From Georgenia sp. M64 (GTDB taxonomy: Bacteria > Actinomycetota > Actinomycetes > Actinomycetales > Actinomycetaceae): 64,000 nucleotides of DNA. Position 1 is the first letter of the stretch. Each line of letters begins with the position of its first letter. Both the position numbers and the translations under genes were made by a program. Under the pieces are notes generated by a model, which was not told the DNA's origin, searched no databases, and was given only the letters and a program-made list of their open reading frames with translations. Shown one piece after another: positions 1 through 64,000 of this stretch. The stretch spans positions 248,001 through 312,000 of the forward strand of contig NZ_CP145809.1 of assembly GCF_038049925.1 (NCBI RefSeq), in the 5' to 3' direction.

Positions 1-198
1 GAGCGACGGCCCCTGAGGTGGCACGGACGCTGGCACGAGACCCCGGTGGTGGAGCGCTCCGCGATCGGGGTGGGCGGAGCGGCCGTCGCCGGCCCGGCGC
101 TCGTCGAGCAGGGCGACACCACCGTCGTGGTCCCACCCGGGTGGGCCGCGGCAGCGGACGAGGCGGGAAACCTGCGCCTGCGGAAGGACACGCCATGA
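1..198 (+). CDS. hyuA: Hydantoinase/oxoprolinase subunit A, 3' end only
   Basis: Only the last 65 codons are present; the gene begins upstream of the window. Frame 1 reads ...GPALVEQGDTTVVVPPGW... and ends with TGA at 196-198. This is the usual C-terminal strand region of the HyuA/HydA (N-methylhydantoinase or 5-oxoprolinase A) family, which supplies the ATP-dependent ring-opening half of a two-subunit enzyme. The stop overlaps the ATG of the next gene (ATGA), so the two are translationally coupled, as is normal for hyuA-hyuB pairs. The substrate (hydantoin, 5-oxoproline or another cyclic amide) cannot be told from this fragment. Confidence 0.8.
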   Translation, partial: ERRPLRWHGRWHETPVVERSAIGVGGAAVAGPALVEQGDTTVVVPPGWAAAADEAGNLRLRKDTP

Positions 199-2174
199 CG
201 CTCACGAACGTCGACCTCGGCATCGTCGCGGCCAAGCTCGCCGCCGTCTCGGAGGAGATGTGCCTGACGCTGCAGCGGACGAGCCGGTCCCTCTACGTCA
301 AGGAGACGGCCGACTTCTGCTGCGCCATCGCCGGCCCGGACGGACGGTTCGTCGCCTACCCCAAGGCCATCGGCGTGTCCGGCTTCGTCGGGCTCGACGT
401 CCTCGAGACCGTCCGGGCCGCCGAGGTGGCCGGACCGCTCGAACCGGGAGACGTCGTCGTCGCCAACGACCCGTACCGCACGGGCGGTCTCGCCACCCAC
501 CTGCCGGACATCCAGATGGTCGCGCCCTACTTCCTCGACGGCGAGGTGGTCGCCTACGGGTGGGCGTTCATCCACTGCTCCGACATCGGCGGCCGCGTGC
601 CGTCGTCGGTCTCTCCGTTCAACGACTCGATCTTCGCCGAGGGTCTGCGCATCCCGCCGGTTCGCCTGGTGCGCGGCGGGACGACGGTGCCGGACGTCGA
701 GGCGCTCCTCCTCGCCAACACGCGTACGCCCGAGGCGAACCGCGGAGACCTCCAGGCCATGGTCAGCGCCCTGGCCACGGGGCGACGCCGGGTCGGCGAG
801 GTCGCCGCACAGCACGGCCGCGCCGCCGTGCTGGAGGGCGGGGAGAGCGCCGTGGCGAGGACCCGCGAGCGCGCCCGCGAGGCGCTGCGGTCGCTGACCG
901 ACGGCACCTACCGGTTCGTCGACCTCCTCGACAACGACGCCGTCTCACCGGTGCCGGTGCGGATCTCGGTGACGGTCACCGTGGACGACGGGCGCATCCA
1001 CATCGACTTCACCGGCACCGACCCGCAGGTGGCAGCGGCGTTCAACATCGCCTCCTTCGGCCGGCCGCACGCCTGGCTGACCACGCGCGTGCTCGCGCTC
1101 ATCGGCACCATCGACCCCGACCTCGCTCTCAACGGCGGGCTCATGGACCTCATCAGCATCACCGCGCCGCCCGGGAGCGTGGTCAACGCCGTCGAGCCGG
1201 CCGCCGTCGGGGTCCGGCACGCCACCGCCTCCCGGGTCAACGACGCCCTGTCCGGGGCGCTCATCCAGGCGGCTCCGCGCATCGTTCCGGCGGCCAGCAG
1301 CGGCGTCGTCATCCCGGTGGTCCTGGCCGAGGAGACGGGCACGGGGCAGAACGTCCAGGTGGTCGAGCCCATGGTCGGTGGCACCGGGGGACGCTACGGC
1401 GGCGACGGGGTCGACGGCCGCGACGCCGGGATCTCCAACCTCTCGAACAACCCCGTCGAGACTGTCGAGGCCGAGCTCGGCGCCCGGATCCTGCGGTACG
1501 GGCTACGGCCCGACTCCGGTGGCCCTGGCACCTGGCGCGGCGGCATGGGGCTCGAGCTCGTGTTCCGGGTGGACGGGACCAGCTCCCTCCTGGCCCGTGG
1601 CCTGGAGCGGCAGGTCTTCGCGCCCTGGGGGGCGATGGGCGGGTCCCCGGGGCTGACGGCGGAGATCGTCATCAACGAGGGGACCGACCGAGCCGTGCGG
1701 GTCCGCACGGTCGACGTGCTGCCGCTCGACCCCGGCGATGTCGTGACCATCCGGACCCCCGGTGGTGGCGGGTACGGCGATCCGTTCGAGCGTGACGTCG
1801 CCGCCGTGCTCGACGACGTCCGCCGGGGGCTCGTGACACGTGAGCGCGCGCGCGCGGACTACGGCGTCGCCGTGACCGATGGCCTCACTCTCGACGAGAC
1901 CGAGACCGCTCACCTTCGCGAGGAGCGCCCGAGCACCGGCTCGGGGCGTGGACTCGCGCGTGAGCGCTGGGACGCCGTCTTCACCGAGGATCTCCACGAC
2001 GCGCTCGTCGAGGCGTTGGACGCCCTTCCGGTCGGCCGCCGGAGCGCTCGCAAGATCGAGATCGTCCGGGAGGTCCTCGCCGTCCTCCCGGCCGGCTTCC
2101 CCGGGGTCGACACGGCGGACGGGGAGCTCGAGGCGGCACGACGCCGGCTCGGGGCGCTGCTCGGCGGGTCGTAG
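195..2174 (+). CDS. hyuB: Hydantoinase B / oxoprolinase subunit B family protein
   Basis: Encodes 659 aa. I chose the ATG at 195, which overlaps the hyuA stop; an in-frame extension back to position 18 lies inside hyuA and is rejected. The start MTLTNVDLGIVAAKL, the segment VVANDPYRTGGLATHLPD and the Gly-rich RTPGGGGYGDP near residue 522 are characteristic of the Hydantoinase_B family, which works with subunit A on hydantoins, 5-oxoproline or related cyclic amides in the cytoplasm. After the conserved core (to about residue 528) there is a roughly 130-residue charged C-terminal extension. The family is secure; the substrate is not. Confidence 0.9.
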   Translation: MTLTNVDLGIVAAKLAAVSEEMCLTLQRTSRSLYVKETADFCCAIAGPDGRFVAYPKAIGVSGFVGLDVLETVRAAEVAGPLEPGDVVVANDPYRTGGLATHLPDIQMVAPYFLDGEVVAYGWAFIHCSDIGGRVPSSVSPFNDSIFAEGLRIPPVRLVRGGTTVPDVEALLLANTRTPEANRGDLQAMVSALATGRRRVGEVAAQHGRAAVLEGGESAVARTRERAREALRSLTDGTYRFVDLLDNDAVSPVPVRISVTVTVDDGRIHIDFTGTDPQVAAAFNIASFGRPHAWLTTRVLALIGTIDPDLALNGGLMDLISITAPPGSVVNAVEPAAVGVRHATASRVNDALSGALIQAAPRIVPAASSGVVIPVVLAEETGTGQNVQVVEPMVGGTGGRYGGDGVDGRDAGISNLSNNPVETVEAELGARILRYGLRPDSGGPGTWRGGMGLELVFRVDGTSSLLARGLERQVFAPWGAMGGSPGLTAEIVINEGTDRAVRVRTVDVLPLDPGDVVTIRTPGGGGYGDPFERDVAAVLDDVRRGLVTRERARADYGVAVTDGLTLDETETAHLREERPSTGSGRGLARERWDAVFTEDLHDALVEALDALPVGRRSARKIEIVREVLAVLPAGFPGVDTADGELEAARRRLGALLGGS

Positions 2175-2200
2175 CCGCGGGCTCGTGAGCATCTGACGAC

Positions 2201-2224
2201 GCCGCGCCGACAGGTTGGCGCGGC
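2201..2224. terminator. Hairpin after hyuB
   Basis: GCCGCGCC (2201-2208) and GGCGCGGC (2217-2224) form a perfect 8-bp stem with an 8-nt loop, 27 nt beyond the hyuB stop. There is no T-run, which is common for terminators in very GC-rich actinobacteria. Probably ends the hyuAB transcript, perhaps together with the next hairpin. Confidence 0.5.
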
Positions 2225-2268
2225 GGTGAGTCTCGGCGCCTCGAGCGGGCCGCGCCCCATCCCTCGCC

Positions 2269-2303
2269 GAAGACAACGTCAGGGATGTCCTGACATTGTC
2301 TTC
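2269..2303. repeat. Palindromic hairpin, copy 1 of a pair
   Basis: GAAGACAACGTCAGG (2269-2283) faces CCTGACATTGTCTTC (2289-2303) across a 5-nt loop, with one C-A mismatch in the 15-bp stem. A second, more perfect copy lies at 6646-6688. The flanks also match, giving about 38 of 45 identical positions, and one differing stem position is compensatory (C-G here, G-C there). Probably a terminator-like RNA hairpin belonging to a repeat family. Confidence 0.7.
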
Positions 2304-2391
2304 CGCTTGTTGTCCTCACGCCGGGTTGCGATGGGTCTCGCTCTGCGGGCGGGTGTTGGCGCCGGTCAGCGGGCCGGGCTAGCGTGAGGCC

Positions 2392-2480
2392 AACCCCCGG
2401 GGAGCGCTGATGTGGCGCTGAGAGTGCGGAGAGTCCGCAGACCCGTTTACCTGATCCGGTTCGTACCGGCGTAGGGAGCA
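2392..2480 (+). ncRNA. TPP (THI-box) riboswitch
   Basis: The leader of ykoF carries the conserved THI-box blocks in order: CGGGGAGC, then GCTGAGAGTGCGG, then CAGACCCGTTTACCTGATCC, then GGTTCGTACCGGCGTAGGGA. This is the sensor of thiamine pyrophosphate. It predicts that the downstream ykoFEDC operon is turned down when TPP is abundant, and it independently supports a thiamine-related role for these genes. Ends are approximate because I placed P1 by eye. Confidence 0.96.
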
Positions 2481-2490
2481 GGGCACCTGC

Positions 2491-2508
2491 CCCACGTGCA
2501 GACGTGGG
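2491..2508 (+). promoter_or_regulatory. Hairpin between TPP riboswitch and ykoF start
   Basis: CCCACGT (2491-2497) pairs perfectly with ACGTGGG (2502-2508) around the loop GCAG, about 10 nt past the riboswitch and 26 nt before the ykoF ribosome binding site (GAGAAGGGA, 2534-2542). It could be part of the expression platform, either a terminator stem or a partner in a switch that hides the ribosome binding site. I cannot tell which. Confidence 0.45.
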
Positions 2509-2547
2509 CGGGTCTCGACGTACCCGCGGGCCCGAGAAGGGACCGTG

Positions 2548-3267
2548 ATGAGCACCCAGACCGACCGCACCACCACCGCACCGGCGCCGAACGGTGCACC
2601 GGCACCGGCGCCGACCGGTGCACCCGCACCCGCACCGGGAGCCACGCCCGACCGGCTCGGCGTCGGGATGCGCCTGAGCCTCCACCCGCACACCGACGAC
2701 TTCGTCGGGGTCATCCTCGGCGCACTCGCCGACGTCGAGGCCGCCGGTCTCACCGCGGGCCTGGTCACCGAGACCGACGAGGTGAGCACCTACGTCGGCG
2801 CCCGCACCGCACCGGCCGAGCAGCGGCTGGCCGCGTACCTGACGGCGCTGGTCGCCGCGGCGTCGCGACGCTCGGGCGGCGGGCACGTGGTCGCCCACGT
2901 CCTGCTCTCCCGGGGCTGCCCGGGCGAGGTGAGCTGCGACCTCACCGTCACCGGCCTGCCGCACGCCGAGCCGGTCGCGATCGAACCGACCGGCATCCGC
3001 GCGGCGGCCCAGTGGTCCCTGTACCCGCTGCTCGACGGCGGGTCCGACGCCGGCGACCACATGGCCCACATCGAGGGCGCGATCGCCGCCGCCCAACGCC
3101 GCGGCGTCGCCGCGAGCCCGGCGCACTACGCCACGAGGCTCACCGGGGACGTGGCCGACGTCGTCGCGACCGCCGTCGACGCCTGGGCCCAGGTGGGCAC
3201 GGAGGTGCCGCACGTCGTCACCCACCTGACGATCTCCGTGGGCTCGCCGAGCCCGGCACAGGCGTGA
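2548..3267 (+). CDS. ykoF: YkoF-type thiamine/HMP-binding protein
   Basis: Encodes 239 aa from ATG 2548, preceded by GAGAAGGGA; a GTG just before it (2545) is also possible. The sequence after residue 38 fits the YkoF family, whose B. subtilis member binds thiamine and hydroxymethylpyrimidine as the soluble partner of YkoEDC: VGMRLSLHPHTDDFVGVI opens the first repeat and AAQWSLYPLLDGG the second. The N-terminal 35 residues are an Ala-Pro-rich tract encoded by imperfect direct repeats, probably a flexible linker. It lies directly behind a TPP riboswitch and 11 nt before ykoE. No signal peptide is seen, so it is probably cytoplasmic. Confidence 0.88.
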   Translation: MSTQTDRTTTAPAPNGAPAPAPTGAPAPAPGATPDRLGVGMRLSLHPHTDDFVGVILGALADVEAAGLTAGLVTETDEVSTYVGARTAPAEQRLAAYLTALVAAASRRSGGGHVVAHVLLSRGCPGEVSCDLTVTGLPHAEPVAIEPTGIRAAAQWSLYPLLDGGSDAGDHMAHIEGAIAAAQRRGVAASPAHYATRLTGDVADVVATAVDAWAQVGTEVPHVVTHLTISVGSPSPAQA

Positions 3268-3278
3268 GGGGGCCGTCG

Positions 3279-3875
3279 ATGAACGTCACCGCCGCCTCCG
3301 CCCGCCGCTGGGCCATGAAGGACCTCGTCCTCATGGTGGTCCTCGGCGTCGTCTTCGGCTTCGTCTACTGGGCGCTCGTCCAGGCCTGGAACGGCCTGAG
3401 CATCCTCATGGGCCCTGCCGGAGACCTCGCCCAGCACGTCCTCCTCGGGGGCTGGCTGCTCGTCGCGCCGATCGCCATCGCCATCATCCGCCGCCCCGGA
3501 GCCGGGATCGCCGCGGAGATCCTCGCCTCCGTGGTCGAGGTCGTCTTCCTCGGCTCACCGGTCGGCCCCATGCTCGTGGTGGCCGCCGCCATCCAGGGCA
3601 TCGGCTCCGAGCTGCCCTTCGCGCTCACCCGCTACAAGAGGTACACCTGGGGCGTCTTCGCCCTCTCCGGGCTGCTCGGCGCGGGCCTGGTGTTCTTCTA
3701 CTCAGCGTTCCGCGCCGGCTGGTACGGCCAGGACATCTTCGCGCTGCGCCTGGTGGTGCAGTGCCTCTCGGGCATCGTCCTGGGCGGTCTGCTCGCGAAG
3801 GTGGTCGTCGACGCCCTCGCCCGCACCGGCGTCGTGGACAACTTCGCGATCGGCCGCGAGACGGTCCGGGCGTGA
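3279..3875 (+). CDS. ykoE: ECF transporter S component, YkoE-type
   Basis: Encodes 198 aa with about five hydrophobic segments (for example LVLMVVLGVVFGFVYWALV and WLLVAPIAIAII). The start MKDLVLMVVLGVVFGFVYW and the stretch YKRYTWGVFALSGLLGAGLVFFYSAF fit YkoE, the substrate-binding membrane subunit of an energy-coupling-factor-type thiamine/HMP importer. The stop overlaps the GTG of ykoD (GTGA). Together with YkoD (ATPases) and YkoC (T component) it should form the complete transporter. Placement behind a TPP riboswitch supports the thiamine assignment. Confidence 0.93.
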   Translation: MNVTAASARRWAMKDLVLMVVLGVVFGFVYWALVQAWNGLSILMGPAGDLAQHVLLGGWLLVAPIAIAIIRRPGAGIAAEILASVVEVVFLGSPVGPMLVVAAAIQGIGSELPFALTRYKRYTWGVFALSGLLGAGLVFFYSAFRAGWYGQDIFALRLVVQCLSGIVLGGLLAKVVVDALARTGVVDNFAIGRETVRA

Positions 3876-5728
3876 CCGAGCCCCTGAGTGACCGCGTCGC
3901 CCTGGAGGACGTCGGTCGTACGTCCGCCGGGCCACCCGATCAGGCGGAGACGCTCGCGCCCGGTGGAGCGGCCGTCGCGCTCGACGACGTCTCCGTCACC
4001 TTCCCGCGCCGGCCGGACCCGGTGCTGCGCGGGGTCTCCCTCCGCCTCGCGCCGGGTGAGCACGTGATCGTGCTGGGCGCGTCCGGGTCGGGGAAGTCGA
4101 CCGTGCTGCAGCTCATCACCGGCGTCGTGCCGCACTCGGTCACCGCGGCGGTGGCCGGGTCGGTCGCCGTCGGATCGGGCTCGAGGTCGGGCGGCGGGAC
4201 GGCGACGGCGGAGACGACCGTCGTCGAGCGGTCTCGCCACCTGGGTGTGCTCGCGCAGGACCCCGCGGCCGCCGTCTGCCTGCCGCACGTGGAGCAGGAG
4301 CTCGCCCTGCCGCTGGAGAACCACGGCGCCGATCCCGCGACGATCGGCCCGCGCATCGCAGCGGCGCTCGACGTCGTCGGGGCGACCGGGCTGCGCGGGC
4401 GGGCGACGGCGACGCTGTCCGGCGGGGAGTCGCAGCGGGTCGCGCTCGCCGCGGCGCTCGTCACCGAGCCCGAGGTGCTGCTCCTCGACGAGCCGACGTC
4501 GATGCTCGACCCGGCCGGGATCGCCGCCGTCCGCGACGCGCTCGACTCGGCCACGCAGCGGTACCGGCCGGCGGTCGTGCTGGTCGAGCACCGGCTCGAC
4601 GAGTGGGCGGGTGCCGAGGGCGTCGTTGGGCTCCCGGGCCGGGCGCTGGCCCTGGCCGACGACGGCACGGTCCTCGCCGACGGTCCCACCGCCGCGGTGC
4701 TGGGGGACCACGCGTCAGCGCTGCACGCCGCGGGGTGCTGGCTGCCGCTCGAGACCGAGCTCCAGGCGCTCACCGGCGCTCCCGGCGGGCTCGGCGCAGC
4801 CGCCAACACCGCCCTGCTCACGGCGCTGGCCGAGCAGGCGGACGGGGTCGGGGAGGCTGGGCGGGGCGGCGCCGGGGCGGCTGGTGCGGACGTCGCCGGG
4901 GAGGCCGGTGGGGTCGACGCCGGAGGCGCCGGGCCGGTGATCGCGGCCCGGTCCCTCGCCGTCGGGCGCGGGGACGGGACGCGCGGGCGGCGGGGTCGGC
5001 GTCGTCGACCCACTGTGGAACCGGCTCCGGTTCTCGCCGGCGTGGACCTCGAGGTCGGCGCGGGGGAGGTGGTCGCGATCCTCGGCGCCAACGGCGTCGG
5101 CAAGTCCACCCTGCTGCTCACGCTCGCCGGGTTGCTCGAGCCGCTCGCCGGCGAGGTCACCGGGGCGCGGCCGGGACTGGTTTTCCAGAACGCCGAGCAC
5201 CAGTTCCTCGCCCACACCGTGCGGGAGGAGATCGCCCACGGCCTGGCCGGCGGGGACGCCGAGGCGGTCGTGGCAGACCGGCTGCGCCGGCACCGGCTCG
5301 AGCACCTCGCCGAGCAGAACCCGTTCCGGCTCTCGGGCGGCGAGAAGCGACGCCTCAGCCTCGCCGCGATGCTCGCCCACGACCGGCCGGCCCTCCTCGC
5401 CGACGAGCCCACCCTCGGCCTGGACCGCCGAGATGCCGTCGCGACCCTGGCCACCCTGCGCGACACGGCCGCCGCGGGCACCGCCGTCGTCCTGGCCAGC
5501 CACGACCTCCGGGCCGTCGCCGCGCTCGCGGACCGCGTGGTCCTGCTCGGCGACGGCGGGCTGCTCGCCGACGGCCCGACCGCGGCGGTCCTCGGCGACG
5601 CCGCGCTGCTCGCCCGCGCCGGGGTGCGGGTCCCGCCGCTGGTCGCCTGGCTGCTCGAGCACGTGCCTCCACACGCGGTGGCGCACGTCCTGCGCGAGCT
5701 CGACGCCACGGTGGGGGTCGGCCGGTGA
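3872..5728 (+). CDS. ykoD: ECF transporter double ATPase, YkoD-type
   Basis: Encodes 618 aa from GTG 3872, overlapping the ykoE stop by 4 nt. Two ABC ATPase modules lie in one chain: Walker A GASGSGKST near residue 69 with signature LSGGESQRVALAA, and Walker A GANGVGKST near residue 405 with signature LSGGEKRRLSLAA, each followed by a Walker B LLLDEPT or LLADEPT. A Gly/Ala-rich linker of roughly 30 residues separates them. This is the fused EcfA-EcfA' arrangement typical of YkoD; it powers thiamine or HMP uptake with YkoE and YkoC. Confidence 0.93.
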   Translation: MTEPLSDRVALEDVGRTSAGPPDQAETLAPGGAAVALDDVSVTFPRRPDPVLRGVSLRLAPGEHVIVLGASGSGKSTVLQLITGVVPHSVTAAVAGSVAVGSGSRSGGGTATAETTVVERSRHLGVLAQDPAAAVCLPHVEQELALPLENHGADPATIGPRIAAALDVVGATGLRGRATATLSGGESQRVALAAALVTEPEVLLLDEPTSMLDPAGIAAVRDALDSATQRYRPAVVLVEHRLDEWAGAEGVVGLPGRALALADDGTVLADGPTAAVLGDHASALHAAGCWLPLETELQALTGAPGGLGAAANTALLTALAEQADGVGEAGRGGAGAAGADVAGEAGGVDAGGAGPVIAARSLAVGRGDGTRGRRGRRRRPTVEPAPVLAGVDLEVGAGEVVAILGANGVGKSTLLLTLAGLLEPLAGEVTGARPGLVFQNAEHQFLAHTVREEIAHGLAGGDAEAVVADRLRRHRLEHLAEQNPFRLSGGEKRRLSLAAMLAHDRPALLADEPTLGLDRRDAVATLATLRDTAAAGTAVVLASHDLRAVAALADRVVLLGDGGLLADGPTAAVLGDAALLARAGVRVPPLVAWLLEHVPPHAVAHVLRELDATVGVGR

Positions 5729-6525
5729 GCGCCTTCTCCGCGGCGCCGCTGGTGGACTCCGCGCTGGCCCGGCGGAACCCGACCGTCAAGCTCGCGCTGC
5801 TGACCGTCGTCTCGCTGGTAGTGATGTTCGTCCTGGACCCGGTGACCCCGGCGGTGCTGTACGTGCTCGCGCTCGGGGGTGTCGCGGCGTCGACCCGGCT
5901 CGCGCCGCGCTCGCTGGTCGTCGCTCACGTGCCGTTCGTCCTGTTCGCCATCGGGGTGCTCATGGTCAACGCGCTCGCCCGGCCCGGTGAGGTGCTGTGG
6001 CAGGCCGGGGCGCTGCGCGTGACGGTCGAGGGGCTGAGCGTCGGTGCGGCGCTGGCGGGACGCACCCTGCTCATCGGGGTGCTGGCCATCGGGTTCCTGG
6101 CCTCCACCGACGGCGTCGCCCTCATGACGAGCCTGCACCACAACGCCCGGCTCGGCGCCCGGGTGACCTACGCCGTCCTCGCCGGGTACCGGATGCTCCA
6201 GGAGATGCCGCGCGAGTGGGCGACCATCCGCCACGCCCACACCGTCCGTGCCGCGTTCGGCGGCGGCCGGCCGCCGCGCGGCCCCCGGCACCTCGCCGGG
6301 GTCGCATTCACCCTGCTCGTGGTCTCGGTGCGCAAGGGCGAGCGGATGGCGCAGGCGCTGGAGTCGCGCGGGCTCGGGCTCGAGCCGCGGACGACCTGGC
6401 GGCCGGTGGTGGTCACGCGCGCGGACCAGTGGTTCGCCGCCGGCGTGCTCGCCGTGGTGGCGGCCGTGCTCGCGCTGAGCGCCGGGCTCGGTTACCTGGA
6501 GGGGCCGGGTGCGCTGAGCGGGTGA
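5725..6525 (+). CDS. ykoC: ECF transporter T component, YkoC-type
   Basis: Encodes 266 aa from GTG 5725, overlapping ykoD by 4 nt. It begins with a short amphipathic end, RRNPTVKLALL, then several membrane segments (LLTVVSLVVMFVL and others). It carries the EcfT coupling motif region RMAQALESRGLGL, whose Ala-x-Arg helix docks on the ATPases. It is the last gene of the riboswitch-controlled ykoFEDC operon; a perfect 20-bp-stem hairpin lies 121 nt after its stop. Confidence 0.92.
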   Translation: MSAFSAAPLVDSALARRNPTVKLALLTVVSLVVMFVLDPVTPAVLYVLALGGVAASTRLAPRSLVVAHVPFVLFAIGVLMVNALARPGEVLWQAGALRVTVEGLSVGAALAGRTLLIGVLAIGFLASTDGVALMTSLHHNARLGARVTYAVLAGYRMLQEMPREWATIRHAHTVRAAFGGGRPPRGPRHLAGVAFTLLVVSVRKGERMAQALESRGLGLEPRTTWRPVVVTRADQWFAAGVLAVVAAVLALSAGLGYLEGPGALSG

Positions 6526-6645
6526 GGGGACCGCCGGGCACGCCGGCCGGGATGGCGCTGCCGGGCGTGGTGGCCGGCGAGGGTGGCGCCGGGTCCACCC
6601 GGTGCGACGCCCCCGCCCGACGCTGTCCGGCGACGCGCCACCCGT

Positions 6646-6688
6646 AGCCGAAGAGAACGTCAGGCATGGCCTGACGTTCTCTTCGGCT
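6646..6688. terminator. Perfect palindromic hairpin, copy 2 of the pair
   Basis: Arms 6646-6665 and 6669-6688 are exact reverse complements (20 bp) around the loop ATG. It sits between convergent ykoC (+) and the ABC permease gene (-), so it can stop transcription from both sides. It is the better-paired relative of 2269-2303, sharing the GAAGA-AACGTCAGG core and flanks. Confidence 0.75.
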
Positions 6689-6703
6689 CGTGCGTGACGC
6701 GAC

Positions 6704-8362
6704 CTACGTGGTCACCACGTCCCGCCGGTGGAACGCCGCCAGCCCAGCTGCCACCCCACCGGCTGCCAGCGCGGCCAGCACCAGGACTGGGCCGAGCGTG
6801 AGGTCCTCGACCGGCAGCGCCGGCACGTGGTCCCAGGGCGAGAGCGCCGTCAGCCAGCCCGGCGGGTCGAGCAACGGCCCGAAGAACTCCATGACGAAGC
6901 CGACGACGACCACGACCCACGCCAGGGTGAGGGCCCGCGGGGCGATGCCGTAGAGCAGCGTGGCGACGCCGAGGACCAGCAGCACCGCGGGCGCGCTGAC
7001 GAGCCCGGCGAGGGCGAGATCGCCCAGGTGGTGCCACTGGCCGGTGGAGGCCGCCGCCCCGAGCCCGACGGCGGTGCTGGACAGGACGACCAGGAACACC
7101 GAGGCGAGCGCCACGACGGCGACGTGCCCGCCGAGCCAGGACGTCCGGCTGGTCGCCGTGGCCAGCACCGGCTCGGCCCGGCCCTCGAGCTCCTCGGACC
7201 GGGCCCGCTGCACGGCGAGGACCGCGAACACGGCCGTGGCCACCGACATCATCGAGACCATGAGCGCGAGGTACCCGGCGACGCTGTCCTCGGCGTTGCC
7301 GAGCACCGCCGTGAGCTCGGGGGTGACGTCGACGAAGTTCTCGACGAGCGTGTCGGCCACCCCGCCGTAGACGAGGCCGGCGATCGTCAGGCCGATCGCC
7401 CAGCCGCGCACGCCCGAGCGCTGGAGCCGCCAGGACAGCGTGGTGGGTCCGTGCAGCCAGTCGGCGGCCTCGGCCCGTCCGCGCCGGGCCGGGCGGAGGC
7501 CCGCCCCGACGTCGCGGCGCAGCGACAGCGCGTACCCGAGCGCCGCCGCCCCGGCGGCGACGACGAGGGAGATCCCCAGCGGCCACCACCGCCCGTCCAC
7601 GAACGGGCGGGTCTGCTGCGACCAGGCGAACGGCGAGAGCCAGGACAGGGCGGTGCCGTGCTCGCCGAGGGAGTCCCCGATGGCGCGCAGGACGAACCCG
7701 GCGCCCAGCACGGCGCCCGCCATGCTCGAGGCGGCCCGGGAGTACTCGGTCAGCTGGACCGTCACCGCGGTGACGCCGGCGAAGACCAGGCCCACGGCCG
7801 CGGTCCCGGCCCCGACCAGTGCGGCGCCGCCGAGCGGGGCGTCGAAGCCCCCGAGCGCCGCGGTGAGGACGACGGCGAGGGCGGCGTTGGCGAGGACCGC
7901 CACGACCAGCGCCGCGGTGAGCGGGGCGTGCGCGCCGACGACGTTGGCCCGGACGAGCTCGGACCGCCCGGTCTGCTCCTCGACCCGGGTGTGCCGGGAG
8001 ACGAGCAGGATGTTCATCAGCGCGGCGGCGAGGAGGAAGTACAGCCAGTACACCGCGGCGAAGAAGCTCTGGTAGGTGATGTCCTCGCCCAGACCGTAGC
8101 CGGGCCCGCCGAGGAGGGAGATGACCGGGCCCTGCGTGAACGACGCCGCCTGCTGCAGGTCCGCCGTCGTGGGGAACAGCGCGCCGAACGCGGTGAAGAA
8201 GTACGGCACGAACAGGGCGATCCCGCCCACCCACAGGGGGAGCCGGACCCGGTCGCGCCGCAACATCAGACGCACGAGCGCACCGGTCCCGGCGAGCGCG
8301 CCGCGGGCGGCGTCGCGGGCGGGAGCCTCCGGGGCCACGGGGGTGGCGACGGCGGCGGTCAC
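6704..8362 (-). CDS. ABC-2 type exporter permease
   Basis: Encodes 552 aa from GTG 8362, overlapping the stop of the upstream ATPase gene by 4 nt. It has about twelve hydrophobic stretches in two repeated halves, each beginning with a soluble Arg-rich segment (MLRRDRVRLPLWVGG and LQRSGVRGWAIGLT). This is the layout of the large actinobacterial permeases often labelled multidrug or polyketide antibiotic exporters. It should form the membrane channel for the ATPase encoded at 8359-9384. The exported compound cannot be deduced. A TetR gene upstream suggests induction by a small molecule. Confidence 0.85.
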   Translation of the reverse strand: MTAAVATPVAPEAPARDAARGALAGTGALVRLMLRRDRVRLPLWVGGIALFVPYFFTAFGALFPTTADLQQAASFTQGPVISLLGGPGYGLGEDITYQSFFAAVYWLYFLLAAALMNILLVSRHTRVEEQTGRSELVRANVVGAHAPLTAALVVAVLANAALAVVLTAALGGFDAPLGGAALVGAGTAAVGLVFAGVTAVTVQLTEYSRAASSMAGAVLGAGFVLRAIGDSLGEHGTALSWLSPFAWSQQTRPFVDGRWWPLGISLVVAAGAAALGYALSLRRDVGAGLRPARRGRAEAADWLHGPTTLSWRLQRSGVRGWAIGLTIAGLVYGGVADTLVENFVDVTPELTAVLGNAEDSVAGYLALMVSMMSVATAVFAVLAVQRARSEELEGRAEPVLATATSRTSWLGGHVAVVALASVFLVVLSSTAVGLGAAASTGQWHHLGDLALAGLVSAPAVLLVLGVATLLYGIAPRALTLAWVVVVVGFVMEFFGPLLDPPGWLTALSPWDHVPALPVEDLTLGPVLVLAALAAGGVAAGLAAFHRRDVVTT

Positions 8363-9384
8363 CGGGCATCGCCCGTCGCGGCGACCGCGTCGGCGTCGTC
8401 GACCGACCGGCGGTCGTGGCGGCGGCCCGGGCGGCGCCCGCTCCGCCCGTCGGTACCGCCCCGCCGGTCCGTGGGCGCCGGGGCAGCGGCGGCGTCGGTG
8501 GCGCCGTTGCCGTAGTGGCGCAGCAGCAGCTGCTCCAGCGTGGGCGGGTGGGCGACGATCTGGCGCACGCCGAGCTCGGCCAGGGCGCGCATGACCTCGG
8601 GCACGCGTTCGCCGTCGACCTCGAACCGGGCGGCGCCGTCGACCGGGCGCAGGTCGTGCACGCCGGGCAGGGCCGCGAGGGTGTCGGCCGGCCGGGCGGT
8701 GGTGGCCGTGACGGTGGTGCGGGTCAGGTGCCGCAGCTCCGCCAGGGTGCCGCTCTCGACCACGCGGCCCTGCCGCACGATCGAGACGCGGTCGGCCAGC
8801 ACCTCGACCTGGGCGAGGATGTGGCTGGAGAGCAGCACGGTGGCGCCGCGCTCCTTCGCGCGGGCGATCTCCTCCTGGAAGACGGCCTCCATGAGCGGGT
8901 CCAGGCCCGCCGTCGGTTCATCGAGGAGGAGCATCTCGACGTCGGCCGCAAGGGCGGCGACGAGGGCGACCTTCTGCCGGTTGCCCTTGGAGTAGGTGCG
9001 GCCCTTCTTGGTCAGGTCCAGGTCGAAGCGGGTGGCGAGCTCGGCGACGCGGGCCCGGTCGGCGCCGCCGCGCAGGCGCGTGACGACGTCGATCGCCTCC
9101 CCGCCGGTGAGGTTGGGCCACAGCTCGACGTCGCCGGGCACGTAGGCGAGGCGCCGGTGCAGCGCGACGGCGTCGCGGACCGGGTCGGCGCCGAGGAGCT
9201 CGGCGGTGCCGGCGTCGGGGCGGAGCAGGCCGAGGAGGATGCGGATGGTCGTGGTCTTCCCGGCGCCGTTGGGGCCGAGGAAGCCGTGGACCTCGCCGCG
9301 GCGGATGGTGAGGTCGAGACCGTCGAGCGCGCGGGTGGTGCCGAAGGTCTTGACGAGGCTGTCGATGCGGATGACGTCGTCCAT
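8359..9384 (-). CDS. ABC exporter ATP-binding protein
   Basis: Encodes 341 aa; the ATG at 9384 is preceded by CAGGAGAC on the minus strand. Walker A GPNGAGKTT lies at residues 37-45 and Walker B is MLLLDEPTAGLDP. The signature is the variant SKGNRQKVALVAAL rather than LSGGQ, typical of this exporter subgroup. A C-terminal domain (about residues 215-310) is followed by a basic Arg/Asp-rich tail of about 35 residues. It is co-transcribed with the permease at 6704-8362. Family is certain; substrate is unknown. Confidence 0.9.
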   Translation of the reverse strand: MDDVIRIDSLVKTFGTTRALDGLDLTIRRGEVHGFLGPNGAGKTTTIRILLGLLRPDAGTAELLGADPVRDAVALHRRLAYVPGDVELWPNLTGGEAIDVVTRLRGGADRARVAELATRFDLDLTKKGRTYSKGNRQKVALVAALAADVEMLLLDEPTAGLDPLMEAVFQEEIARAKERGATVLLSSHILAQVEVLADRVSIVRQGRVVESGTLAELRHLTRTTVTATTARPADTLAALPGVHDLRPVDGAARFEVDGERVPEVMRALAELGVRQIVAHPPTLEQLLLRHYGNGATDAAAAPAPTDRRGGTDGRSGRRPGRRHDRRSVDDADAVAATGDAR

Positions 9385-9469
9385 GTCGGTCTCCTGAGAG
9401 GGCGGCTGCGTCGCCGCCGGGGTGGTGCTGGCTGGGTGCCGGCCGTGCCGGTGTCGTGATCGCGAGGTG

Positions 9470-10261
9470 TCAGGGCTGCGGGGGCGACGGCGGGTCGGGG
9501 GCGACGTCGTGCGGCGCGGCATGGTGCCCGGAGTCGTCCCCGGCGTGCGCGGCGGCGGCGTCGACACCCCCCGCGGCGCCGCCGTCGACCCCCTCCGCCG
9601 CGAGGACCGCGTCGTAGATCGACGAGGTCGTGAACAGGCCGTAGGTGTAGAGCTCCAGGGTCGGCAGCATGGTGGTGCGCTCGAGCTCGCGCATGAAGGT
9701 CGCGACGTCGGGCCGGCGGCCCTGCGCCTCGTCCAGCCGCAGCTGCAGCAGCAGCCCGCCGAGCCCGCCGAGGGTGAGCTGGCGGGCGCGGGCCTCCGGG
9801 TCGCGGCTGGGGCGGATGACCCCGGCCGCGACGCCCTCCTCGAGGTAGGCGGTCGCATCGGCGACCATCTGCTCGAACAGGTGGGTGGCGAGCGCGCCGC
9901 CGGCGGTGAGGCTCGCGACCACGTACATCGCGATCGAGCCGTACTCGTCGAGCCGGGCGAGGTTGTCCAGGACGGCGCGCGGGTCCGCCGTCGCCAGGGA
10001 CTCGGTCTTGGTCTCGCGGATGAGGGCGAGCACGTGCTCGTCGCAGGCCTCGCGCAGGCCGGCCTTGGAGCCGTAGTGCCGGATGATCAGCGCCGGGCTC
10101 ACCCCGGCGTCCTCGGCGATGGCCCGCAGCCCCACGCCGAACCCCTCCGCGCCGAACCGGTGGATCGCGGCGTTGCGGATCCGTGCCCGGGCGTGGAGAT
10201 CAGCGTCCGGGTCGGGCCTGCGCGAGCCATGGGGTGAACGCACGTTGATGATTGTAAACAC
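9470..10261 (-). CDS. TetR-family transcriptional regulator
   Basis: Encodes up to 263 aa from GTG 10261; a GTG seven codons in is an alternative, and neither has a strong ribosome binding site. The helix-turn-helix reads LRAIAEDAGVSPALIIRHYGSKAGL, as in TetR repressors, followed by a helical ligand-binding domain with the insert YVVASLTAGGALATHLFEQMV. An acidic, His- and Pro-rich tail of about 35 residues closes the protein. It lies 85 nt upstream of the ABC exporter pair on the same strand and probably controls that pair and itself through an operator overlapping its start. Confidence 0.88.
   Translation of the reverse strand: MFTIINVRSPHGSRRPDPDADLHARARIRNAAIHRFGAEGFGVGLRAIAEDAGVSPALIIRHYGSKAGLREACDEHVLALIRETKTESLATADPRAVLDNLARLDEYGSIAMYVVASLTAGGALATHLFEQMVADATAYLEEGVAAGVIRPSRDPEARARQLTLGGLGGLLLQLRLDEAQGRRPDVATFMRELERTTMLPTLELYTYGLFTTSSIYDAVLAAEGVDGGAAGGVDAAAAHAGDDSGHHAAPHDVAPDPPSPPQP
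10244..10259. promoter_or_regulatory. Candidate TetR operator at the regulator start
   Basis: GTTGATGATTGTAAAC is a 16-bp partial palindrome (GTT..A..AT..T.AAC matches itself on the other strand) overlapping the predicted TetR start codon. An outer inverted pair, TGAACG (10235-10240) and CGTTCA (10263-10268), brackets it. Its position suits autorepression. This is an inference from symmetry only. Confidence 0.35.
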
Positions 10262-10345
10262 CCGTTCAGCCCGGCGCCACCCATTTCGACGCCAACCGGA
10301 AAAGAACGTGAAACCGGAGGAAACCCCGCCGAAACGCGCGGTCCC

Positions 10346-10390
10346 TAGCGTCGGGAGGGTGCCGCGGGACCGGCCCCTGCGTGGTCCCGC
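10346..10390 (+). promoter_or_regulatory. Putative -10 box and leader hairpin of the importer operon
   Basis: TAGCGT (10346-10351) fits the actinobacterial -10 pattern TAnnnT. About 13 nt later GCGGGACC (10364-10371) pairs perfectly with GGTCCCGC (10383-10390). The leader to the ATG at 10424 would be about 65 nt. I could not match the hairpin to a known riboswitch. Confidence 0.35.
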
Positions 10391-10423
10391 AGCTCCTGAC
10401 CCATCTGACCTCCGGAGACCCCG

Positions 10424-11473
10424 ATGACCCGCTCATCCCGCCGCCTCGCCGGCCCCGCCGCGATCCTCACCAGCCTGGCCCTGCTCGCCGCGTGCTCCTC
10501 CGGCGCCGCCGAGCCCGCCGAGGGGGAGGCGAGCGGGACGCCCGACCTGGGCGACCTCACCGTCCAGCTCTCCTGGGTGAAGAACGCCGAGTTCGCCGGG
10601 GAGTACTTCGCCATCGAGAACGGCTACTTCGCCGACGCCGGCTTTGGCGAGGTCACCCTCACCCCGGGCCCGGCCGCGACCGAGACGATCGTCGCCTCGG
10701 GCGAGGCGCTGGTGGGCCTGTCCTCGCCGGTCGCCGCCGCGCCGGTCAACATCGAGCAGGACGCCGGCCTGCGCATCATCGGCACGACGTACCAGAAGAA
10801 CCCCTTCACCATCCTGTCCCTGGCGGGGAACGCCATCGAGACGCCCGAGGACCTCGTCGGCAAGACGATTGGCGTCCAGACCGGCGGCAACGACACCCTC
10901 TTCGCGGCCCTGCTCGAGGTCAACGGGATCGACCCGGCCGACGTCGACATCGTGCCGGTCGGCTACGACCCCTCCGAGCTGACCAACGGCAACGTCGACG
11001 GCTTCTTCGCCTTCCTCACCAACGAGGCGATCACCGTCGAGCTCGCCGGGTTCGACACCGTCAACCTGCCCCTGGCCGACAACGGCCTGCCCTTCATGAC
11101 GGAGAGCTTCATCGTCACCGAGGACTCCATCGAGAACGAGCGCGAGGCCCTCAAGGCCTTCCTCCACGCCGAGATCCTCGGCTGGCGCGACGCGATCGAG
11201 GACCCGGAGGAGTCCGCCCGGCTCGCGGTGGAGGAGTACGGCGCCGACCTCGAGCTGGAGATGGACAAGGAGGTCCGCCAGGCGGAGGAGCAGGTCGACC
11301 TCATCAGCACCGAGGAGACCGACGCCAACGGGCTGCTCACCATCTCCGACGAGCTGGTCGAGGCCAACATCGAGACCCTCGCCGTCGCCGGGTTCGACAT
11401 CACGGCGGAGGAGCTGTTCGACCTGTCGCTGCTGGAGGAAGTCTATGACGAGCACCCCGAGCTCCTTGAGTGA
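10424..11473 (+). CDS. ABC importer substrate-binding lipoprotein, NMT1/SsuA-like
   Basis: Encodes 349 aa. A lipoprotein signal ends LLAAC with Cys24 as the lipidation site. The mature part, [23 protein letters not shown], is the opening of the NMT1/THI5 and SsuA/NrtA fold used for HMP (ThiY), riboflavin (RibY), sulfonate and pyrimidine uptake. It is the first gene of an operon with an ATPase and two permeases; the ATPase start lies inside its 3' end (29-nt overlap). The nucleoside phosphorylase downstream hints at a nucleobase, nucleoside or pyrimidine-like ligand, but that is context only. The mature protein is unusually acidic. Confidence 0.88.
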
Positions 11474-12260
11474 GCCGACCACCCGCGCGGCCAGTGGCAT
11501 CGACATCGCCGGGCTGGGCAAGACCTTCACCCTCGGCCGCCGGAGTGTCACCGCCCTGGCGGACGTCAACCTCTCCTCCGAGCGTGGCGCCTTCCTCTCC
11601 CTCCTCGGCCCGTCGGGCTGCGGGAAGTCCACGATCCTGCGGATCCTCGCGGGCCTGGAGACGGCGACGTCGGGCACGGCCACGATCGACGGGAAGACCC
11701 CTGCCGAGCTGCGCGCCGGGCGCGAGCTGGGCATCGCGTTCCAGGACTCGGCGCTCCTGCCCTGGCGCTCGGTGGCTGCCAACATCCGCCTGCCGCTGGA
11801 GGTCGCCGGCCTGCCGGTGGACGAGGCGTACATCGCCGAGCTCATCGACCTGGTCGCGCTCACGGGCTTCGAGAAGGCCCGCCCGGCGCACCTCTCGGGC
11901 GGCATGCGCCAGCGGGTCTCGATCGCCCGCTCGCTCGTCGTGCGGCCCTCGGTCCTCCTCCTCGACGAGCCCTTCGGCGCCCTGGACGACATGACCCGGC
12001 AGCGCCTGAACGTCGAGCTGCTGCGCATCTGGACCCAGAAGCCGACGACGACGCTCATGGTCACCCACGGCATCTCCGAGGCGATCTTCCTCTCGGACCA
12101 CGTCGCGGTGATGAGCGCCCGGCCGGGGCGGGTGCAGGAGGTCATCGACGTCGACCTGCCCCGGCCGCGCACGCCGGAGATCATGCGCAGCCCGGAGTTC
12201 CACGCCCTGCACGACCGCGCGTCCGAGCTGCTCTTCGGCGCCGCCGGGCCGGGGGAGTGA
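11445..12260 (+). CDS. ABC importer ATP-binding protein, SsuB/TauB-like
   Basis: Encodes 271 aa; ATG 11445 with GGAGGAAG just upstream, inside the 3' end of the binding-protein gene. Walker A is GPSGCGKST, the Q-loop [10 protein letters not shown], the signature [15 protein letters not shown] and Walker [14 protein letters not shown], a canonical import ATPase of the nitrate/sulfonate/taurine class. The FQD.ALLPW sequence is typical of this class. It energises the two permeases that follow. Confidence 0.93.
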
Positions 12261-12262
12261 GC

Positions 12263-13087
12263 ATGGGCGTCATCCGCGGGGGGTCGGCCGGTGCCGGCCG
12301 CGCGAGCGGCGGCATGGCCGTCGTCGCCTTCGTGGGCCTGTGGTGGCTGGCGACGGCGACCGTCCTGGCCCCCGTCGGGCGCGCCCCCGGCGGGGAGACC
12401 GGCACGTTCCCGACCCCCGGGCAGATCGCGGCGAAGCTCGTCGAGGACGGCGCCGCCTTCCACTGGCGCAACCTCTCCCTCACCCTCGCCGAGGCCGGGC
12501 AGGGGTACCTCTGGGGCAACGGGATCGCCCTGCTCCTCGCGGCCCTCGTGCTCCTGGCGCCACGAGCCGAGGGCGTCATCACCCAGGTGGCCGTGGTCAG
12601 CTACTCCGTCCCCACGGTGGCGATCGGCCCGGTTGTCGCCCTCGTCGTCGGCGCGCCGGCCACGGGCGAGCCGTCGGGGACGGCCGTCTTTCTTGCCGCG
12701 ATGTCGGTCTTCTTCACCACCCTCACCGGGGCGCTGGCCGGGATGCGGGCGGCCGACCGGGCCAGTCTCGACCTCGTCACCGTTTACGGCGGCACCCGCT
12801 GGCACCGGCTGGTCAAGGTCCAGGTGGTCGCCGCGCTGCCGAGCATCATGACCGCGCTGAGGATCGCCGTCCCCGCCGCGTTCCTCGGGGCGATCATCGG
12901 CGAGTACGTCGGTCAGGTGGACCGCGGTCTCGGCCCGGTGATGGTCAACGCCCAGCAGAGCCTCGAGGTCGCGCGCCTGTGGGGGGTCGCCCTGGTCTCC
13001 GGGCTCGTCGCCGGCGTCGGGTACGTCGTCGTCGGCCGGCTCGGCCACCTGCTCACCCCCTGGACCCGGGACGGGAGGTCCTCGTGA
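12263..13087 (+). CDS. ABC importer permease 1
   Basis: Encodes 274 aa from ATG 12263, which has GGGGGAG 6 nt upstream; the GTG at 12257 overlapping the previous stop is also in frame. It has five to six membrane segments and the BPD_transp_1 EAA-type loop YGGTRWHRLVKVQVVAALPSIMTALRIAVPAAFLGAIIGEYV. It is a SsuC/TauC-like permease. Its stop overlaps the GTG of the second permease, so the two probably form a heterodimeric channel. Confidence 0.9.
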   Translation: MGVIRGGSAGAGRASGGMAVVAFVGLWWLATATVLAPVGRAPGGETGTFPTPGQIAAKLVEDGAAFHWRNLSLTLAEAGQGYLWGNGIALLLAALVLLAPRAEGVITQVAVVSYSVPTVAIGPVVALVVGAPATGEPSGTAVFLAAMSVFFTTLTGALAGMRAADRASLDLVTVYGGTRWHRLVKVQVVAALPSIMTALRIAVPAAFLGAIIGEYVGQVDRGLGPVMVNAQQSLEVARLWGVALVSGLVAGVGYVVVGRLGHLLTPWTRDGRSS

Positions 13088-13887
13088 ACAGGGCCCTGTT
13101 GCGTGCCACCGCTCGCGGGTTGGCCCAGGGGGCGGCCTCGCTGCTCGTCGTCGTCATTCTGTGGGAGGCGACGCTGCGCCTCCTCGACGTCTCACCGTTC
13201 ATCGGCAAGGGCCCGCTCGACGTCTGGGGGTACCTCGTCACGGACGACGGCGCCGCCGAGAACCGCGCGGCCGCGACAGCCCTGGTGGGCCGCACCCTGG
13301 CGGACGCGGCGATCGGGTTCGTCGCCGGACTCGCCGCCGCGAGCGTCCTGGCGCTGATGTTCACCCTCTTCACCGCCGTCGAGCAGGCGCTCATGCCGCT
13401 CGCGATGCTGCTGCGCACCGTGCCGCTCATCGCGATGGCACCCATCATCGTGCTGATCTTCGGGCGGGACGCGGCCACGGTCGCCGTCATGGGCGGGATC
13501 GTCGTCCTCTTCCCCGCCCTGGTGAACATGGTGTTCGGGCTGCGCTCGGCCTCGCCGCCGATGCTCGACGTCGTGGCCGTCTACGGCGGGGGCCGCCTGG
13601 CGGCGCTGCGCAAGGTGGCTCTCCCGGCGTCGCTGCCCTCCTTCCTCGCGGCGGTGAAGATCTCGGTCCCCGGTGCCGTCACCGGCGCCGTCATCGTCGA
13701 GTGGCTCGCCACCGGGGCGGGCGTCGGGCACGGCATCGTCTACGCCATCGGGCAGGCGCAGATGGCCCAGGTGTGGAGCCTCGTCGTCCTGGTCACCCTC
13801 GCCACCGTGCTGCTCTACGGACTGGTCTCCCTGCTCGAGCGGCTCGTCCTGACGGGCGCTGGCCTGCCCGGCTCGTCGGGGGTCTGA
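13084..13887 (+). CDS. ABC importer permease 2
   Basis: Encodes 267 aa from GTG 13084 (GGGAGG upstream), overlapping permease 1 by 4 nt. About six membrane segments and a clear EAA loop, YGGGRLAALRKVALPASLPSFLAAVKISVPGA, mark a SsuC/RibX-like permease. It is the last transport gene of the operon; the nucleoside phosphorylase begins 95 nt later on the same strand and may be co-transcribed. Confidence 0.9.
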   Translation: MNRALLRATARGLAQGAASLLVVVILWEATLRLLDVSPFIGKGPLDVWGYLVTDDGAAENRAAATALVGRTLADAAIGFVAGLAAASVLALMFTLFTAVEQALMPLAMLLRTVPLIAMAPIIVLIFGRDAATVAVMGGIVVLFPALVNMVFGLRSASPPMLDVVAVYGGGRLAALRKVALPASLPSFLAAVKISVPGAVTGAVIVEWLATGAGVGHGIVYAIGQAQMAQVWSLVVLVTLATVLLYGLVSLLERLVLTGAGLPGSSGV

Positions 13888-13982
13888 CCGCCACCGGCGC
13901 GCTCACACGAACACCTCACCGACACCGCTCCCACAGCCCTGCGCCCCACCCTCGCGCAGGACCCGAACCGAGAGGCGCCACC

Positions 13983-14822
13983 ATGTCCACCGACCAGACC
14001 ACAGTCCACAAGACAGCCGTCGACCAGTCCGCCGTCGAGAGGTCGGCCGGCGAGAGGTCGGCTGTCGACAAGTCCGCCGTCGGCACCGGCGTGCGGCAGT
14101 ACCACATCGGCGTCGCGCCGGGCGAGGTCGGCACCGTCGCCCTGCTGCCCGGCGACCCCTTCCGGGTGCCGCTCGTCGCCGAGTTCCTCACCGACGTGCG
14201 GGAGGTCGCCCACCGCCGCGAGCACCGCACGATGACCGGTTACTACAAGGGCCGCCGCATCACGGCCACCTCCACCGGGATGGGCTGCCCGTCCACCGCG
14301 ATCGCCGTCGAGGAGCTCGCCCGGGTCGGTGTGACCTCGGTGATCCGGGTGGGCAGCTCAGCGGGGCTCCAGCCCGGCGTCGAGCCCGGGGACCTGCTCG
14401 TCAGCGAGGGCACCCTCCGCAACGACGGCACCACCCAGGCCTACGTCCACCCCGGCTACCCCGCGGTGCCGGACCTCGCCATCACCACCGAGCTCGCCGC
14501 CGCCGCCCGGCGCCTCGCGCGGACGCGGGGCGGGTTCGCCGTCCACACCGGCATCAACGCCAGCGACGACGCCTTCTACGCCGAGGGCCCGGAGTGGATC
14601 GCCGAGCTCCACCGCCAGGGCGTCCTCAACGTGGAGATGGAGAGCGCTGCGCTGTTCGTCGTCGCACGGCTGCGCGGGATGCGCGCGGGGATGATCTGCG
14701 CGTGCTCGTCGAACCTCGTCGACGGCACCAGCGTCTACGACGAGAAGAACACGCGCCTCAAGGACGGCTGGGCCGCGAGCATCGAGGCGGCGCTGGAGAC
14801 GGCGGTGCGGCTGGAGCTGTGA
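13983..14822 (+). CDS. Nucleoside phosphorylase, uridine phosphorylase-like
   Basis: Encodes 279 aa from ATG 13983 (GAGAGG upstream). After residue 36 it follows the PNP_UDP_1 fold: VALLPGDPFRVPLVAE (phosphate-binding loop), TSTGMGCPSTAIAVEEL, VIRVGSSAGLQPG, and NVEMESAALFVVARLRG, where MES contacts ribose. Such enzymes cleave nucleosides with phosphate, giving base and ribose-1-phosphate. The first 35 residues are unusual: five imperfect pentapeptide repeats (see repeat at 14013). It lies behind the ABC importer, suggesting that the imported ligand is a nucleoside or is processed by phosphorolysis. Confidence 0.85.
   Translation: MSTDQTTVHKTAVDQSAVERSAGERSAVDKSAVGTGVRQYHIGVAPGEVGTVALLPGDPFRVPLVAEFLTDVREVAHRREHRTMTGYYKGRRITATSTGMGCPSTAIAVEELARVGVTSVIRVGSSAGLQPGVEPGDLLVSEGTLRNDGTTQAYVHPGYPAVPDLAITTELAAAARRLARTRGGFAVHTGINASDDAFYAEGPEWIAELHRQGVLNVEMESAALFVVARLRGMRAGMICACSSNLVDGTSVYDEKNTRLKDGWAASIEAALETAVRLEL
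14013..14087 (+). repeat. Five 15-bp in-frame repeats encoding pentapeptides
   Basis: Residues 11-35 of the nucleoside phosphorylase read TAVDQ, SAVER, SAGER, SAVDK, SAVGT. Each is a variant of (S/T)A(V/G)(D/E)(Q/R/K). The DNA repeats with a 15-bp period, so the number could change by slippage without breaking the frame. Confidence 0.8.
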
Positions 14823-14858
14823 GACGGTCAGGCGGCGGAGGGCCGGCCCGAGCTCAGG

Positions 14859-15527
14859 TCATGCCGCGGCGGCGCCCGTCACCGGCGCCCGGGTCGCGCT
14901 GACCAGGCACCAGAGACCGCCGCGCCGGTCCGGCGCCGGCTCGAGGCCCTGCGCGCGCAGGACGGCGAGGATCTCCTCCGGTGGGTGCGCGAACGCCCGG
15001 TAGGTCCGCCCGAACAGGGCCTCGACGGCGTTCTCCACGACCAGGATGGCGCGCGTGAGGACGTTGGGTCGCGGGTAGGTCAGGACGACGAGCCGCCGTG
15101 CGCGCCCGGCTGCCGCGCCGAGGAGCCCGGCGAGGTCGGGGTAGCAGCAGACGACGCGGTTGAGCACGACGACGTCGGCGGGCTCCACCGCCGTCGGGTC
15201 GGTGGCGAGGTCGAGCAGCCGGCGCTGCACGCGGCCGGTCAGGCCCGCCTCGGCGAGCAGCTCGGCGGCATCGTCCTCGTAGGTCCCCACCAGCTCGAGG
15301 TTGGTGGCGGTGGCGGCGCCCCGGCGGAGCAGCTCCAGGTGCAGCGACCCCACCCCGCCGCCGATCTCGAGGACGCTGGCGCCCTCGATGCCGTGGTCCA
15401 CGCAGCGCTGGACCACCCGGGCCGAGAGCCGGTCCAGACCGCGCCGCCGGTACCGCCGCGCCAGCCGGTGCGCGAACCTCGGGGTGAAGGTCGCGTCGTA
15501 GCCGCGCGGGTCGCAGCAACCCGTCAT
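14859..15527 (-). CDS. SAM-dependent methyltransferase
   Basis: Encodes 222 aa starting MTGCCDPRGYDATFTPRFAHRLARRYRRRGL. Motif I is VLEIGGGVGSLHLELLRRGA, followed by NLELVGTYEDDA and a post-motif VVVLNRVVCCYPDLAGLLGAAA, a class I Rossmann methyltransferase related to the protoporphyrin/ubiquinone type. On the minus strand GATACT (15535-15540) lies 7 nt before the ATG with no ribosome binding site, suggesting a leaderless transcript. An in-frame ATG 12 codons upstream is less likely. Substrate unknown. Confidence 0.8.
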   Translation of the reverse strand: MTGCCDPRGYDATFTPRFAHRLARRYRRRGLDRLSARVVQRCVDHGIEGASVLEIGGGVGSLHLELLRRGAATATNLELVGTYEDDAAELLAEAGLTGRVQRRLLDLATDPTAVEPADVVVLNRVVCCYPDLAGLLGAAAGRARRLVVLTYPRPNVLTRAILVVENAVEALFGRTYRAFAHPPEEILAVLRAQGLEPAPDRRGGLWCLVSATRAPVTGAAAA

Positions 15528-15576
15528 GCGGACCAGTATCCGCCCGCCGGCGCGGCAGGTCACCGGTCGCGGCGGT

Positions 15577-16011
15577 CTACCGGCGGGGGAACCTCGCCCA
15601 GACGTGCTTGGCCGTGCCGTCGGGGTACCAGGCGACCTCCAGGGCGATGCGCTGAGCGATCTTCAGACCGGCCCCGCCCTCACCGATCTCGCGGTTCCGG
15701 GCGATCTGCGGCGGCATGTCCGGTGCGTGGTCGATGACGTCGAGGACGAACTCGTCCGCGCCCACGAGCAGACGCACCCGGGTGGGCGGCAGGGCGTGGA
15801 CGATCGCGTTGGTCGCGAGCTCGGAGGCGACGAGGACCATCTGGTCGGCTGTCCCGGTCAGGCCGCCCGAGTAGGACGCGCCGTGGTCGCGCAGGGCCTG
15901 GGTGAGGTCCGCCCGGAACGACGACAGGTGCTCGGGGCGGTCCAGGAGCCAGTGCGCGACGAGGTCGTAGGCCTCAGGCGGGTACGACTCGGTCGGCAGT
16001 CCGGGGTTCAC
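15577..16011 (-). CDS. RsbW/SpoIIAB-like anti-sigma ATP-binding protein
   Basis: Encodes 144 aa from GTG 16011, chosen because AAGGAG stands 4 nt upstream on the minus strand. It is a HATPase_c_2 domain: N-box VASELATNAIVHA, G1 box VIDHAPDMPP and G2 box GEGGAGLKIAQRIA. Proteins of this type bind and phosphorylate STAS antagonists or bind a sigma factor in partner-switching stress regulation. No sigma gene is adjacent. The methyltransferase gene follows 49 nt downstream on the same strand. Confidence 0.85.
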   Translation of the reverse strand: MNPGLPTESYPPEAYDLVAHWLLDRPEHLSSFRADLTQALRDHGASYSGGLTGTADQMVLVASELATNAIVHALPPTRVRLLVGADEFVLDVIDHAPDMPPQIARNREIGEGGAGLKIAQRIALEVAWYPDGTAKHVWARFPRR

Positions 16012-16323
16012 GAGACTCCTTAGTTTGGCTAGTGAGGATTCATGGTCACGGCAGCGGGCCCCGGCGGCAACCGGAACGGCGTCCGCCGCCCCAGCGGTCA
16101 GCTCCTTGCCCCAGGGATCACGGGCAGCGCGGGGGATCGAGTGATCGAGGACACACCTGCGGGGAGGACGGGTCGCGCGGTACGGGACCTCCGTCCTGCT
16201 ATGTCCGGGTTTGTCGCTTCTACGTTGTTCACGTAGCAAGTTCCGATCCGGTCGATGCCGGTGAGGCAGCAGATGAGCGGACCGCCAGGCGGTGGGCCGC
16301 ACCGAAACCCTGGAGAAGAAATC
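16012..16323. other. 312-bp intergenic region between divergent genes
   Basis: It separates the anti-sigma-like gene (-) from the small membrane protein gene (+) and must hold both promoters. I see a perfect inverted repeat CTACGT (16220-16225) / ACGTAG (16231-16236) with a 5-nt spacer, about 90 nt before the plus-strand gene, and a direct repeat ATCGAG near 16136. I found no convincing ORF or RNA gene. Confidence 0.4.
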
Positions 16324-16821
16324 ATGAGCAAGTCCGCTACCAAGATCGCCGGGATCGTCTCGATCATCGCGGGGATCCTGTTCATCGTCGCTGGTGGGGT
16401 CACCTGGGGCATCGTGAGCAGCCAGCTCGCCGCGGAGAACATCACCGTGCCGGAGGACTCCTCGATGCTGCCTGGTGACAAGGTCGATGGTCCGTTCTCG
16501 GCGTACGCGCAGGCGCAGATCATCAACGAGCACGCCCTGGCCGGGACCGAGGGTCGGACGTACGCGGAGCTGGGTGCGGCGATGCGTGAGGTCGAGGAGG
16601 GCTCGGAGGAGCACCAGGCGCTGCAGCAGCAGCGGACCTCGGTGATGAACGCCTCGTTCCTGCGGGCGTCGCTGTTCACCTCGGTGGTCTCCTACGGTGT
16701 CGCGGCCCTGGTGATGGGTCTGGGTGTGCTGTGGGTCCTGGTCGGGTGGGCGCTGACCACGCTGCGGAGCGTCCCGGCCGCGCCGGTGGTGGCGCAGGAC
16801 CGCACGCCGGTGACCGTCTGA
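16324..16821 (+). CDS. Small two-helix membrane protein of the family mislabelled LigA
   Basis: Encodes 165 aa from ATG 16324 with GGAGAAGAA upstream. It has one transmembrane helix at residues 9-31 (AGIVSIIAGILFIVAGGVTW), an acidic, mostly soluble region of about 85 residues (VPEDSSMLPGDKVDGPFSAYAQAQIINEHAL...) and a second helix near residues 124-147. Database relatives in actinobacteria often carry the name aromatic ring-opening dioxygenase LigA, but nothing here resembles a dioxygenase, so I treat the function as unknown. Codon use is less GC-extreme than neighbours, which suggests high expression. Confidence 0.75.
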   Translation: MSKSATKIAGIVSIIAGILFIVAGGVTWGIVSSQLAAENITVPEDSSMLPGDKVDGPFSAYAQAQIINEHALAGTEGRTYAELGAAMREVEEGSEEHQALQQQRTSVMNASFLRASLFTSVVSYGVAALVMGLGVLWVLVGWALTTLRSVPAAPVVAQDRTPVTV

Positions 16822-16852
16822 CACCCACCACCCGCTCCACCAGCACGACAGC

Positions 16853-16897
16853 CGGAGCCCCCGGCCCCCGCCACCCGGCGAGGGGTCGGGGGCTCCG
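16853..16897. terminator. Strong hairpin after the small membrane protein gene
   Basis: GGAGCCCCCG (16854-16863) and CGGGGGCTCC (16887-16896) are perfect complements with one more C-G pair outside, about 32 nt after the stop at 16821. It lies between convergent genes and probably terminates both. Confidence 0.75.
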
Positions 16898-17095
16898 CCG
16901 CGTCCGGTGCTCCCGCCGGCCACGTCGGCCCGTGACTCAGGACCGGGCGGGGTGAGCCAGCAGCGCGGAACCTCGACCTCACCCCGGAACCCTCGACCTC
17001 GACGCGGAGGTGCTGACCGGACCGGGCGCCCTGGCGTGGACGAGCGTCGCGCCGACGTCAAGCGGCGCGCGGCCGCCGAACCACGCCCGGGCCGG

Positions 17096-18445
17096 CTACC
17101 CCAGTCCCTGGATCGCGGTCGCCACCTGCCGGTGCCGGCGCAGGACGTCCTCGAGCCCGCCCAGGCGCAGCTCGCCCTGCCGCACCAGCTCCCGGCCGCC
17201 GACGAAGGAGGACCAGGCCCGCGACGGCCCCGTCCGCAGCCAGGCCTCCACCGGGTCGGTCAGTGCTCCCGCGAGGGTGAGCGGGGAGGACTCCCACACG
17301 ACGACGTCGGCGCAGGCGCCCGGACGCAGGTGCCCGATCTCGTCGTCCCAGCCGAGGTTCCGGGCCCCGCCGCGGGTGGCCATCGAGAGCGCGTCGCGGG
17401 CCGTCATCGACCCCGGACCGTGCCGGTACCGGCCCAGCAGCAGCGCGCCGCGGGTCTCCAGCCACATCGACGCCGCGTCGTTCGAGGCCGAGCCGTCGCA
17501 GCCCAGCCCGACCGCCATGCCGAGCCCGCGCAGCGCCATCGCGTCGGCGGTGTCGCCGGCGAGGATCATGTTCGAGCTCGGGCACTGGGTGGCAGAGACC
17601 CCGGCGTCGGCCAGGCGCCGGTTCTCCGCCTCGGAGCCGTAGACGTAGTGCGCGACCCACGACCGCGGCGACGCCCACCCGACCCGCTCGAAGTACTCCA
17701 CCGGCCGGCAGCCGTAGACCTCCTGGCTGTAGACGTCCTCGTCGCGGTCCTCCGCGAGGTGGGTGTGCAGCCGCACGTCGTGCTGCTCGGCGAGCTCGGC
17801 GGTGGAGCGCATGATGCTCTCGGAGACCGAGAACATCGAGCACGGCGCCAGCGCCACCCGGGTGAGGGAGCCGGGGGACGGGTCGTGGTAGCGGGCGACG
17901 AGCCGCTCGCTGTCGGCGAGGATCGTCTCCTCGTCCTGGACGACCTCGCGCGGCGGCAGCCCGCCGTCGTCGACGGAGCGCGTCATCGAGCCGCGGGTGG
18001 CCATGAACCGGAAGCCGATCTCGCGTGCGGCAGCCACCTGGGCGTCGATGAGGTTGGGTCGCGGGTGGACGTACAGGTGGTCCGACGACGTCGTGCACCC
18101 GCCGAGGAGCAGCTCGGCGATCCCGACGTAGGTGGACAGGTGCACCGCCTCCTCGTCCAGCCGCGCCCACAGCGGGTAGAGCGTGGTGAGCCACTGGAAG
18201 AGGGAGCCGTTGATCGCGGGGGCGTAGGCGCGGGTGAGGTTCTGGTACATGTGGTGGTGGGTGTTGACCAGACCCGGCGTGAGGAGCCGGCCGGCGGCGT
18301 CGACGCGGTGCGTCGCCGTCGGCTGGGGGTCGCCCGGCCCGCCGACGGCGTGCACGCGCCCGCCGTCGAGCGCGACCCACCCGCCCGGGATCTCCCAGCC
18401 CTCGTCGACGACCACGTGGGCGTCGTGGATGACGGTCTCGACCAT
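17096..18445 (-). CDS. 8-oxoguanine deaminase-like amidohydrolase
   Basis: Encodes 449 aa from ATG 18445 (GGAGG upstream); the 26-codon upstream extension is rejected. Metal-dependent amidohydrolase motifs appear in order: PGLVNTHHHMYQNLTRAYAPA (HxH), RLHTHLAEDRDE, WVAHYVYGSE and VGLGCDGSASNDAASMW. The HHHMYQNLTRA and GCTTSSDHLYVHP segments are typical of the TrzA/AtzA-related enzymes annotated as 8-oxoguanine deaminase, which hydrolyse an exocyclic amine on a purine-like ring in the cytoplasm. The precise substrate would need assay. Monocistronic and convergent with the preceding gene. Confidence 0.85.
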   Translation of the reverse strand: MVETVIHDAHVVVDEGWEIPGGWVALDGGRVHAVGGPGDPQPTATHRVDAAGRLLTPGLVNTHHHMYQNLTRAYAPAINGSLFQWLTTLYPLWARLDEEAVHLSTYVGIAELLLGGCTTSSDHLYVHPRPNLIDAQVAAAREIGFRFMATRGSMTRSVDDGGLPPREVVQDEETILADSERLVARYHDPSPGSLTRVALAPCSMFSVSESIMRSTAELAEQHDVRLHTHLAEDRDEDVYSQEVYGCRPVEYFERVGWASPRSWVAHYVYGSEAENRRLADAGVSATQCPSSNMILAGDTADAMALRGLGMAVGLGCDGSASNDAASMWLETRGALLLGRYRHGPGSMTARDALSMATRGGARNLGWDDEIGHLRPGACADVVVWESSPLTLAGALTDPVEAWLRTGPSRAWSSFVGGRELVRQGELRLGGLEDVLRRHRQVATAIQGLG

Positions 18446-18589
18446 GGCGGGCCTCCGGGCGAGCATCGCCCTCGCGGGGCGGTCGTCCCTGTCCCGGGTT
18501 CTGCTCGAGGCCCGGATCGTCACCGCTGCGCGGACGGGAAGCTGTTTCCCAACCTAGCGGGCGGCGGCGACGGCGGCGAGACTCGTCCC

Positions 18590-19666
18590 ATGAGCGACGA
18601 GGCCTGGGTGCTGCACGTCGACCTCGACCAGTTCATCGCCGCGGTCGAGGTGCTGCGCCGCCCCGAGCTCGCCGGGCTGCCGGTCATCGTCGGCGGCCGC
18701 GGCGACCCCACCGAGCGGGCCGTCGTGTCCACCGCCTCCTACGAGGCCCGCGCGTTCGGCGTGGGGTCGGGCATGCCACTCAAGGTGGCGGTCCGCAAGG
18801 TTCCCGACGCGATCGTCCTGCCGGTGGACGCGCCCGCCTACGAGGAGGTCTCGGAGCGGGTGATGACCGCCCTGCGCGGGCTCGGCGCCGTCGTGGAGGT
18901 CCTCGGCTGGGACGAGGCCTTCCTCGGCGCCCGGACCGACGACCCCGAGGCCCTGGCCCGGCGCGCCCAGGAGGTGGTGCTCGACGCGACGGGTCTGCAC
19001 TGCTCGGTCGGCATCGGCGACAACAAGGTCCGCGCGAAGATCGCGACGACGTTCGGCAAGCCGGCCGGGATCTTCCGGCTGACCGCCGAGAGCTGGGCCG
19101 AGGTCATGGGTGAGCGGCCCACCATCGACCTGTGGGGGGTGGGGTCCAAGGTCTCCCGCCGCCTCGCCGCGCTCGGCATCCTCACCGTGGACCAGCTCGC
19201 CGCCGCACCGGTGGAGGTGCTCACCGGCGAGTTCGGGCCCCGGATGGGCGTGTGGTACTCCGAGCTCGGCCGGGGGGTCGGGCCCGCGGTGGTCGACGAC
19301 TCGCCCTGGGTCGCCCGCGGCCACAGCCGCGAGACGACGTTCCAGCACAACCTCACGACGCCGGAGGAGGTCACCTCCGCCGTGCGCGTGCTCGCCGAAC
19401 AGGCCGCCGACGACGCCGCCGCCGAGGGGCGGGCCGTCACCCGGGTCACGCTCAAGGTCCGCTACGCCCCGTTCGAGACCCGCACCCGCAGCCACAAGCT
19501 GGCGGCCCCGACATCGGGGCGCGACGACGTCGTCGCCGCGGCGCTGGAGCTCGCCGAGGGGCTCGACCACGACCGCGAGGTCCGCCTCCTCGGGGTGCGC
19601 GCGGAGATGGTCATGCCCGACGGCGGGGACCCGGTCGAGCGGACCCCGGTGCGCGGGCGGCTGTGA
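18590..19666 (+). CDS. dinB: Y-family DNA polymerase, DinB-type
   Basis: Encodes 358 aa from ATG 18590. It starts WVLHVDLDQFIAAVEVLRRPEL (palm metal site), continues with the STASYEARAFGVGSGMPL finger segment, and has the catalytic pair in VLGWDEAFLG, where most family members read SIDEAYLD. Asp and Glu are kept but the preceding Ser is Trp-shifted and the last Asp is Gly. A little-finger domain occupies the last third. This short form resembles the mycobacterial DinB2/Rv3056 type rather than long DnaE-associated ImuB. I see no GAAC-N4-GTTC LexA box upstream. Confidence 0.88.
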   Translation: MSDEAWVLHVDLDQFIAAVEVLRRPELAGLPVIVGGRGDPTERAVVSTASYEARAFGVGSGMPLKVAVRKVPDAIVLPVDAPAYEEVSERVMTALRGLGAVVEVLGWDEAFLGARTDDPEALARRAQEVVLDATGLHCSVGIGDNKVRAKIATTFGKPAGIFRLTAESWAEVMGERPTIDLWGVGSKVSRRLAALGILTVDQLAAAPVEVLTGEFGPRMGVWYSELGRGVGPAVVDDSPWVARGHSRETTFQHNLTTPEEVTSAVRVLAEQAADDAAAEGRAVTRVTLKVRYAPFETRTRSHKLAAPTSGRDDVVAAALELAEGLDHDREVRLLGVRAEMVMPDGGDPVERTPVRGRL

Positions 19667-19669
19667 CCG

Positions 19670-19685
19670 GCGGGCTCTCACCCGC
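19670..19685. terminator. Short hairpin after dinB
   Basis: GCGGG (19670-19674) pairs with CCCGC (19681-19685) over a 6-nt loop immediately after the dinB stop. Five base pairs only, so a weak call. Confidence 0.25.
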
Positions 19686-19784
19686 GACTCAGGCCCCGAA
19701 CGGGTGGGCGCCTCCGCGCCCGGATCGTCACGCTTCGGGCGAATTCGCTGTCCCGAGGTCCGTGACCACCCCCACACTGGTCCG

Positions 19785-20816
19785 GTGTCCATCATCACCG
19801 CTCAGGGCGTCGTCAAGCACTACGGCAAGGTCAAGGCGCTCGACGGGCTGGACCTCACGGTCGAGCGCGGCACCGTCATGGGTCTGCTCGGGCCCAACGG
19901 CGCCGGCAAGACCACCGCCGTCCGCGTCCTGACCACCCTCCTGCGGCCCGACGCCGGCACGGCGAGCGTGGGCGGGCTCGACGTCGTGTCCGACGCCCGG
20001 GCCCTGCGCGAGCGCATCGGCGTCTCGGGCCAGTACGCCGCCGTCGACGAGAACCTCACCGGCTTCGAGAACCTCGACATGGTCGGCCGGCTCTACCACC
20101 TCGGCATCCGTCGCTCGCGCGCGCGGGCGTGGGAGCTCCTCGAGCGCTTCGACCTCACCGATGCCGCCAAGCGCCCGGTCAAGGGCTACTCCGGCGGCAT
20201 GCGACGCCGGCTCGACCTCGCCGGGGCGCTCGTCGCCGCGCCGGAGGTCCTCTTCCTCGACGAGCCGACGACCGGGCTGGACCCGCGCAGCCGCCTGGGC
20301 ATGTGGGAGATCATCGCCGAGCTCGTCTCGGGTGGCACGACCCTGCTGCTCACCACCCAGTACCTCGAGGAGGCGGACCGTCTCGCGGACCGCATCGCCG
20401 TCATCGACCAGGGGCGGGTCATCGCCGAGGGCACCTCCGACGAGCTCAAGGCCCAGGTCGGCGGCGAGCGCATCGAGGTCACGGTCGCGCACGAGGCGGA
20501 CCTGCCCGCCGCCCGGTCGGCCCTGGCGGGCGTCGCCGTGGGTGAGGTCGCCACCGAGGAGCACACCCGGTCGCTCACCGCGGCGTCCGACGGCGGCGCC
20601 GCGACCCTCGTCGCCGCGGTGCGGGCGCTGGACGAGGCGGGCATCGAGGTGCAGGACGTCGGCATGCGCCGGCCCACGCTCGACGACGTCTTCCTCACCC
20701 TCACCGGGCACCACAGCGAGAGGGCCGCGGCCGGCCCCTCGTCCACCACCACGAGCGACCCGCCGCCGACCGCGGCGCCCGGACCCGCCGACGCGACCTC
20801 CGGAGGACGGTCATGA
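19785..20816 (+). CDS. DrrA-like ABC exporter ATPase
   Basis: Encodes 343 aa from GTG 19785 (MSIITAQGVVKHYGKVKALDGLDL). Walker A GPNGAGKTT, signature YSGGMRRRLDLAGALVAAPEVLFLDEPTTGLDP and the region SGQYAAVDENLTGFENLDMVGRLYHL are characteristic of the daunorubicin-resistance DrrA subfamily. A C-terminal domain ends MRRPTLDDVFLTLTG, then a Ser/Thr/Pro-rich tail. No ribosome binding site is apparent. It pairs with the permease that starts in the ATGA overlap. Substrate unknown; the gene name drrA would imply drug export that I cannot show. Confidence 0.9.
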   Translation: MSIITAQGVVKHYGKVKALDGLDLTVERGTVMGLLGPNGAGKTTAVRVLTTLLRPDAGTASVGGLDVVSDARALRERIGVSGQYAAVDENLTGFENLDMVGRLYHLGIRRSRARAWELLERFDLTDAAKRPVKGYSGGMRRRLDLAGALVAAPEVLFLDEPTTGLDPRSRLGMWEIIAELVSGGTTLLLTTQYLEEADRLADRIAVIDQGRVIAEGTSDELKAQVGGERIEVTVAHEADLPAARSALAGVAVGEVATEEHTRSLTAASDGGAATLVAAVRALDEAGIEVQDVGMRRPTLDDVFLTLTGHHSERAAAGPSSTTTSDPPPTAAPGPADATSGGRS

Positions 20817-21634
20817 CGAGCCTGACCCACGCGTTCGTCGACGGGTGGACCGTCACCAGGCGCAACCTCATCACGATCAAGCGGGTTCCCGACCTCCTCG
20901 TCGGCTCCCTGATCGCCCCGATCATGTTCGTGCTGCTGTTCGCGTACGTCTTCGGCGGGTCCATCTCGTTCCCCGGTGGTGCCGACGTCGACCCCGCCAC
21001 CTACCGAGAGTTCCTCATCGCCGGCATCTTCGCCCAGACGGTGATCTTCGGTGCCACGATCACCGGTTCGGGCATGGCGCAGGACCTCAAGACCGGCATC
21101 ATCGACCGGTTCCGGTCTCTGCCCATGGCGCCGTCGGCGGTGCTGGTGGGGCGGACCAACGCCGACGTCGTCAACAACGTCCTCACCGTGGTGATCATGA
21201 GCCTGACCGGGCTCGTGGTGGGCTGGCGGATCAGCGCGTCGGTGGCCGAGGCGGCCCTGGGATACCTGCTCATGCTCTGGTTCGCGTACTGCATCAGCTG
21301 GCTCATGGCCTACGTCGGGCTGCTCGTGCGCACCCCGGAGGTGTTCAACAACGCGGTCTTCGTCGTGATCTTCCCGCTGACGTTCCTCGCCAACACCTTC
21401 GTCCCGTCGGAGAACCTCCCCGGGGCGCTGCAGACCTTCGCCGAGTGGAACCCGGTCTCGTCGGTGACGCAGGCCGCCCGCGAGCTGTTCGGCAACGTCG
21501 TGCCCGGCACCCCGCCGCCGGACGCCTGGCCGCTGCAGAACCCGGTGCTCTACACGTTCCTGTGGGGCGCGGTCCTGCTGGTGATCTTCGTGCCGCTGAC
21601 CGTGCGGCAGTACCAGCGGGCCGCGGCCCGCTGA
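20813..21634 (+). CDS. DrrB-like ABC exporter permease
   Basis: Encodes 273 aa; ATG 20813 overlaps the ATPase stop. It has six membrane segments and the ABC2_membrane pattern of DrrB: RRNLITIKRVPDLLVGSLIAPIMFVLLFAYVFGG at the start, GIIDRFRSLPMAPSAVLVGRT in the cytoplasmic loop and FPLTFLANTFVPSENLPG late in the protein. It forms the channel of the exporter with the preceding ATPase. It converges on the DUF3105 gene with only 19 nt between stops. Confidence 0.9.
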   Translation: MTSLTHAFVDGWTVTRRNLITIKRVPDLLVGSLIAPIMFVLLFAYVFGGSISFPGGADVDPATYREFLIAGIFAQTVIFGATITGSGMAQDLKTGIIDRFRSLPMAPSAVLVGRTNADVVNNVLTVVIMSLTGLVVGWRISASVAEAALGYLLMLWFAYCISWLMAYVGLLVRTPEVFNNAVFVVIFPLTFLANTFVPSENLPGALQTFAEWNPVSSVTQAARELFGNVVPGTPPPDAWPLQNPVLYTFLWGAVLLVIFVPLTVRQYQRAAAR

Positions 21635-21653
21635 GCCGGCCAGCTGCGCCCGC

Positions 21654-22298
21654 TCAGCCGACCGGTGTGCCGTTGCCGCCGGAGCAGGAGGCGCCGGGCT
21701 CGGGGGTCTGCTCGCCCTGGAGGTACTTGGTGAGGAAGGTGGGGATGCGGTCGTCCTCGGCGTCGTCGAGCTCGAGCTGCACCCCCCAGGCGGTGAGCAC
21801 CACCGGGGCGGCGAGGTCGGGGTAGGGGCTCATGAGCGCGTAGGCCTCGCCCTCGACCTGGTCCCGGAGCTCGGCGACCTGGTCGGCCGACAGGTCCGGC
21901 CGGTAGGCCACCCAGACGGCGCCGTGCTCGAGCGAGTGCACGGCGTTCTCCGCGGGGACGGGGGAGTCGTAGATGCCGCAGTTCTGCCACACCGGGGCGT
22001 GGTCGCCGCCGAGCGGGGGCAGGGCCGACGGCGCGATCGTGGCCTCGACGTGCTCGGCTGACAACCCGGTCGTCTCCTCGACCTCCGGGATCGGCTGCGC
22101 GGCGGCCTCGACCACCCTGGCCTGCTCGCTCCGTGCGTCCAGGATGACCGCGGTGGTCGCGCCGGCGAGGGCGAGCACGGTCACCCCGACCGCGCCCACC
22201 GTGATGACGCGGCGTCGTCGTTCCCGGCGGTCGTGCTCGGCGCGCACGGCCGCCATCCGGGCGGTGCGCTCCTCGTGCCGCTCTTTGCTGGTGCTCAC
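21654..22298 (-). CDS. DUF3105 family membrane-anchored protein
   Basis: Encodes 214 aa from GTG 22298 (GGAGAG upstream). A basic N-terminus (KERHEERTARMAAVRAEHDRRERRRR) precedes one transmembrane helix (residues about 31-52); the rest is predicted extracytoplasmic. The segments WQNCGIYDSPVPAENAVHSLEHGAVWVAYRPDL and LTAWGVQLELDD define DUF3105, a widespread actinobacterial family of unknown function often next to DUF305/copper genes, absent here. His residues in HSLEHG suggest a metal site. A Cys-containing tail closes the protein. Confidence 0.88.
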   Translation of the reverse strand: MSTSKERHEERTARMAAVRAEHDRRERRRRVITVGAVGVTVLALAGATTAVILDARSEQARVVEAAAQPIPEVEETTGLSAEHVEATIAPSALPPLGGDHAPVWQNCGIYDSPVPAENAVHSLEHGAVWVAYRPDLSADQVAELRDQVEGEAYALMSPYPDLAAPVVLTAWGVQLELDDAEDDRIPTFLTKYLQGEQTPEPGASCSGGNGTPVG

Positions 22299-22566
22299 TG
22301 CTCTCCGTCGCGTCGGGGTGCCCGGCGGCGCGACCGTCGTCGCTCGTCCGGGAGTGCACCCAGCGTAGGCGCGTCGTCCGGACGCCGTGCCTTCCGGGGC
22401 CGGATCTTGACCGAACGTTCATGGGCCCGTCACCCGACCACCCCACCTGCGACGTCACGAACCGGTTACCGACGGGCAACACAGCGAAATAGGCGAGTAA
22501 CCCCTCGGTATCCCCGGATCTGTACACCTCTCCTCACCAGCACCACACCGACCTCGGGAGACAGAC

Positions 22567-23871
22567 GTGACAGAGACATCGATGGACCGGCGCACCACCT
22601 TGCTGACCCGCGCGCTCGCGCCGGTCCTCGCCGCCGGTGTGACGGCGGCGGTCGTGGCCGGGGCGATCGGCGCGCCCCCCGCGGCCGTCCCGGCGGCCGT
22701 CCACGCGACGGCGGGAGTCGTGGAGCCGGCGTCGATCCAGAGCGCGGCCTACACCACGGCCGTCAGCACGGCGAGGTCCACGACGCCCACGGTCACCGTC
22801 ATCGGGACCGGCGGCACGATCTCGGCGATCGCGGACTCGCGGAGCAGCTTCACGAGCTACCGGTCCGGCCGGATCGCCATCGAGGACCTCGTGGCGCAGA
22901 TCAGCCCGGAGATCGGCGAGGTGGCCGACGTCGAGACGATCCAGTTCGGCAACAGCGGCTCCAGCGGCTACACGATCGCCCAGTTCCACGAGCTCACCGC
23001 CGTGGTGGAGGAGGCGCTGGAGACCTCCGACGGCGTCGTCGTCACGAGCGGCACGGACACGATGGAGGAGTTCGCCTACTGGCTCGACCTCACCGTCCAG
23101 AGCCGCAAGCCGGTCGTCACCACCGGTGCCATGCGTCCGTGGGGCGCGCTCGACGAGAACGGTGAGCAGGTGCAGGTCTTCGGCACCGACGGGCCGGCGA
23201 ACCTCTACAACGCGATCAAGCTGGCGGCGAGCCAGGCCACCTACTGCTACGGCACGGTCCTCATGCTCAACGAGGAGTTCCACGCCGCCCGCGACGTCAC
23301 CAAGACCAGCTCGTACCGCGCGGACACCTTCCAGTCGCGGGAGTTCGGTGTGCTCGGCTGGATCGACGGCGACAACATCAAGGTCGGCCGCGCCCCGGCG
23401 CGGGTCGAGACGTGCGACAACCCCGAGCGCTGGGCGACGCCGTTCGACCTGAGCACGATCGAGGCGAGCGACCTCCCGCGCACCGAGGTCGTCTGGGGCT
23501 ACCAGGAGGCCGGCGGCGAGGCCATCACCGCCTTCGCCGAGGCCGGGGTCGAGGGCATCGTCACCGCGGGTACGGGTGCCGGCGGGATCAGCTCCGCCCA
23601 GCGGGCCGCACGCACGGCGGCCGTCGCGGACGGCGTGACGTTCGTGAGCACGACCCGGACCGGCTCGGGCTCGGTGTACGGCGGCGGTGAGGGTGTCATC
23701 GCCGGTGACGACCTGATCCCGCAGAAGGCCAGGCTGCTGCTCCTGCTCAGCCTCGCCTTCGCCCCGGAGGACCCGGCGCAGGTCCAGGAGTGGGTGACCA
23801 CCCTGGGGAACCCGGAGTTCGAGACGACGGCGCCGGTGGCCGGCACGGCGCCCGGCCAGGGCAAGGCCTGA
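22567..23871 (+). CDS. Secreted type II L-asparaginase
   Basis: Encodes 434 aa from GTG 22567 with CGGGAG upstream; ATG 22582 is an alternative. A basic N-terminus and hydrophobic segment (residues about 12-36) suggest a signal peptide. The first catalytic Thr lies in GTGGTIS (Thr84) and the second in TSGTDTMEEFA (Thr163-Asp164), with TTGAMRPW and FGTDGPANLYNAI around the tetramer site, as in bacterial asparaginase II. It would hydrolyse L-asparagine to aspartate and ammonia outside the membrane. It is divergent from the DUF3105 gene with a 268-nt shared promoter region. Confidence 0.92.
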   Translation: MTETSMDRRTTLLTRALAPVLAAGVTAAVVAGAIGAPPAAVPAAVHATAGVVEPASIQSAAYTTAVSTARSTTPTVTVIGTGGTISAIADSRSSFTSYRSGRIAIEDLVAQISPEIGEVADVETIQFGNSGSSGYTIAQFHELTAVVEEALETSDGVVVTSGTDTMEEFAYWLDLTVQSRKPVVTTGAMRPWGALDENGEQVQVFGTDGPANLYNAIKLAASQATYCYGTVLMLNEEFHAARDVTKTSSYRADTFQSREFGVLGWIDGDNIKVGRAPARVETCDNPERWATPFDLSTIEASDLPRTEVVWGYQEAGGEAITAFAEAGVEGIVTAGTGAGGISSAQRAARTAAVADGVTFVSTTRTGSGSVYGGGEGVIAGDDLIPQKARLLLLLSLAFAPEDPAQVQEWVTTLGNPEFETTAPVAGTAPGQGKA

Positions 23872-23921
23872 GACCGAGGGCGGCCCGGTCCCGCTCCGGC
23901 GGGGCACGGGCCGCCCGTCTC
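23870..23921 (+). terminator. Terminator hairpin overlapping the asparaginase stop
   Basis: GGGCGGCCC (23878-23886) pairs with GGGCCGCCC (23908-23916), and an outer GAGAC (23870-23874) pairs with GTCTC (23917-23921), followed by GTTCCCCC. The stem starts inside the TGA stop codon. Confidence 0.75.
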
Positions 23922-23988
23922 GTTCCCCCGCGGGCCGCGGCGGCAACGCGTGCGTAGGGTCGGAGCAGTCCCGACCCGAGGAGAACCC

Positions 23989-24810
23989 GTGCGCACCATC
24001 GTCATCACCGGCGCCAGCGACGGCATCGGCGCCGCCGCGGCCCGCCGGCTCGCTGCCGACGGCGACCAGGTCGTGGTCGTCGGCCGCTCACCGGACAAGA
24101 CGGCGGCCGTGGCCGCCGAGCTCGACGCCCCCTTCCACGTGGCCGACTTCGCCCGCCTCGCCGAGGTGCACAGCCTGGCCGAGCGTCTCGCCGGCGACCA
24201 CGCCCGCATCGACGTCCTCGTCAACAACGCCGGCGGCATCATGGGGGAGCGGGAGCTCACCGAGGACGGGTTCGAGAAGACCCTCCAGGTCAACCACCTC
24301 GCACCCTTCCTCCTCACCAACCTCCTCATGGACCGGCTCCTCACGAGCCGGGCCACGGTCGTCAACACCTCGAGCGTCGCGGCACGTCTCTTCGGCCGGA
24401 TGGACCTCGACGACCTCGACAACCACCGCCGGTACACCCCGGAGAAGGCCTACGGCGACGCCAAGCTCGCCAACATCCTCTTCACCCGGGAGCTGCACCG
24501 GCGCCTCAACGCCCGCGGGCTGGCCGCCGCCGCGTTCCACCCCGGCGGGGTGGCCACGAACTTCGCCGACGGCAGCACGAGCGCCATGCGGCTCGTCTAC
24601 CGCACGCCGCTCCGGCACGTGTTCCTCATGAGTCCCGACCGCGGGGCCCGGACCCTGCTCTGGCTCCTCGCCCACGGCTCGCGGTGGCAGCCGGGGGAGT
24701 ACTACGAGAAGAAGAAGGTCGCCCGCACCAACCCCCAGGCCGACGACGCCGACCTGGCGCGCGGCCTGTGGGAGCGCTCCGCGGAGATGGTGCGGGTTCC
24801 CGCGGTCTGA
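23989..24810 (+). CDS. Short-chain dehydrogenase, retinol-dehydrogenase-like
   Basis: Encodes 273 aa from GTG 23989 (GAGGAG upstream). The Rossmann motif TGASDGIG is at residues 7-14, NNAG at 79-82, and the catalytic pair Tyr155/Lys159 sits in AYGDAKLAN, the pattern of retinol dehydrogenase/WW-oxidoreductase-like SDRs. A TAGGGT (23955-23960) fits a -10 box about 28 nt before the start. It is an NAD(P)-dependent oxidoreductase of unknown substrate. The small basic protein gene follows 59 nt downstream and may be co-transcribed. Confidence 0.88.
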   Translation: MRTIVITGASDGIGAAAARRLAADGDQVVVVGRSPDKTAAVAAELDAPFHVADFARLAEVHSLAERLAGDHARIDVLVNNAGGIMGERELTEDGFEKTLQVNHLAPFLLTNLLMDRLLTSRATVVNTSSVAARLFGRMDLDDLDNHRRYTPEKAYGDAKLANILFTRELHRRLNARGLAAAAFHPGGVATNFADGSTSAMRLVYRTPLRHVFLMSPDRGARTLLWLLAHGSRWQPGEYYEKKKVARTNPQADDADLARGLWERSAEMVRVPAV

Positions 24811-24869
24811 CATACCGTCACCGCACCGCCGGTACGCCAGCGTCCCGGCCCCACCGATCAGGAGGCACC

Positions 24870-25013
24870 ATGGCATTCCTCGGCAGGCTCGCCAAGACCG
24901 GGCTCGCGCTCAAGGCCGCACAGGTCATCAAGCGTGAGGCCTCGAAGCCGCAGAACCAGCGCAAGGCCCGGGAGCTGGTGGCGAAGATCGGCGGCAGGAA
25001 GAAGCGCCGCTGA
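24870..25013 (+). CDS. 47-aa very basic protein
   Basis: ATG 24870 is preceded by AGGAGGCACC, a near-perfect ribosome binding site, which is the main support. The protein (MAFLGRLAKTGLALKAAQVIK...GGRKKRR) carries about 15 Lys/Arg and reads as one amphipathic helix with a basic tail. It could bind nucleic acid or membrane surfaces. No family recognised. Confidence 0.65.
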   Translation: MAFLGRLAKTGLALKAAQVIKREASKPQNQRKARELVAKIGGRKKRR

Positions 25014-25025
25014 CGGCCGCGTCCC

Positions 25026-26249
25026 TCAGCCAGGGACCTCGCCCAGCCCGCCGCCCGGCCGCCTCGGCACGAGGCGCGCGGCGAGGATCCCGCCCGCGCT
25101 GTAGAGGATCGTCGCGGCGAGGACCACGAGCAGCGACGCCGTCCACCCACCGGTCGCCGAGTACAGCGCCCCGGCGACCGGTGGGCCGAGCGTCGCGGCC
25201 AGGTACCCGCCGGTCTGCACGCGGGCGGAGATCGACGCCGTCTCCCGGTCGGTCCGCGTGACCCGGGCGATGATCGAGAAGATCGCGGTGAACCCGCCTC
25301 CCTGCGCGACGCCGCCCACGAAGGACCACAGGACGTAGGCCTCGGGCGCCGCGAGCAGCCCGACCGGCAGGGCGGACCACAGCAGCCCGACGGCGGCGAA
25401 GGGCACCCACGGCGGTGTCCGCGTGGCGAGCACCGGCACCCCGAAGGCGCCCACCACCGCGGCGACCTGGAAGACCGCGGAGATCGCGCCCGCCGCCGAC
25501 CGGTCCAGCCCGGGGCCGTCCGCGAGCAGCGTCGGCAGCCACGCGGTGACCGCGTAGTACGAGAACGCCTGGCCGGCGAACGCGAGCACCAGCCACCAGC
25601 CGATGCGGCTGACGGTGCCCGGCGCCGGCTGGGCCGGTTCTTCCGCCGACGCCGTCCCCGCCGCGGCGCGGCGGCGCCGGGTGAGCAGGAGCCAGAACGC
25701 CATCCCGACGACGGCGAAGCCGCCCCACGCCAGGAGCGCCCAGCGCCAGCCCACCGCCGCGGCGAGCGGCGCGGTGCCCAGGGAGGTGATCATCGAGCCG
25801 ACGTTCAGCGCTGCCGTGTACGTCCCCGTCACCGCGGACGCGTGCCGCCACGGGACGTCACGCCGGATGATCACAGGGACGACGATGTTGCCCACGGTGA
25901 TGGCGACGCCGATGATCGCCGTGCCGATCAGGACGGTCGCCGCGCCCCCGGCGGAGCGCACCGCGGTCCCGAGCAGCACGCCGAGCAGGCCGGTGACGAC
26001 GGCGAGCTCGGGACCCACGCGCCGGATGAGCGACGTGGCCAGCGGCGTGGCGAGGGCGAAGAACAGCACGGGCAGCCCGGTGATGAGACCGGCGACCGTG
26101 GTCGAGAGTCCCACCTCGTCCTGGATCTGCCCGACGACCAGCGCCGGGGCCACGATCGGTCCGCGCAGGTTGAACGCCACCAGCACGATGCCGACCACCA
26201 CCAGCCACGGCAGCGCGTCCCTGACGCGGGCGCTGGGAAAGGACGTCAC
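25026..26249 (-). CDS. MFS transporter, CynX/NimT-like
   Basis: Encodes 407 aa from GTG 26249; no good ribosome binding site, perhaps leaderless. Twelve predicted membrane segments. The start VVGIVLVAFNLRGPIVAPALVVGQIQDEVGLS, with NLRP/NLRG in helix 1, and GLPVLFFALATPLATSLIRRVG in the helix 2-3 loop mark the cyanate/nitroimidazole (CynX/NimT) branch of the major facilitator superfamily. Some members move cyanate or 2-nitroimidazole; the substrate here is unknown and no cyanase gene is nearby. Confidence 0.87.
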   Translation of the reverse strand: MTSFPSARVRDALPWLVVVGIVLVAFNLRGPIVAPALVVGQIQDEVGLSTTVAGLITGLPVLFFALATPLATSLIRRVGPELAVVTGLLGVLLGTAVRSAGGAATVLIGTAIIGVAITVGNIVVPVIIRRDVPWRHASAVTGTYTAALNVGSMITSLGTAPLAAAVGWRWALLAWGGFAVVGMAFWLLLTRRRRAAAGTASAEEPAQPAPGTVSRIGWWLVLAFAGQAFSYYAVTAWLPTLLADGPGLDRSAAGAISAVFQVAAVVGAFGVPVLATRTPPWVPFAAVGLLWSALPVGLLAAPEAYVLWSFVGGVAQGGGFTAIFSIIARVTRTDRETASISARVQTGGYLAATLGPPVAGALYSATGGWTASLLVVLAATILYSAGGILAARLVPRRPGGGLGEVPG

Positions 26250-26319
26250 CGACGTGATCGTAGGACGGCGGCACGCAGCGGACCTCCTCCGTCCAGAACC
26301 GGGCCGCCCGCCCGGTGGG

Positions 26320-26325
26320 TAGTGT
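26320..26325 (+). promoter_or_regulatory. Putative -10 box of a leaderless sppA transcript
   Basis: TAGTGT lies 6 nt before the ATG at 26332, with no ribosome binding site between them. This is the usual geometry of actinobacterial leaderless promoters, where transcription starts at the A of ATG. Confidence 0.45.
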
Positions 26326-26331
26326 CAGGAC

Positions 26332-27978
26332 ATGCCGCACCTGCCCGCCCTCCTCCGCCTCGCCGTCGGCCGCGACGGCGCGGCCCCCGCGCCGGACTGG
26401 GTGGTGCTCGACCTCCACGGCAGCTACCCCGCGCACCGCTCCGCCGACCCGGTCCAGGCCGTCCTCCACCGCTCGGAGTCCCTCGAGGGGCTCACGGCCC
26501 GGCTCGAGCGGATCGCCGACGCCGACTGGGTCACCGGGGTCCTCGTCCGCGTCACCGGCCTCACCGCGGGGCTGGCCACCTCCGACGCGATCGGCCGCGC
26601 GCTGGGCCGCCTCGACGCCGGCAAGCGGGTCGTCGTCTACCTCCCGCACGTGTCGATGCGCACCCTCCTCGTGGGGGCGCGGGTGAGGGAGGTCGTGGCG
26701 CCGGAGTCCGCTGAGGTCATGGTGCCGGGGTTCGCCGCCGAGCGGACCTTCTACGGCTCCTTCCTCTCCCGGCACGGGATCGCCTTCGAGAACCTGCGCA
26801 TCCGCGAGTACAAGTCGGCGCTCACCCGGTTCTCCGAGGACCACATGGACAGCCACGACCGTGAGCAGCTCACCGCCTACCTCGACTCCGCCGAGCGGAC
26901 GTGGCTGACCACCCTCCACGGCGCCCGGCAGGTCGACGGCGACGTCGCCCGGCGGTGGTTCGACCCCGACGAGGACCTTCCCCGGACCTGGTTCGCCGAG
27001 GAGCTCACGAACGCCACGCAGCTCCTCGAGACCGGACTGCTCACGCGTGTCGCCTACGACGACGAGATCGTCACGCCGGTCGAGCAGCACTGGGGCCGCG
27101 CCCTGGAGCTCGTGCTCGGCGAGCTCGGCGAGAGGAGGGCGGCCAGGAAGGCCGACGGCGTCACGGTCGTCCCCGTCATCGGCCCCATCGTCTCGGGCCG
27201 CAGCAGACCCACCCCGCCCGTGCCGTTCCTGCCCGGCCCGACCGCCGGCGCGGACACGGTCGTCGCCGCCCTGCGCAAGGCCGACCGGGACGAGCGGACG
27301 AGGGCGATCGTGCTCTACGTGGACTCACCGGGCGGGTCCGCCCTCGCCTCCGACCTCGTCTGCAGGGCGGTGGAGCGGTGCACCAAGCCGGTCGTCGCGG
27401 TCATGGGCGAGGTCGCGGGCTCGGGCGGCTACTACGTCCTCGCCCGGGCCGACCACGTCGTGGCGAGCCCCTTCACCCTCACCGGCAGCATCGGTGTGGT
27501 CGTGGGCAAGCCCGTCCTCACCCAGCTCAACGAGCGGCACGGCCTCAACCCCGAGGTCGTCGGGCGCGAGGAGGCCCTCTTCGACAGCCCCAACCGGCCC
27601 TTCTCCGACGCCGGGCGCGCCTGGGCCGAGCGGATGATGCACGAGGTGTACGACCGGTTCGTCGACCGGGTCGCCGCCGGCCGAGGGCTCACCCGCGAGC
27701 GGGTGGACGAGATCGGCCGGGGCCGGATCTGGAGCGGCGCCGACGCCGTCGAGCTGGGTCTGGTGGACGAGCTCGGCGACCTCGACGCGGGCGTGGCCGC
27801 GGCCCGCCGCCTGGCCGGGCTGCCGGACGACGCACCGGTGCGCGCGGCCGGGGGCGGGTTCACCCTCCCCGGCACCCCCACGTTCGGCAAGGACCCGGCG
27901 CGCCCCCTGGCCGGGCTGTGGCCGTTCGGCCAGGAGCGGGTCCTGACATGGATGGACGAGACCGTCACGATCCGCTGA
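26332..27978 (+). CDS. sppA: Signal peptide peptidase SppA, long form
   Basis: Encodes 548 aa with the double S49 layout of the 67-kDa SppA class. The catalytic Lys is in IREYKSALTRFSED (Lys161) and the nucleophile in GEVAGSGGYYVLA (Ser364), preceded by VLYVDSPGGSALASDL. No clear N-terminal membrane anchor is seen, unlike E. coli SppA; the first residues are only weakly hydrophobic. It should degrade cleaved signal peptides or other membrane-released peptides. The C-terminus ends with a Pro/Phe-rich tail. Confidence 0.9.
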   Translation: MPHLPALLRLAVGRDGAAPAPDWVVLDLHGSYPAHRSADPVQAVLHRSESLEGLTARLERIADADWVTGVLVRVTGLTAGLATSDAIGRALGRLDAGKRVVVYLPHVSMRTLLVGARVREVVAPESAEVMVPGFAAERTFYGSFLSRHGIAFENLRIREYKSALTRFSEDHMDSHDREQLTAYLDSAERTWLTTLHGARQVDGDVARRWFDPDEDLPRTWFAEELTNATQLLETGLLTRVAYDDEIVTPVEQHWGRALELVLGELGERRAARKADGVTVVPVIGPIVSGRSRPTPPVPFLPGPTAGADTVVAALRKADRDERTRAIVLYVDSPGGSALASDLVCRAVERCTKPVVAVMGEVAGSGGYYVLARADHVVASPFTLTGSIGVVVGKPVLTQLNERHGLNPEVVGREEALFDSPNRPFSDAGRAWAERMMHEVYDRFVDRVAAGRGLTRERVDEIGRGRIWSGADAVELGLVDELGDLDAGVAAARRLAGLPDDAPVRAAGGGFTLPGTPTFGKDPARPLAGLWPFGQERVLTWMDETVTIR

Positions 27979-27981
27979 CGC

Positions 27982-28024
27982 AGCGGGTGGGCGACCCGCT
28001 CCCCGCGAGATCTCCCCGGCGGGG
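27982..28024 (+). terminator. Two consecutive hairpins after sppA
   Basis: AGCGGGT (27982-27988) pairs with ACCCGCT (27994-28000), and CCCCGC (28001-28006) with GCGGGG (28019-28024). They directly abut and lie between the sppA stop and the next gene's -10 box. Confidence 0.55.
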
Positions 28025-28039
28025 CTGTACTTTTCAGCG

Positions 28040-29536
28040 GTGATCAACCGCGACGAACGGAACGGGGCCACCGAGCTCGACGCCCTCTTCCGCTCCCGGG
28101 CGCTCGGCATCGGCCGGGGCGTCGACGGGGTGCTCGTCGACGCCAACGACGAGCTGCTGCGGATCATCGGGCGCGACCGCGACGAGCTGGCCGAGGGGAT
28201 CTCCGGGCGCGGCCTCACCACCGCGCGGGACGTCGAGCGCGCGGCCGCGTCCCTGGCCGACCTCGACCGCGACGGCGCCACCAGCTACATGAGGGACCTC
28301 GAGCGCCCCGACGGCACGTCGATCCCGGTGCTGGTGGCCATCGTCACGACCGCCGGCCCCGGGCTGCGCTGGATCGCCGTCGTCGTCGACCTCAGCCGCG
28401 ACGAGCGGCTGCGCACCCTGGCGACGGCCGAGGCGGCGATCGTCGCGACCCTCCTCGACGACGCCCCGATCGGCTTCACCTTCATCAGCCCCGACCTGCG
28501 CTTCCTGCGCGTCAACCGCGAGATGGCCGCGATGAACGGCTTCAGCGTGGCCGAGCACGAGGGCGTCGCGGTGTTCGACCTGCTGCCCGAGCTGCGCGAG
28601 ACCGCCGAGCCGGTGCTGCGACGCGTCCTCGAGACGGGCGAGGGCCTGCGCGACGTCGAGATCGTCGGGGAGACGCCCGCGGTGCCGGGCGAGGTGCGGG
28701 TGTGGCGCGAGTCCTTCTTCCCGGTGCGGGTGCCGGACGGGCCGGTGATGGGGGTGGCGGCCGTCGCCCGCGACGAGACGGAGGTCCACCGGCTGCGCCG
28801 CGAGCTGACCGCGACCCTCGCCCGGCAACGCAGCGCCCTCGAGCGGCTCCAGACCGACCTCATGCCCGGCCGGCTGCCCGAGCACCCCTCGCTCGGCTTC
28901 GCGGCGCGGTACCTCTCGGCCGCGGAGGAGGTCCGCCTCGGCGGTGACTGGTTCGACATCGTCCACGCCGCCGACGGCCGGCTCGTCCTCTCCGCCGGGG
29001 ACGCGGTCGGCCACGGGGTGGAGGCGGTGGGGCTGATGGCCCGGGTCAGCGCGGCGGTCCGGGCGTACGCCTGGCAGGGCCACGGCCCCGCGCAGATCCT
29101 CGCCCACCTCGACGGCCTCCTGCGCAGCCCCGACTCCGAGGGGGCGGCCAGCGCCGTCGTCGTCCTCCTGGACCCGGTGACCGGCGAGCTGGAGTACGCC
29201 GGCGCCGGTCACCCCTACCCCGTCCTGTGCACCCCCGGCGAGGCACCGCGCCTGCTGCGCGGCGCCCAGGGGCCGCTGCTCGGTTTCGGCGGCGGGCGGG
29301 CGTACCGCTCCGGCACCGCACACCTGGCCCCCGGCGGCGCCCTGCTGCTGTTCACCGACGGTCTGGTCGAGCGCCGCGGCGAGGTGCTCTCCACCGGCCT
29401 CGACCGGCTCCTGGACGCCGTCGGCCGCGCACCCGCCGGTGCGCAGAAGGTCCTCGACGCCGCCCTCGCCCGCTGCCTGGGGGACCGGGCGCCCGAGGAC
29501 GACGTGTGCGTCCTCGCCGTCAGCCGCCGGGCGTAG
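28040..29536 (+). CDS. PAS-domain PP2C phosphatase (SpoIIE/RsbU-like)
   Basis: Encodes 498 aa from GTG 28040; TACTTT (28028-28033) stands 6 nt upstream with no ribosome binding site, suggesting leaderless expression. Two PAS-like domains cover about residues 15-125 and 135-255 (DDAPIGFTFISPDLRFLRVNREMAAMNGF). A SpoIIE-type phosphatase follows: RLGGDWFDIV, SAGDAVGHGVEAVGLMARV, LEYAGAGHPYPVL and LLLFTDGLVERR. Such proteins dephosphorylate STAS antagonists in response to a signal sensed by PAS. No membrane segment is seen. The partner is not adjacent. Confidence 0.9.
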   Translation: MINRDERNGATELDALFRSRALGIGRGVDGVLVDANDELLRIIGRDRDELAEGISGRGLTTARDVERAAASLADLDRDGATSYMRDLERPDGTSIPVLVAIVTTAGPGLRWIAVVVDLSRDERLRTLATAEAAIVATLLDDAPIGFTFISPDLRFLRVNREMAAMNGFSVAEHEGVAVFDLLPELRETAEPVLRRVLETGEGLRDVEIVGETPAVPGEVRVWRESFFPVRVPDGPVMGVAAVARDETEVHRLRRELTATLARQRSALERLQTDLMPGRLPEHPSLGFAARYLSAAEEVRLGGDWFDIVHAADGRLVLSAGDAVGHGVEAVGLMARVSAAVRAYAWQGHGPAQILAHLDGLLRSPDSEGAASAVVVLLDPVTGELEYAGAGHPYPVLCTPGEAPRLLRGAQGPLLGFGGGRAYRSGTAHLAPGGALLLFTDGLVERRGEVLSTGLDRLLDAVGRAPAGAQKVLDAALARCLGDRAPEDDVCVLAVSRRA

Positions 29537-29615
29537 CGGACCGCCGGAGGGCACTCACGCCCGCGCCTGGCCATCGACCCTCCGCGGCCACCCGACGTGA
29601 GTAGGGTCGGGAGCG

Positions 29616-30554
29616 ATGGGCATCCTGGGCTCCGGCCCCACCGGCAGCGCGACCGGGCTCGGCGTGCACGACGTCGCGCACGCGTTCGGCGCGCGCACCG
29701 CGCTCGCCGGGGTCTCCTTCAGCGTGGTCCCGGGCGTCATCACCGGGCTGCTCGGACCCAACGGCGCCGGCAAGACGACCCTCCTGCGGGTGCTCCTGGG
29801 CGTCCTGACCCCGGACCGCGGCACCGTCACCCACGACGGGCGCGCCGTCGACACCGAGGACCGGCGCAGCTGGGGCTACATGCCGCAGGAGCGCGGGCTC
29901 TACCCGGCCATGCCCGCCGGGGTGCAGGTGGTCCACTTCGGTCGCCTCCACGGCCTGGGCCGGCGTGACGCCGTCGACCGCGCGCGGACGCTTCTCGACG
30001 AGCTCGGGCTGGGCGAGCGCTGGACCGACCGCACCGACAAGCTCTCCGGCGGCATGCAGCAGCGTCTCCAGCTCGCGACCGCCCTCGTGCACGGGCCTGA
30101 CGTCATCGTCCTGGACGAGCCGTTCGCCGGACTCGACCCGGTGGCGGTGGAGAACCTCTCCCACACGCTGCGCCGCCGCGCCGCGCAGGGGTGCGTCGTG
30201 CTGTTCTCCAGCCACCAGCTCGACCTCGTCCAGGACCTGTGCGAGGACATCGTCATGGTCGACCACGGCCGGACCGTGCTCGAGGGTGACGTCGCCACCC
30301 TGCGCACCGCCACCGGCGAACGACAGCTGCGCGTCCTCGTGCGCACCGAGGACCGCTCCTGGCTCGGCCGCGTCCCGGGGGTGGTGGTCGTCAGCGACGA
30401 CGCCGACGGCCTGCGGCTGGCCCTGTCGCCGGGCACCGACGCGCTCGCCGTCCTCGACGCCGCCCGCGCCGCGGGCCGGGTCGAGGACTTCGGCCTGGAC
30501 CTGCCCACCCTGTCCCACCTGTTCCTGCGCGCGGCGGGCCGGGAGGCGTCATGA
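29616..30554 (+). CDS. NatA-like ABC exporter ATPase
   Basis: Encodes 312 aa from ATG 29616; TAGGGT (29602-29607) lies 8 nt before it. Walker A GPNGAGKTT, signature LSGGMQQRLQLATALVHGPDVIVLDEPFAGLDP and a C-terminal extension (about residues 225-312) as in NatA/YhaQ exporter ATPases. It is translationally coupled (ATGA) to the NatB-like permease. NatAB in B. subtilis exports sodium; the cargo here is unproven. Confidence 0.88.
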   Translation: MGILGSGPTGSATGLGVHDVAHAFGARTALAGVSFSVVPGVITGLLGPNGAGKTTLLRVLLGVLTPDRGTVTHDGRAVDTEDRRSWGYMPQERGLYPAMPAGVQVVHFGRLHGLGRRDAVDRARTLLDELGLGERWTDRTDKLSGGMQQRLQLATALVHGPDVIVLDEPFAGLDPVAVENLSHTLRRRAAQGCVVLFSSHQLDLVQDLCEDIVMVDHGRTVLEGDVATLRTATGERQLRVLVRTEDRSWLGRVPGVVVVSDDADGLRLALSPGTDALAVLDAARAAGRVEDFGLDLPTLSHLFLRAAGREAS

Positions 30555-31726
30555 CGTGGTGGACGGGCACGCGGCTGGTCGCCGGGCGGGCGATCCGGGA
30601 GAACCTGCGCTCGCGGACGTTCAAGATCGTCACGGCCTTCCTCCTCCTGCTCTCCGTGGCCGCGGTCCTCCTGCCCCAGCTCCTCGGCCAGGACGAGCGC
30701 GCCTTCACCCTCGCCACCGCCGGGGAGGTCCCGGCCGGGGTGGCCGCCACCCTCGACGCCTCGGCGCGGGCCGCGGAACTCGAGGTGGACTACCTCGCCG
30801 CGGCGGACGACGACGCCGTGCGGCTCGCGGTCGAGGAGGGCGACGCCGACGCCGGGCTCGCCGACGACGTGCTCTACACCGCCCAGCCCGGCGGCATCTT
30901 CCCGGCCCTGGTGGGCCAGGCGGCGGTCGCCGCCGAGCTGGCCGAACGGCTCGGCGCCGCCGGGCTGGACCCCGAGGAGATCGCCGGGGTGCAGTCGGTC
31001 GTCCCGCCCGAACAGGTGGGCGTCGGCGGCGTGGAGGACGCCGACCGGGCCGGGGTGGGGTTCATCGTCGGGATCGTCCTCTACCTGGCGGTCACCTTCG
31101 CCGGGAGCGCCATCGCCACCGCGGTGGCGACGGAGAAGTCGACCCGGATCTCCGAGGTGCTCCTCGCCGTCCTGCGGCCCAGCCAGGTGATGGTCGGGAC
31201 CGTGCTGGCGGTCGGGGCCGTGACGTTCGGCCAGCTCCTCCTGCTCGCCACCCCGCTCGCCGTGGCCGTGCGGGTCACCGACGCGGTCGGGCTGCCGCCG
31301 GTCGCCACCACGGACATCGCGCTCGGCGTGGTCTGGTTCGTGCTCGGCTTCGCCACCTACGCGTTCCTCTTCGCCGCGGCCGGCTCGCTCGTGGACAAGC
31401 TCAGCGACCTCAGCGCGAGCATCACCCCGATCACCATCGTGCTCGTCGCCGGGTACATGGTGGGCGTGACGGTCGCGACGACCGACAGCGAGGGCGCCGC
31501 GAGCGTCGCCGCGTCGATCTTCCCGCTCAGCGCGCCGCTGGTCATGCCGATCCGCTGGAGCGTGGGAGAGGTGCCGGCCTACCAGCTCGCCCTGGCCATG
31601 GTGCTGAGCGCGGCGACGGCGGCGCTGCTGGCCGCGTTCGCCTCGCGCGTCTACAGCCGGGCGCTGCTCGTCACCGGGCGACGGGCCCGCCTGCGCGACG
31701 TCGTGGGCCGGGGCGCGACCGGCTGA
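30551..31726 (+). CDS. NatB/YhaP-like ABC exporter permease
   Basis: Encodes 391 aa from ATG 30551. It has one N-terminal helix (FKIVTAFLLLLSVAAVLLP), a large extracytoplasmic domain of about 130 residues (ERAFTLATAGEVPAGVAATL...), then five to six membrane helices. EKSTRISEVLLAVLRPSQVMVGTVLAVGAV is the hallmark loop of the NatB/ABC-2 subfamily. It completes the exporter with the preceding ATPase. Confidence 0.88.
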   Translation: MTWWTGTRLVAGRAIRENLRSRTFKIVTAFLLLLSVAAVLLPQLLGQDERAFTLATAGEVPAGVAATLDASARAAELEVDYLAAADDDAVRLAVEEGDADAGLADDVLYTAQPGGIFPALVGQAAVAAELAERLGAAGLDPEEIAGVQSVVPPEQVGVGGVEDADRAGVGFIVGIVLYLAVTFAGSAIATAVATEKSTRISEVLLAVLRPSQVMVGTVLAVGAVTFGQLLLLATPLAVAVRVTDAVGLPPVATTDIALGVVWFVLGFATYAFLFAAAGSLVDKLSDLSASITPITIVLVAGYMVGVTVATTDSEGAASVAASIFPLSAPLVMPIRWSVGEVPAYQLALAMVLSAATAALLAAFASRVYSRALLVTGRRARLRDVVGRGATG

Positions 31727-31728
31727 AC

Positions 31729-31752
31729 CCACCGGCCGCACGATGCCGGTGG
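31729..31752 (+). terminator. Hairpin after the NatB-like gene
   Basis: CCACCGGC (31729-31736) is the exact complement of GCCGGTGG (31745-31752), with an 8-nt loop, starting 3 nt after the stop codon. Confidence 0.55.
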
Positions 31753-32056
31753 AGCCACGGGCCGCGGGGTCGGCAGCGCGCCTCGGACATGGCAGCGGCC
31801 GGGCCCTGGCCGGGCCCGGCCGCGAGGGTGCGGCGGCCGCCCCTGCGAGCCGTCGGACCCCGACCTCCCAGAGGGTATTAGCCCGTCGCAGGTGCACCTG
31901 GGACGGAAGGCCCTCGCGCGGGGTGACGCCACCCTTCCCACCTGGTAGGACACCACCCGATCCGTGCAGGTCCACCCCCTTTGGTCCCGATGTCGGCGCC
32001 GCACCCGGGACGACGATGGGCACGTTGGTACCCACGCACACCGAAGGAGAACCGCA
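31753..32056. other. Intergenic region upstream of the SDR gene
   Basis: About 300 bp without a convincing ORF. It holds a 24-bp dyad at 31883-31906 and a possible partial second copy (CCGTGCAGGTCCACC, 31962-31976). GGTATT sits just before the dyad at 31874-31879. The last 20 nt hold the ribosome binding site of the next gene. Confidence 0.4.
31883..31906. promoter_or_regulatory. 24-bp dyad, probable operator
   Basis: CCGTCGCAGGTG (31883-31894) and CACCTGGGACGG (31895-31906) are reverse complements except for one mismatched position, centred on the palindrome CAGGTGCACCTG. It lies 150 nt before the SDR start. No regulator gene is adjacent. Confidence 0.5.
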
Positions 32057-32815
32057 ATGTCGCAGATCACTCCCGGCCGCTTCACCGGCAAGACCGCCGT
32101 CGTCACCGGCGCCGGGTCGGGCATCGGGCGGGCCACCGCCGTCCGGCTCGCCCAGGAGGGCGCCCGTGTCATCGCCACCGACGTCGTCGCGGAGCGCCTG
32201 GAGAGCCTCGCGGCCGAGCTCGCCGACGCCGATGTCACCACCGTCGTCGCCGACGTCTCGGACGAGGACGGCGTCGCCGCGGTCGTCGATGCGGCCGGCG
32301 GGCGCGTGGACTGCCTGGCCAACGTGGCCGGGATCATGGACAAGTTCCTCACCGCCCACGAGATCGACGACGCCACCTGGGAGCGCGTCATGGCGGTCAA
32401 CGTCACCGCGGTCATGCGTCTGACCCGGGCCGTGCTGCCGCTCATGCTCGGTGCCGGCAGGGGCTCCATCGTCACGGTCGGCTCCGAGGCCGGCCTGCGC
32501 GGCTCCTCCGCCGGCGTCGCCTACACGACGTCGAAGCACGCCGTCGTCGGCTTCACCAAGAGCTGCTCCGTGCTCTACGCACCCAAGGGGATCCGGGTGA
32601 ACCTCGTCGCCCCGGGCGCCGTGCGGACGAACATCGAGGCCCCGATGGCCTCGCAGTTCGCCGCCGAGCGCCTGGGACCGCTCATGCAGGTGGTCATCCC
32701 GCCGATCGCCGAGCCGGAGCACCTCGCCGCGGCCATCACGTGGCTGCTGAGCGACGACTCCGCCAACGTCACCGGCGCGATCCTGCCCTCCGACGGCGGG
32801 TGGTCGGCCCTGTAG
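32057..32815 (+). CDS. Short-chain dehydrogenase (classical SDR)
   Basis: Encodes 252 aa from ATG 32057 with GAAGGAGA upstream. TGAGSGIG at residues 17-24, NVAG at 89-92 in place of NNAG, catalytic Tyr156/Lys160 in AYTTSKHAVVG and the C-terminal SDDSANVTGAILPSDGGWSA are those of the classical FabG-like SDRs that use NAD(H) or NADP(H). Substrate unknown. The FMN reductase gene follows on the same strand, so the pair may belong to one redox response. Confidence 0.9.
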   Translation: MSQITPGRFTGKTAVVTGAGSGIGRATAVRLAQEGARVIATDVVAERLESLAAELADADVTTVVADVSDEDGVAAVVDAAGGRVDCLANVAGIMDKFLTAHEIDDATWERVMAVNVTAVMRLTRAVLPLMLGAGRGSIVTVGSEAGLRGSSAGVAYTTSKHAVVGFTKSCSVLYAPKGIRVNLVAPGAVRTNIEAPMASQFAAERLGPLMQVVIPPIAEPEHLAAAITWLLSDDSANVTGAILPSDGGWSAL

Positions 32816-32872
32816 GCCCACTCCGGACCGCGGCCCTGTGGCGCATGCCACGAAGTCCGCCCGGAATGAAGT

Positions 32873-32882
32873 TGAATGTTCA
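32873..32882. promoter_or_regulatory. Small palindrome before the FMN reductase gene
   Basis: TGAATGTTCA has perfect TGAA/TTCA half-sites and lies 52 nt before the start at 32934. ATTGAGGT follows at 32885. Spacing and half-sites resemble MarR-type sites, but no regulator is adjacent. Confidence 0.3.
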
Positions 32883-32933
32883 CGCATTGAGGTGGAGGTA
32901 CCGGACACAACCCGTCCCACCTCGAGGAGCACC

Positions 32934-33521
32934 ATGACGAAGATCGCCATCATCACCGGCAGCGTCCGTCCCGGCCGGCAGAGCCTGAACGTCGCCACCT
33001 GGGTCAAGTCGATCGCCGACCGGCGCGACGACGCCACGTTCGAGGTCGTCGACATCGCCGACTTCAACCTGCCGCTGTGGCAGGAGCCCATGTCCCCGTC
33101 GTGGGGTCCCGCGGAGTCGGCCGAGGGCCGGGCGTGGTCGGCGAGGATGGCCGAGTTCGACGGCTACGTCTTCGTCGTCCCCGAGTACAACCACTCCGTG
33201 ACCGGCGCCCTGAAGAACGCCCTGGACTACCTCAAGCCCGAGGTTGCCAACAAGGCTGCCGCGTTCGTCTCCTACGGCGCCGCCGGCGGCGCCCGGGCGG
33301 TGGAGCACCTGCGCGGGATCGTCGCGGAGATGGAGATCGCCCACGTGCGCAACACCGTGATGATGTCCCTGTTCACCGACTTCGAGAACTTCTCGACGTT
33401 CACCCCCACCGAGCAGGCCGTCGCCTCGGTCGCCCCGATGCTCGACCAGCTCCTGCCCTGGACCAGGGCCATGGAGGCCGTGCGGGCGGGCGACTTCGCC
33501 CCGGTCGGCGCCAACGCCTGA
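32934..33521 (+). CDS. NADPH-dependent FMN reductase
   Basis: Encodes 195 aa from ATG 32934 (GAGGAG upstream). The flavodoxin-like fold shows the FMN phosphate loop GSVRPGRQSLNVATWV, then VVPEYNHSVTGALKNALDYL, the hallmark of the FMN_red family (azoreductase/chromate reductase-like). It would reduce FMN, quinones, azo compounds or metals with NAD(P)H in the cytoplasm. A perfect 14-bp hairpin follows 28 nt after the stop. Confidence 0.92.
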   Translation: MTKIAIITGSVRPGRQSLNVATWVKSIADRRDDATFEVVDIADFNLPLWQEPMSPSWGPAESAEGRAWSARMAEFDGYVFVVPEYNHSVTGALKNALDYLKPEVANKAAAFVSYGAAGGARAVEHLRGIVAEMEIAHVRNTVMMSLFTDFENFSTFTPTEQAVASVAPMLDQLLPWTRAMEAVRAGDFAPVGANA

Positions 33522-33549
33522 CCCGAGGACGCACCGGCACGTCCCACCG

Positions 33550-33583
33550 ACGCCCGGTGACGGCTCCTGCCGTCACCGGGCGT
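33550..33583. terminator. Perfect 14-bp hairpin terminator
   Basis: ACGCCCGGTGACGG (33550-33563) and CCGTCACCGGGCGT (33570-33583) are exact complements with loop CTCCTG, followed on the plus strand by CGTCGTC. It serves the FMN reductase gene. Confidence 0.85.
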
Positions 33584-33604
33584 CGTCGTCCCCACCAAGA
33601 ACCC

Positions 33605-33664
33605 GACCGGCCAGGACCCGGCCGGCCAGGACCCGGCCGGCCAGGACCCGGCCGGCCAGAACCT
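33605..33664. repeat. 15-bp tandem repeat, four copies
   Basis: Units start at 33605, 33620, 33635 and 33650. Copies 2 and 3 are identical; copies 1 and 4 differ at one or two bases. The unit GGCCGGCCAGGACCC is itself rich in the palindrome GGCCGGCC. It lies between convergent stops and is in no gene. Confidence 0.9.
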
Positions 33665-33684
33665 CACCGGCTCGGTGCGCGCCG

Positions 33685-34635
33685 TCAGTCCGCGATGTGC
33701 GCGACGACGCGGCCCGTCACGCGGTGGTTCCTGAGGTCGTCGAGCCCGCGCGGGATGTCGTCGAACCCGATCACCGTCACCTCGGGGGAGATGTCCCCGC
33801 GGGCGAGCAGCTCGTAGACCGCGGCCACGTCCTCCTTGGTCCCGCCGTTCGAGCCGACGAGGGTCGCCTGCTTGAGGATGACGTCGCGCGTGCTGATGGT
33901 GGCCTCGAGCCTGCCCATCCCCACGATGACGATGCGCCCGTCCCGCCGGATCGCGGCGACGGCGTCCGCGGTCGTGGTGCCGAAGCCCGCGTAGTCGACG
34001 ATGAGGTCGAAGTCCTGGCCGGCCCACTCGGCCACGTCCTTGACGACCGAGACGGCGCCCGTCTCGCGCGCCCGGTCCCACACCGCCTCGTTGATCTCGG
34101 CGACGTGGACCTCCGCACCGTTGACGACGGCGACGCGGGCGCCCACCTGGCCGAGCCCGCCGAACCCGATGATGCCGACCTTGTCGCCCTTCCTCAGCCC
34201 GCCCTGGACCATGACGGCGTGGTACGAGGTCATCCCGGCGTCGGTGCCCAGGGCGGCGAGCTCGAAGGTCAGGCCCGCCGGCATCGGTACGAGGTCGCCG
34301 GCCAGGACGCGGTGCTGGTAGGTGAACCCGCCGTCGCGCGCGTATCCGGGTGCCCCCTCGCTCGCCGTGGGGCAGACCCCCACCCGGTCGCCGACGGCGA
34401 CCTCCGTCACGCCCTCGCCGACCTGGGCCACGACACCGGCGATCTCGTGCCCGATGACGATGGGGCGGCGGGGGATGAGGGCGAGCCAGCCGGGGTCGGT
34501 CATGGCACCGACGTCGGAGTGGCACAGCCCCGCGGCCTTGATGTCCAGGACGACCTCGCCCGGGCCCGGCGTGGGCTCGGGGATGTCCGCCTCGACGAGC
34601 GGCTCGTTCGTGGTGGTGAAGTGCCAGGCCTTCAT
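33685..34635 (-). CDS. Zinc alcohol dehydrogenase without structural-zinc lobe
   Basis: Encodes 316 aa from ATG 34635 (CGAGGAG upstream). It is a GroES-like medium-chain dehydrogenase: GLCHSD (Cys38), GHEIAGVV (His63, Glu64), LGTDAGMTSYHA (Asp132) and the Rossmann motif GFGGLGQVG (residues 158-166). The usual four-Cys structural zinc loop near residue 95 is replaced by GVCPTASEGAPGYARDGGF. Cys-His-Asp as catalytic ligands matches the bacterial secondary alcohol dehydrogenase pattern. It would oxidise or reduce an alcohol/carbonyl with NAD(P). Substrate unknown. Confidence 0.88.
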   Translation of the reverse strand: MKAWHFTTTNEPLVEADIPEPTPGPGEVVLDIKAAGLCHSDVGAMTDPGWLALIPRRPIVIGHEIAGVVAQVGEGVTEVAVGDRVGVCPTASEGAPGYARDGGFTYQHRVLAGDLVPMPAGLTFELAALGTDAGMTSYHAVMVQGGLRKGDKVGIIGFGGLGQVGARVAVVNGAEVHVAEINEAVWDRARETGAVSVVKDVAEWAGQDFDLIVDYAGFGTTTADAVAAIRRDGRIVIVGMGRLEATISTRDVILKQATLVGSNGGTKEDVAAVYELLARGDISPEVTVIGFDDIPRGLDDLRNHRVTGRVVAHIAD

Positions 34636-34715
34636 GGCGTCTCCTCGGGGAGGTCGGGTGTGATCGTCACCACCTTCCAGCACCGGAACCGTCCGATTCC
34701 GGGACCTCCGGCCCC

Positions 34716-34733
34716 GTCCCGCCGCGGCGGGAC
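34716..34733 (-). terminator. Palindrome after nadC
   Basis: GTCCCGCCG and CGGCGGGAC form a perfect 18-bp palindrome 6 nt beyond the nadC stop on the minus strand. It probably ends the nadABC transcript before the alcohol dehydrogenase gene. Confidence 0.6.
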
Positions 34734-34738
34734 GCGGC

Positions 34739-35590
34739 TCAGGCGAGCTCGAGGACGTCCAGCCCGATGTCGAGCACCGGCGCCGAGTGGGTGACCCACC
34801 CGGCGGACATGAGGTCCACCCCGCTCGCAGCGACCGCCGGCGCCGTGGCCGCCGTCAGCCGTCCCGACGCCTCGGTCACCATGCGCCCGCCGACGAGGGT
34901 CACCGCCTCGCGCAGCTGCTCGGGGGTCATGTTGTCGAGCAGCACGGCGTCGACGGGGTCGGTGAGGACCTCGCGGAGCTGGTCGAGGGTGTCCACCTCG
35001 ATCTCGATCTTCACGAGGTGCCCCACGCCCGCCCGCGCGGCGGTGATCGCCGCGCGCACCCCGCCGGCCAGGGCGATGTGGTTGTCCTTGATGAGGACGG
35101 CGTCGTCCAGGCCGAAGCGGTGGTTGACCCCGCCGCCGGCGAGGACGGCGTGCTTCTCCACGGCCCGCAGGCCCGGCGTCGTCTTGCGGGTGCACGTCAC
35201 CCGTGTCGCGGTGTGGGCGACGGCGTCGGCGATCTGGGCCGTGGCCGTCGCGACGCCCGAGAGGTGTCCCAGGAAGTTCAGCGCCACCCGCTCGGCGGTG
35301 AGGATCCCGCGGGCCGGGCCGGTGACCCGGGCGACGACGTCACCCGGGGAGACCCGGGAGCCGTCCGGGCGCTGGACCGTCACCTCGGTCCGCGGGTCGA
35401 CGAGCCCGAACGCGGTGACGGCGAGATCGGTGCCCGCGACGACGCCCGGGTCCCGGACCACGAGGGCCACCGTGGCGCGCCGCTCGGCAGGCACGACGGT
35501 GTCGGAGGTGAGGTCGCCGGCGCGGCCCAGGTCCTCGAGCAGCGCGGCACGCACGAGCGGCTCGACGAGGAGAGGGGACAGGGTTCTCAC
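34739..35590 (-). CDS. nadC: Nicotinate-nucleotide pyrophosphorylase (quinolinate phosphoribosyltransferase)
   Basis: Encodes 283 aa from GTG 35590, overlapping the nadB stop by 4 nt. It has EDLGRAGDLTSDTVVP at the start, CTRKTTPGLRAVEKHAVLAGGG (PRPP/quinolinate site) and HRFGLDDAVLIKDNHIALAGG, then VKIEIEVDTLDQL and VLLDNMTPEQL. It converts quinolinate and PRPP to nicotinate mononucleotide with release of CO2, the last step of the de novo branch. It is the third gene of nadA-nadB-nadC. Confidence 0.97.
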   Translation of the reverse strand: MRTLSPLLVEPLVRAALLEDLGRAGDLTSDTVVPAERRATVALVVRDPGVVAGTDLAVTAFGLVDPRTEVTVQRPDGSRVSPGDVVARVTGPARGILTAERVALNFLGHLSGVATATAQIADAVAHTATRVTCTRKTTPGLRAVEKHAVLAGGGVNHRFGLDDAVLIKDNHIALAGGVRAAITAARAGVGHLVKIEIEVDTLDQLREVLTDPVDAVLLDNMTPEQLREAVTLVGGRMVTEASGRLTAATAPAVAASGVDLMSAGWVTHSAPVLDIGLDVLELA

Positions 35591-37179
35591 ACGCTGCTCC
35601 GTTCGTGGGCGAGGTGATCGGCGGGCCGGCTGCGGTCCGGCTCGAGGGCCTCGGCGAGGGTGAGGGTGGTGTGGACCGGCGCGGCGGGTGCGGGGAAGTC
35701 GGTCCGGGTGTGTGCGCCGCGGCTCTCCTCCCGGCGCTGCGCGGAGGCGGCGACGAGGAACGCGGTCAGGGTGGCGTCGTCGACCGCGTCGGGACCTGCC
35801 GTCGTCACCCGCTCGCGGAGGTCCTCGACGGCGGCCGTGAGCCCCGGTCGGTCGCGCACCACGCCGACGCAGGCGCTCATGAGGGCGCGCAGGCTCGCGG
35901 CACCGTCGCTCGGGACGGCGGGCGGGAGGGCAGGCGCGACGGCGGACGAGACGGCACGCGGGAGCGGCAGCGGGAGGGGAGGCTGCGCCGCGGGCGCGTC
36001 CGCGGCTCCCGCCGAGCGGCCGGCGCGCACGTCCGCCGCGACCCACCCGGCGCAGACCGCCGCCTCGAGGAGGGAGTTCGACGCCAGCCGGTTGGCGCCG
36101 TGCAGCCCGGTGCTCGCGACCTCGCCCACCGCCCACAGGCCCGCGACCGACGTCCGGCCGTGGCTGTCCACGGCCACGCCGCCCATCGCGTAGTGGGCAG
36201 CGGGCCGCACGGGCACCACGTCGCGCGAGGGATCGATGCCGGCGGCCCGGCACGCCGCCGTCACGGTGGGGAAGTGTGCCGCGAAGCCCGGCACCGCGCG
36301 CGCGTCGAGGAGGACCTTCCCGCCCCGGTGCTGCTCGGCGAACACCGCACGGGAGACGACGTCCCGCGGGGCGAGGTCGTCGGCCAGCAGGCGTGCGCCG
36401 TCCGCGGTGACGAGGTGGGCGCCCTCGCCGCGCACCGCCTCGCTCACCAGCGGCATGGGGTCCAGGCCGACGTCGAGCGCGGTGGGGTGGAACTGCACCA
36501 TCTCCAGGTCCCGCAGGACCGCGCCGGCGCGGGCGGCCAGGGCGACGCCCTGCCCGCGGGAGGCGGTCGGGTTGGTGGTGTCCCGGAACAGACCGCCGAG
36601 CCCGCCGGTGGCCAGGACCACCGCGGCGGCGGCCAGGACGGAGCGCTCGCCATCGCGCTCGACGACGACACCGGTGACCCGGCCGCCGTCGAGGACGAGC
36701 CGGCCGGCCCGGGCGTGCTCGACGACCGTGACCGAGGCGGCGGCGCGCACCGCGGCGGCGGCGGCACGCAGGAGCTCGCGGCCGGTGGCGTCACCGCCGG
36801 CGTGGGCGATCCGGTGGCGCGAGTGCGCGCCCTCGAGGCCCAGCGCGATCGAGCCGTCGGGCGCGCGGTCGAACCGGGCACCGAGGCGGGCCAGGTGGGC
36901 CACGGTCTCGGGTGCGGCGCCGGTGACGGCCTCGACGACCCCGACGTCGCACAGCCCCGCCCCCGCGTGGACGGTGTCGAGCGCGTGCAGGGCGGGGGCG
37001 TCGCCGTCGTCGAGCGCGGCCGCGATCCCGCCCTGGGCGAGGTCGGAGGAGGTGTGCTCGCCCAGCTCTCCGGTGGTGAGCACGACGCACGGCAGCGGAG
37101 CGAGGCGCAGCGCCGTGAGCAGTCCCGCGAGCCCGCCCCCGACCACGACGGCGGGTGCGTCCTGCGCGCGCGTCCTCAT
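35587..37179 (-). CDS. nadB: L-aspartate oxidase
   Basis: Encodes 530 aa from ATG 37179, sharing ATGA with the nadA stop. FAD binding: [16 protein letters not shown]. Next come [80 protein letters not shown] and [16 protein letters not shown], all typical of NadB. It oxidises L-aspartate to iminoaspartate, which NadA condenses with dihydroxyacetone phosphate. An Ala/Pro-rich insert (about residues 395-425) precedes the helical C-terminal domain. FAD enzyme, cytoplasmic. Confidence 0.96.
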
Positions 37180-38153
37180 CGCACGGCCAGCATGCGCTCG
37201 ACGGCCGCGCGGGCGCGGTCGGCCACCTCCGGGTCGATCGTCACCTCGTGGCGCATGTGCTCCAGCGCCGCCCGGATGGAGGCGAGGGTGTTGCGCTTCA
37301 TGTGCGGGCAGAGGTTGCACGGACGGACGAACTCCACCGCCGGGTTGGCCGCCGAGACGTTGTCGCTCATCGAGCACTCGGTGATGAGCGCGACACGGGC
37401 GGGCTGCTCCACGGTGACGAAGTCCTGCATCTGCGCCGTGGAACCGGCCATGTCGGCGGCGTCGACCACCTCGGGCGGGCACTCCGGGTGGGCCAGGACG
37501 ACGACGCCCGGGTGGTCGGTGCGGATCTGGGCGATGTCGGCCGGGGTGAAGCGCTCGTGCACCTCGCAGTGCCCCGGCCAGGTGATGACCTCCACGCCGG
37601 TCTGCCGGGCGATGTTCCGGGCCAGGTACTCGTCCGGGATCATGATGACCCGGTCCACGCCGAGGGACTCGATGACCTTGACGGCGTTGCCCGAGGTGCA
37701 GCAGATGTCCGACTCGGCCTTCACGTCGGCGCTCGTGTTGACGTACGTGACCACCGGGACGCCCGGGTGGGCGGCCTTGAGGGCGCGCACGTCGGCCGCG
37801 GTGATGGACTCGGCCAGCGAGCACCCGGCACGCAGGTCCGGGATGAGGACCGTCTTGGCCGGGTTGAGCAGCTTGGCCGTCTCGGCCATGAAGTGGACGC
37901 CGGCGAGCACGATGACGTCCGCCTCCACCGTCTGCGCCTCGCGGGCCAGGGCGAGGGAGTCCCCGACGATGTCCGAGACACCGTGGAAGATCTCCGGGGT
38001 CTGGTAGTTGTGGCCGAGGATGACCGCGTTGCGTTCCTCCTTCAGGCGAAGGATCGCCTCGACGTCGTCGGCCATCGTGGCCCACTCGACGCGGGGGATG
38101 ACGTTTTGGACGCGCTCGTACAGGGCGTCGGTGCTGATCGTGACGGCGCTCAT
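37176..38153 (-). CDS. nadA: Quinolinate synthase A
   Basis: Encodes 325 aa from ATG 38153. It keeps the NadA markers [47 protein letters not shown] and CPHMKRNTL. Cys111, Cys225 and Cys282 are the expected ligands of the single [4Fe-4S] cluster. It condenses iminoaspartate with dihydroxyacetone phosphate to quinolinate. It is the first gene of the nadABC operon; the 45-bp dyad at 38169-38213 begins only 16 nt upstream of its start, so control by an NAD-status repressor is likely. Confidence 0.97.
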
Positions 38154-38168
38154 CGGCCGGCCTCTCTA

Positions 38169-38213
38169 CTTATGCTGCAACTGAGCATTGCTAGTGCTGA
38201 GTGTGAGCATAAG
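38169..38213. promoter_or_regulatory. 45-bp dyad operator of the nad operon
   Basis: Two nested inverted repeats share one centre at 38191: CTTATGCT (38169-38176) with AGCATAAG (38206-38213), perfect, and ACTGAGCA (38180-38187) with TGCTGAGT (38195-38202), one mismatch. Overall 16 of 22 positions are symmetric. It overlaps the expected nadA promoter. The best candidate binder is the NrtR/NadQ-type regulator at 41522-42445. Confidence 0.75.
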
Positions 38214-38287
38214 CGGTCGGAGGTCGGCCTGTCACCTTGTTCTCACATCGAGAACATCGGCTCAGCGTCCGCGCTCAGGCGCCCGTG

Positions 38288-38343
38288 GACCGGCGTCCTC
38301 GTTCCGGCGTCGGCGGACCGGCGTCCTCGTTCCGGCGTCGGCG
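38288..38343. repeat. 28-bp perfect tandem duplication
   Basis: Positions 38288-38315 and 38316-38343 are identical. The unit itself contains a shorter internal echo (CCGGCGTC twice). It lies between the nad operator and the end of the STAS gene. Confidence 0.9.
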
Positions 38344-38346
38344 GCC

Positions 38347-38366
38347 GCGGCGCAGCCGGACGCCGC
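38347..38366 (-). terminator. Hairpin after the STAS gene
   Basis: GCGGCG (38347-38352) pairs with CGCCGC (38361-38366), 8-nt loop, 9 nt beyond the STAS stop on the minus strand. Confidence 0.4.
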
Positions 38367-38375
38367 CCGGTGTGA

Positions 38376-38699
38376 CTACTCCGCCGGGAGGGGGTTGCCC
38401 TGGTCGTCGACGAGGTCGACGATCTCGCCCACGCGCGTGACCTCGAGGACGAACTTCACCACGTCCGGCGGGTCGATCATGCGCAGCTGGCCGTCGGTGC
38501 GGCTCGCGAGCCAGGCGAGCGTGGCGACGGTGGAGGAGTCGATGAACGTCACCCCGCGGGTGTCGACCTCGACCGGCTTGCCGGCCTCGACCGCGGCGTG
38601 GGCGGCGTCGGTGAGCTCGCGGGTGAGGACGACGTCGACGGCGCCGCTGAGGACCAGGAGCACTCGGTCGTCGTGGTCGACGAGGTCGACGGAGCCCAC
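38376..38699 (-). CDS. STAS-domain anti-sigma factor antagonist
   Basis: Encodes 107 aa if the GTG at 38699 is used. The STAS core is clear: DRVLLVLSGAVDVVLTRELTDAAHAAVEAGKPVEVDTRGVTFIDSSTVATLAWL, with the phosphorylatable Ser expected in FIDSST. The start is uncertain: coding-like sequence (STNPTTPGDHGVPARKTLADL) continues upstream, where a good AGAAGGA precedes only an ATC, so an unusual start near 38772 is possible. Such proteins release a sigma factor by binding its RsbW-type anti-sigma when dephosphorylated. No partner gene adjoins it. Confidence 0.82.
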   Translation of the reverse strand: MGSVDLVDHDDRVLLVLSGAVDVVLTRELTDAAHAAVEAGKPVEVDTRGVTFIDSSTVATLAWLASRTDGQLRMIDPPDVVKFVLEVTRVGEIVDLVDDQGNPLPAE

Positions 38700-39077
38700 G
38701 TCGGTCAGGTCGGCGAGAGTCTTGCGGGCCGGGACGCCGTGATCGCCGGGCGTCGTGGGGTTCGTGCTGATGATGGCCGTCCTTCTCGCCGTGCGTGGCG
38801 CCACAGAGTTCGCGGCCTGGTCCGCCCGGAAAGGGCACCGGGTGGAGACGGTACGCCGCGTGTGGCCTGCAGGACAACACCGAACCCCGGTGCCCTCCCG
38901 CCGGGTCGTTGGCGGGGAAGAACCCCGCCGGTCGGCTCCGTTGCCTTCCGGCGTTCTTCCCCTGGGAGAAGCGTGCACCCCCCTTGACCTTCTGGCAAGG
39001 GAGCGCGGCCGAGGGGGCCGAGCCGGTGGCTCGACCCCCTCGGGTGGTGCGGTCAGGCGCTCTGTCCCGTCAGGTCG
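38700..39077. other. Structured 378-bp region between the STAS and protease genes
   Basis: The first part may extend the STAS gene. GGCGGGG/CCCCGCC (38911-38917 and 38923-38929) forms one hairpin; GGGGAAGAAC (38914-38923) can instead pair with GTTCTTCCCC (38953-38962), extended by GCCGG/CCGGC. The two folds exclude each other. A terminator stem follows at 39010-39042. No matching riboswitch class recognised. Confidence 0.5.
39010..39042 (-). terminator. Terminator of the metalloprotease gene
   Basis: Arms 39010-39024 and 39028-39042 form a 15-bp stem with a 3-nt loop. The single non-Watson-Crick position becomes a G-U pair in minus-strand RNA, so the stem is fully paired in that direction. 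It lies 36 nt beyond the protease stop. Confidence 0.75.
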
Positions 39078-41237
39078 TCAGCGGCGAGCCCTCGCTCCGA
39101 GGTTGACGACGTCGAAGTCGTAGTCGGCGTCGAGAACCGTGAGCTCACCAGTGGCGAGGTTGGAGATCACCACGAAGAAGTCCGCGGTGTTGCCGTTGGC
39201 GCACCTCGTGTCGAGGGCGCCCGTGCTGATGTCGCCGTGCTCGTCACCCTCGAAGCGGTAGACGAAGTTCCCCGCGTCGTCCGTGATCTCGAAGGTGCTG
39301 TCGGCGCCGGGGGTGAGGTCGCACGTGGAGACGACCTGGACGACCCACTGGTTGATCTGCTCACCCTTGATGAGGACCCAGTCGCCGCCCTCGGTCACGA
39401 CGGCAGGCGTGCCGTCGACGAGGATCTCGTCGATGAACCAACCGGTGTCGAGGTAGGCGGCGTCCGTGGAGTACCGGAACTGCAGGTCGGTGGCGCCCTC
39501 GGGGACGGTCACCTCGTAGTCCAGGTACACCGGCTCGTCGACGAAGTACTCCCCGCCCGAGGTGCCGGTGATGCCGTTGCCCTCGGTGTTGTTGCCGTGC
39601 GGGTCGTCGTCCGTCGAGACGACCTCCCCGGTCGCGGCATCCCGGACCTCGAGGGTCACCCACTCGCCGCCGACGAGGGCCTCGACGAAGCCGTAGTCCC
39701 AGCCCTCCTCGATGAAGTGCCAGTTCGAGAAGGTCACGGTCTCCCCGCCGGTGATCGCGGTCTCGAGCCCGAGGATGTTGTCCGCCTGGCTCTCGTAGCC
39801 GGCCCACCAGTGCAGCTCGTCGGCGCCCTCGGCCGCGATCGTCGTCGTCGCCTCGCCGTCGAACTCGAGGCTGACCTGCGGGCCCGGGTTCCGGAACGTC
39901 TCGTAGGAGACGCCGAACGGCAGAGCCGTGGTGCCCGGGCGGTTCTTCAGCCGGTCCCACTTCGCGTCCGGCTGCGCGCCGCGGTAGCTGCCGCGGTCGT
40001 CCCAGAACAGGTCGTTGGCCAGGTCGATGGTCCAGCCGCCGGAGGCCGGTCCGAGGTCGAAGTTCTCCAGGTCCCACCTTGAGGAGTCCTCGTCGTCGAG
40101 CTTCATCGCGACGGCCCAGTCCTTGAAGAGCTCCTCCGCAGAGCGCAGGTCGTCCTCGGTCGTCGCGTTGTACGCGTCGATCGCGTTCTGGACGCCCTCC
40201 ATGCCGTCCGCCTGCTCGGCGAAGATCAGGTTGATGAGGAGGTCACCGGCCGTGTCGTCGTAGACGAGGTCGGGTTCGAGGCTGTCGCCGCCGTTGCCGC
40301 CCGCCTGCTCCCACAGGTAGAGGAAGTAGCTGAACGACGCGCCGTAGTTCTCCAGGCCGCCGCCCCACCGGGTCAGCGAGGTCTCGCGGTGGAACACCTG
40401 CTGGTAGGTGAGGTGGCTGCCGGTCATGTCGTAGCCGTTGAGGAACGCCGCCATGTCGGCGAGGCCCTCGTCCACCCACGACAGCTCCCCGGCGTCGGCG
40501 TAGTTCATGAGCATGTGCTCGAGCTCGTGGGCGACGACGCCCTCGTAGAGCTCGGGCCGGTCGTTCGCCGGGTCACCGTCGGTCCACGGCTCGGCGGACG
40601 GGTCCTCGCCCACGCGGTTGGCCCAGTCGAAGGCGTCCAGCACCATGACGTTCATCCCCAGGCTCTCGGCGCTGAGGTACTCGGGGGCGAAGTAGCCGGC
40701 GGTGTAGGAGCTGACGGTGCAGTCGTAGTAGGAGTCGTCCTGGACGTTGTAGACGAGGGTGACGAGGGCGTCGCTGCCGGACGCCGCGGCACCGAGGTCA
40801 CCGAAGTGCTCCTCGTTGACCGCGAGGATCTGGCCGGCCAGCGCGTCGCCGATGTACTCGACCTGGTCCTGGGTGAGGACGTAGTCGTCGGCGGAGTTGT
40901 CGGCGCACGGGACGAACTCGTCCGTCCCGTCGTGGTCGAAGGCCGGGTCCAGGCTGTGGACGCCCACGACGCTGTCGCCATCGAACGTACCGAGGGGGAC
41001 GTAGACGTAGACGGGAGTCCCGTCCTCCGTCTCCCCGGCGTAGGCCCGTTCGAACGGCTGGTAGTACGTGCCGCCGGCCGCGCTGTCGTTGACGGGCACG
41101 ATGATCGTGTCGTCACCGGCCGACCCGTAGTCGGCTGGCGCCGTGTCCGAGTGGGCGGCCATCGCGGGTGCGGCGAGTCCGGCCACTGCGAGTGCTCCGG
41201 CCGCGGATCCCGCGACCAGTGTGCGACGAAGTCGCAT
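39078..41237 (-). CDS. Secreted zinc metalloprotease (immune inhibitor A/M6-like)
   Basis: Encodes 719 aa from ATG 41237 (AAAGGGG upstream). A Sec signal peptide ends near AAPAMAAHSD. The catalytic HELEH (residues 237-241) lies in VVAHELEHMLMNY, with ELSWVDEGLAD just after supplying the Glu of a gluzincin-like site. The middle part resembles neutral zinc peptidases with GGGLENYGASFSYFLYLWEQ; the last 250 residues look like beta-sandwich modules (FSNWHFIEEGWDYGFVEALVGG). The mature protein is strongly acidic. It should act outside the cell on proteins. M6 family assignment is by general resemblance. Confidence 0.8.
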   Translation of the reverse strand: MRLRRTLVAGSAAGALAVAGLAAPAMAAHSDTAPADYGSAGDDTIIVPVNDSAAGGTYYQPFERAYAGETEDGTPVYVYVPLGTFDGDSVVGVHSLDPAFDHDGTDEFVPCADNSADDYVLTQDQVEYIGDALAGQILAVNEEHFGDLGAAASGSDALVTLVYNVQDDSYYDCTVSSYTAGYFAPEYLSAESLGMNVMVLDAFDWANRVGEDPSAEPWTDGDPANDRPELYEGVVAHELEHMLMNYADAGELSWVDEGLADMAAFLNGYDMTGSHLTYQQVFHRETSLTRWGGGLENYGASFSYFLYLWEQAGGNGGDSLEPDLVYDDTAGDLLINLIFAEQADGMEGVQNAIDAYNATTEDDLRSAEELFKDWAVAMKLDDEDSSRWDLENFDLGPASGGWTIDLANDLFWDDRGSYRGAQPDAKWDRLKNRPGTTALPFGVSYETFRNPGPQVSLEFDGEATTTIAAEGADELHWWAGYESQADNILGLETAITGGETVTFSNWHFIEEGWDYGFVEALVGGEWVTLEVRDAATGEVVSTDDDPHGNNTEGNGITGTSGGEYFVDEPVYLDYEVTVPEGATDLQFRYSTDAAYLDTGWFIDEILVDGTPAVVTEGGDWVLIKGEQINQWVVQVVSTCDLTPGADSTFEITDDAGNFVYRFEGDEHGDISTGALDTRCANGNTADFFVVISNLATGELTVLDADYDFDVVNLGARARR

Positions 41238-41420
41238 AGGTGTACCCCTTTCACGCCCTCCGTTGGGCGGATCGATCGACCTATGGAAGGAGGCGGGCGC
41301 GGGCTCATGGCGGTGACCGTCTCCGGCGACCCGGGACGAAGGTCCCAGGCGCAGGCTTCAACGTAGACCTTTCCGGCGGGCCCGGTCCATAGCCTGGACG
41401 TCCGTTCGCGTCCGCAATCC

Positions 41421-41455
41421 GAAGACTTCGTCCGGATTATCGTGATGAAGTCTTC
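41421..41455. promoter_or_regulatory. Inverted repeat upstream of the metalloprotease gene
   Basis: GAAGACTTC (41421-41429) and GAAGTCTTC (41447-41455) are exact reverse complements 17 nt apart. The spacer is AT-richer than surroundings (GGATTATCGTGAT). It lies 184 bp before the protease start and could be its operator. Confidence 0.45.
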
Positions 41456-41470
41456 TGGTAGAGCGTGCGG

Positions 41471-41489
41471 TGAGCCTGGAGGAGGCTCA
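41471..41489 (-). terminator. Hairpin after the NrtR-like gene
   Basis: TGAGCCT (41471-41477) pairs with AGGCTCA (41483-41489), 33 nt beyond the regulator's stop on the minus strand. Three 8-bp repeats of NTCAGCGG (41505-41528) overlap the stop codon itself. Confidence 0.4.
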
Positions 41490-41521
41490 GCAGTTCACCA
41501 GCGGCTCAGCGGGTCAGCGGT

Positions 41522-42445
41522 TCAGCGCGTGCGCGGGATCGGGAGCTTCGTGCCGGCGGCCTCGCGCTCGTCGAGCACCTGGCGGCGGAACCGGAAGAGC
41601 TTCGCCGGCCGCCCGCCGGTGTCGGCGTCGACGTCGCCGGTCTCCTCGACCAGCTCCTGCTGCTCCACGAGCCGGCGGAAGTTCTGCTTGTGCAGGTGCT
41701 GACCGGCCAGCGCCTCGACCGTCGTCTGCAGGCCGCCGAGCGTGAAGGCCCCGGGCATGAGCTCGAAGACGACCGGGCGGTACTGGATCTTGGCCCGCAG
41801 CCTGGCCACGCCGGTGGCGAGGATGCGGCGGTGGTGGCGGTCCATGTCGGCGCCCGGCACGCCGTCGCCGGGGCCTGAGCCGTTCCCGCCGGGCCCCCGG
41901 CGGTCCCCGTGCGCCTCGGGCACGAGCCCGGCCTCGTACAGCAGCTCGTAGCGCTGCAGCGTCAGGCCCGGCAGCCAGGGCCGGCCGTCCAGCCCGAAGG
42001 TCACCGCGGCGCGCAGGCGGCGGCGCTCACGGTCCTCGTCCCGGGCGGCCTCTGCCCAGCGGGCCAGCGCGGGGGCGATGGTGCGGGCCACCGTGTCGTC
42101 GCCGTCGCGGCGGTCCTCCCACGGGAAGTACTCGTACCAGCCGCGCCACTGCGCCGTCCGGGCCGGGACGGTCGTCAGCCCGAGGTAGGAGACCTCCAGG
42201 ACGGGCCGGTCCCCCCGGTCGCGGTCGGCGAAGGTGTAGAGCTGCTCGACGTAGCCGAGGTCGTAGCCGGTCTGCTGCTCGACCCACGAGCGCATCCCCG
42301 CCTGCATGGAGCGGTGGCCGGGCTCGAGCGGGCCCGAGGGCAGGCGCCGGCCGTCCGCCGTCGTCAGGACGAGCGGTTCCCGGTCCTGGACCGCGGTGAT
42401 GACGGCGACGAGCTCGGCGACGACGAGGTCGCGTTGCGCTGCCAC
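41522..42445 (-). CDS. NrtR/NadQ-type Nudix regulator of NAD metabolism
   Basis: Encodes 307 aa from GTG 42445 (AGAGGGGG upstream). The N-terminal Nudix-like domain reads LVLTTADGRRLPSGPLEPGH, then SWVEQQTGYDLGYVEQLYTFADRDR. The Nudix box lacks the full REXXEE helix, so it is probably a ligand sensor, not a hydrolase. The C-terminal winged helix has VVFELMPGAFTLGGLQTTVEAL, HKQNFRRLVEQQELVEETG and GRPAKLFRF, typical of NrtR-like regulators. It lies 3.4 kb upstream of nadA on the same strand and is the likely repressor of nadABC. Confidence 0.85.
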   Translation of the reverse strand: MAAQRDLVVAELVAVITAVQDREPLVLTTADGRRLPSGPLEPGHRSMQAGMRSWVEQQTGYDLGYVEQLYTFADRDRGDRPVLEVSYLGLTTVPARTAQWRGWYEYFPWEDRRDGDDTVARTIAPALARWAEAARDEDRERRRLRAAVTFGLDGRPWLPGLTLQRYELLYEAGLVPEAHGDRRGPGGNGSGPGDGVPGADMDRHHRRILATGVARLRAKIQYRPVVFELMPGAFTLGGLQTTVEALAGQHLHKQNFRRLVEQQELVEETGDVDADTGGRPAKLFRFRRQVLDEREAAGTKLPIPRTR

Positions 42446-42656
42446 CCGCTGCCCCCTCTTATCGCCGCCACCTGCTGCACCGCCATCATGCCAAGGTTCC
42501 GCCGGCTCGCCCGCCGGGCTCGCGACGACGCCGCGGCCGAGTCTGTGCCGGTGCGCCGCAGCCGCCGGGGAAAACGGGTCCACCGGGGGACGGCGGACGG
42601 TAGCGTCGGCCCACCGGGCGCTCATCTCGCCGGGGTCTCGGACCGGAGGAACCGCG

Positions 42657-43139
42657 ATGCTCGACCTCGTCGACGGACTGCCGCTGCACCCCCTCGTCGT
42701 CCACGCCGTCGTCGTGCTCCTGCCCCTGGCGGTCCTGGGCACCCTCGCCGTCGTGGCGGTGCCCCGGCTGCGTCCCTTCACCCTGCTGGTGGCGCTCGTG
42801 GCGACGGCCGCTGCGGTGCTGCTGCCGGTCGCGTCCGAGTCGGGCGAGGCCCTGGAGGAGCGGGTGGGTGAGCCCGGTGTCCACGCCGAGCTCGGCGAGC
42901 AGCTGGTGGTCATCGGGATCGCCCTGGCCGTCGTGCTGTGGCTCCTCACGCTGCTGCGGCGGGGCGGCACCGGCCCGCTCACCGCGGTGGTCGCCGCCCT
43001 CGCCGTCGTCACGGCGCTCCTGGCGGGGGTCCAGGTCTACCGCGTGGGGGAGAGCGGTGCCCGGGCGACGTGGGGCGACGTCGCCGGGACGACGCAGCCG
43101 GGTGAGATCGAGGACGAGGACGAGGACGAGGAGGACTGA
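42657..43139 (+). CDS. DUF2231 membrane protein
   Basis: Encodes 160 aa from ATG 42657 with GGAGGA upstream. The opening DGLPLHPLVVHAVVVLLPLAVLGTLAVV matches DUF2231, a four-helix membrane family of unknown function in which the conserved His may bind haem or metal. A short acidic stretch (GEALEERVGEPGVHAELGE) joins helices 2 and 3. The C-terminus is a run of Asp/Glu (EIEDEDEDEED). It converges on the conjugation-like cluster with 37 nt between stops. Confidence 0.8.
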   Translation: MLDLVDGLPLHPLVVHAVVVLLPLAVLGTLAVVAVPRLRPFTLLVALVATAAAVLLPVASESGEALEERVGEPGVHAELGEQLVVIGIALAVVLWLLTLLRRGGTGPLTAVVAALAVVTALLAGVQVYRVGESGARATWGDVAGTTQPGEIEDEDEDEED

Positions 43140-43176
43140 CGCCGGTCGGCGACCGGGGGCGGTCAGCGAGGGGTCG

Positions 43177-44766
43177 TCAGCGCACGGGGTGGACCCCGCG
43201 CAGCTCGGCGTCGTCGTCGGGACGGTCCTCCCGGCGAACCTGGGGCCGGTCCTCCGGGCGGTCCTCGAGGCGGTTCTCCGGGCGGGACACGGGCCCGACG
43301 CGGGAGACCTCCTCCCAGCGCTTGTTGGTGTCGTGGATGCCCATCTCGACGCTGGTGAGCTGGACCTGCACGGGGATGCCGGGCCGGCCGCCGACCTTGA
43401 TGAGGAACTTCCCGCGCCCGGGTGGTGCGGTCTCGCGGTTGTGGATGGGGTCCCACGCCGGCGGGTCCTGCCAGCCGATGAGCATCTCCTGCTCGGCCCG
43501 CGAGAGCGGCACGGCCTGGGTGAGCATGGCCATCTCCGCCCCGGGCAGGCCGCCGGCGATGACCATCCCCGAGCGCTCGACGAATCCGCGGGCCTTCATG
43601 CGGTCCTGCTCGGCGGGCAGCGCCAGGAGGTCCGACATCGTGTGCGAGATCATTGCCGTCCCCACGCCGCGGGTGCGGTTGAGGCGGGTGAGGGCGTCCA
43701 CCCGGTCCACGAGGCCCCGGCCGGCGCGCAGCACCCGCCACAGCTCGTCGAGGACGACGAAGTAGTGCCGGCGCGGCTCCACCCCGGCGTCGGCGAGGGC
43801 GTTGGCGACGTTGACCATGCCGAACCCGGCGGACCAGCACGCGAGCATGACGGCCGCCTGGAGGTCGGTCTGGGCGTCGTCGATGTGCGAGACGTCGTAG
43901 ACGACGGGCCGGTCGCGGCGCATCGGGCTCGACGTCGGCCGGGAGAACGTCCGGCCCAGCCGGCCGCCGTCGACGAGACCGATGAGCGAGGCCTCGAGGT
44001 TCTCCGTCAGCGACTGGTACCGGTCGATCGAGCCGCGGTCGAGCGCCACCTGGCGCACCGGGTCCGGCGCCTCCCGGATGATGCGGAGCAGGTCGGGCAG
44101 GACCGGCACCCCGTCGTGCCGCTCGTCCAGCACCGTCAGGGCCCGGTCGAGGATCGTCTCCTCGCGGTCCCCGGGCGGGGCGGCGCGCAGGATGGTCAGC
44201 AGCGAGGAGACCATCGCCAGGCGGCGGTCGTGGGCGTCGGCGAGGACCATCTGCCGGGCCGAGCCGGTCAGGCGCTCCGCCGCGGAGGTGGCCTCGCCGG
44301 GGTCGAGCACGTTGATGTACCCGCGTGACCCGCCGAGGGAGATGACCTGCCCGCCGAGGGCCTCGATGAGGTCGACGTAGTCGGGCTTGAGGTCGCCCAG
44401 GACGAGCGGCATGACCCCGTACCCGGCCAGCCCGGCGGCCATCCGGCGCACGAGCGTGGACTTGCCCAGGCCCGGCAGCCCCAGCACGAACGCGGACGGG
44501 TTGGAGATGAGGTTCGCGCGCTGGAACCACGAGACCGGGTCGCAGCACACCGTGGCGCCGGAGATCATGTTCCGGCCCAGCGGCACCCCCACCATGGGTG
44601 TGCCGGTGCCGATCGCGTAGGGCCACAGCCCGCACACCTGCCGCGTGGAGCCGCGCCACTCCGGGACGGGCTGGACGACCTTCGCCGCCCCGCGGCCCAG
44701 GCCGGCCCAGCCGCGGGGGCCCGCCCGGCGAGGCCCGCCGGCGTCGTCCTTCGCCCTGGTGCTCAC
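43177..44766 (-). CDS. VirB4/TraC-like ATPase of a conjugation-like cluster
   Basis: Encodes 529 aa from GTG 44766. Walker A GLPGLGKST lies near residues 96-104, Walker B is YFVVLDELWRVL, and the pattern GVGTAMISHTMSDLLAL is the helicase-like motif of VirB4/TraG-type motors. At 529 aa it lacks the N-terminal half of a usual VirB4 (about 800 aa); the preceding SCO6880 protein may supply it. It is the last gene of a minus-strand arm starting at 49759. The tail is highly charged and repetitive (RPENRLEDRPEDRPQVRREDRPDDD). Confidence 0.83.
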   Translation of the reverse strand: MSTRAKDDAGGPRRAGPRGWAGLGRGAAKVVQPVPEWRGSTRQVCGLWPYAIGTGTPMVGVPLGRNMISGATVCCDPVSWFQRANLISNPSAFVLGLPGLGKSTLVRRMAAGLAGYGVMPLVLGDLKPDYVDLIEALGGQVISLGGSRGYINVLDPGEATSAAERLTGSARQMVLADAHDRRLAMVSSLLTILRAAPPGDREETILDRALTVLDERHDGVPVLPDLLRIIREAPDPVRQVALDRGSIDRYQSLTENLEASLIGLVDGGRLGRTFSRPTSSPMRRDRPVVYDVSHIDDAQTDLQAAVMLACWSAGFGMVNVANALADAGVEPRRHYFVVLDELWRVLRAGRGLVDRVDALTRLNRTRGVGTAMISHTMSDLLALPAEQDRMKARGFVERSGMVIAGGLPGAEMAMLTQAVPLSRAEQEMLIGWQDPPAWDPIHNRETAPPGRGKFLIKVGGRPGIPVQVQLTSVEMGIHDTNKRWEEVSRVGPVSRPENRLEDRPEDRPQVRREDRPDDDAELRGVHPVR

Positions 44767-44779
44767 GTTGCGCGCCCCC

Positions 44780-46300
44780 TCACAGCCGGTCCCGCACTTC
44801 GCTGGGCAGCGAGACGTGCCGGGGGAGTACGAGCCCGAGGGGCAGGGCGGCGGCGAACGCGGAGTCCTGGGAGCCGTACACCGGCCGCAGCCGCAGGCGT
44901 GCGGTGGCGGCGAGGTTCTCCACCGCGGCGCGGGCGTCCATCTCCCGGCCGGTGTCCATGACGGTGGCGGTGACGAGCATGCCGAAGTTGACCAGGCCGG
45001 CCCCGGCGGCCTCCTCCTGGGCGGTCAGGGCGGCGGCCCGGGTGGCCAGGACGTCACGCGCGGTGGGCTTGTCCGTGGCGGTCTGGCGGAACTGGGCGGC
45101 GCGCAGGTCCGCCTCGACGATCGCCGCGGCGGAGGCGGCGTCGATGGGCCGGTAGAGGAGGGTGACGCGCTTGCGGGCGATGTCGCGGTGCGGGGCGAGG
45201 AGCCGGGCGAGGATCGAGGACTGGACGTTGCCGCGCGGCGCACCGGTCATCGCCCAGGTGACGGACAGCCCCGAGTCGTGGCGGTAGGCGTCCCACGACG
45301 TCTCGTGGGCGGTGGGGCCGACGTCGGACCACGTGAGCGGCGGGACCTCCCCGGTCGCGTGGGCCTCGTCGATGGCGGTCGCCGCGGCGGGGTCGTAGGC
45401 GACCCGCACGATCTCGCACAGCTCGAGGGCGTCGACCGGGTGGGCCGGGCCGGCGCCGGTGGCCTGGAGCTCCGCGGTGAGCGCGGGCAGTCGGGCGCCG
45501 AGCTCGCGGGCGAACTCCGCGGGCTTGCGCCGCTTGCCGCCGCCGCGGGCGGCAGTGAAGGTCAGGGCCACGTACGCGCGGACCGTGGAGGAGCCGGCGG
45601 GGTAGTCCCGCACGGTCTCGGCGAGCAGGCGCCGGGCGAACTCGGGGGCGTCGGGGTCGAGGTGGGTCGTGACCTCGCGGCGCAGGCGCGTGCCCGTGTC
45701 GGGCGCGGTCTCGACCGTCACGGACGCGGCGATGATGCCGGGCTCGTCCCCGAGGTTCGCCAGCCACAGCCCCCAGTCCGAGACCCAGGCGTCCACCTGC
45801 TCCTCGTCGACAAGGGCCGCGCCGTCCGGCTCGGTGCCGATGACGACGGTGTACGACGTCGTCGCCGGGACGTAGACGAGGGCGAACGGCCGGCCGTAGG
45901 AGTCGTGGTGCTCGGTCAGGCGCGACGCCGCCGCGAGGCCGGGCAGCTGGTGGGTGCCCCACGGGGTCCGGCCCAGGGGTCCTGAGCGGTAGAGGTGCTC
46001 GCCGGCCGTGCGCTGGCGCCACCACCCCACGCGGGCGGTGCCCTTGTCGACGGCGTTCATCCCGTGCTTGTCGCGCACCGCGATGGAGAGCAGGACGACG
46101 CCGAGGGCCGCGGCCACGAGCAGCGCGGTGATGAGGTCGGCGAGCATGACGACCAGGACGACGACGATGAGCCCGCCGAGCAGGATCATCGTGCCGACGG
46201 TGCCCAGGCCGAGCAGGCCCGGTGACGTCGGGCGACGCCAGTTGCCGTAGGTCCGGGGCGCGTGCCCGGCGGGGTCAGCGGCTGCTGCCACGTCGACCAT
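44780..46300 (-). CDS. SCO6880 family protein (VirB3-plus-VirB4 N-terminus-like)
   Basis: Encodes 506 aa from ATG 46300. It starts RTYGNWRRPTSPGLLGLGTVGTMI, the family's signature, followed by two close transmembrane helices (residues about 30-75), then a soluble domain (RVGWWRQRTAGEHLYRSGPLG...). The gene overlaps the preceding one by 26 nt. In many actinobacteria SCO6880 homologues stand beside a VirB4-like ATPase and a multi-helix membrane protein. The two-helix start resembles PrgI/VirB3, and the soluble part may correspond to the N-terminal half of VirB4; that is an inference. Confidence 0.85.
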   Translation of the reverse strand: MVDVAAAADPAGHAPRTYGNWRRPTSPGLLGLGTVGTMILLGGLIVVVLVVMLADLITALLVAAALGVVLLSIAVRDKHGMNAVDKGTARVGWWRQRTAGEHLYRSGPLGRTPWGTHQLPGLAAASRLTEHHDSYGRPFALVYVPATTSYTVVIGTEPDGAALVDEEQVDAWVSDWGLWLANLGDEPGIIAASVTVETAPDTGTRLRREVTTHLDPDAPEFARRLLAETVRDYPAGSSTVRAYVALTFTAARGGGKRRKPAEFARELGARLPALTAELQATGAGPAHPVDALELCEIVRVAYDPAAATAIDEAHATGEVPPLTWSDVGPTAHETSWDAYRHDSGLSVTWAMTGAPRGNVQSSILARLLAPHRDIARKRVTLLYRPIDAASAAAIVEADLRAAQFRQTATDKPTARDVLATRAAALTAQEEAAGAGLVNFGMLVTATVMDTGREMDARAAVENLAATARLRLRPVYGSQDSAFAAALPLGLVLPRHVSLPSEVRDRL

Positions 46301-47864
46301 CTCCCTTGCTGGTCAGGCGGGGTGGGCCGCCCGTCCCGTTCGTGCCGTGCCCGTTGCCGTGCCCGTTCACGTCGGGACCATCCTGCCTCTCGGGGGCCGC
46401 CGTCGCACCGCCGTCGTCCGCCTCGGCGCTCTCGCCGTCCTCACCGGGGCCGCCGGCGGGGACCCGGCCGTCCGGGGCGATGGCGTCGCGCGCGCCGGCC
46501 GGGACGGGCAGCACGGGTGCCCCCTGGGTGGCCGCGCCGGCCGCGGCTGCGCCGGGCACCGGTGCGGCGCCGATCTCGGCGCGGGCGCCGGACGGACCGA
46601 GCTGCGTCACACGGCCGGCGGTGCCCACCGCACCGGCGGGTCCGGCGCCGCCGGCGCGTACCCGGGGGACCGGGACGGCGCCGGTGGGCAGTGCGGCGGA
46701 GGTCGACGTCGAGGTGGTCGTCGTCGCGGGCCCGGCCGTGCCGGTCACGGTGCCCACCAGCGGGGCCGCGACGCTGATGAGCGCCGGCAGCGCGAGCAGG
46801 GCCAGCGTCATGAGGATGATGCCGGTCAGGACCGGCACGAGACCGGAGCCGTCGTCGGCGAAGACGTTCTGGTCGCGCAGCTGGAAGGCGGTGGCGTAGA
46901 CGATCGCGACGGCCGGCTTGTACAGGACGAACGCGATGATCCAGGCGACCACCCGGTGGAACCAGGTGCGACCGATCGCGGTGTTGGTGAAGGAGGCCGA
47001 GAGCGGGAAGATCCCCGCGAGGATGACGAGCATCGCCGCGCGCAGGACCATGAGCATGATCTGGGCGAAGGAGACCGCCAGCGCCGCGAGCCCCAGGACG
47101 ATGACGATCAGGACGCCGAGGTCGTCGGAGAAGGTGAGCATCGCCTCGACCTGCGTGCCGAAGTCCGCCCCACCCGTGACCCGCTCGAGCAGCCAGGCCG
47201 CGAAGGAGTCCGCGGCGACGACGGCGAGCCCGATGACGGTCAGGCCCGCCCCGGCGACGACGACGAGCGTGAGGAGGGAGCGCACGAGGTCCCGGCCGGG
47301 GGCGGCGCGCTGCTCCCAGGCCATCTTCGCCCCGGCCACCATCACCGAGAGCACGGCCATCGCCGCGGTGAACCACCACAGCGCGTTCTGCGTCGCCGCC
47401 GCCGGTCCGCCGCCGGAGGCCGCGAACCGCTCGGGCGGGACGAGGGCGCTGACGATGGCCGAGGCGGACGAGACGAGGATGACGGCGCCGAGGACGACCC
47501 CGAGGCGGCCCAGCTGACCCTCGGCCTCCCCACGCCGGCCCTTGAGGGCCATCGCCGCGCCGAGGGCGATGATCGACATCACCGCGATGCCGAGCGAGAC
47601 CCACAGCACCCAGGACAGGACGGTGTTGACCGTCTCCACGCTCCCGGGCGCCACCTCGCCCGGGGCGACCACCGGGGCGTCACCGTCGGTGAGCGACGGC
47701 GTGACGATCGACGTCCACATCGTCCCCAGCGAGCCGAGCGTGGTGTCGAGGGCCTCGCGCACGGCCCCGGCGAGCTGCTCGAGCGCGCCCGTGCCGCCGT
47801 CGGTGGTCCAGCTCGAGGTGGTGCAGGCGACGTCGAGGGGGTCGCAGCCGGTCCGGGTGCTCAT
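46275..47864 (-). CDS. VirB6/TrbL-like multi-helix membrane protein
   Basis: Encodes 529 aa from ATG 47864, which shares one base with the previous stop (TGATG). After a soluble Cys-containing start (TGCDPLDVACTTSS) there are eight or so membrane helices, including LVRSLLTLVVVAGAGLTVIGLAVVAADSFAAWLLERV and LMVLRAAMLVILAGIFPLSASF, the core pattern of TrbL/VirB6 channel proteins. The last 150 residues are a disordered Ala/Gly/Pro/Thr-rich tail with Asn-Gly-His repeats. It probably forms the inner membrane channel of the secretion-like complex. Confidence 0.82.
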   Translation of the reverse strand: MSTRTGCDPLDVACTTSSWTTDGGTGALEQLAGAVREALDTTLGSLGTMWTSIVTPSLTDGDAPVVAPGEVAPGSVETVNTVLSWVLWVSLGIAVMSIIALGAAMALKGRRGEAEGQLGRLGVVLGAVILVSSASAIVSALVPPERFAASGGGPAAATQNALWWFTAAMAVLSVMVAGAKMAWEQRAAPGRDLVRSLLTLVVVAGAGLTVIGLAVVAADSFAAWLLERVTGGADFGTQVEAMLTFSDDLGVLIVIVLGLAALAVSFAQIMLMVLRAAMLVILAGIFPLSASFTNTAIGRTWFHRVVAWIIAFVLYKPAVAIVYATAFQLRDQNVFADDGSGLVPVLTGIILMTLALLALPALISVAAPLVGTVTGTAGPATTTTSTSTSAALPTGAVPVPRVRAGGAGPAGAVGTAGRVTQLGPSGARAEIGAAPVPGAAAAGAATQGAPVLPVPAGARDAIAPDGRVPAGGPGEDGESAEADDGGATAAPERQDGPDVNGHGNGHGTNGTGGPPRLTSKGDGRRGSSR

Positions 47865-48892
47865 CAGGCCCCCGACCAGACGGTGTAGCCGGCGAGGTTG
47901 GGGATCTGCGCCGGCGGGGTGGGCAGCGTGCCGATGTCGGTGAGGCGGACCTTCCAGTCCCCGCCCTGCCAGAGGAGGTCGACGACGAAGCTGCCCAGGG
48001 CGCCGTTGTCCAGGCCCAGGGCGATGTCGACGCTCGCGGAGGCGCCGTCGTAGGCGATGACGTGGAAGCCGCGGATCTGGTACCGGGCGACGGTCGCCGG
48101 CAGCGGGACGGGTGCGGGTGCCGGCGGGGCGGTGGTGGCTGCCGTGGGCTCGGTGGTGGCGCCCGTTGCCCCTGCGGTAGGCGTCGCGGTCACGGCGGCT
48201 GAGTCCGCTGCCGCGGCGTCCGCGGCCTCGGCGTCGAGGCGTGCCACGGCGGCGTCACGGCCGGGCCCGGTCGCGGTGAGCTCCGCCGTCGTGCGCGGCA
48301 GGAGGGCGTCGACCGACCCCATCGCGACGATGTTCGCCGCGGCGAGCAGCGCGCCGGTGGGGCTCTGGGCGTAGCAGGACCGGAAGCCGTCCGGCTCCTT
48401 CACGCCGGGGCCGGTCCCCGGCAGGGCCGGGGCGGCCACCGTGCCCACCAGCTCCCAGGCCACGCCCTCGGGCGCCCGGGTGACCGTGCCGTCCGTCTGG
48501 GCCGGGCCCATGCCGCAGACGCTCGGCTCACCCGCGGCGGCGGGGTCGGCGGTGTCGTCGGTGCCGGCCGGCGGCGCAGCGCCGGTGGCGCCGTCGCCGG
48601 GCTCGCCGTCGTCGGCGGGTCCGTCCGTCGCGCCGTCCGCGTCTGCGGTCGGGTCGTCGCTGCCGTCGGTGGTGGGGTCGTCGCCGGGCTCACCGGTGGG
48701 CTCGCCGGTGGCGGCGGCCCCGTCCGGCCCGCCGGTGGCCGGCGCCGTCGCGGCCGGCGGGGCGCCGTCGTCGCGCCGCTCGTTGGCGACGGCGAGCCAC
48801 ACGCCGAGGACGACGACGGCCACGACGAGGACCGCGGAGACGAGGAAGACCGGCCGAGCCCACACGCTGCGGTCGTCGAGGTCGTCGGCCAT
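47864..48892 (-). CDS. Membrane-anchored protein with possible VirB8-like domain
   Basis: Encodes 342 aa from ATG 48892. One transmembrane helix (residues about 15-35) follows a short cytoplasmic start; then come about 90 residues of Asp/Gly/Thr/Pro-rich linker, then a folded domain (PSVCGMGPAQTDGTVTRAPEGVAWELVGTV) and a C-terminal part YQIRGFHVIAYDGASASVDIALGLDNGALGSFVVDLLWQGGDWKVRL that looks like an NTF2/VirB8 fold. Length of the linker suggests it spans the cell wall. VirB8 is an inference from topology and cluster position. Confidence 0.7.
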   Translation of the reverse strand: MADDLDDRSVWARPVFLVSAVLVVAVVVLGVWLAVANERRDDGAPPAATAPATGGPDGAAATGEPTGEPGDDPTTDGSDDPTADADGATDGPADDGEPGDGATGAAPPAGTDDTADPAAAGEPSVCGMGPAQTDGTVTRAPEGVAWELVGTVAAPALPGTGPGVKEPDGFRSCYAQSPTGALLAAANIVAMGSVDALLPRTTAELTATGPGRDAAVARLDAEAADAAAADSAAVTATPTAGATGATTEPTAATTAPPAPAPVPLPATVARYQIRGFHVIAYDGASASVDIALGLDNGALGSFVVDLLWQGGDWKVRLTDIGTLPTPPAQIPNLAGYTVWSGA

Positions 48893-48903
48893 GGGGCGCC
48901 TGC

Positions 48904-49182
48904 TCAGGCGAGGGCTCCGACGAGGAAGTACGACGCCGAGATGACGATGACCCCGGCCAGGGCCATGCCGATCCGGCCCAGGTGCTCCCCGCCCTCACCG
49001 CGGCGGGAGCTGATGCCCATCATCGCGCCGGCAACGATGAGGCCGAGGACGCAGATGCCCAGGGCGATCCACTTGGTCCACGCCAGGACCTCGAGGAACC
49101 CCTCGGTCCCGGGTGGCGCCTCCCCCTCGCCCGGGTTGGGCACGTTGGCCAGGAGGGCCAGGGCGGCGGCGGGCAGCACCAT
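48904..49182 (-). CDS. Small two-helix protein, VirB2/TrbC-like
   Basis: Encodes 92 aa from ATG 49182 (GGGGGG upstream). A hydrophobic start (PAAALALLANV) is followed by two transmembrane helices (WIALGICVLGLIVAGAMMGI and GMALAGVIVISASYFLVGAL) joined by a short basic, Gly-rich loop SSRRGEGGEHLGR. This is the topology of VirB2/TrbC pilin-like subunits. It stands 5 nt after the DUF6668 gene and 11 nt before the next gene, within one operon. Confidence 0.78.
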   Translation of the reverse strand: MVLPAAALALLANVPNPGEGEAPPGTEGFLEVLAWTKWIALGICVLGLIVAGAMMGISSRRGEGGEHLGRIGMALAGVIVISASYFLVGALA

Positions 49183-49186
49183 GTGC

Positions 49187-49759
49187 TCAGACCCCCCGGC
49201 CCGGCAGGAGCGAGTCGAGGTCGTGAATCAGCCGGGTGAGCTCGCGCGGGACCGGCCGCGGCTCGTCGCCGAGGCGCCAGGCCTCGACCCAGGGCAGGTG
49301 CCAGACCCGCGGCACCCCGCCGCTGACGAGGTCGGCGAGCTCGCGCAGCGCCCGGGGGAGGCGGCCGGGGGCGTCGGCGAGCAGGACGAGCCCGACGAGC
49401 GTCACGCCGGGCACCGAGCCCGAGGCCCACTGGGTGGCGGCGAGCTGGGTGGCGCGCAGGCCGGTGAGGTGGGTGCGGGCGACGAGGACGACGTCCTGCG
49501 GGCGGGAGAGGTCCGAGGGCACGGGCCAGGCATGCCCGGCTGCGGCCGAGCCCGCGACCGCGCCGGCCAGGGTCGTCTCCCCGGCGCCGCCGTGGGTGCC
49601 GAGCCACCACGGGGCGGCGCGCTCGTGGCGCTCGCGGGCGGCGAGGCCCTCGGCGGGGGCGCGGACGCCGCGCTGGGGCGTGGCCGGGCCGGTGGGCAGC
49701 GGGAAGTAGTCGCCGGCCGCAGTCGAGCGTGCCCTTGTCCCTTCCGGGTGCCTGCCCAT
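49187..49759 (-). CDS. DUF6668 protein with altered P-loop
   Basis: Encodes 190 aa from ATG 49759; a GTG at 49807 would add 16 residues. WWLGTHGGAGETTLAGAV resembles the deviant Walker A of ParA/MinD-type ATPases, but Glu stands where the catalytic Lys should be. VVLVARTHLTGLRATQLAATQWASG and VTLVGLVLLADAPGRLPRALREL, with VPRVWHLPWVEAWRLGD, match the DUF6668 family found beside SCO6880 genes. Probably a non-hydrolysing ParA-like accessory. First gene of the minus-strand arm. Confidence 0.75.
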   Translation of the reverse strand: MGRHPEGTRARSTAAGDYFPLPTGPATPQRGVRAPAEGLAARERHERAAPWWLGTHGGAGETTLAGAVAGSAAAGHAWPVPSDLSRPQDVVLVARTHLTGLRATQLAATQWASGSVPGVTLVGLVLLADAPGRLPRALRELADLVSGGVPRVWHLPWVEAWRLGDEPRPVPRELTRLIHDLDSLLPGRGV

Positions 49760-49908
49760 ACCAACCCCATTCGCGCCGACACCTGCCCGGTGCACCAGTA
49801 CGGACACCCATCATGCGTCCTTCTGGGATCATCGTGTCGTAGAACGGGATGCGAGCACAGATGTAAATGGTCCCGATCTGGCCCCCAAAATGAGGGAGCG
49901 TGCGAGCG
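49760..49908. promoter_or_regulatory. Divergent promoter region of the conjugation-like cluster
   Basis: This 149-bp gap separates the minus-strand arm (ending at 49759) and the plus-strand arm (from 49909) and must hold both promoters. It is slightly AT-richer than the genes (TGTAAATGGTCCCGATC near 49862). I cannot place boxes with confidence. AGGGAG (49893-49898) is the ribosome binding site of the plus-strand gene. Confidence 0.5.
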
Positions 49909-50451
49909 ATGGGCTCGGTGCGTGCGGGCACGGCGGTGGTGTCGCTCCTGCTCGCGGGCGCGCTCCTCGGCGCGTGCTCGGACGAGCCCGGGTCCCCGGC
50001 GCCGTCGGCGCCCGCCACCACCGCCGCTCCCGCGCCGCTGCCGGCGGTTCCGACCGCCACCGGGGAACCCATGGAGGGTGATCTCGGCTCGGCGACCGGG
50101 GCGCCCGCCCCGGTCTGGGACGAGGAGTCGCGGGCCGCCGCCGTCGCCACCGCGACCGCGGTGATGACCGCCTACGCCCGGCCCGCGCTCGACCCGGACG
50201 CCTGGTGGGGAGAGTTCTCGGGCTTCCTCAGCCCCGCCGCGCAGCAGGACTACCAGTGGGTCCAGCCCGCCTCGATCGCTGCCACCACGGTCGGGCCGGG
50301 GCCGGCCGTCCTCGTCGACGAGTCGAGCGTCTACCTCGCACGGGTCGAGGTACCCACTGACGCCGGGACGTACCGGGTGCTCCTCAGCCGTCAGGACGGG
50401 CCCACGTCGTGGCTCGTCGAGCGCGTCGAGCCGCCCGAGGGGGTGGCGTGA
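49909..50451 (+). CDS. Lipoprotein of the conjugation-like cluster
   Basis: Encodes 180 aa from ATG 49909; GTG 49900 is an alternative. The signal ends LLGAC with the lipid Cys at residue 23, followed by a Pro/Ala/Thr-rich linker and a domain of about 100 residues (ATATAVMTAYARPALDPDAWWGEFSGFLSPAAQQDYQWV...). The alpha-beta pattern suggests an NTF2-like fold as in VirB8 and its relatives. It is translationally coupled to the hydrolase gene (TGATG). Exported and membrane-bound by prediction. Confidence 0.72.
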   Translation: MGSVRAGTAVVSLLLAGALLGACSDEPGSPAPSAPATTAAPAPLPAVPTATGEPMEGDLGSATGAPAPVWDEESRAAAVATATAVMTAYARPALDPDAWWGEFSGFLSPAAQQDYQWVQPASIAATTVGPGPAVLVDESSVYLARVEVPTDAGTYRVLLSRQDGPTSWLVERVEPPEGVA

Positions 50452-51518
50452 TGCGCCTCCGTGCCAGGACGGTCGTCACGCTCCTCGTCGGGTTCCTCGT
50501 CGCCTCGCTCGTGGGACTCGTCGGGCTCGTGCTGTACATGGACGCCGACCGCTCCCCGCTGGCGGACTGCAACGTCACCGGAGGGTCGGTGCGGATCGTC
50601 GACGCCGCCGGGGTCGAGACCGCAGAGATCTCCGGGTACAGCGGCGTCCAGCTCGCCAACGCCGCGGCGATCGTCAACGCGGGCGCTGACCTCGGCCTCG
50701 GCGCCCGGGACCAGACCATCGGCGTCATGACCGCGATGGGGGAGTCCGGCCTGCAGGTGCTCGACCACGGCGACGCCGTCGGCCCCGACTCCCGCGGACT
50801 GTTCCAGCAGCGCGACAACGGCGCCTGGGGCACCTACGAGCAGCGGATGGACCCCACCGCGTCCGCGACCATGTTCTTCCAGGCGCTGTCGCGACTGCCG
50901 GACCGGTGGTCGCTGCCCCCGACGATCGTCGCCCACCGCGTGCAGATCAACGCCGACCCCTATCACTACGAGCGGTACTGGCCGGCCGCCGTCGCGGTGG
51001 TCACCGGCCTGGCCGGGCAGGACCTCGACGCGATCGCCGCCCTCGCCGGACCATCCCCCTGCAGCGCCATCTCCGCCGCCGGGCTGACCGCCGACGGCTG
51101 GACCGTCCCCCTGCTGGGCACCGTGCGCTACACCTCGGCGTTCGGCATGCGGGTCAACCCGGTCACCGGCGTTCGCCAGCTCCACTCCGGCGCCGACCTC
51201 GCCGCTCCCGACGGCACCCCGATCTACGCCGTCGGTCCCGGGGTCGTCACCATCGCGGGGCCCTCGAGCGGGGGGAACACCGGTTACATGGTGGCGGTCG
51301 ACCACGGCGGCGGGGTGCAGACGAGGTACGTCCATCCCTGGCCGTCCGGCATCCTCGTGCGTGTGGGGGACCAGGTGACCGCCGGTCAGCAGATCGCCCG
51401 CGTGGGGTCCTCCGGCAACTCCACCGGCCCGCACCTGCACTTCGAGGTCCGCGTCAACGGCATCCCGGTCGACCCGATCCCCTTCATGGGGCAGCTCGGC
51501 GTCGGCCTGGCCGTGTAG
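50451..51518 (+). CDS. Cell-wall hydrolase: transglycosylase-like plus M23 peptidase
   Basis: Encodes 355 aa from ATG 50451. A transmembrane anchor (residues about 8-29) is followed by a lysozyme-like region, GVMTAMGESGLQVLDHG...SRGLFQQR, the Glu-Ser and GLFQQR pattern of VirB1-type transglycosylases, and then a C-terminal M23 endopeptidase with HSGADLAAPDGTPIYAVGPGVV and GPHLHFEVRVNG (zinc ligands HxxxD and HxH). The fusion would cut both glycan and peptide of peptidoglycan, making room for the secretion-like complex through the thick wall. Confidence 0.87.
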   Translation: MRLRARTVVTLLVGFLVASLVGLVGLVLYMDADRSPLADCNVTGGSVRIVDAAGVETAEISGYSGVQLANAAAIVNAGADLGLGARDQTIGVMTAMGESGLQVLDHGDAVGPDSRGLFQQRDNGAWGTYEQRMDPTASATMFFQALSRLPDRWSLPPTIVAHRVQINADPYHYERYWPAAVAVVTGLAGQDLDAIAALAGPSPCSAISAAGLTADGWTVPLLGTVRYTSAFGMRVNPVTGVRQLHSGADLAAPDGTPIYAVGPGVVTIAGPSSGGNTGYMVAVDHGGGVQTRYVHPWPSGILVRVGDQVTAGQQIARVGSSGNSTGPHLHFEVRVNGIPVDPIPFMGQLGVGLAV

Positions 51519-51524
51519 GGCGGT

Positions 51525-51561
51525 GCGGCACGTCCCTCCGACGCCGGGACGTTCGTGCCGC
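51525..51561 (+). terminator. Hairpin after the hydrolase gene
   Basis: GCGGCACG (51525-51532) is the exact complement of CGTGCCGC (51554-51561), starting 6 nt after the stop of the hydrolase. The 21-nt loop is long for a terminator. Confidence 0.45.
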
Positions 51562-51708
51562 GCCGCGGACCTTTCTGCTGGCGCTGGACGTTCGGGCCGC
51601 GTCCGGCGACGCCCGGCCCGCGCCGGTGCGCCGGGACCGGGTGTTGCTTCGGCGCCTGTTGGCCGATCGGGAATCGTGCTCGGCCCGGTGATCGCAGTGC
51701 TCGTTCCT

Positions 51709-51765
51709 GTTGCAGGCGTTCGTTCCAGTTGTAGGTGTTCGTAGCTGTTGCACGCGTTCGATGTG
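51709..51765. repeat. Three 19-bp tandem repeats (iteron-like)
   Basis: Copies at 51709, 51728 and 51747 share GTTGYAGGYGTTCGT-like cores (copy 3 has GTTGCACGCGTTCGA); a degraded fourth copy precedes them. Period 19 bp. Located beside the conjugation-like cluster in the longest non-coding gap of the window. Confidence 0.8.
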
Positions 51766-51802
51766 CCGACGGGTGCGCATGAACCGGACACGGAAGACGC
51801 CG

Positions 51803-51827
51803 GGCCGAACGGAACGTCCGTTTGGCC
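51803..51827. promoter_or_regulatory. Hairpin GGCCGAACGGA/TCCGTTTGGCC
   Basis: 11-bp arms with loop ACG; the single imperfect position is a G-U pair in plus-strand RNA. It could be the terminator of an unrecognised transcript or a protein-binding palindrome 150 nt before icmF. Confidence 0.45.
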
Positions 51828-51966
51828 AACAGTGCTCACACATGGATCAGGTCGGAGACCTCGCCCTTGCCGTCGACAGCCCTCGCCCCCGGTCTGTGGC
51901 GGTGGCAAGGGCGGTGGTGCAGCAACCCCCGGGGATCGCGTCGTGGGACGCCTTGACGCCCTGTCG

Positions 51967-51972
51967 TAACCT
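51967..51972 (+). promoter_or_regulatory. -10 box of a leaderless icmF transcript
   Basis: TAACCT lies 6 nt before the ATG at 51979 and no ribosome binding site intervenes, the common geometry for leaderless actinobacterial genes. A TTGACG at 51953 is too close to act as its -35. Confidence 0.5.
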
Positions 51973-51978
51973 CGGGAC

Positions 51979-54900
51979 ATGTCCAACGAAGGGCACACCG
52001 GCGTGACGACGGCGGGCGTGGACGCGCCCCCCCGACGCCCCGCCCCCGAGGTCCCGACCGGCACGGGCGAGAACCCGCCCAGCCCGGCAGACGGCGCCTC
52101 CGCCCCTACCGCGTCCCTGTCCGCCCCCGAGCTGCAGGTGCCGGTCCACCCCGTCCGGGTCGTCACGGCCGCGAGCCTCTTCGACGGCCACGACGCCGCC
52201 ATCAACATCATCCGGCGCATCCTGCAGTCGCAGGGCTGCGAGGTCATCCACCTGGGGCACAACCGGTCCGTGGCCGAGGTGGTCGACGCCGTCGTCCAGG
52301 AGGATGCCCAGGCGGTCGCGGTCTCGTCCTACCAGGGCGGGCACCTGGAGTACTTCGCCTACCTCGTCGACCGGCTCAGCGAGGTGGGCTGTGGCCACGT
52401 GCGGGTGTTCGGCGGCGGCGGGGGCGTCATCGTCCCGGAGGAGATCGCCGTCCTCGCCGAGCGCGGCGTGCGGATCTTCTCCCCGGGGGACGGGCAGCGC
52501 CTGGGCCTGCCCGGCATGGTCAACACGATCGTCGCGGCCGCCGACGTCGACCCCCTGGAGGCCGCCGAGGGCAGTCCCCCCGCGCGGGACGACCGACGCG
52601 CGCTCGCCCGCACGATCACCGCCCTCGAGCTGGGCCGGCTCGACGACGCGGCGCTGACCGCCCTGCGCGCCGCCGGGTCCGCGCGGCCGGCCGCGGTCCT
52701 CGGCATCACCGGGACCGGCGGGTCGGGCAAGTCCTCCCTCACCGACGAGCTCGTCCGGCGCCTGCGCCTGGACCAGGGCGGCGACCCGCGGGTCGCCGTC
52801 CTGGCCGTCGACCCCACCCGGCGTCGTGGCGGCGGCGCCCTGCTCGGCGACCGCATCCGCATGAACGCCCTCGACGAGGGCACCTCCTTCCGCTCCATGG
52901 CCACCAGGGGGGCCGAGCTGCCCCCGGCGCTGGACGACGTCGTCCTGGCCTGCCGGGCGTGGGGCGCCGACGTCGTCGTCGTCGAGACGCCGGGGATCGG
53001 CCAGGGTGACGCGGGCATCGTCGGCCACGTGGACGTGCCCGTCTACGTCATGACGCCGGAGTTCGGGGCCGCCAGCCAGCTCGAGAAGATCGACATGCTC
53101 GACCTCGCAGACGTCGTCGTCATCAACAAGTTCGAGCGGCGCGGCGCCGAGGACGCGCTGCGCGACGTGCGCCGACAGGTCGCCCGCAACCGGGAGGTCT
53201 GGGACCCGTCCGCGGAGCTGCCGGTCTTCGGCACCATCGCCTCGCGGTTCAACGACGACGGCGTCACCGCCCTGTACCTGCACCTCCGTGACCGCCTCGT
53301 CGCGGCCGGCGCCCGCCTCGGACCCGGTCGGCTCGAACCGGTCCCCGGCCGGGTGTCCACCCGCGTCGCCCCGATCGTTCCCGCCCACCGGGAGCGCCAC
53401 CTCGCCGAGGCGGCCGAGGCGGTCCGCCGCTACCACGACGACACCCGGCGGCAGGCGACGGCGGCCCGCCGGCTCCAGCGCCTGGAGGACGTCCGTGCCC
53501 AGCTCGCCGCGGACCAGGCCGACACCTCCGACGTCGACGCGCTCCTCGCCGGTGCGCGGGCCGCCGTGGACGACGACGCCACCGCCCTCCTCACCGGGTG
53601 GCCGGACGCCGCCGCGGCGGCGCGGGAGATCGAGCCGGCGCGCTCCCTCGCCGGCACCCCCGTCCCCCGGCTGGCGCTGCCCCGGCTGCACGACGACGGC
53701 GACCTGCTCCAGTGGCTGCGGGCGGAGCACCTGCCCGGGCACTTCCCGTACACGGCCGGCGTCTTCACCCGACGCCGCGTGGACGAGCACCCGGCCCGCA
53801 TGTTTGCCGGCGAGGGGGACCCCGCCCGCACCAACCGGCGCTTCCACCTCCTCGCGGAGGGCCAGCCCGCGACCAGGCTGTCGACCGCTTTCGACTCGGT
53901 CACCCTCTATGGGTTCGACCCCGACGAGCGCCCCGACGTCTACGGCAAGGTCGGCAACTCCGGTGTCTCGGTCGCCACCCTCGACGACATGAAGGCCCTC
54001 TACGACGGGTTCGACCTGTGCGCGCCGGGCACGTCGGTCTCCATGACGATCAACGGACCGGCACCCGCGGTCCTGGCGATGTTCCTCAACACCGCGATCG
54101 ACCAGCGCCTGGCGGCGTTCGAGCGCGAGCACGGCCGTCCGCCGGGGGCCGACGAGGCGGCGGAGGTCCGGGCTGCGGCGCTCCGTGACGTGCGGGGCAC
54201 GGTCCAGGCCGACATCCTCAAGGAGGACCAGGGGCAGAACACCTGCATCTTCTCCACCGAGTTCTCCCTGCGGTGCATGGCCGACGTCCAGGAGTGGTTC
54301 ATCGCCCACGAGGTGCGCCGCTTCTACTCGGTCTCCATCAGCGGGTACCACATCGCGGAGGCCGGCGCGAACCCCATCACCCAGCTCGCCTTCACCCTCG
54401 CCAACGGTCTGACCTACCTCGAGGCCTACCTCGCTCGCGGCATGGCCGTGGACGACGTCGCCCCGAACCTGTCGTTCTTCTTCTCCAACGGCATGGACCC
54501 CGAGTACGCGGTCCTGGGCCGGGTGGCGCGCCGGGTCTGGGCGATCGTCCTGCGGGAGCGGTACGGGGCGAACGAGCGCAGCCAGCGGCTGAAGTACCAC
54601 GTCCAGACCTCGGGGCGGTCCCTGCACGCCCAGGAGATGGCCTTCAACGACATCCGCACCACGCTGCAGGCCCTCATCGCGCTCAACGACGCCGCCAACT
54701 CCCTGCACACCAACGCCTACGACGAGGCCGTCACCACCCCCACCGAGGAGTCGGTGCGCCGCGCCCTGGCCATCCAGCTCGTCATCGGCAAGGAGTGGGG
54801 CCCGTCGACGAACGAGAACCCCAACCAGGGCTCGTTCCTCCTCGGCGAGCTCACCGAGCTGGTGGAGGAGGCGGTGCTGGCCGAGCTCGAGAGGATCTCG

Positions 54901-55308
54901 GCACGCGGCGGCGTCCTGGGCGCCATGGAGACCGGCTACCAGCGCGGCCGGATCCAGGACGAGTCGATGCTCTACGAGCGGCGCAAGCACGACGGCTCGC
55001 TGCCCGTGGTCGGCGTCAACACGTTCGTCGCGCCCGACCGGCCCGCCGGCGAGCCGGACGCCGCGCACGGTCCGCGCCGGCTCTCGCGATCCACGGAGGA
55101 GGAGAAGCGGGGCCAGATCGCCCGGCTCCGGGACTTCCAGGCCCGGCACTCCGCGGAGCGGCCCGCTGCTCTCGAGCGGCTCCGCCGGGCCGCGCTGGCC
55201 GGGGACAACGTCTTCGACGTCCTCATGGACGCCGTGCGCGTGTGCTCGCTGGGGGAGATCACGCAGGCGCTGTTCGACGTGGGGGGCCGCTACCGGCGGA
55301 ACGTGTAG
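51979..55308 (+). CDS. icmF: Fused isobutyryl-CoA mutase with G-protein chaperone
   Basis: Encodes 1109 aa, the usual IcmF length. Domains: B12-binding with SLFDGHDAAINIIRR (cobalamin-coordinating His71) over residues 58-195; a MeaI-type GTPase chaperone with P-loop GTGGSGKSS (245-253) and VVVINKFERRGAEDAL; and the large mutase barrel from about 560, with TRLSTAFDSVTLYGFDPDERPDVYGKVGNSGVSVATLDDM. It interconverts isobutyryl-CoA and n-butyryl-CoA using adenosylcobalamin, with some members acting on pivalyl- or isovaleryl-CoA. The GTPase part guards the cofactor. It appears leaderless and monocistronic. Confidence 0.97.
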   Translation: MSNEGHTGVTTAGVDAPPRRPAPEVPTGTGENPPSPADGASAPTASLSAPELQVPVHPVRVVTAASLFDGHDAAINIIRRILQSQGCEVIHLGHNRSVAEVVDAVVQEDAQAVAVSSYQGGHLEYFAYLVDRLSEVGCGHVRVFGGGGGVIVPEEIAVLAERGVRIFSPGDGQRLGLPGMVNTIVAAADVDPLEAAEGSPPARDDRRALARTITALELGRLDDAALTALRAAGSARPAAVLGITGTGGSGKSSLTDELVRRLRLDQGGDPRVAVLAVDPTRRRGGGALLGDRIRMNALDEGTSFRSMATRGAELPPALDDVVLACRAWGADVVVVETPGIGQGDAGIVGHVDVPVYVMTPEFGAASQLEKIDMLDLADVVVINKFERRGAEDALRDVRRQVARNREVWDPSAELPVFGTIASRFNDDGVTALYLHLRDRLVAAGARLGPGRLEPVPGRVSTRVAPIVPAHRERHLAEAAEAVRRYHDDTRRQATAARRLQRLEDVRAQLAADQADTSDVDALLAGARAAVDDDATALLTGWPDAAAAAREIEPARSLAGTPVPRLALPRLHDDGDLLQWLRAEHLPGHFPYTAGVFTRRRVDEHPARMFAGEGDPARTNRRFHLLAEGQPATRLSTAFDSVTLYGFDPDERPDVYGKVGNSGVSVATLDDMKALYDGFDLCAPGTSVSMTINGPAPAVLAMFLNTAIDQRLAAFEREHGRPPGADEAAEVRAAALRDVRGTVQADILKEDQGQNTCIFSTEFSLRCMADVQEWFIAHEVRRFYSVSISGYHIAEAGANPITQLAFTLANGLTYLEAYLARGMAVDDVAPNLSFFFSNGMDPEYAVLGRVARRVWAIVLRERYGANERSQRLKYHVQTSGRSLHAQEMAFNDIRTTLQALIALNDAANSLHTNAYDEAVTTPTEESVRRALAIQLVIGKEWGPSTNENPNQGSFLLGELTELVEEAVLAELERISARGGVLGAMETGYQRGRIQDESMLYERRKHDGSLPVVGVNTFVAPDRPAGEPDAAHGPRRLSRSTEEEKRGQIARLRDFQARHSAERPAALERLRRAALAGDNVFDVLMDAVRVCSLGEITQALFDVGGRYRRNV

Positions 55309-55361
55309 GTGGCCGGGCGGAAACGTGCAGGTTAGGGCCGCTTCCGGCGGAACGTGCAGGT
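55286..55361 (+). repeat. Duplicated copies of the icmF 3' end
   Basis: The 25-bp segment GCCGCTaCCGGCGGAACGTG..., covering the last codons of icmF (55286-55310), recurs with two or three changes at 55337-55361, and a partial copy lies between (55312-55333). A degraded fourth copy follows at 55364. Degenerate tandem duplication of about 25 bp. Confidence 0.75.
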
Positions 55362-55389
55362 CGTGCCGCTGCCGGTGAACGAACGGGGA

Positions 55390-55410
55390 GGCCCGGCGGT
55401 CGTGCGGGCC
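55390..55410. terminator. Hairpin between convergent icmF and App1-type genes
   Basis: GGCCCG (55390-55395) pairs with CGGGCC (55405-55410). It lies 82 nt past icmF and 11 nt past the stop of the opposing gene. Confidence 0.4.
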
Positions 55411-55420
55411 CGTCAGCCGG

Positions 55421-56575
55421 TCAGCGCGCGGAGTGGCGCCCGGTCGCGCGCGCCGCCGCCTCCTCGGCCGCCTGGGCCTCCTCCGCCTCCTCGGCGAGGC
55501 GCTGCTCGCGCCGGGCGACGAGCACGTCGGGGAGGTTCTCGGCCAGGGCGTGCCCGTCCCGGCCCTTGACGGTCGGGACGCCGTGCTCGGCGTTGGCGTT
55601 GCGCAACGGGTTCGGCTCCTCGATGGGCTCGGCGGTGCCGTGGGAGAGGACCTGCTCGGCCGGGGTCAGCTCGCGGATCGCGATGGCGGCCACGTGGCGG
55701 GGGTGCTCGCGGGCGACCTCGTCGTAGACCATCGGGTCGTGCTGGCCGTCGTCGCCGACGAGCAGCCACCGGATGTCGGGGTAGGTGATCATGAGGTTCC
55801 GCAGCTGGGTGCGCTTGTGCTCCACGCCCGAGCGGAACAGGCCGGTCGGCGTCGGCCCCCAGTCCGTCATGAGCATCGGGCCCTCGGGGTAGCCGTGGGT
55901 CCGCATGAACCGTCGCAGGTTCGGCACGGTGTTCCACGCCCCGGTGGAGAGGTAGAAGACCGGCGCCGTGGGGTTGTCCTCCAGGACGGTGCGGTACAGC
56001 TCCGCCATCCCCGGCACGGGCTTGCGGGTGGTGGTGTGGCGCACGAAGGTGTTCCAGGCCGCGATGAACATGCGGGGGAGCATCGTGACCATGATCGTGT
56101 CGTCGATGTCGGAGACGATGCCGGCGCGGACCTCGGGGTCCACCACGAGCACCTTCGCGGTGACGGGCTCGGCGGCCCGCGCCTCGAGGACCACCTCGTG
56201 CCAGCCGGGGCCGAGCCCGTGGTCGCGGACCATGACGTCGATGTAGCCCCCGCGGTCCGTCGTCGTGCGGATCACCTGGCCGCCCGCCCGCACGACGACG
56301 GGAAGGAAGCCCGGCTGTGCGGTGAAGAACGAGCGCCAGCCGCGCTGGGCCTCGGCGGCGACGTTGATCGGCCCGACCGGCGCGATCTCCTCGCCCTCGT
56401 CACCGGCCTCGCCCGGGTCCGACATCACCACCCGGCCGAGCACGTGCAGGCTCTGGACGGAGCCGTAGCCCGTCAGGCCGATGGTGCGCGGGCGCCAGCC
56501 CTTGCTCCGGAGGTACCGGACGGAGCTCCGGTTGACGGCGTCGTCGATCGTGCCGGCGATGCGGGAGAGGCCCAT
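55421..56575 (-). CDS. App1/DUF2183-type phosphatase
   Basis: Encodes 384 aa from ATG 56575; AACGTA (TACGTT on the coding strand, 56584-56589) lies 8 nt upstream, suggesting leaderless expression. The catalytic loop SDIDDTIMVT carries the DxDxT of the HAD-like phosphatidate phosphatase App1. FYLSTGAWNTVPNLRRFMRTHGYPEGPMLMTDWG and WLLVGDDGQHDPMVYDEVAREHP are its conserved companions. The N-terminal 130 residues form a beta-rich domain. It may dephosphorylate a lipid or other phosphate ester; the substrate is unproven. The tail is Ala/Glu-rich coiled coil. Confidence 0.87.
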   Translation of the reverse strand: MGLSRIAGTIDDAVNRSSVRYLRSKGWRPRTIGLTGYGSVQSLHVLGRVVMSDPGEAGDEGEEIAPVGPINVAAEAQRGWRSFFTAQPGFLPVVVRAGGQVIRTTTDRGGYIDVMVRDHGLGPGWHEVVLEARAAEPVTAKVLVVDPEVRAGIVSDIDDTIMVTMLPRMFIAAWNTFVRHTTTRKPVPGMAELYRTVLEDNPTAPVFYLSTGAWNTVPNLRRFMRTHGYPEGPMLMTDWGPTPTGLFRSGVEHKRTQLRNLMITYPDIRWLLVGDDGQHDPMVYDEVAREHPRHVAAIAIRELTPAEQVLSHGTAEPIEEPNPLRNANAEHGVPTVKGRDGHALAENLPDVLVARREQRLAEEAEEAQAAEEAAARATGRHSAR

Positions 56576-56664
56576 GGCACCCCAACGTAGACGGACCGCG
56601 CCGCCCGGGCATGCCGAAGCGCGACGCGGTCCGTCCGGGCGGTGCTGCCCGCGGTCCGGAGCTG

Positions 56665-56901
56665 TCAGACCGGGTCGTTGGGGCCTCGCACGCGGCGGTC
56701 GTCGTGCCGCTCGACGTACTCGGTGTGCCGGGTGTTGGTGCGCTGCTGGTGCATGATCAGCGACGCGATCAGCCAGATCACACCGGCGACCATGAGGATG
56801 TAGCCCACCATCGTCAGGTCCACGCCGGAGATCATGTCCGCGATCGCGAAGGACAGGATCGCGCCGAGCGCGATGAGGAAGATGCTGCCTCCGATGCCCA
56901 T
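56665..56901 (-). CDS. DUF6458 small membrane protein
   Basis: Encodes 78 aa from ATG 56901 with AAAGGAA upstream on the minus strand. It begins MGIGGSIFLIALGAILSFAIAD, the DUF6458 signature, with a second helix (TMVGYILMVAGVIWLIASLIM) and a hydrophilic tail rich in His and Arg (HQQRTNTRHTEYVERHDDRRV). Widespread in actinobacteria, function unknown. Confidence 0.85.
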   Translation of the reverse strand: MGIGGSIFLIALGAILSFAIADMISGVDLTMVGYILMVAGVIWLIASLIMHQQRTNTRHTEYVERHDDRRVRGPNDPV

Positions 56902-56919
56902 GCGTCGTTCCTTTCGTCT

Positions 56920-56962
56920 GGACCCGACGGCGCGGGTCGTCCGGACCCGACGGCGCGGGTCG
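56920..56962. repeat. 20-bp direct duplication, each copy a hairpin
   Basis: 56920-56939 and 56943-56962 are identical, 3 nt apart. Each copy holds the inverted pair ACCCG/CGGGT. It lies 19 nt upstream of the DUF6458 start, between its ribosome binding site and its likely promoter. Confidence 0.85.
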
Positions 56963-57050
56963 ATACCCCCAGTGTTGCCCTCCCGGCCGGTCCCCGCACC
57001 CGGAGCGCTCCCTCGGTGACGACGCCCCCCACCCGGAGCGACCTGCACGC

Positions 57051-57773
57051 TTACAGCCCTGGCACCCCCGCGGCGCGCCCCGCCGTCCGGGCGAGGTGGT
57101 CCAGGTGCGACTCCCGCGCGTCGACGACGCGGTGGTAGTGGCCGAAGAGCTCGAAGCTCACGGCACCGAGGAGCACCGTCCAGGCGTCGACGACCGCGAC
57201 GACGGCGCGCGGGTCGAGCCCCGCGAGCGGGTCGGCGTCCGGCATCGTCGCGGCGATCTCGGCCACCCTGGCCGCGGCGTCCGCCGCCAGGTCCGGCGGC
57301 AGGTCGGGTCCGTCCGCGGGCACCAGGCCGGGGCCGAGGGCGGCGTCGACGACGACGCCGGCCAGCAGCAGGGCCACCCGCCCGGCCGGCACGGCGGTGT
57401 CGGCCGGGGCGACGTAGCCCGGCACCGGCGAGCCGTAGATGAGCGCGTACTCGTGCGGGTGCGCCAGCGCCCAGCCGCGCACCGCGCGGAAGACCGCCAG
57501 CCACCGGCCCGCGAGGTCCTCGCGCACACACCCGGCCTCGGCGGCCTCGGCCGCGGCGCCGAGCCCCTCGTAGGCGTCGATGATGAGCGCGGTGAGGAGA
57601 GCGTCGCGGCTGGGGAAGTACCGGTAGACGGCGGACGGGGCCATCCCGAGCTCGCGGGTGACGGCCCGGACCGACAGCGACGACGCCCCGGTCTCGGCGA
57701 GCTGGCGGCGTGCGACGTCCGTGATCTCACGGGTGAGCTCGGCGCGGACGCGCTCGCGGGCGGTGGTCGGCAC
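57051..57773 (-). CDS. TetR-family regulator with WHG-type C-terminal domain
   Basis: Encodes 240 aa from GTG 57773 (AGGA 11 nt upstream, weak). The helix-turn-helix region reads LSVRAVTRELGMAPSAVYRYFPSRDALLTALI. The C-terminal part, WLAVFRAVRGWALAHPHEYALIYGSPVPGY, is the WHG domain of many actinobacterial TetR proteins. It faces the epimerase gene across a 126-nt region with three copies of a palindromic site, so it probably represses that gene and itself. Confidence 0.9.
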   Translation of the reverse strand: MPTTARERVRAELTREITDVARRQLAETGASSLSVRAVTRELGMAPSAVYRYFPSRDALLTALIIDAYEGLGAAAEAAEAGCVREDLAGRWLAVFRAVRGWALAHPHEYALIYGSPVPGYVAPADTAVPAGRVALLLAGVVVDAALGPGLVPADGPDLPPDLAADAAARVAEIAATMPDADPLAGLDPRAVVAVVDAWTVLLGAVSFELFGHYHRVVDARESHLDHLARTAGRAAGVPGL

Positions 57774-57815
57774 CGGTCCATCCTGCCACGGTCTTGTGAG
57801 CGGTGACCACTTCTG

Positions 57816-57880
57816 TGAACAGTGCTCTTGACGTGCGTCCGCTCCTAGAGCACAGTGTTCTCCAACAAGAACAGTGTTCT
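57816..57880. promoter_or_regulatory. Three copies of a TetR operator
   Basis: AGAACAGTGTTCT (57868-57880) is a perfect 13-bp palindrome about a central G. AGCACAGTGTTCT (57849-57861) and TGAACAGTGCTCT (57816-57828) are near copies. They lie between the divergent TetR and epimerase genes; TTGACG (57828-57833) overlaps the first site and could be a -35 element. Confidence 0.75.
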
Positions 57881-57899
57881 CACTCACGGAGGTCCTGCC

Positions 57900-58839
57900 A
57901 TGCCGCTCCACGTCGTCGTCGGGGCCGGGCCCGTCGGCTCCACCCTCGCCGTCCTGCTGGCGGAGGAGGGGAACGAGGTCCGGCTCGTCACCCGTTCCGG
58001 GAGGGGGCCCGAGCGTCACGGGATCACCCGGGTGGCGGCCGACGCCGCCGTCCCCGGGGTCCTCGCCCGGGAGGCCGCCGGGGCCGTCGCGATCCACAAC
58101 TGCGCGAACCCGCCGAGCTACGAGCACTGGGCGGCGCAGTGGCCCCCGCTGGCGGCCGCCCTCCTGGCCGCGGCGGAGGAGTCGGGCGCGGTGCTGGTGA
58201 CCATGTCCAACCTCTACGGCTACGGCCCGGTGACCGGACCGATGACTCCCGACCTGCCGCTCGCCGCCACGGGGGAGAAGGGCAGGCTGCGGGCCGGGAT
58301 GTGGCGCGACGCGCTCGCCGCGCACGAGGCCGGACGGGTCCGCGCGGTGGAGGTCCGTGCCGCGGACTACGTCGGTCCCGGCGTCGGGCCGGCCAACGGC
58401 CTCCTCGCCCGCTACGCCCGGTCGGTCCTCGCGGGCCACCTGGGTCTTCGGGGACCCCGACGCCCCGCACAGCTTCACCGACGTGCGCGACGTCGCCCGA
58501 ACCCTCGCCGCGGTCGCCACGGACGAGCGGGCCTGGGGCCGGGCGTGGCACGCGCCCACGAACCCGGCGGTCCCGGTGCGGACCCTGCTGGAGGACGTCG
58601 CCCGGCGCGCCGGCGTCCGCGCACCCCGGATCCGCCGGGTCCCGCGCGCGGCCCTGCGCCCGGCCTACCCGTTCGTCCCGGTGCTGCGCGAGCTCGACGA
58701 GGTGCTGCACCAGTTCGAGCGTCCGTTCGTCCTCGACTCCTCCGCCACGACCGCGAGCCTCGGGCTGACGCCCACCCCGTGGGAGGACGTCGTCGCCGAC
58801 AGCGTCGGGTCCTGGCGTGCTGCGATGCTGGTGCCATGA
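57900..58839 (+). pseudogene. NAD-dependent epimerase/dehydratase, interrupted by a frameshift
   Basis: ATG 57900 follows GGAGG. Frame 3 codes VVVGAGPVGSTLAVLLAEEGNEVRLVTR (nucleotide binding), VTMSNLYGYGPVTG and VRAADYVGPGV up to about 58437. The rest of the family, TWVFGDPDAPHSFTDVRDVARTLAAVA...TPTPWEDVVADS, continues in frame 1 to the TGA at 58837-58839. A one-base loss or two-base gain near 58437-58446 would explain it. Together the parts make about 312 aa, the normal length. It may be a real pseudogene, a sequencing error or, less likely, a programmed shift. The TetR operators just upstream suggest it was a regulated gene. Confidence 0.82.
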
Positions 58840-59333
58840 CCGCGACGCGCCGCATCCCGCCCGGCCCCGGCGAGGAGTCCGTCTGGGACTACCCCCGCCC
58901 ACCGCGCGTGGAGGCGACGTCCGCCCTGGTCGAGGTCGTCCTCGGCGGGGAGGTGCTCGCCCGGACCACCTCGGCGCTGCGGGTGCTCGAGACCAGCCAC
59001 CCGCCCACGTACTACCTCCCCGTTGCCGACTTCGCCGCCGGCGCCCTCGTCCCCGCGGAGGGCTCCTCGGTGTGCGAGTGGAAGGGACGGGCGGCGTACC
59101 TCGACGTCCGGGGCGGCGGGCGGGTCGCGGCGCGCGCCGCATGGCACTACCCCGACCCGACGCCGGCGTTCGCGGTGCTGCGCGAGCACGTCGCGCTCTA
59201 CCCCGGTGCCATGGACGAGTGCCGCGTCGACGGCGAGGTCGTCCGCCCGCAGCCGGGCGGCTTCTACGGCGGCTGGATCACCTCGGGCGTCGTCGGCCCG
59301 TTCAAGGGTGAGCCCGGCACCTGGGGCTGGTGA
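58836..59333 (+). CDS. DUF427 protein
   Basis: Encodes 165 aa from ATG 58836, sharing ATGA with the stop of the epimerase gene. The body ESVWDYPRPPRVEATSALVEVVLGGEVLA, HPPTYYLPVADFAAGALVPAEGSSVCEWKG and AAWHYPDPTPAFAVLREHVALYPGAMDECRVDGE is DUF427 throughout. These are small all-beta proteins of unknown function. The frame runs without stops back through the frameshifted epimerase to 57900, so automatic callers may report a false fusion. Confidence 0.9.
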   Translation: MTATRRIPPGPGEESVWDYPRPPRVEATSALVEVVLGGEVLARTTSALRVLETSHPPTYYLPVADFAAGALVPAEGSSVCEWKGRAAYLDVRGGGRVAARAAWHYPDPTPAFAVLREHVALYPGAMDECRVDGEVVRPQPGGFYGGWITSGVVGPFKGEPGTWGW

Positions 59334-59340
59334 GCCGCTC

Positions 59341-59384
59341 CCGTCCGGGGCGCGCTTTCGGCGCGGCGGGAGGGCCCCGGACGG
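59341..59384. terminator. Bidirectional terminator hairpin
   Basis: CCGTCCGGGGC (59341-59351) and GCCCCGGACGG (59374-59384) are exact complements, between the convergent DUF427 and ABC ATPase genes. The loop contains GCGCGCTTTCGGCGCGGC, a possible second small stem. Confidence 0.75.
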
Positions 59385-59392
59385 CGGCCCGG

Positions 59393-60139
59393 CTACAGGA
59401 CCTTGGACAGGAACGCCTGGGTGCGCTCGTGGCGGGGGTTGGCCAGGACCTCGGTGGGGTCGCCCTCCTCGACGATCGCGCCGTCGTCCATGAAGATCAG
59501 GCGGCTGCCCACCTCGCGGGCGAACCCCATCTCGTGCGTGACGACCATCATCGTCATGCCCTCGCGGGCCAGGCCGCGCATGACCTCGAGGACCTCGCCG
59601 ACCAGCTCCGGGTCGAGCGCGGAGGTGGGCTCGTCGAAGAGCATCATGTCGGGGTTCATCGACAGCGACCGGGCGATGGCGACCCGCTGCTGCTGCCCGC
59701 CCGACAGGTGGGCGGGGTGGGTGTCGGCGCGGTCGGCCAGGCCCACCCGCTCGAGCATCTCCCGGGCGACGCGGTCGGCCTCGGCCCTGCTGCGGCGCAG
59801 GACCTTCTCCTGGGCGATGGTGAGGTTGCGCAGGACGGTCATGTGGGGGAAGAGGTTGAACTGCTGGAAGACCATCCCGATCCGGGTGCGGACCTCGTCG
59901 ACGTCGACCTCGGGATCGAGCAGGTCGACCCCCTCGATGCGGATGGACCCGCTGGTGGGCTCCTCGAGGAGGTTGACCGTGCGCAGCAGGGTGGACTTCC
60001 CGGACCCGGACGGTCCGACGACGCACACCACCTCACCGGTCTCGATCGTGAGGTCGATGCCCTTGAGGACCTCGTGGTCGCCGAAGCTCTTGTGCAGGTC
60101 CCGGATCTCGATCGCCGGGACGTCGGTGGTCGGGCTCAT
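59393..60139 (-). CDS. Polar amino-acid ABC importer ATPase, GlnQ-like
   Basis: Encodes 248 aa from ATG 60139, overlapping the permease stop (ATGA). Walker [11 protein letters not shown]-loop [16 protein letters not shown], signature [33 protein letters not shown] and [23 protein letters not shown] place it firmly in the GlnQ/HisP subfamily. It is the third gene of a minus-strand operon: binding protein, permease, ATPase. Confidence 0.95.
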
Positions 60140-60921
60140 CGGGTCTTCGCCAGCTTCCTCTCGAGCACCGCGACCAGCCGGGTGAGCGGGATCGTGATGA
60201 GCAGGTAGAGCATCGCGGCCATCACCAGGGTGGTGCCGTTGGAGTTCACCGAGAGGCCGTCGCGTGCGAAGGTCGTCAGCTCCTTGGTGAAGACGGTCGA
60301 GCCGGCGATGAACAGCAGGGACGTGTCCTTGAGCAGGAGCACGAACTCGTTGGTCATCGGCGGGATGATGATCCGGAAGCCCTGGGGCAGGATCACCGAG
60401 AGCATCGTCCGGGCGGGCGACATGCCGAGGGACCGTGCGGCCTCGGCCTGGCCCTTCGGCACCGCCTCGATGCCCGCGCGGATCACCTCGGCCATGTACG
60501 CCGACGCCACGAGGATCAGGCCCACGAGGCCGGCGCCGACCTGGCCCCCCGGGACCTGCACGCCGAGCGCGATGGGGATGACGTACGCCATCGCGAAGAT
60601 CGTCAGCAGGGCGGGCAGGCCGCGGAACAGCTCGATGTACGCCGTCGCGAACCAGCGGTAGGGCGGGACGGAGGAGAGCTTCATCAGCGCCATGACGACG
60701 CCGAGCACCACCCCGCCGAGGAACGAGACCACCGTGAAGACGATGGTGTTCTTCAGCGCGATGGTGATGATCTGGGGGAACTGCTCCCGGGCGATGTCCA
60801 GGCGCAGGAACTGGTTCTGCACGCGCGCCCAGTCGGTGGCGAGCACGACCGCCACGACGACGGCGAGGAACACCACGTACATCGCGCCGCGGGTGAGGCG
60901 GCGCCGGGTCGTCCTGCGCAT
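60136..60921 (-). CDS. Polar amino-acid ABC importer permease
   Basis: Encodes 261 aa from ATG 60921 (a GTG two codons earlier is also possible). It has five to six membrane helices and the HEQRO-type permease motif: [86 protein letters not shown]. This is the EAA loop of the His/Glu/Gln/Arg uptake class. It lies 8 nt after the binding-protein gene. Confidence 0.95.
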
Positions 60922-60929
60922 GGCCACGG

Positions 60930-61748
60930 CTACGACGCGTCGGTGGCGAAGTAGGAGTCGTAGATCTCCTGGTAGGTGCCGTCCTCGCGGAGGCCGGCGA
61001 GGGACTCGTTGATCGCGTCGAGGAGCTCGGGGTTGCCGTCCTTGCTCAGCGCGAAGCCGTAGCTCTCGTCGGTGGCGTACTCCTCGACGATGACGAAGCC
61101 CTCGTCGGCCTGGGTGTGGACGACGTTGACGGGGAGGTCCTGGAGGATCGCGTCGATCTGGCCGGCCTGCAGCGCGGGCCACAGCTCGCCGTCGGAGGGG
61201 TACTCGACGATCTCGGTGCCCTCGGGGGCGTTCTCCTCGGTGTAGCTCTTCCCGGTGGTGCCCTGCTGGACGCCCACGGTCTTGCCCTCGAGGTCCTCGA
61301 TCGACTCGATGCCCGAGTCCGCGGGGACGAGGAGGGACTGCAGGGAGTCGTAGTACGGCTCGGCGAAGTCGAGGTTCGCCTGCCGCTCCTCGGTGATCGT
61401 GATGGCCGAGGCGCCGAGGTCGCACTGCCCGGCGGCGAGGACCGTGCCGGACTGCAGGGCGTCGAAGCTGACGTCCTCGACGGCGAGCTCGAGGCCGAGG
61501 TCGTCGGCGACGGCCTGGAGGAGGTCGATGTCGAAGCCGCTGTAGCCGCTGGGGGCAGACGTGTCCTCGACCTCGAAGGGCGGGTAGGGCACGTCGGAGC
61601 AGGCGGTGAGGGTGCCGTCCGAGACGAGGTCGAAGCCGCCGGCCTCACCCTCCGCGGCGGGCGTGTCCGCCTCGCCGCCGCCGCAGGCGGCGAGGAGGGT
61701 CGCGGCGGCGAGCACGGTGAGACCGGTACGGAGCTGACGTGCGGACAT
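60930..61748 (-). CDS. Polar amino-acid ABC importer binding lipoprotein
   Basis: Encodes 272 aa from ATG 61748 (GGGAGG upstream). The lipoprotein signal ends TLLAAC with Cys22. [38 protein letters not shown] and [37 protein letters not shown] are standard for the SBP_bac_3 family that binds glutamine, glutamate, cystine or arginine. Ligand not predictable. First gene of the three-gene operon. Confidence 0.95.
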
Positions 61749-61957
61749 GTGGGGGGTACCTCCCGGTCGGTCCAACGGGGCTGGCGCCCATGGAACCACG
61801 CTGGTGTTGCTCGGACGTTTCGGCGTGACCGTCCCGCGCGGGGGCCGCGACGCGCAGCGCATACTACGTGCCGCGCCGGGACCCCGCGCGGGCGCTCGGA
61901 ATGTGGGCGGAAGGAGCGCGCGTCGTGGACGCGCGAGGGCGATGACATCCTTTGCCG

Positions 61958-62785
61958 GTGCTCACCCTCTCCGCCGGCGCCTCGACCGTCCTGGCCGTCG
62001 GCGCCCTGCTCGTCGGGCTCGCCAAGACCGCGGTGCCCGGTGCCGGGACCATCTCCGTGGCGCTCTTCGCCGCGGTGCTTCCGGCGAAGGCCTCCACCGG
62101 CGCGCTGCTGGTCCTGCTCATGGTCGGTGACCTCTTCGCGCTGTACGCCTACCGCGCGCACGCCGACCTCGCGGCCCTGCGCCGGCTCGTCCCGACGGTG
62201 CTGCTCGGTGTCGTCGCCGGGACCGCGTTCCTCCACCTCGCCGGCGACGGCGTGGTGCGGCGGGTCATCGGCGTCATCCTCCTGCTCCTGCTCGCGGTGA
62301 CGCTGTGGCGCCGTGCGCGGGAGGGCCGGCCCGGCGGCGCCGCCCGGACCGACGGTGCGGGCCGGACGGGTACCGACGGCGAGCCGCGGGCGGCGGACGA
62401 GACCGGTCCGGCACGGCGGGCCGGGCGTGCGGCGCGCGGTCTGCGGTCCGGCGTCTACGGGGTGCTCGCCGGCTTCACGACGATGGTCGCGAACGCCGGT
62501 GGTCCGGTGATGTCGATGTACTTCCTCGCCTCACGGTTCCCCATGCGGACCTTCCTGGGCACCGCCGCGTGGTTCTTCTTCGCGGTCAACCTCGCCAAGA
62601 CGCCCTTCTCGGTCTCCCTGGGTCTCATCACGGGCGAGTCGCTGGTCCTCGACGCCCTGCTCGCCCCGGCGGTCGTGGTCGGCGCGCTGCTGGGCCGGAG
62701 ACTCGTGCGGCACATGAACCAGACCCTGTTCGACCGGCTGGTCGTCCTCCTCACCGCCGGCTCGGCGATGTACCTCCTGGTGTGA
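61958..62785 (+). CDS. TSUP (TauE/SafE) family permease
   Basis: Encodes 275 aa from GTG 61958; TTG 61952 is also in frame and neither has a clear ribosome binding site. Eight or so membrane helices in two halves, each with the TauE pattern: VGLAKTAVPGAGTISVALFAAVLPAKASTGALLVLLMVGD and AGFTTMVANAGGPVMSMYFLASRFPMRTFLGTAAWFFFAVNLAKTPF. A charged Gly/Arg-rich loop of about 50 residues joins them. TSUP members export or import sulfite, sulfoacetate or related anions; the substrate here is unknown. Confidence 0.88.
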   Translation: MLTLSAGASTVLAVGALLVGLAKTAVPGAGTISVALFAAVLPAKASTGALLVLLMVGDLFALYAYRAHADLAALRRLVPTVLLGVVAGTAFLHLAGDGVVRRVIGVILLLLLAVTLWRRAREGRPGGAARTDGAGRTGTDGEPRAADETGPARRAGRAARGLRSGVYGVLAGFTTMVANAGGPVMSMYFLASRFPMRTFLGTAAWFFFAVNLAKTPFSVSLGLITGESLVLDALLAPAVVVGALLGRRLVRHMNQTLFDRLVVLLTAGSAMYLLV

Positions 62786-62787
62786 GC

Positions 62788-63453
62788 TCAGACGCCGAGG
62801 AGCCGGGCGAGCTCGTCGGCGTCCGCGGCGACGGCGCGGGCGCCGTCGGCCTCCTCGGGCCGGCCGTAGCCCCAGCGCACGAGGATCGTCCCGACGCCGT
62901 GGTGGGCGGCGCCGTCGACGTCGTGGTGACGGTCGCCGACCATGACGACGCCGGACAGGTCGGCCCCGGCGAGGCGCAGCCCGGCGAGCGCCTCGGCCAC
63001 GACGTCCGCCTTGGAGCTGACCCGCTCGTCCGGCGAGGCGCCCTCGATGACGGTGAAGTACCCGTCGAGCCCCACCCCGGCGAGGATCTCGCGGGCGAGG
63101 AGCCGGACCTTGGACGTCGCCAGGGCGAGCGGGACGTTCGAGGCGTGGAGCCGGGCCAGGAGGTCCTCGATGCCGGGGTAGACGCTCGCCTCGAGCATTC
63201 GCGCGGCGTAGCGGCCCCGGTAGTCGTCCACGAGGGGCGTCGTCTCCTCCTCCGGCAGCCCGGTGAGCACGTGGAACGTCTCGCGGATCGGGGGCCCGAC
63301 GAACCGCACGAGGGTCGCGGGCTCGTGGTGGCCGTACCCGTTGGCGTCCAGGGTCTCGGCGAGCGATCGGGTGATGACGGGGGCGGAGTCGGTGATGGTG
63401 CCGTCCAGGTCGAGGATGACGGCGGTGGGGGCGTCGGTGCGGTCGGTGGCCAT
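62788..63453 (-). CDS. HAD-family phosphatase, phosphoglycolate phosphatase-like
   Basis: Encodes 221 aa from ATG 63453 (GAGGAG upstream; TGATG overlap with the previous stop). Motif I is ILDLDGTITDSA (Asp15, Asp17), motif II is ALATSK, and the last motif is GVVMVGDRHHDVDGAAHHGVGTILVRWGYG. The alpha-helical cap begins VRFVGPPIRETFHVLTGL. It matches the Gph-like group that clears 2-phosphoglycolate or other small phosphates. Convergent with the TSUP gene, 2 nt apart. Confidence 0.9.
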   Translation of the reverse strand: MATDRTDAPTAVILDLDGTITDSAPVITRSLAETLDANGYGHHEPATLVRFVGPPIRETFHVLTGLPEEETTPLVDDYRGRYAARMLEASVYPGIEDLLARLHASNVPLALATSKVRLLAREILAGVGLDGYFTVIEGASPDERVSSKADVVAEALAGLRLAGADLSGVVMVGDRHHDVDGAAHHGVGTILVRWGYGRPEEADGARAVAADADELARLLGV

Positions 63454-64000
63454 CAGGGGCCCTCCTCGGGTTCGGTGTCGGTGGGCAGGTGGGCCTCGTC
63501 GCCGCGGTCGCGGGCCCGCAGCGCGGGCACGGCCGCGACGCCGGCGAGGACCGCGACGGCGCCGCTGCCGGCGACGACGACGAACCCGCCGTGCGAGCCG
63601 GCCGCGTCGATGACCGCGCCGGCGGAGGAGGCGCCCAGGGAGACGCCCACGTTGATCGCGGTGCTCAGCCAGGTCAGCCCCTCGGTGAGGCGCCGGCGCG
63701 GGACGATGTGCTGGACCATCGTGTTGCCGTTGATGATTGTGGGGGAGATCGCGAAGCCGGTCACGAACATGACCGCCGCCATGACGACGACGTTCGTCAC
63801 CACGAGGAACAGCGCCGCGCCGGCGGCCAGGACGACGACGCCGCTGACGAAGCGGCGCCAGGCCGGTCCGGTCCACACCCGCGCCCCGTACAGCAGGCCG
63901 GCGAACATGGAGCCGGCGGCGAAGATCCCCAGCATGATGCCGGCGGCGCCAGGCCGGCCGCGCTCGGCGGTGAAGGCGACCACCGTGACGTCGGTGGCGC
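63453..64000 (-). CDS. MFS transporter, 5' end cut by the window edge
   Basis: The last 182 codons are present and the frame stays open to the window edge, so the start lies beyond it. Six predicted helices are seen, with GIMLGIFAAGSMFAGLLYGAR, FVTGFAISPTIINGNTMVQHIVPRRRLTEGLTW and a C-terminal acidic tail. This is the C-terminal half of a major facilitator of the drug-efflux type. The stop overlaps the start of the HAD gene by one base. Confidence 0.8.
   Translation of the reverse strand, partial: ATDVTVVAFTAERGRPGAAGIMLGIFAAGSMFAGLLYGARVWTGPAWRRFVSGVVVLAAGAALFLVVTNVVVMAAVMFVTGFAISPTIINGNTMVQHIVPRRRLTEGLTWLSTAINVGVSLGASSAGAVIDAAGSHGGFVVVAGSGAVAVLAGVAAVPALRARDRGDEAHLPTDTEPEEGP

Follow-up and report, generated by a model that had tools for sequence, protein, structure and literature searches.

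We describe a chromosomal cluster of Georgenia sp. M64 whose origin is mobile and whose present state is resident. It lies at positions 43177–51518 of the window, which is the whole stretch of 64,000 nucleotides (64 kb) analyzed. We consider it probably a T4SS core that has been domesticated and now builds a structure that carries pilin and crosses the wall, for something other than conjugation. The cluster encodes a VirB4 ATPase with intact nucleotide-binding motifs, as a T4SS core does, and is accompanied by neither a relaxase nor a coupling protein of the PF03432 and VirD4 types, as in MOBless, VirD4-less T4SSs. No description of the cluster was found in the open-licence PMC literature.

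The cluster consists of eight intact genes, six on the minus strand and two on the plus strand. Open frames and profile matches bear out the coordinates and gene content that the first-pass annotation gave for this divergent cluster; its gene list names the other members and leaves out the lipoprotein gene (49909–50451, plus strand). On the minus strand, the VirB4-like ATPase (43177–44766, 529 aa) represents only the C-terminal, or motor, half. It matches NF045971 partially (E 5.2e-11, below the cut-off of that model), and its profile covers residues 415–758 of the 796 of pCF10 VirB4 (hhalign probability 70%, E 4e-5). Both Walker A (GLPGLGKS) and Walker B (VVLDE) are preserved in the alignment. 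A search of PDB sequences with the VirB4 profile (4 rows) returned seven weak matches to clamp loaders and other proteins (best E 0.007), which were set aside.

The adjacent SCO6880 family protein (44780–46300, minus strand, 506 aa) matches NF042935 with E 1.8e-174 and 581 bits (cut-off 60). Its structural model is poor (pLDDT 46.5), and no Foldseek PDB match reaches E ≤ 0.001. The three best matches are R388 VirB4 (E 0.024, 0.060 and 0.060), followed in fourth place (E 0.23) by one chain from the R388 inner-membrane structure. The profile (20 rows) has no match among PDB sequences at E up to 10, and hhalign finds no link to PrgI and PrgJ, contrary to the structural hint. From the model, SCO6880 would probably combine two N-terminal helices with the N-terminal half of VirB4. 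The VirB4 ATPase is thus probably split between the C-half protein and SCO6880.

The VirB6/TrbL-like polytopic membrane protein (46275–47864, minus strand, 529 aa) and the VirB2-like pilin (48904–49182, minus strand, 92 aa) score below threshold against PF04610 (TrbL; 18.6 bits, cut-off 25.9) and PF18895 (T4SS_pilin; 19.3 bits, cut-off 26.6). We identify them also because the position and order of the genes agree with annotated plasmids, and the pilin is conserved across chromosomal and plasmid copies. Between them lies the VirB8-like gene (47864–48892, minus strand). A low-confidence model of its product (pLDDT 54.5) displays an N-terminal helix, a long low-complexity linker and a C-terminal domain. 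The best Foldseek match has E 0.028, several matches are titled NTF2-like, and none reaches E ≤ 0.001; the profile matches one PDB sequence (E 1.1). The modeled C-terminal domain probably adopts an NTF2-like fold.

The last gene on this strand encodes a DUF6668 protein (49187–49807, 206 aa from its GTG start; PF20373 44.4 bits, cut-off 27), a family of which we found no mention in the open-licence PMC literature. An alternative ATG is present at codon 17. The predicted divergent promoter region (49808–49908) carries a CATCATG...ATCATSGTG-like motif common to the chromosomal copies; this motif is weak, its spacing shifting by 1–2 bases between genomes. On the plus strand, the open frame of the 180-aa lipoprotein has a start that looks lipobox-like by eye. 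The protein is homologous in all five Georgenia chromosomal copies and occurs in relatives as well; a Pfam search gave no match. Its gene overlaps the start of the next one, which encodes a membrane-anchored M23 endopeptidase (50451–51518, plus strand, 355 aa; PF01551, E 2e-30). The alignment shows the histidine and aspartate positions of the M23 site to be conserved. The N-terminal region of the endopeptidase has, by eye, a lysozyme-like look.

The DNA-processing part of a transfer system is missing. A search of the 64 kb at E 1e-6 with reference proteins (VirD4, relaxase, MobC and plasmid recombinase) found no homologue, serine recombinases being covered through the plasmid reference protein. 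The whole genome has no relaxase of the PF03432 family, the one relaxase class covered by this search, and none of its 16 PF00589 integrases falls within the window, which also has no tRNA. These reference-protein and PF00589 searches uphold the earlier claim that relaxase, VirD4 and integrase are absent here. VirD4 matches are likewise absent from the cluster regions of the other bearers. The suggested look for VirD4 elsewhere did find one: the sole PF12696 VirD4 of the genome is located 1.26 Mb from the cluster, inside a separate ICE-like element (the search covered the PF12696/VirD4 type, as distinct from the TcpA type). The longest flanking repeats measure 11–13 bases, within the range of shuffled sequences reaching 15–17 bases (controls for genomes G000 and G003; the G006 value stands without a control). 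Of the signs of a mobile element that the first-pass annotation named, flanking direct repeats did not appear in the flanks compared, nor an integrase in the window. Within the scope of these searches, we observed none of the marks of a conjugative plasmid or ICE, namely relaxase, linked VirD4, or integrase with repeats.

The cluster is resident in Georgenia. With one genome per species sampled, it lies near the same APP1-type phosphatidate phosphatase gene (55421–56575, minus strand; PF09949, E 2.9e-50) in five of the nine genomes of the genus, and this flanking marker itself is present in all nine. The synteny check thus returned one common position. In G000 and G001, IcmF stands between the cluster and the APP1 gene; in G006 the two are about 2.5 kb apart, and the G005 cluster is split across two contig ends. 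The frames of the bearers are open, VirB6 of G005 running off its contig end. The bearers form one side of the host tree (support 97 for rpoB plus APP1, 64 for rpoB alone, 0.98 for APP1 alone); since this tree is unrooted, gain followed by loss would also be possible. In one non-bearer the flanking genes nearly abut, and this sister genome likely retains the empty site.

Meanwhile, the core of the cluster is under purifying selection. Among the seven pairs listed, dN/dS is 0.03–0.21 for VirB4, 0.03–0.23 for SCO6880 and 0.06–0.34 for the flanking APP1 gene; the value for rpoB is 0.15 (G000–G006), about equal to that of VirB4. In five more distant pairs (dS 0.46–0.53), VirB4 is still 87–91% identical. 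VirB6, the VirB8-like protein, DUF6668 and the lipoprotein evolve faster, with highest dN/dS of 0.48–0.70, and the chromosomal ratios mostly exceed those of seven mobile pairs (mobile VirB4 0.02–0.13). These higher ratios and fast outer parts would also fit a partly relaxed constraint.

Comparison with relatives reveals where the cluster came from. Its proteins nest among copies accompanied by VirD4, three of them on named plasmids. The chromosomal copies are monophyletic (support 1.0, 50-row tree), and their sister G127 has both VirD4 and relaxase. Relatives occur in 446 of 72,556 plasmid records; the 120 pattern matches in viral contigs encode none. The nesting among VirD4-bearing copies, together with the likely empty site, indicates that the cluster descends from a mobile element and that the DNA-processing part was lost on the way. 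The transfer regions of the actinobacterial MOBP plasmids pRE117-1 and pYJND-1 match the cluster in gene content and divergent gene order, and the SCO6880 proteins of these plasmids and of pS16-2, whose compared stretch begins at SCO6880, are up to 71.5% identical to that of Georgenia. All three, however, carry VirD4, DUF4913, relaxase and MobC; AAA ATPase and HTH genes are present besides in pRE117-1 and pYJND-1. None of these has a match near the Georgenia cluster. A second genus (G013 and G014) has a cluster of independent origin that is stripped to these eight genes as well.

The first-pass annotation had proposed a machine of its own, not a mobile element remnant. Its residency holds, given the common position, open frames, constraint on the core, lack of an integrase in the window and lack of repeats above shuffled sequences in the flanks compared, whereas its non-mobile origin does not. 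The G+C of the cluster (0.73–0.77) does resemble that of its neighbors, but this is weak as an argument against recent gain, because the plasmid relatives also come from actinobacterial hosts.

Our findings suggest that a plasmid-transfer machine was captured and put to another use. We propose that a transfer region of plasmid or ICE type became established next to the APP1 gene in an ancestor of one Georgenia subclade. The relaxase, VirD4, DUF4913, AAA and HTH genes would then have been lost, in an order that we infer, and the envelope part would have been kept and vertically inherited since. In the assembled machine, the M23 enzyme may make an opening in the wall, and VirB6, the VirB8-like protein, the lipoprotein and SCO6880 may form the membrane and wall scaffold, through which VirB4 would power the assembly of the pilin structure. 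The product could be either the surface structure itself, acting in adhesion or contact, or a two-step route for molecules already outside the membrane. As the cluster lacks a coupling ATPase, we consider it unlikely that DNA leaves the cytoplasm by conjugation, although a coupling protein might be borrowed from the VirD4 that all five bearers have elsewhere in the genome.

Precedents for such a cluster exist among MOBless T4SSs, Streptomyces cmdABCDEF and Patescibacteria. The Streptomyces clusters cmdABCDEF (SCO4126–4131) and SCO6871–6884 are likewise chromosomal and transfer-like, with VirB4- and SCO6880-type proteins, and occur in several Streptomyces (PMC2782261). Deletion of cmd harms sporulation and chromosome segregation, and the transfer of an SLP2-derived plasmid is not significantly changed (PMC2782261). 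A comparable role in cell division or chromosome segregation is an improbable reading of the Georgenia cluster, yet the foremost of the alternatives. Chromosomal VirB6–SCO6880–VirB4 sets lack a VirD4 match in 10 of 18 further regions, but these ten distant sets best match ICE-type proteins, and the Georgenia cluster probably sits on a different branch. Sporulation, moreover, is not known in Georgenia.

DNA uptake is slightly less probable still: the pilin structure would catch DNA outside the cell, and ComEC, as a separate channel, would import it. Helicobacter ComB retains VirB2–VirB4, VirB6 and VirB8 homologues without VirD4 (PMC12857230). ComB, Ptl, Brucella VirB and Bartonella Trw also share the VirB core with Georgenia, but are diderm systems; PMC12857230 and PMC3158045 describe such cores without coupling protein and without relaxase, respectively.

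Visiting plasmids or ICEs might instead bring their own relaxase and VirD4 and use the chromosomal channel in trans, which we regard as quite unlikely. VirD4 is found elsewhere in all five bearers, compared with two of four non-bearers. However, among bearers only G003 has a plasmid-type VirD4, downstream of that element's own transfer genes; the VirD4 of the others best matches an ICE-type reference, and the host benefit is hard to see. Least probable is a decaying remnant of an integrated plasmid retained by chance, for which the mobile origin, the absent genes and the faster outer parts speak, and against which stand the open frames in five genomes, the VirB4 identity of the more distant pairs, and the contrast with a copy on contig C1 of G003, which seems broken and may show how decay would look.

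Returning to the probable domesticated core, the T4SSs of Patescibacteria are comparable to it. According to PMC12102498, these are also monoderm-type, chromosomal and mostly relaxase-less, often with VirB2-like pilins, and VirD4 is far from virB4 in many genomes; they differ in belonging to another phylum and in being tied to epibiotic growth. A 2025 T4SS review (PMC12857230), in its section on VirD4-less systems, gives diderm examples and treats Patescibacteria as a special monoderm case. Tentatively, and with the odds somewhat against it, Actinobacteria may have converted the transfer machinery of plasmids, repeatedly and each time independently, into envelope machines that are chromosomal and have no coupling protein. 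Both resolved lineages kept the same eight genes, and this set would then be the minimal monoderm T4SS that can build a wall-crossing pilus, with a cellular role other than DNA transfer. That the same DNA-processing genes were lost twice, independently, points to the parts worth retaining. With a monoderm core that is stripped and conserved in actinobacteria open to culture, the VirB part could be studied alone, for instance to see if it forms pili, serves the cell wall or transports molecules taken from outside the membrane.

The window covers bases 248001–312000 of a 4.18 Mb, single-contig genome. At 43177–51518, eight genes lie in two divergent groups. The minus-strand group encodes DUF6668, pilin, VirB8-like, VirB6, SCO6880 (NF042935) and VirB4 proteins, and the plus-strand group encodes a lipoprotein and an M23 peptidase of the cell-wall endopeptidase family. 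All genes listed in the first-pass annotation are correct, but the lipoprotein gene had been omitted. The scores of pilin and VirB6 are under the Pfam cut-offs. In the divergent promoter region, we notice a CATCATG...ATCATSGTG-like motif (49808–49839), which occurs in all five Georgenia chromosomal copies with spacing varying by 1–2 bases; neither ATCATG nor CATGAT is present at the divergent region in nine of the 11 other copies compared. A TPP riboswitch (RF00059) at 2388–2496 is unrelated to the cluster.

The absence of relaxase, VirD4 and integrase from the window, noticed earlier from the sequence, is borne out by searching with reference proteins (E 1e-6) and by integrase positions. No reference VirD4, relaxase, MobC, integrase, recombinase, AAA, HTH or DUF4913 protein matched the window, and none of the 16 integrases (PF00589) of the genome falls inside its span. 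At E 1e-6, these references also find nothing in the regions that were read around the four further Georgenia copies, and a whole-genome search for the PF03432 relaxase family found none. Looking for VirD4 elsewhere, as had been suggested, revealed one protein of the VirD4 family PF12696, at 1.56 Mb, beside an integrase and distant VirB4, SCO6880-like and M23 genes of its own. These lie in a separate ICE-like element (L014/L015, C1:1559350–1573940), where excisionase-like, paired pilin-like and ParB-like genes were named by eye.

The first-pass annotation held that a conserved position would support a resident machine. The flanking APP1-type phosphatidate phosphatase gene (PF09949; 55421–56575, minus strand) is present in all nine genomes of the genus, and the cluster stands beside it in five: G000 (the own genome), G001, G003, G005 and G006, with SCO6880 relatives 82–100% identical. 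SCO6880 relatives occur in six of the nine, that of G007 being only a 31% ICE-type match. The cluster is directly beside the APP1 gene in G003 and in G005, where it is split across two contig ends whose joining we infer; in G006 the distance is ~2.5 kb. IcmF, a fused isobutyryl-CoA mutase (51979–55308), separates the two in G000 and G001 and is not found there in G003, G005 and G006.

In cluster-free G004, a gene that we take to be DUF1801-type lies 3 bases past the APP1 gene, and an NrtR-type gene comes next. In G003, the cluster plus another ~1.35 kb comes before the matching DUF1801-type gene, and in G000 an NrtR-type gene is found on the far side of the cluster. The G004 site looks like an empty site. 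In G007 and G008, no cluster is found at the APP1 gene and the neighbours differ; the G002 contig stops ~1.1 kb past this gene, and absence there is taken from the whole-genome search.

A tree of SCO6880 and VirB4 (50 rows, 974 columns) places all five Georgenia copies in one clade (support 1.0), sister to a relative's contig, G127, which carries VirD4 and relaxase (0.986). Among the VirD4-bearing rows, three are named plasmids. Bearers and non-bearers separate in the host tree (support 97 with rpoB and APP1, 64 with rpoB alone, 0.98 with APP1 alone). One gain with one later loss is possible since this tree is unrooted, and a single gain followed by vertical descent would be the simplest history. 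G003 has, besides its intact resident copy, a plasmid-type copy (L025, contig C1) whose VirB4 is broken in two and whose SCO6880 contains a stop; it is apparently decaying, unless this is a sequencing error.

The core is clearly under constraint. In each of the five bearers, all eight reading frames are open, except that the VirB6 frame of G005 runs to the contig end. Over seven printed pairs, dN/dS is 0.03–0.21 for VirB4, 0.03–0.23 for SCO6880 and 0.06–0.34 for APP1; M23 gives 0.05–0.38 in ten pairs. In the G000–G006 pair, rpoB (0.15) and VirB4 (0.16) are similar. On the other hand, the maxima of VirB6, VirB8, DUF6668 and the lipoprotein reach 0.48–0.70, and VirB4 values in seven mobile pairs are mostly lower (0.02–0.13, with dS >1 in three), both of which count against constraint. 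The outer parts are less constrained than the core.

Among 20 non-resident loci with the SCO6880–VirB4 pair, VirD4 adjoins in 17 (in pieces in G003 C1), is absent in two (G013, G014), and one (G052) is truncated at a contig end. In the order and class searches, mainly the stronger matches were read: VirD4 is present in 20/20 loci drawn from 88 matching genomes of the order and in 27/29 best non-own loci of the class, two of which repeat loci already counted. The two without it are G908, with an internal TAG and a contig end ~1 kb further, and G658, with an internal TGA and a second, VirD4-bearing cluster some 7.5 kb off.

G013 and G014, from another genus of the same family, have flanking genes in common and fall together with four further copies from their own genus (support 0.858), apart from Georgenia. 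By this grouping, theirs is an independent loss, in which the eight genes retained are those of the Georgenia cluster. G014 carries four more genes between VirB4 and the conserved flank (L090, G014:C1:1609332–1613421; named by eye): two that are lipoprotein-like and resemble each other, and two others. None of the four is matched in the G013 region of 20 kb.

Of 18 further class-search regions (17 distant matches and G658), ten have no VirD4 match within their 18 kb. One gene outside the VirB set is common to all six regions of a genus-level set, and six flanking genes are common to three of four regions of a family-level set. Distant chromosomal VirB6–SCO6880–VirB4 sets with no VirD4 match (L198-L201, L215, L203-L206) occur in large-genome actinobacteria, several at common chromosomal sites, and perhaps resemble cmd-, SCO6880- or SCO6871-6884-type clusters.

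The VirB4-like protein is alignable only to residues 415–758 of pCF10 VirB4 (796 residues). The SCO6880 model, a poor one (pLDDT 46.5), has two membrane-length N-terminal helices and a mixed domain. In its comparison with 350,542 PDB chains, R388 VirB4 takes the top three places (E 0.024, 0.060, 0.060), ahead of a chain from the R388 inner-membrane structure in fourth (E 0.23), and none reaches E 0.001; no link emerges from sequence profiles. From the model, SCO6880 may combine a VirB3-like membrane part with the N-terminal half of VirB4. Since the relatives read likewise have two separate genes, the split is not peculiar to the Georgenia cluster.

Cytoplasmic DNA export by this machine is probably not its role, because VirD4 is missing. 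Most likely, the wall hydrolase, scaffold and VirB4 would build a pilin-bearing structure spanning membrane and wall. Judging from the parts and from diderm cases, either the structure itself would be the product, or substrates would enter from outside the membrane.

MOBless T4SS are described as frequent and often thought to serve protein secretion (PMC3158045). A review section on VirD4-less T4SS draws its examples from diderms, with Patescibacteria as the special monoderm case (PMC12857230), and another study describes the patescibacterial T4SS as monoderm-type and mostly without relaxase (PMC12102498). Search criteria for actinobacterial T4SS-type ICEs comprise integrase, VirB4, VirD4 and relaxase (PMC3218068). 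In Streptomyces, normal sporulation and chromosome segregation depend on the chromosomal transfer-like cluster cmdABCDEF, whereas transfer of an SLP2-derived plasmid was not significantly changed when the cluster was lost (PMC2782261). Given the MOBless, VirD4-less, patescibacterial and cmdABCDEF precedents, T4SS free of VirD4 or relaxase are already a known kind; the variant here is a resident, coupling-protein-free core from a plasmid-type branch, arisen at least twice.
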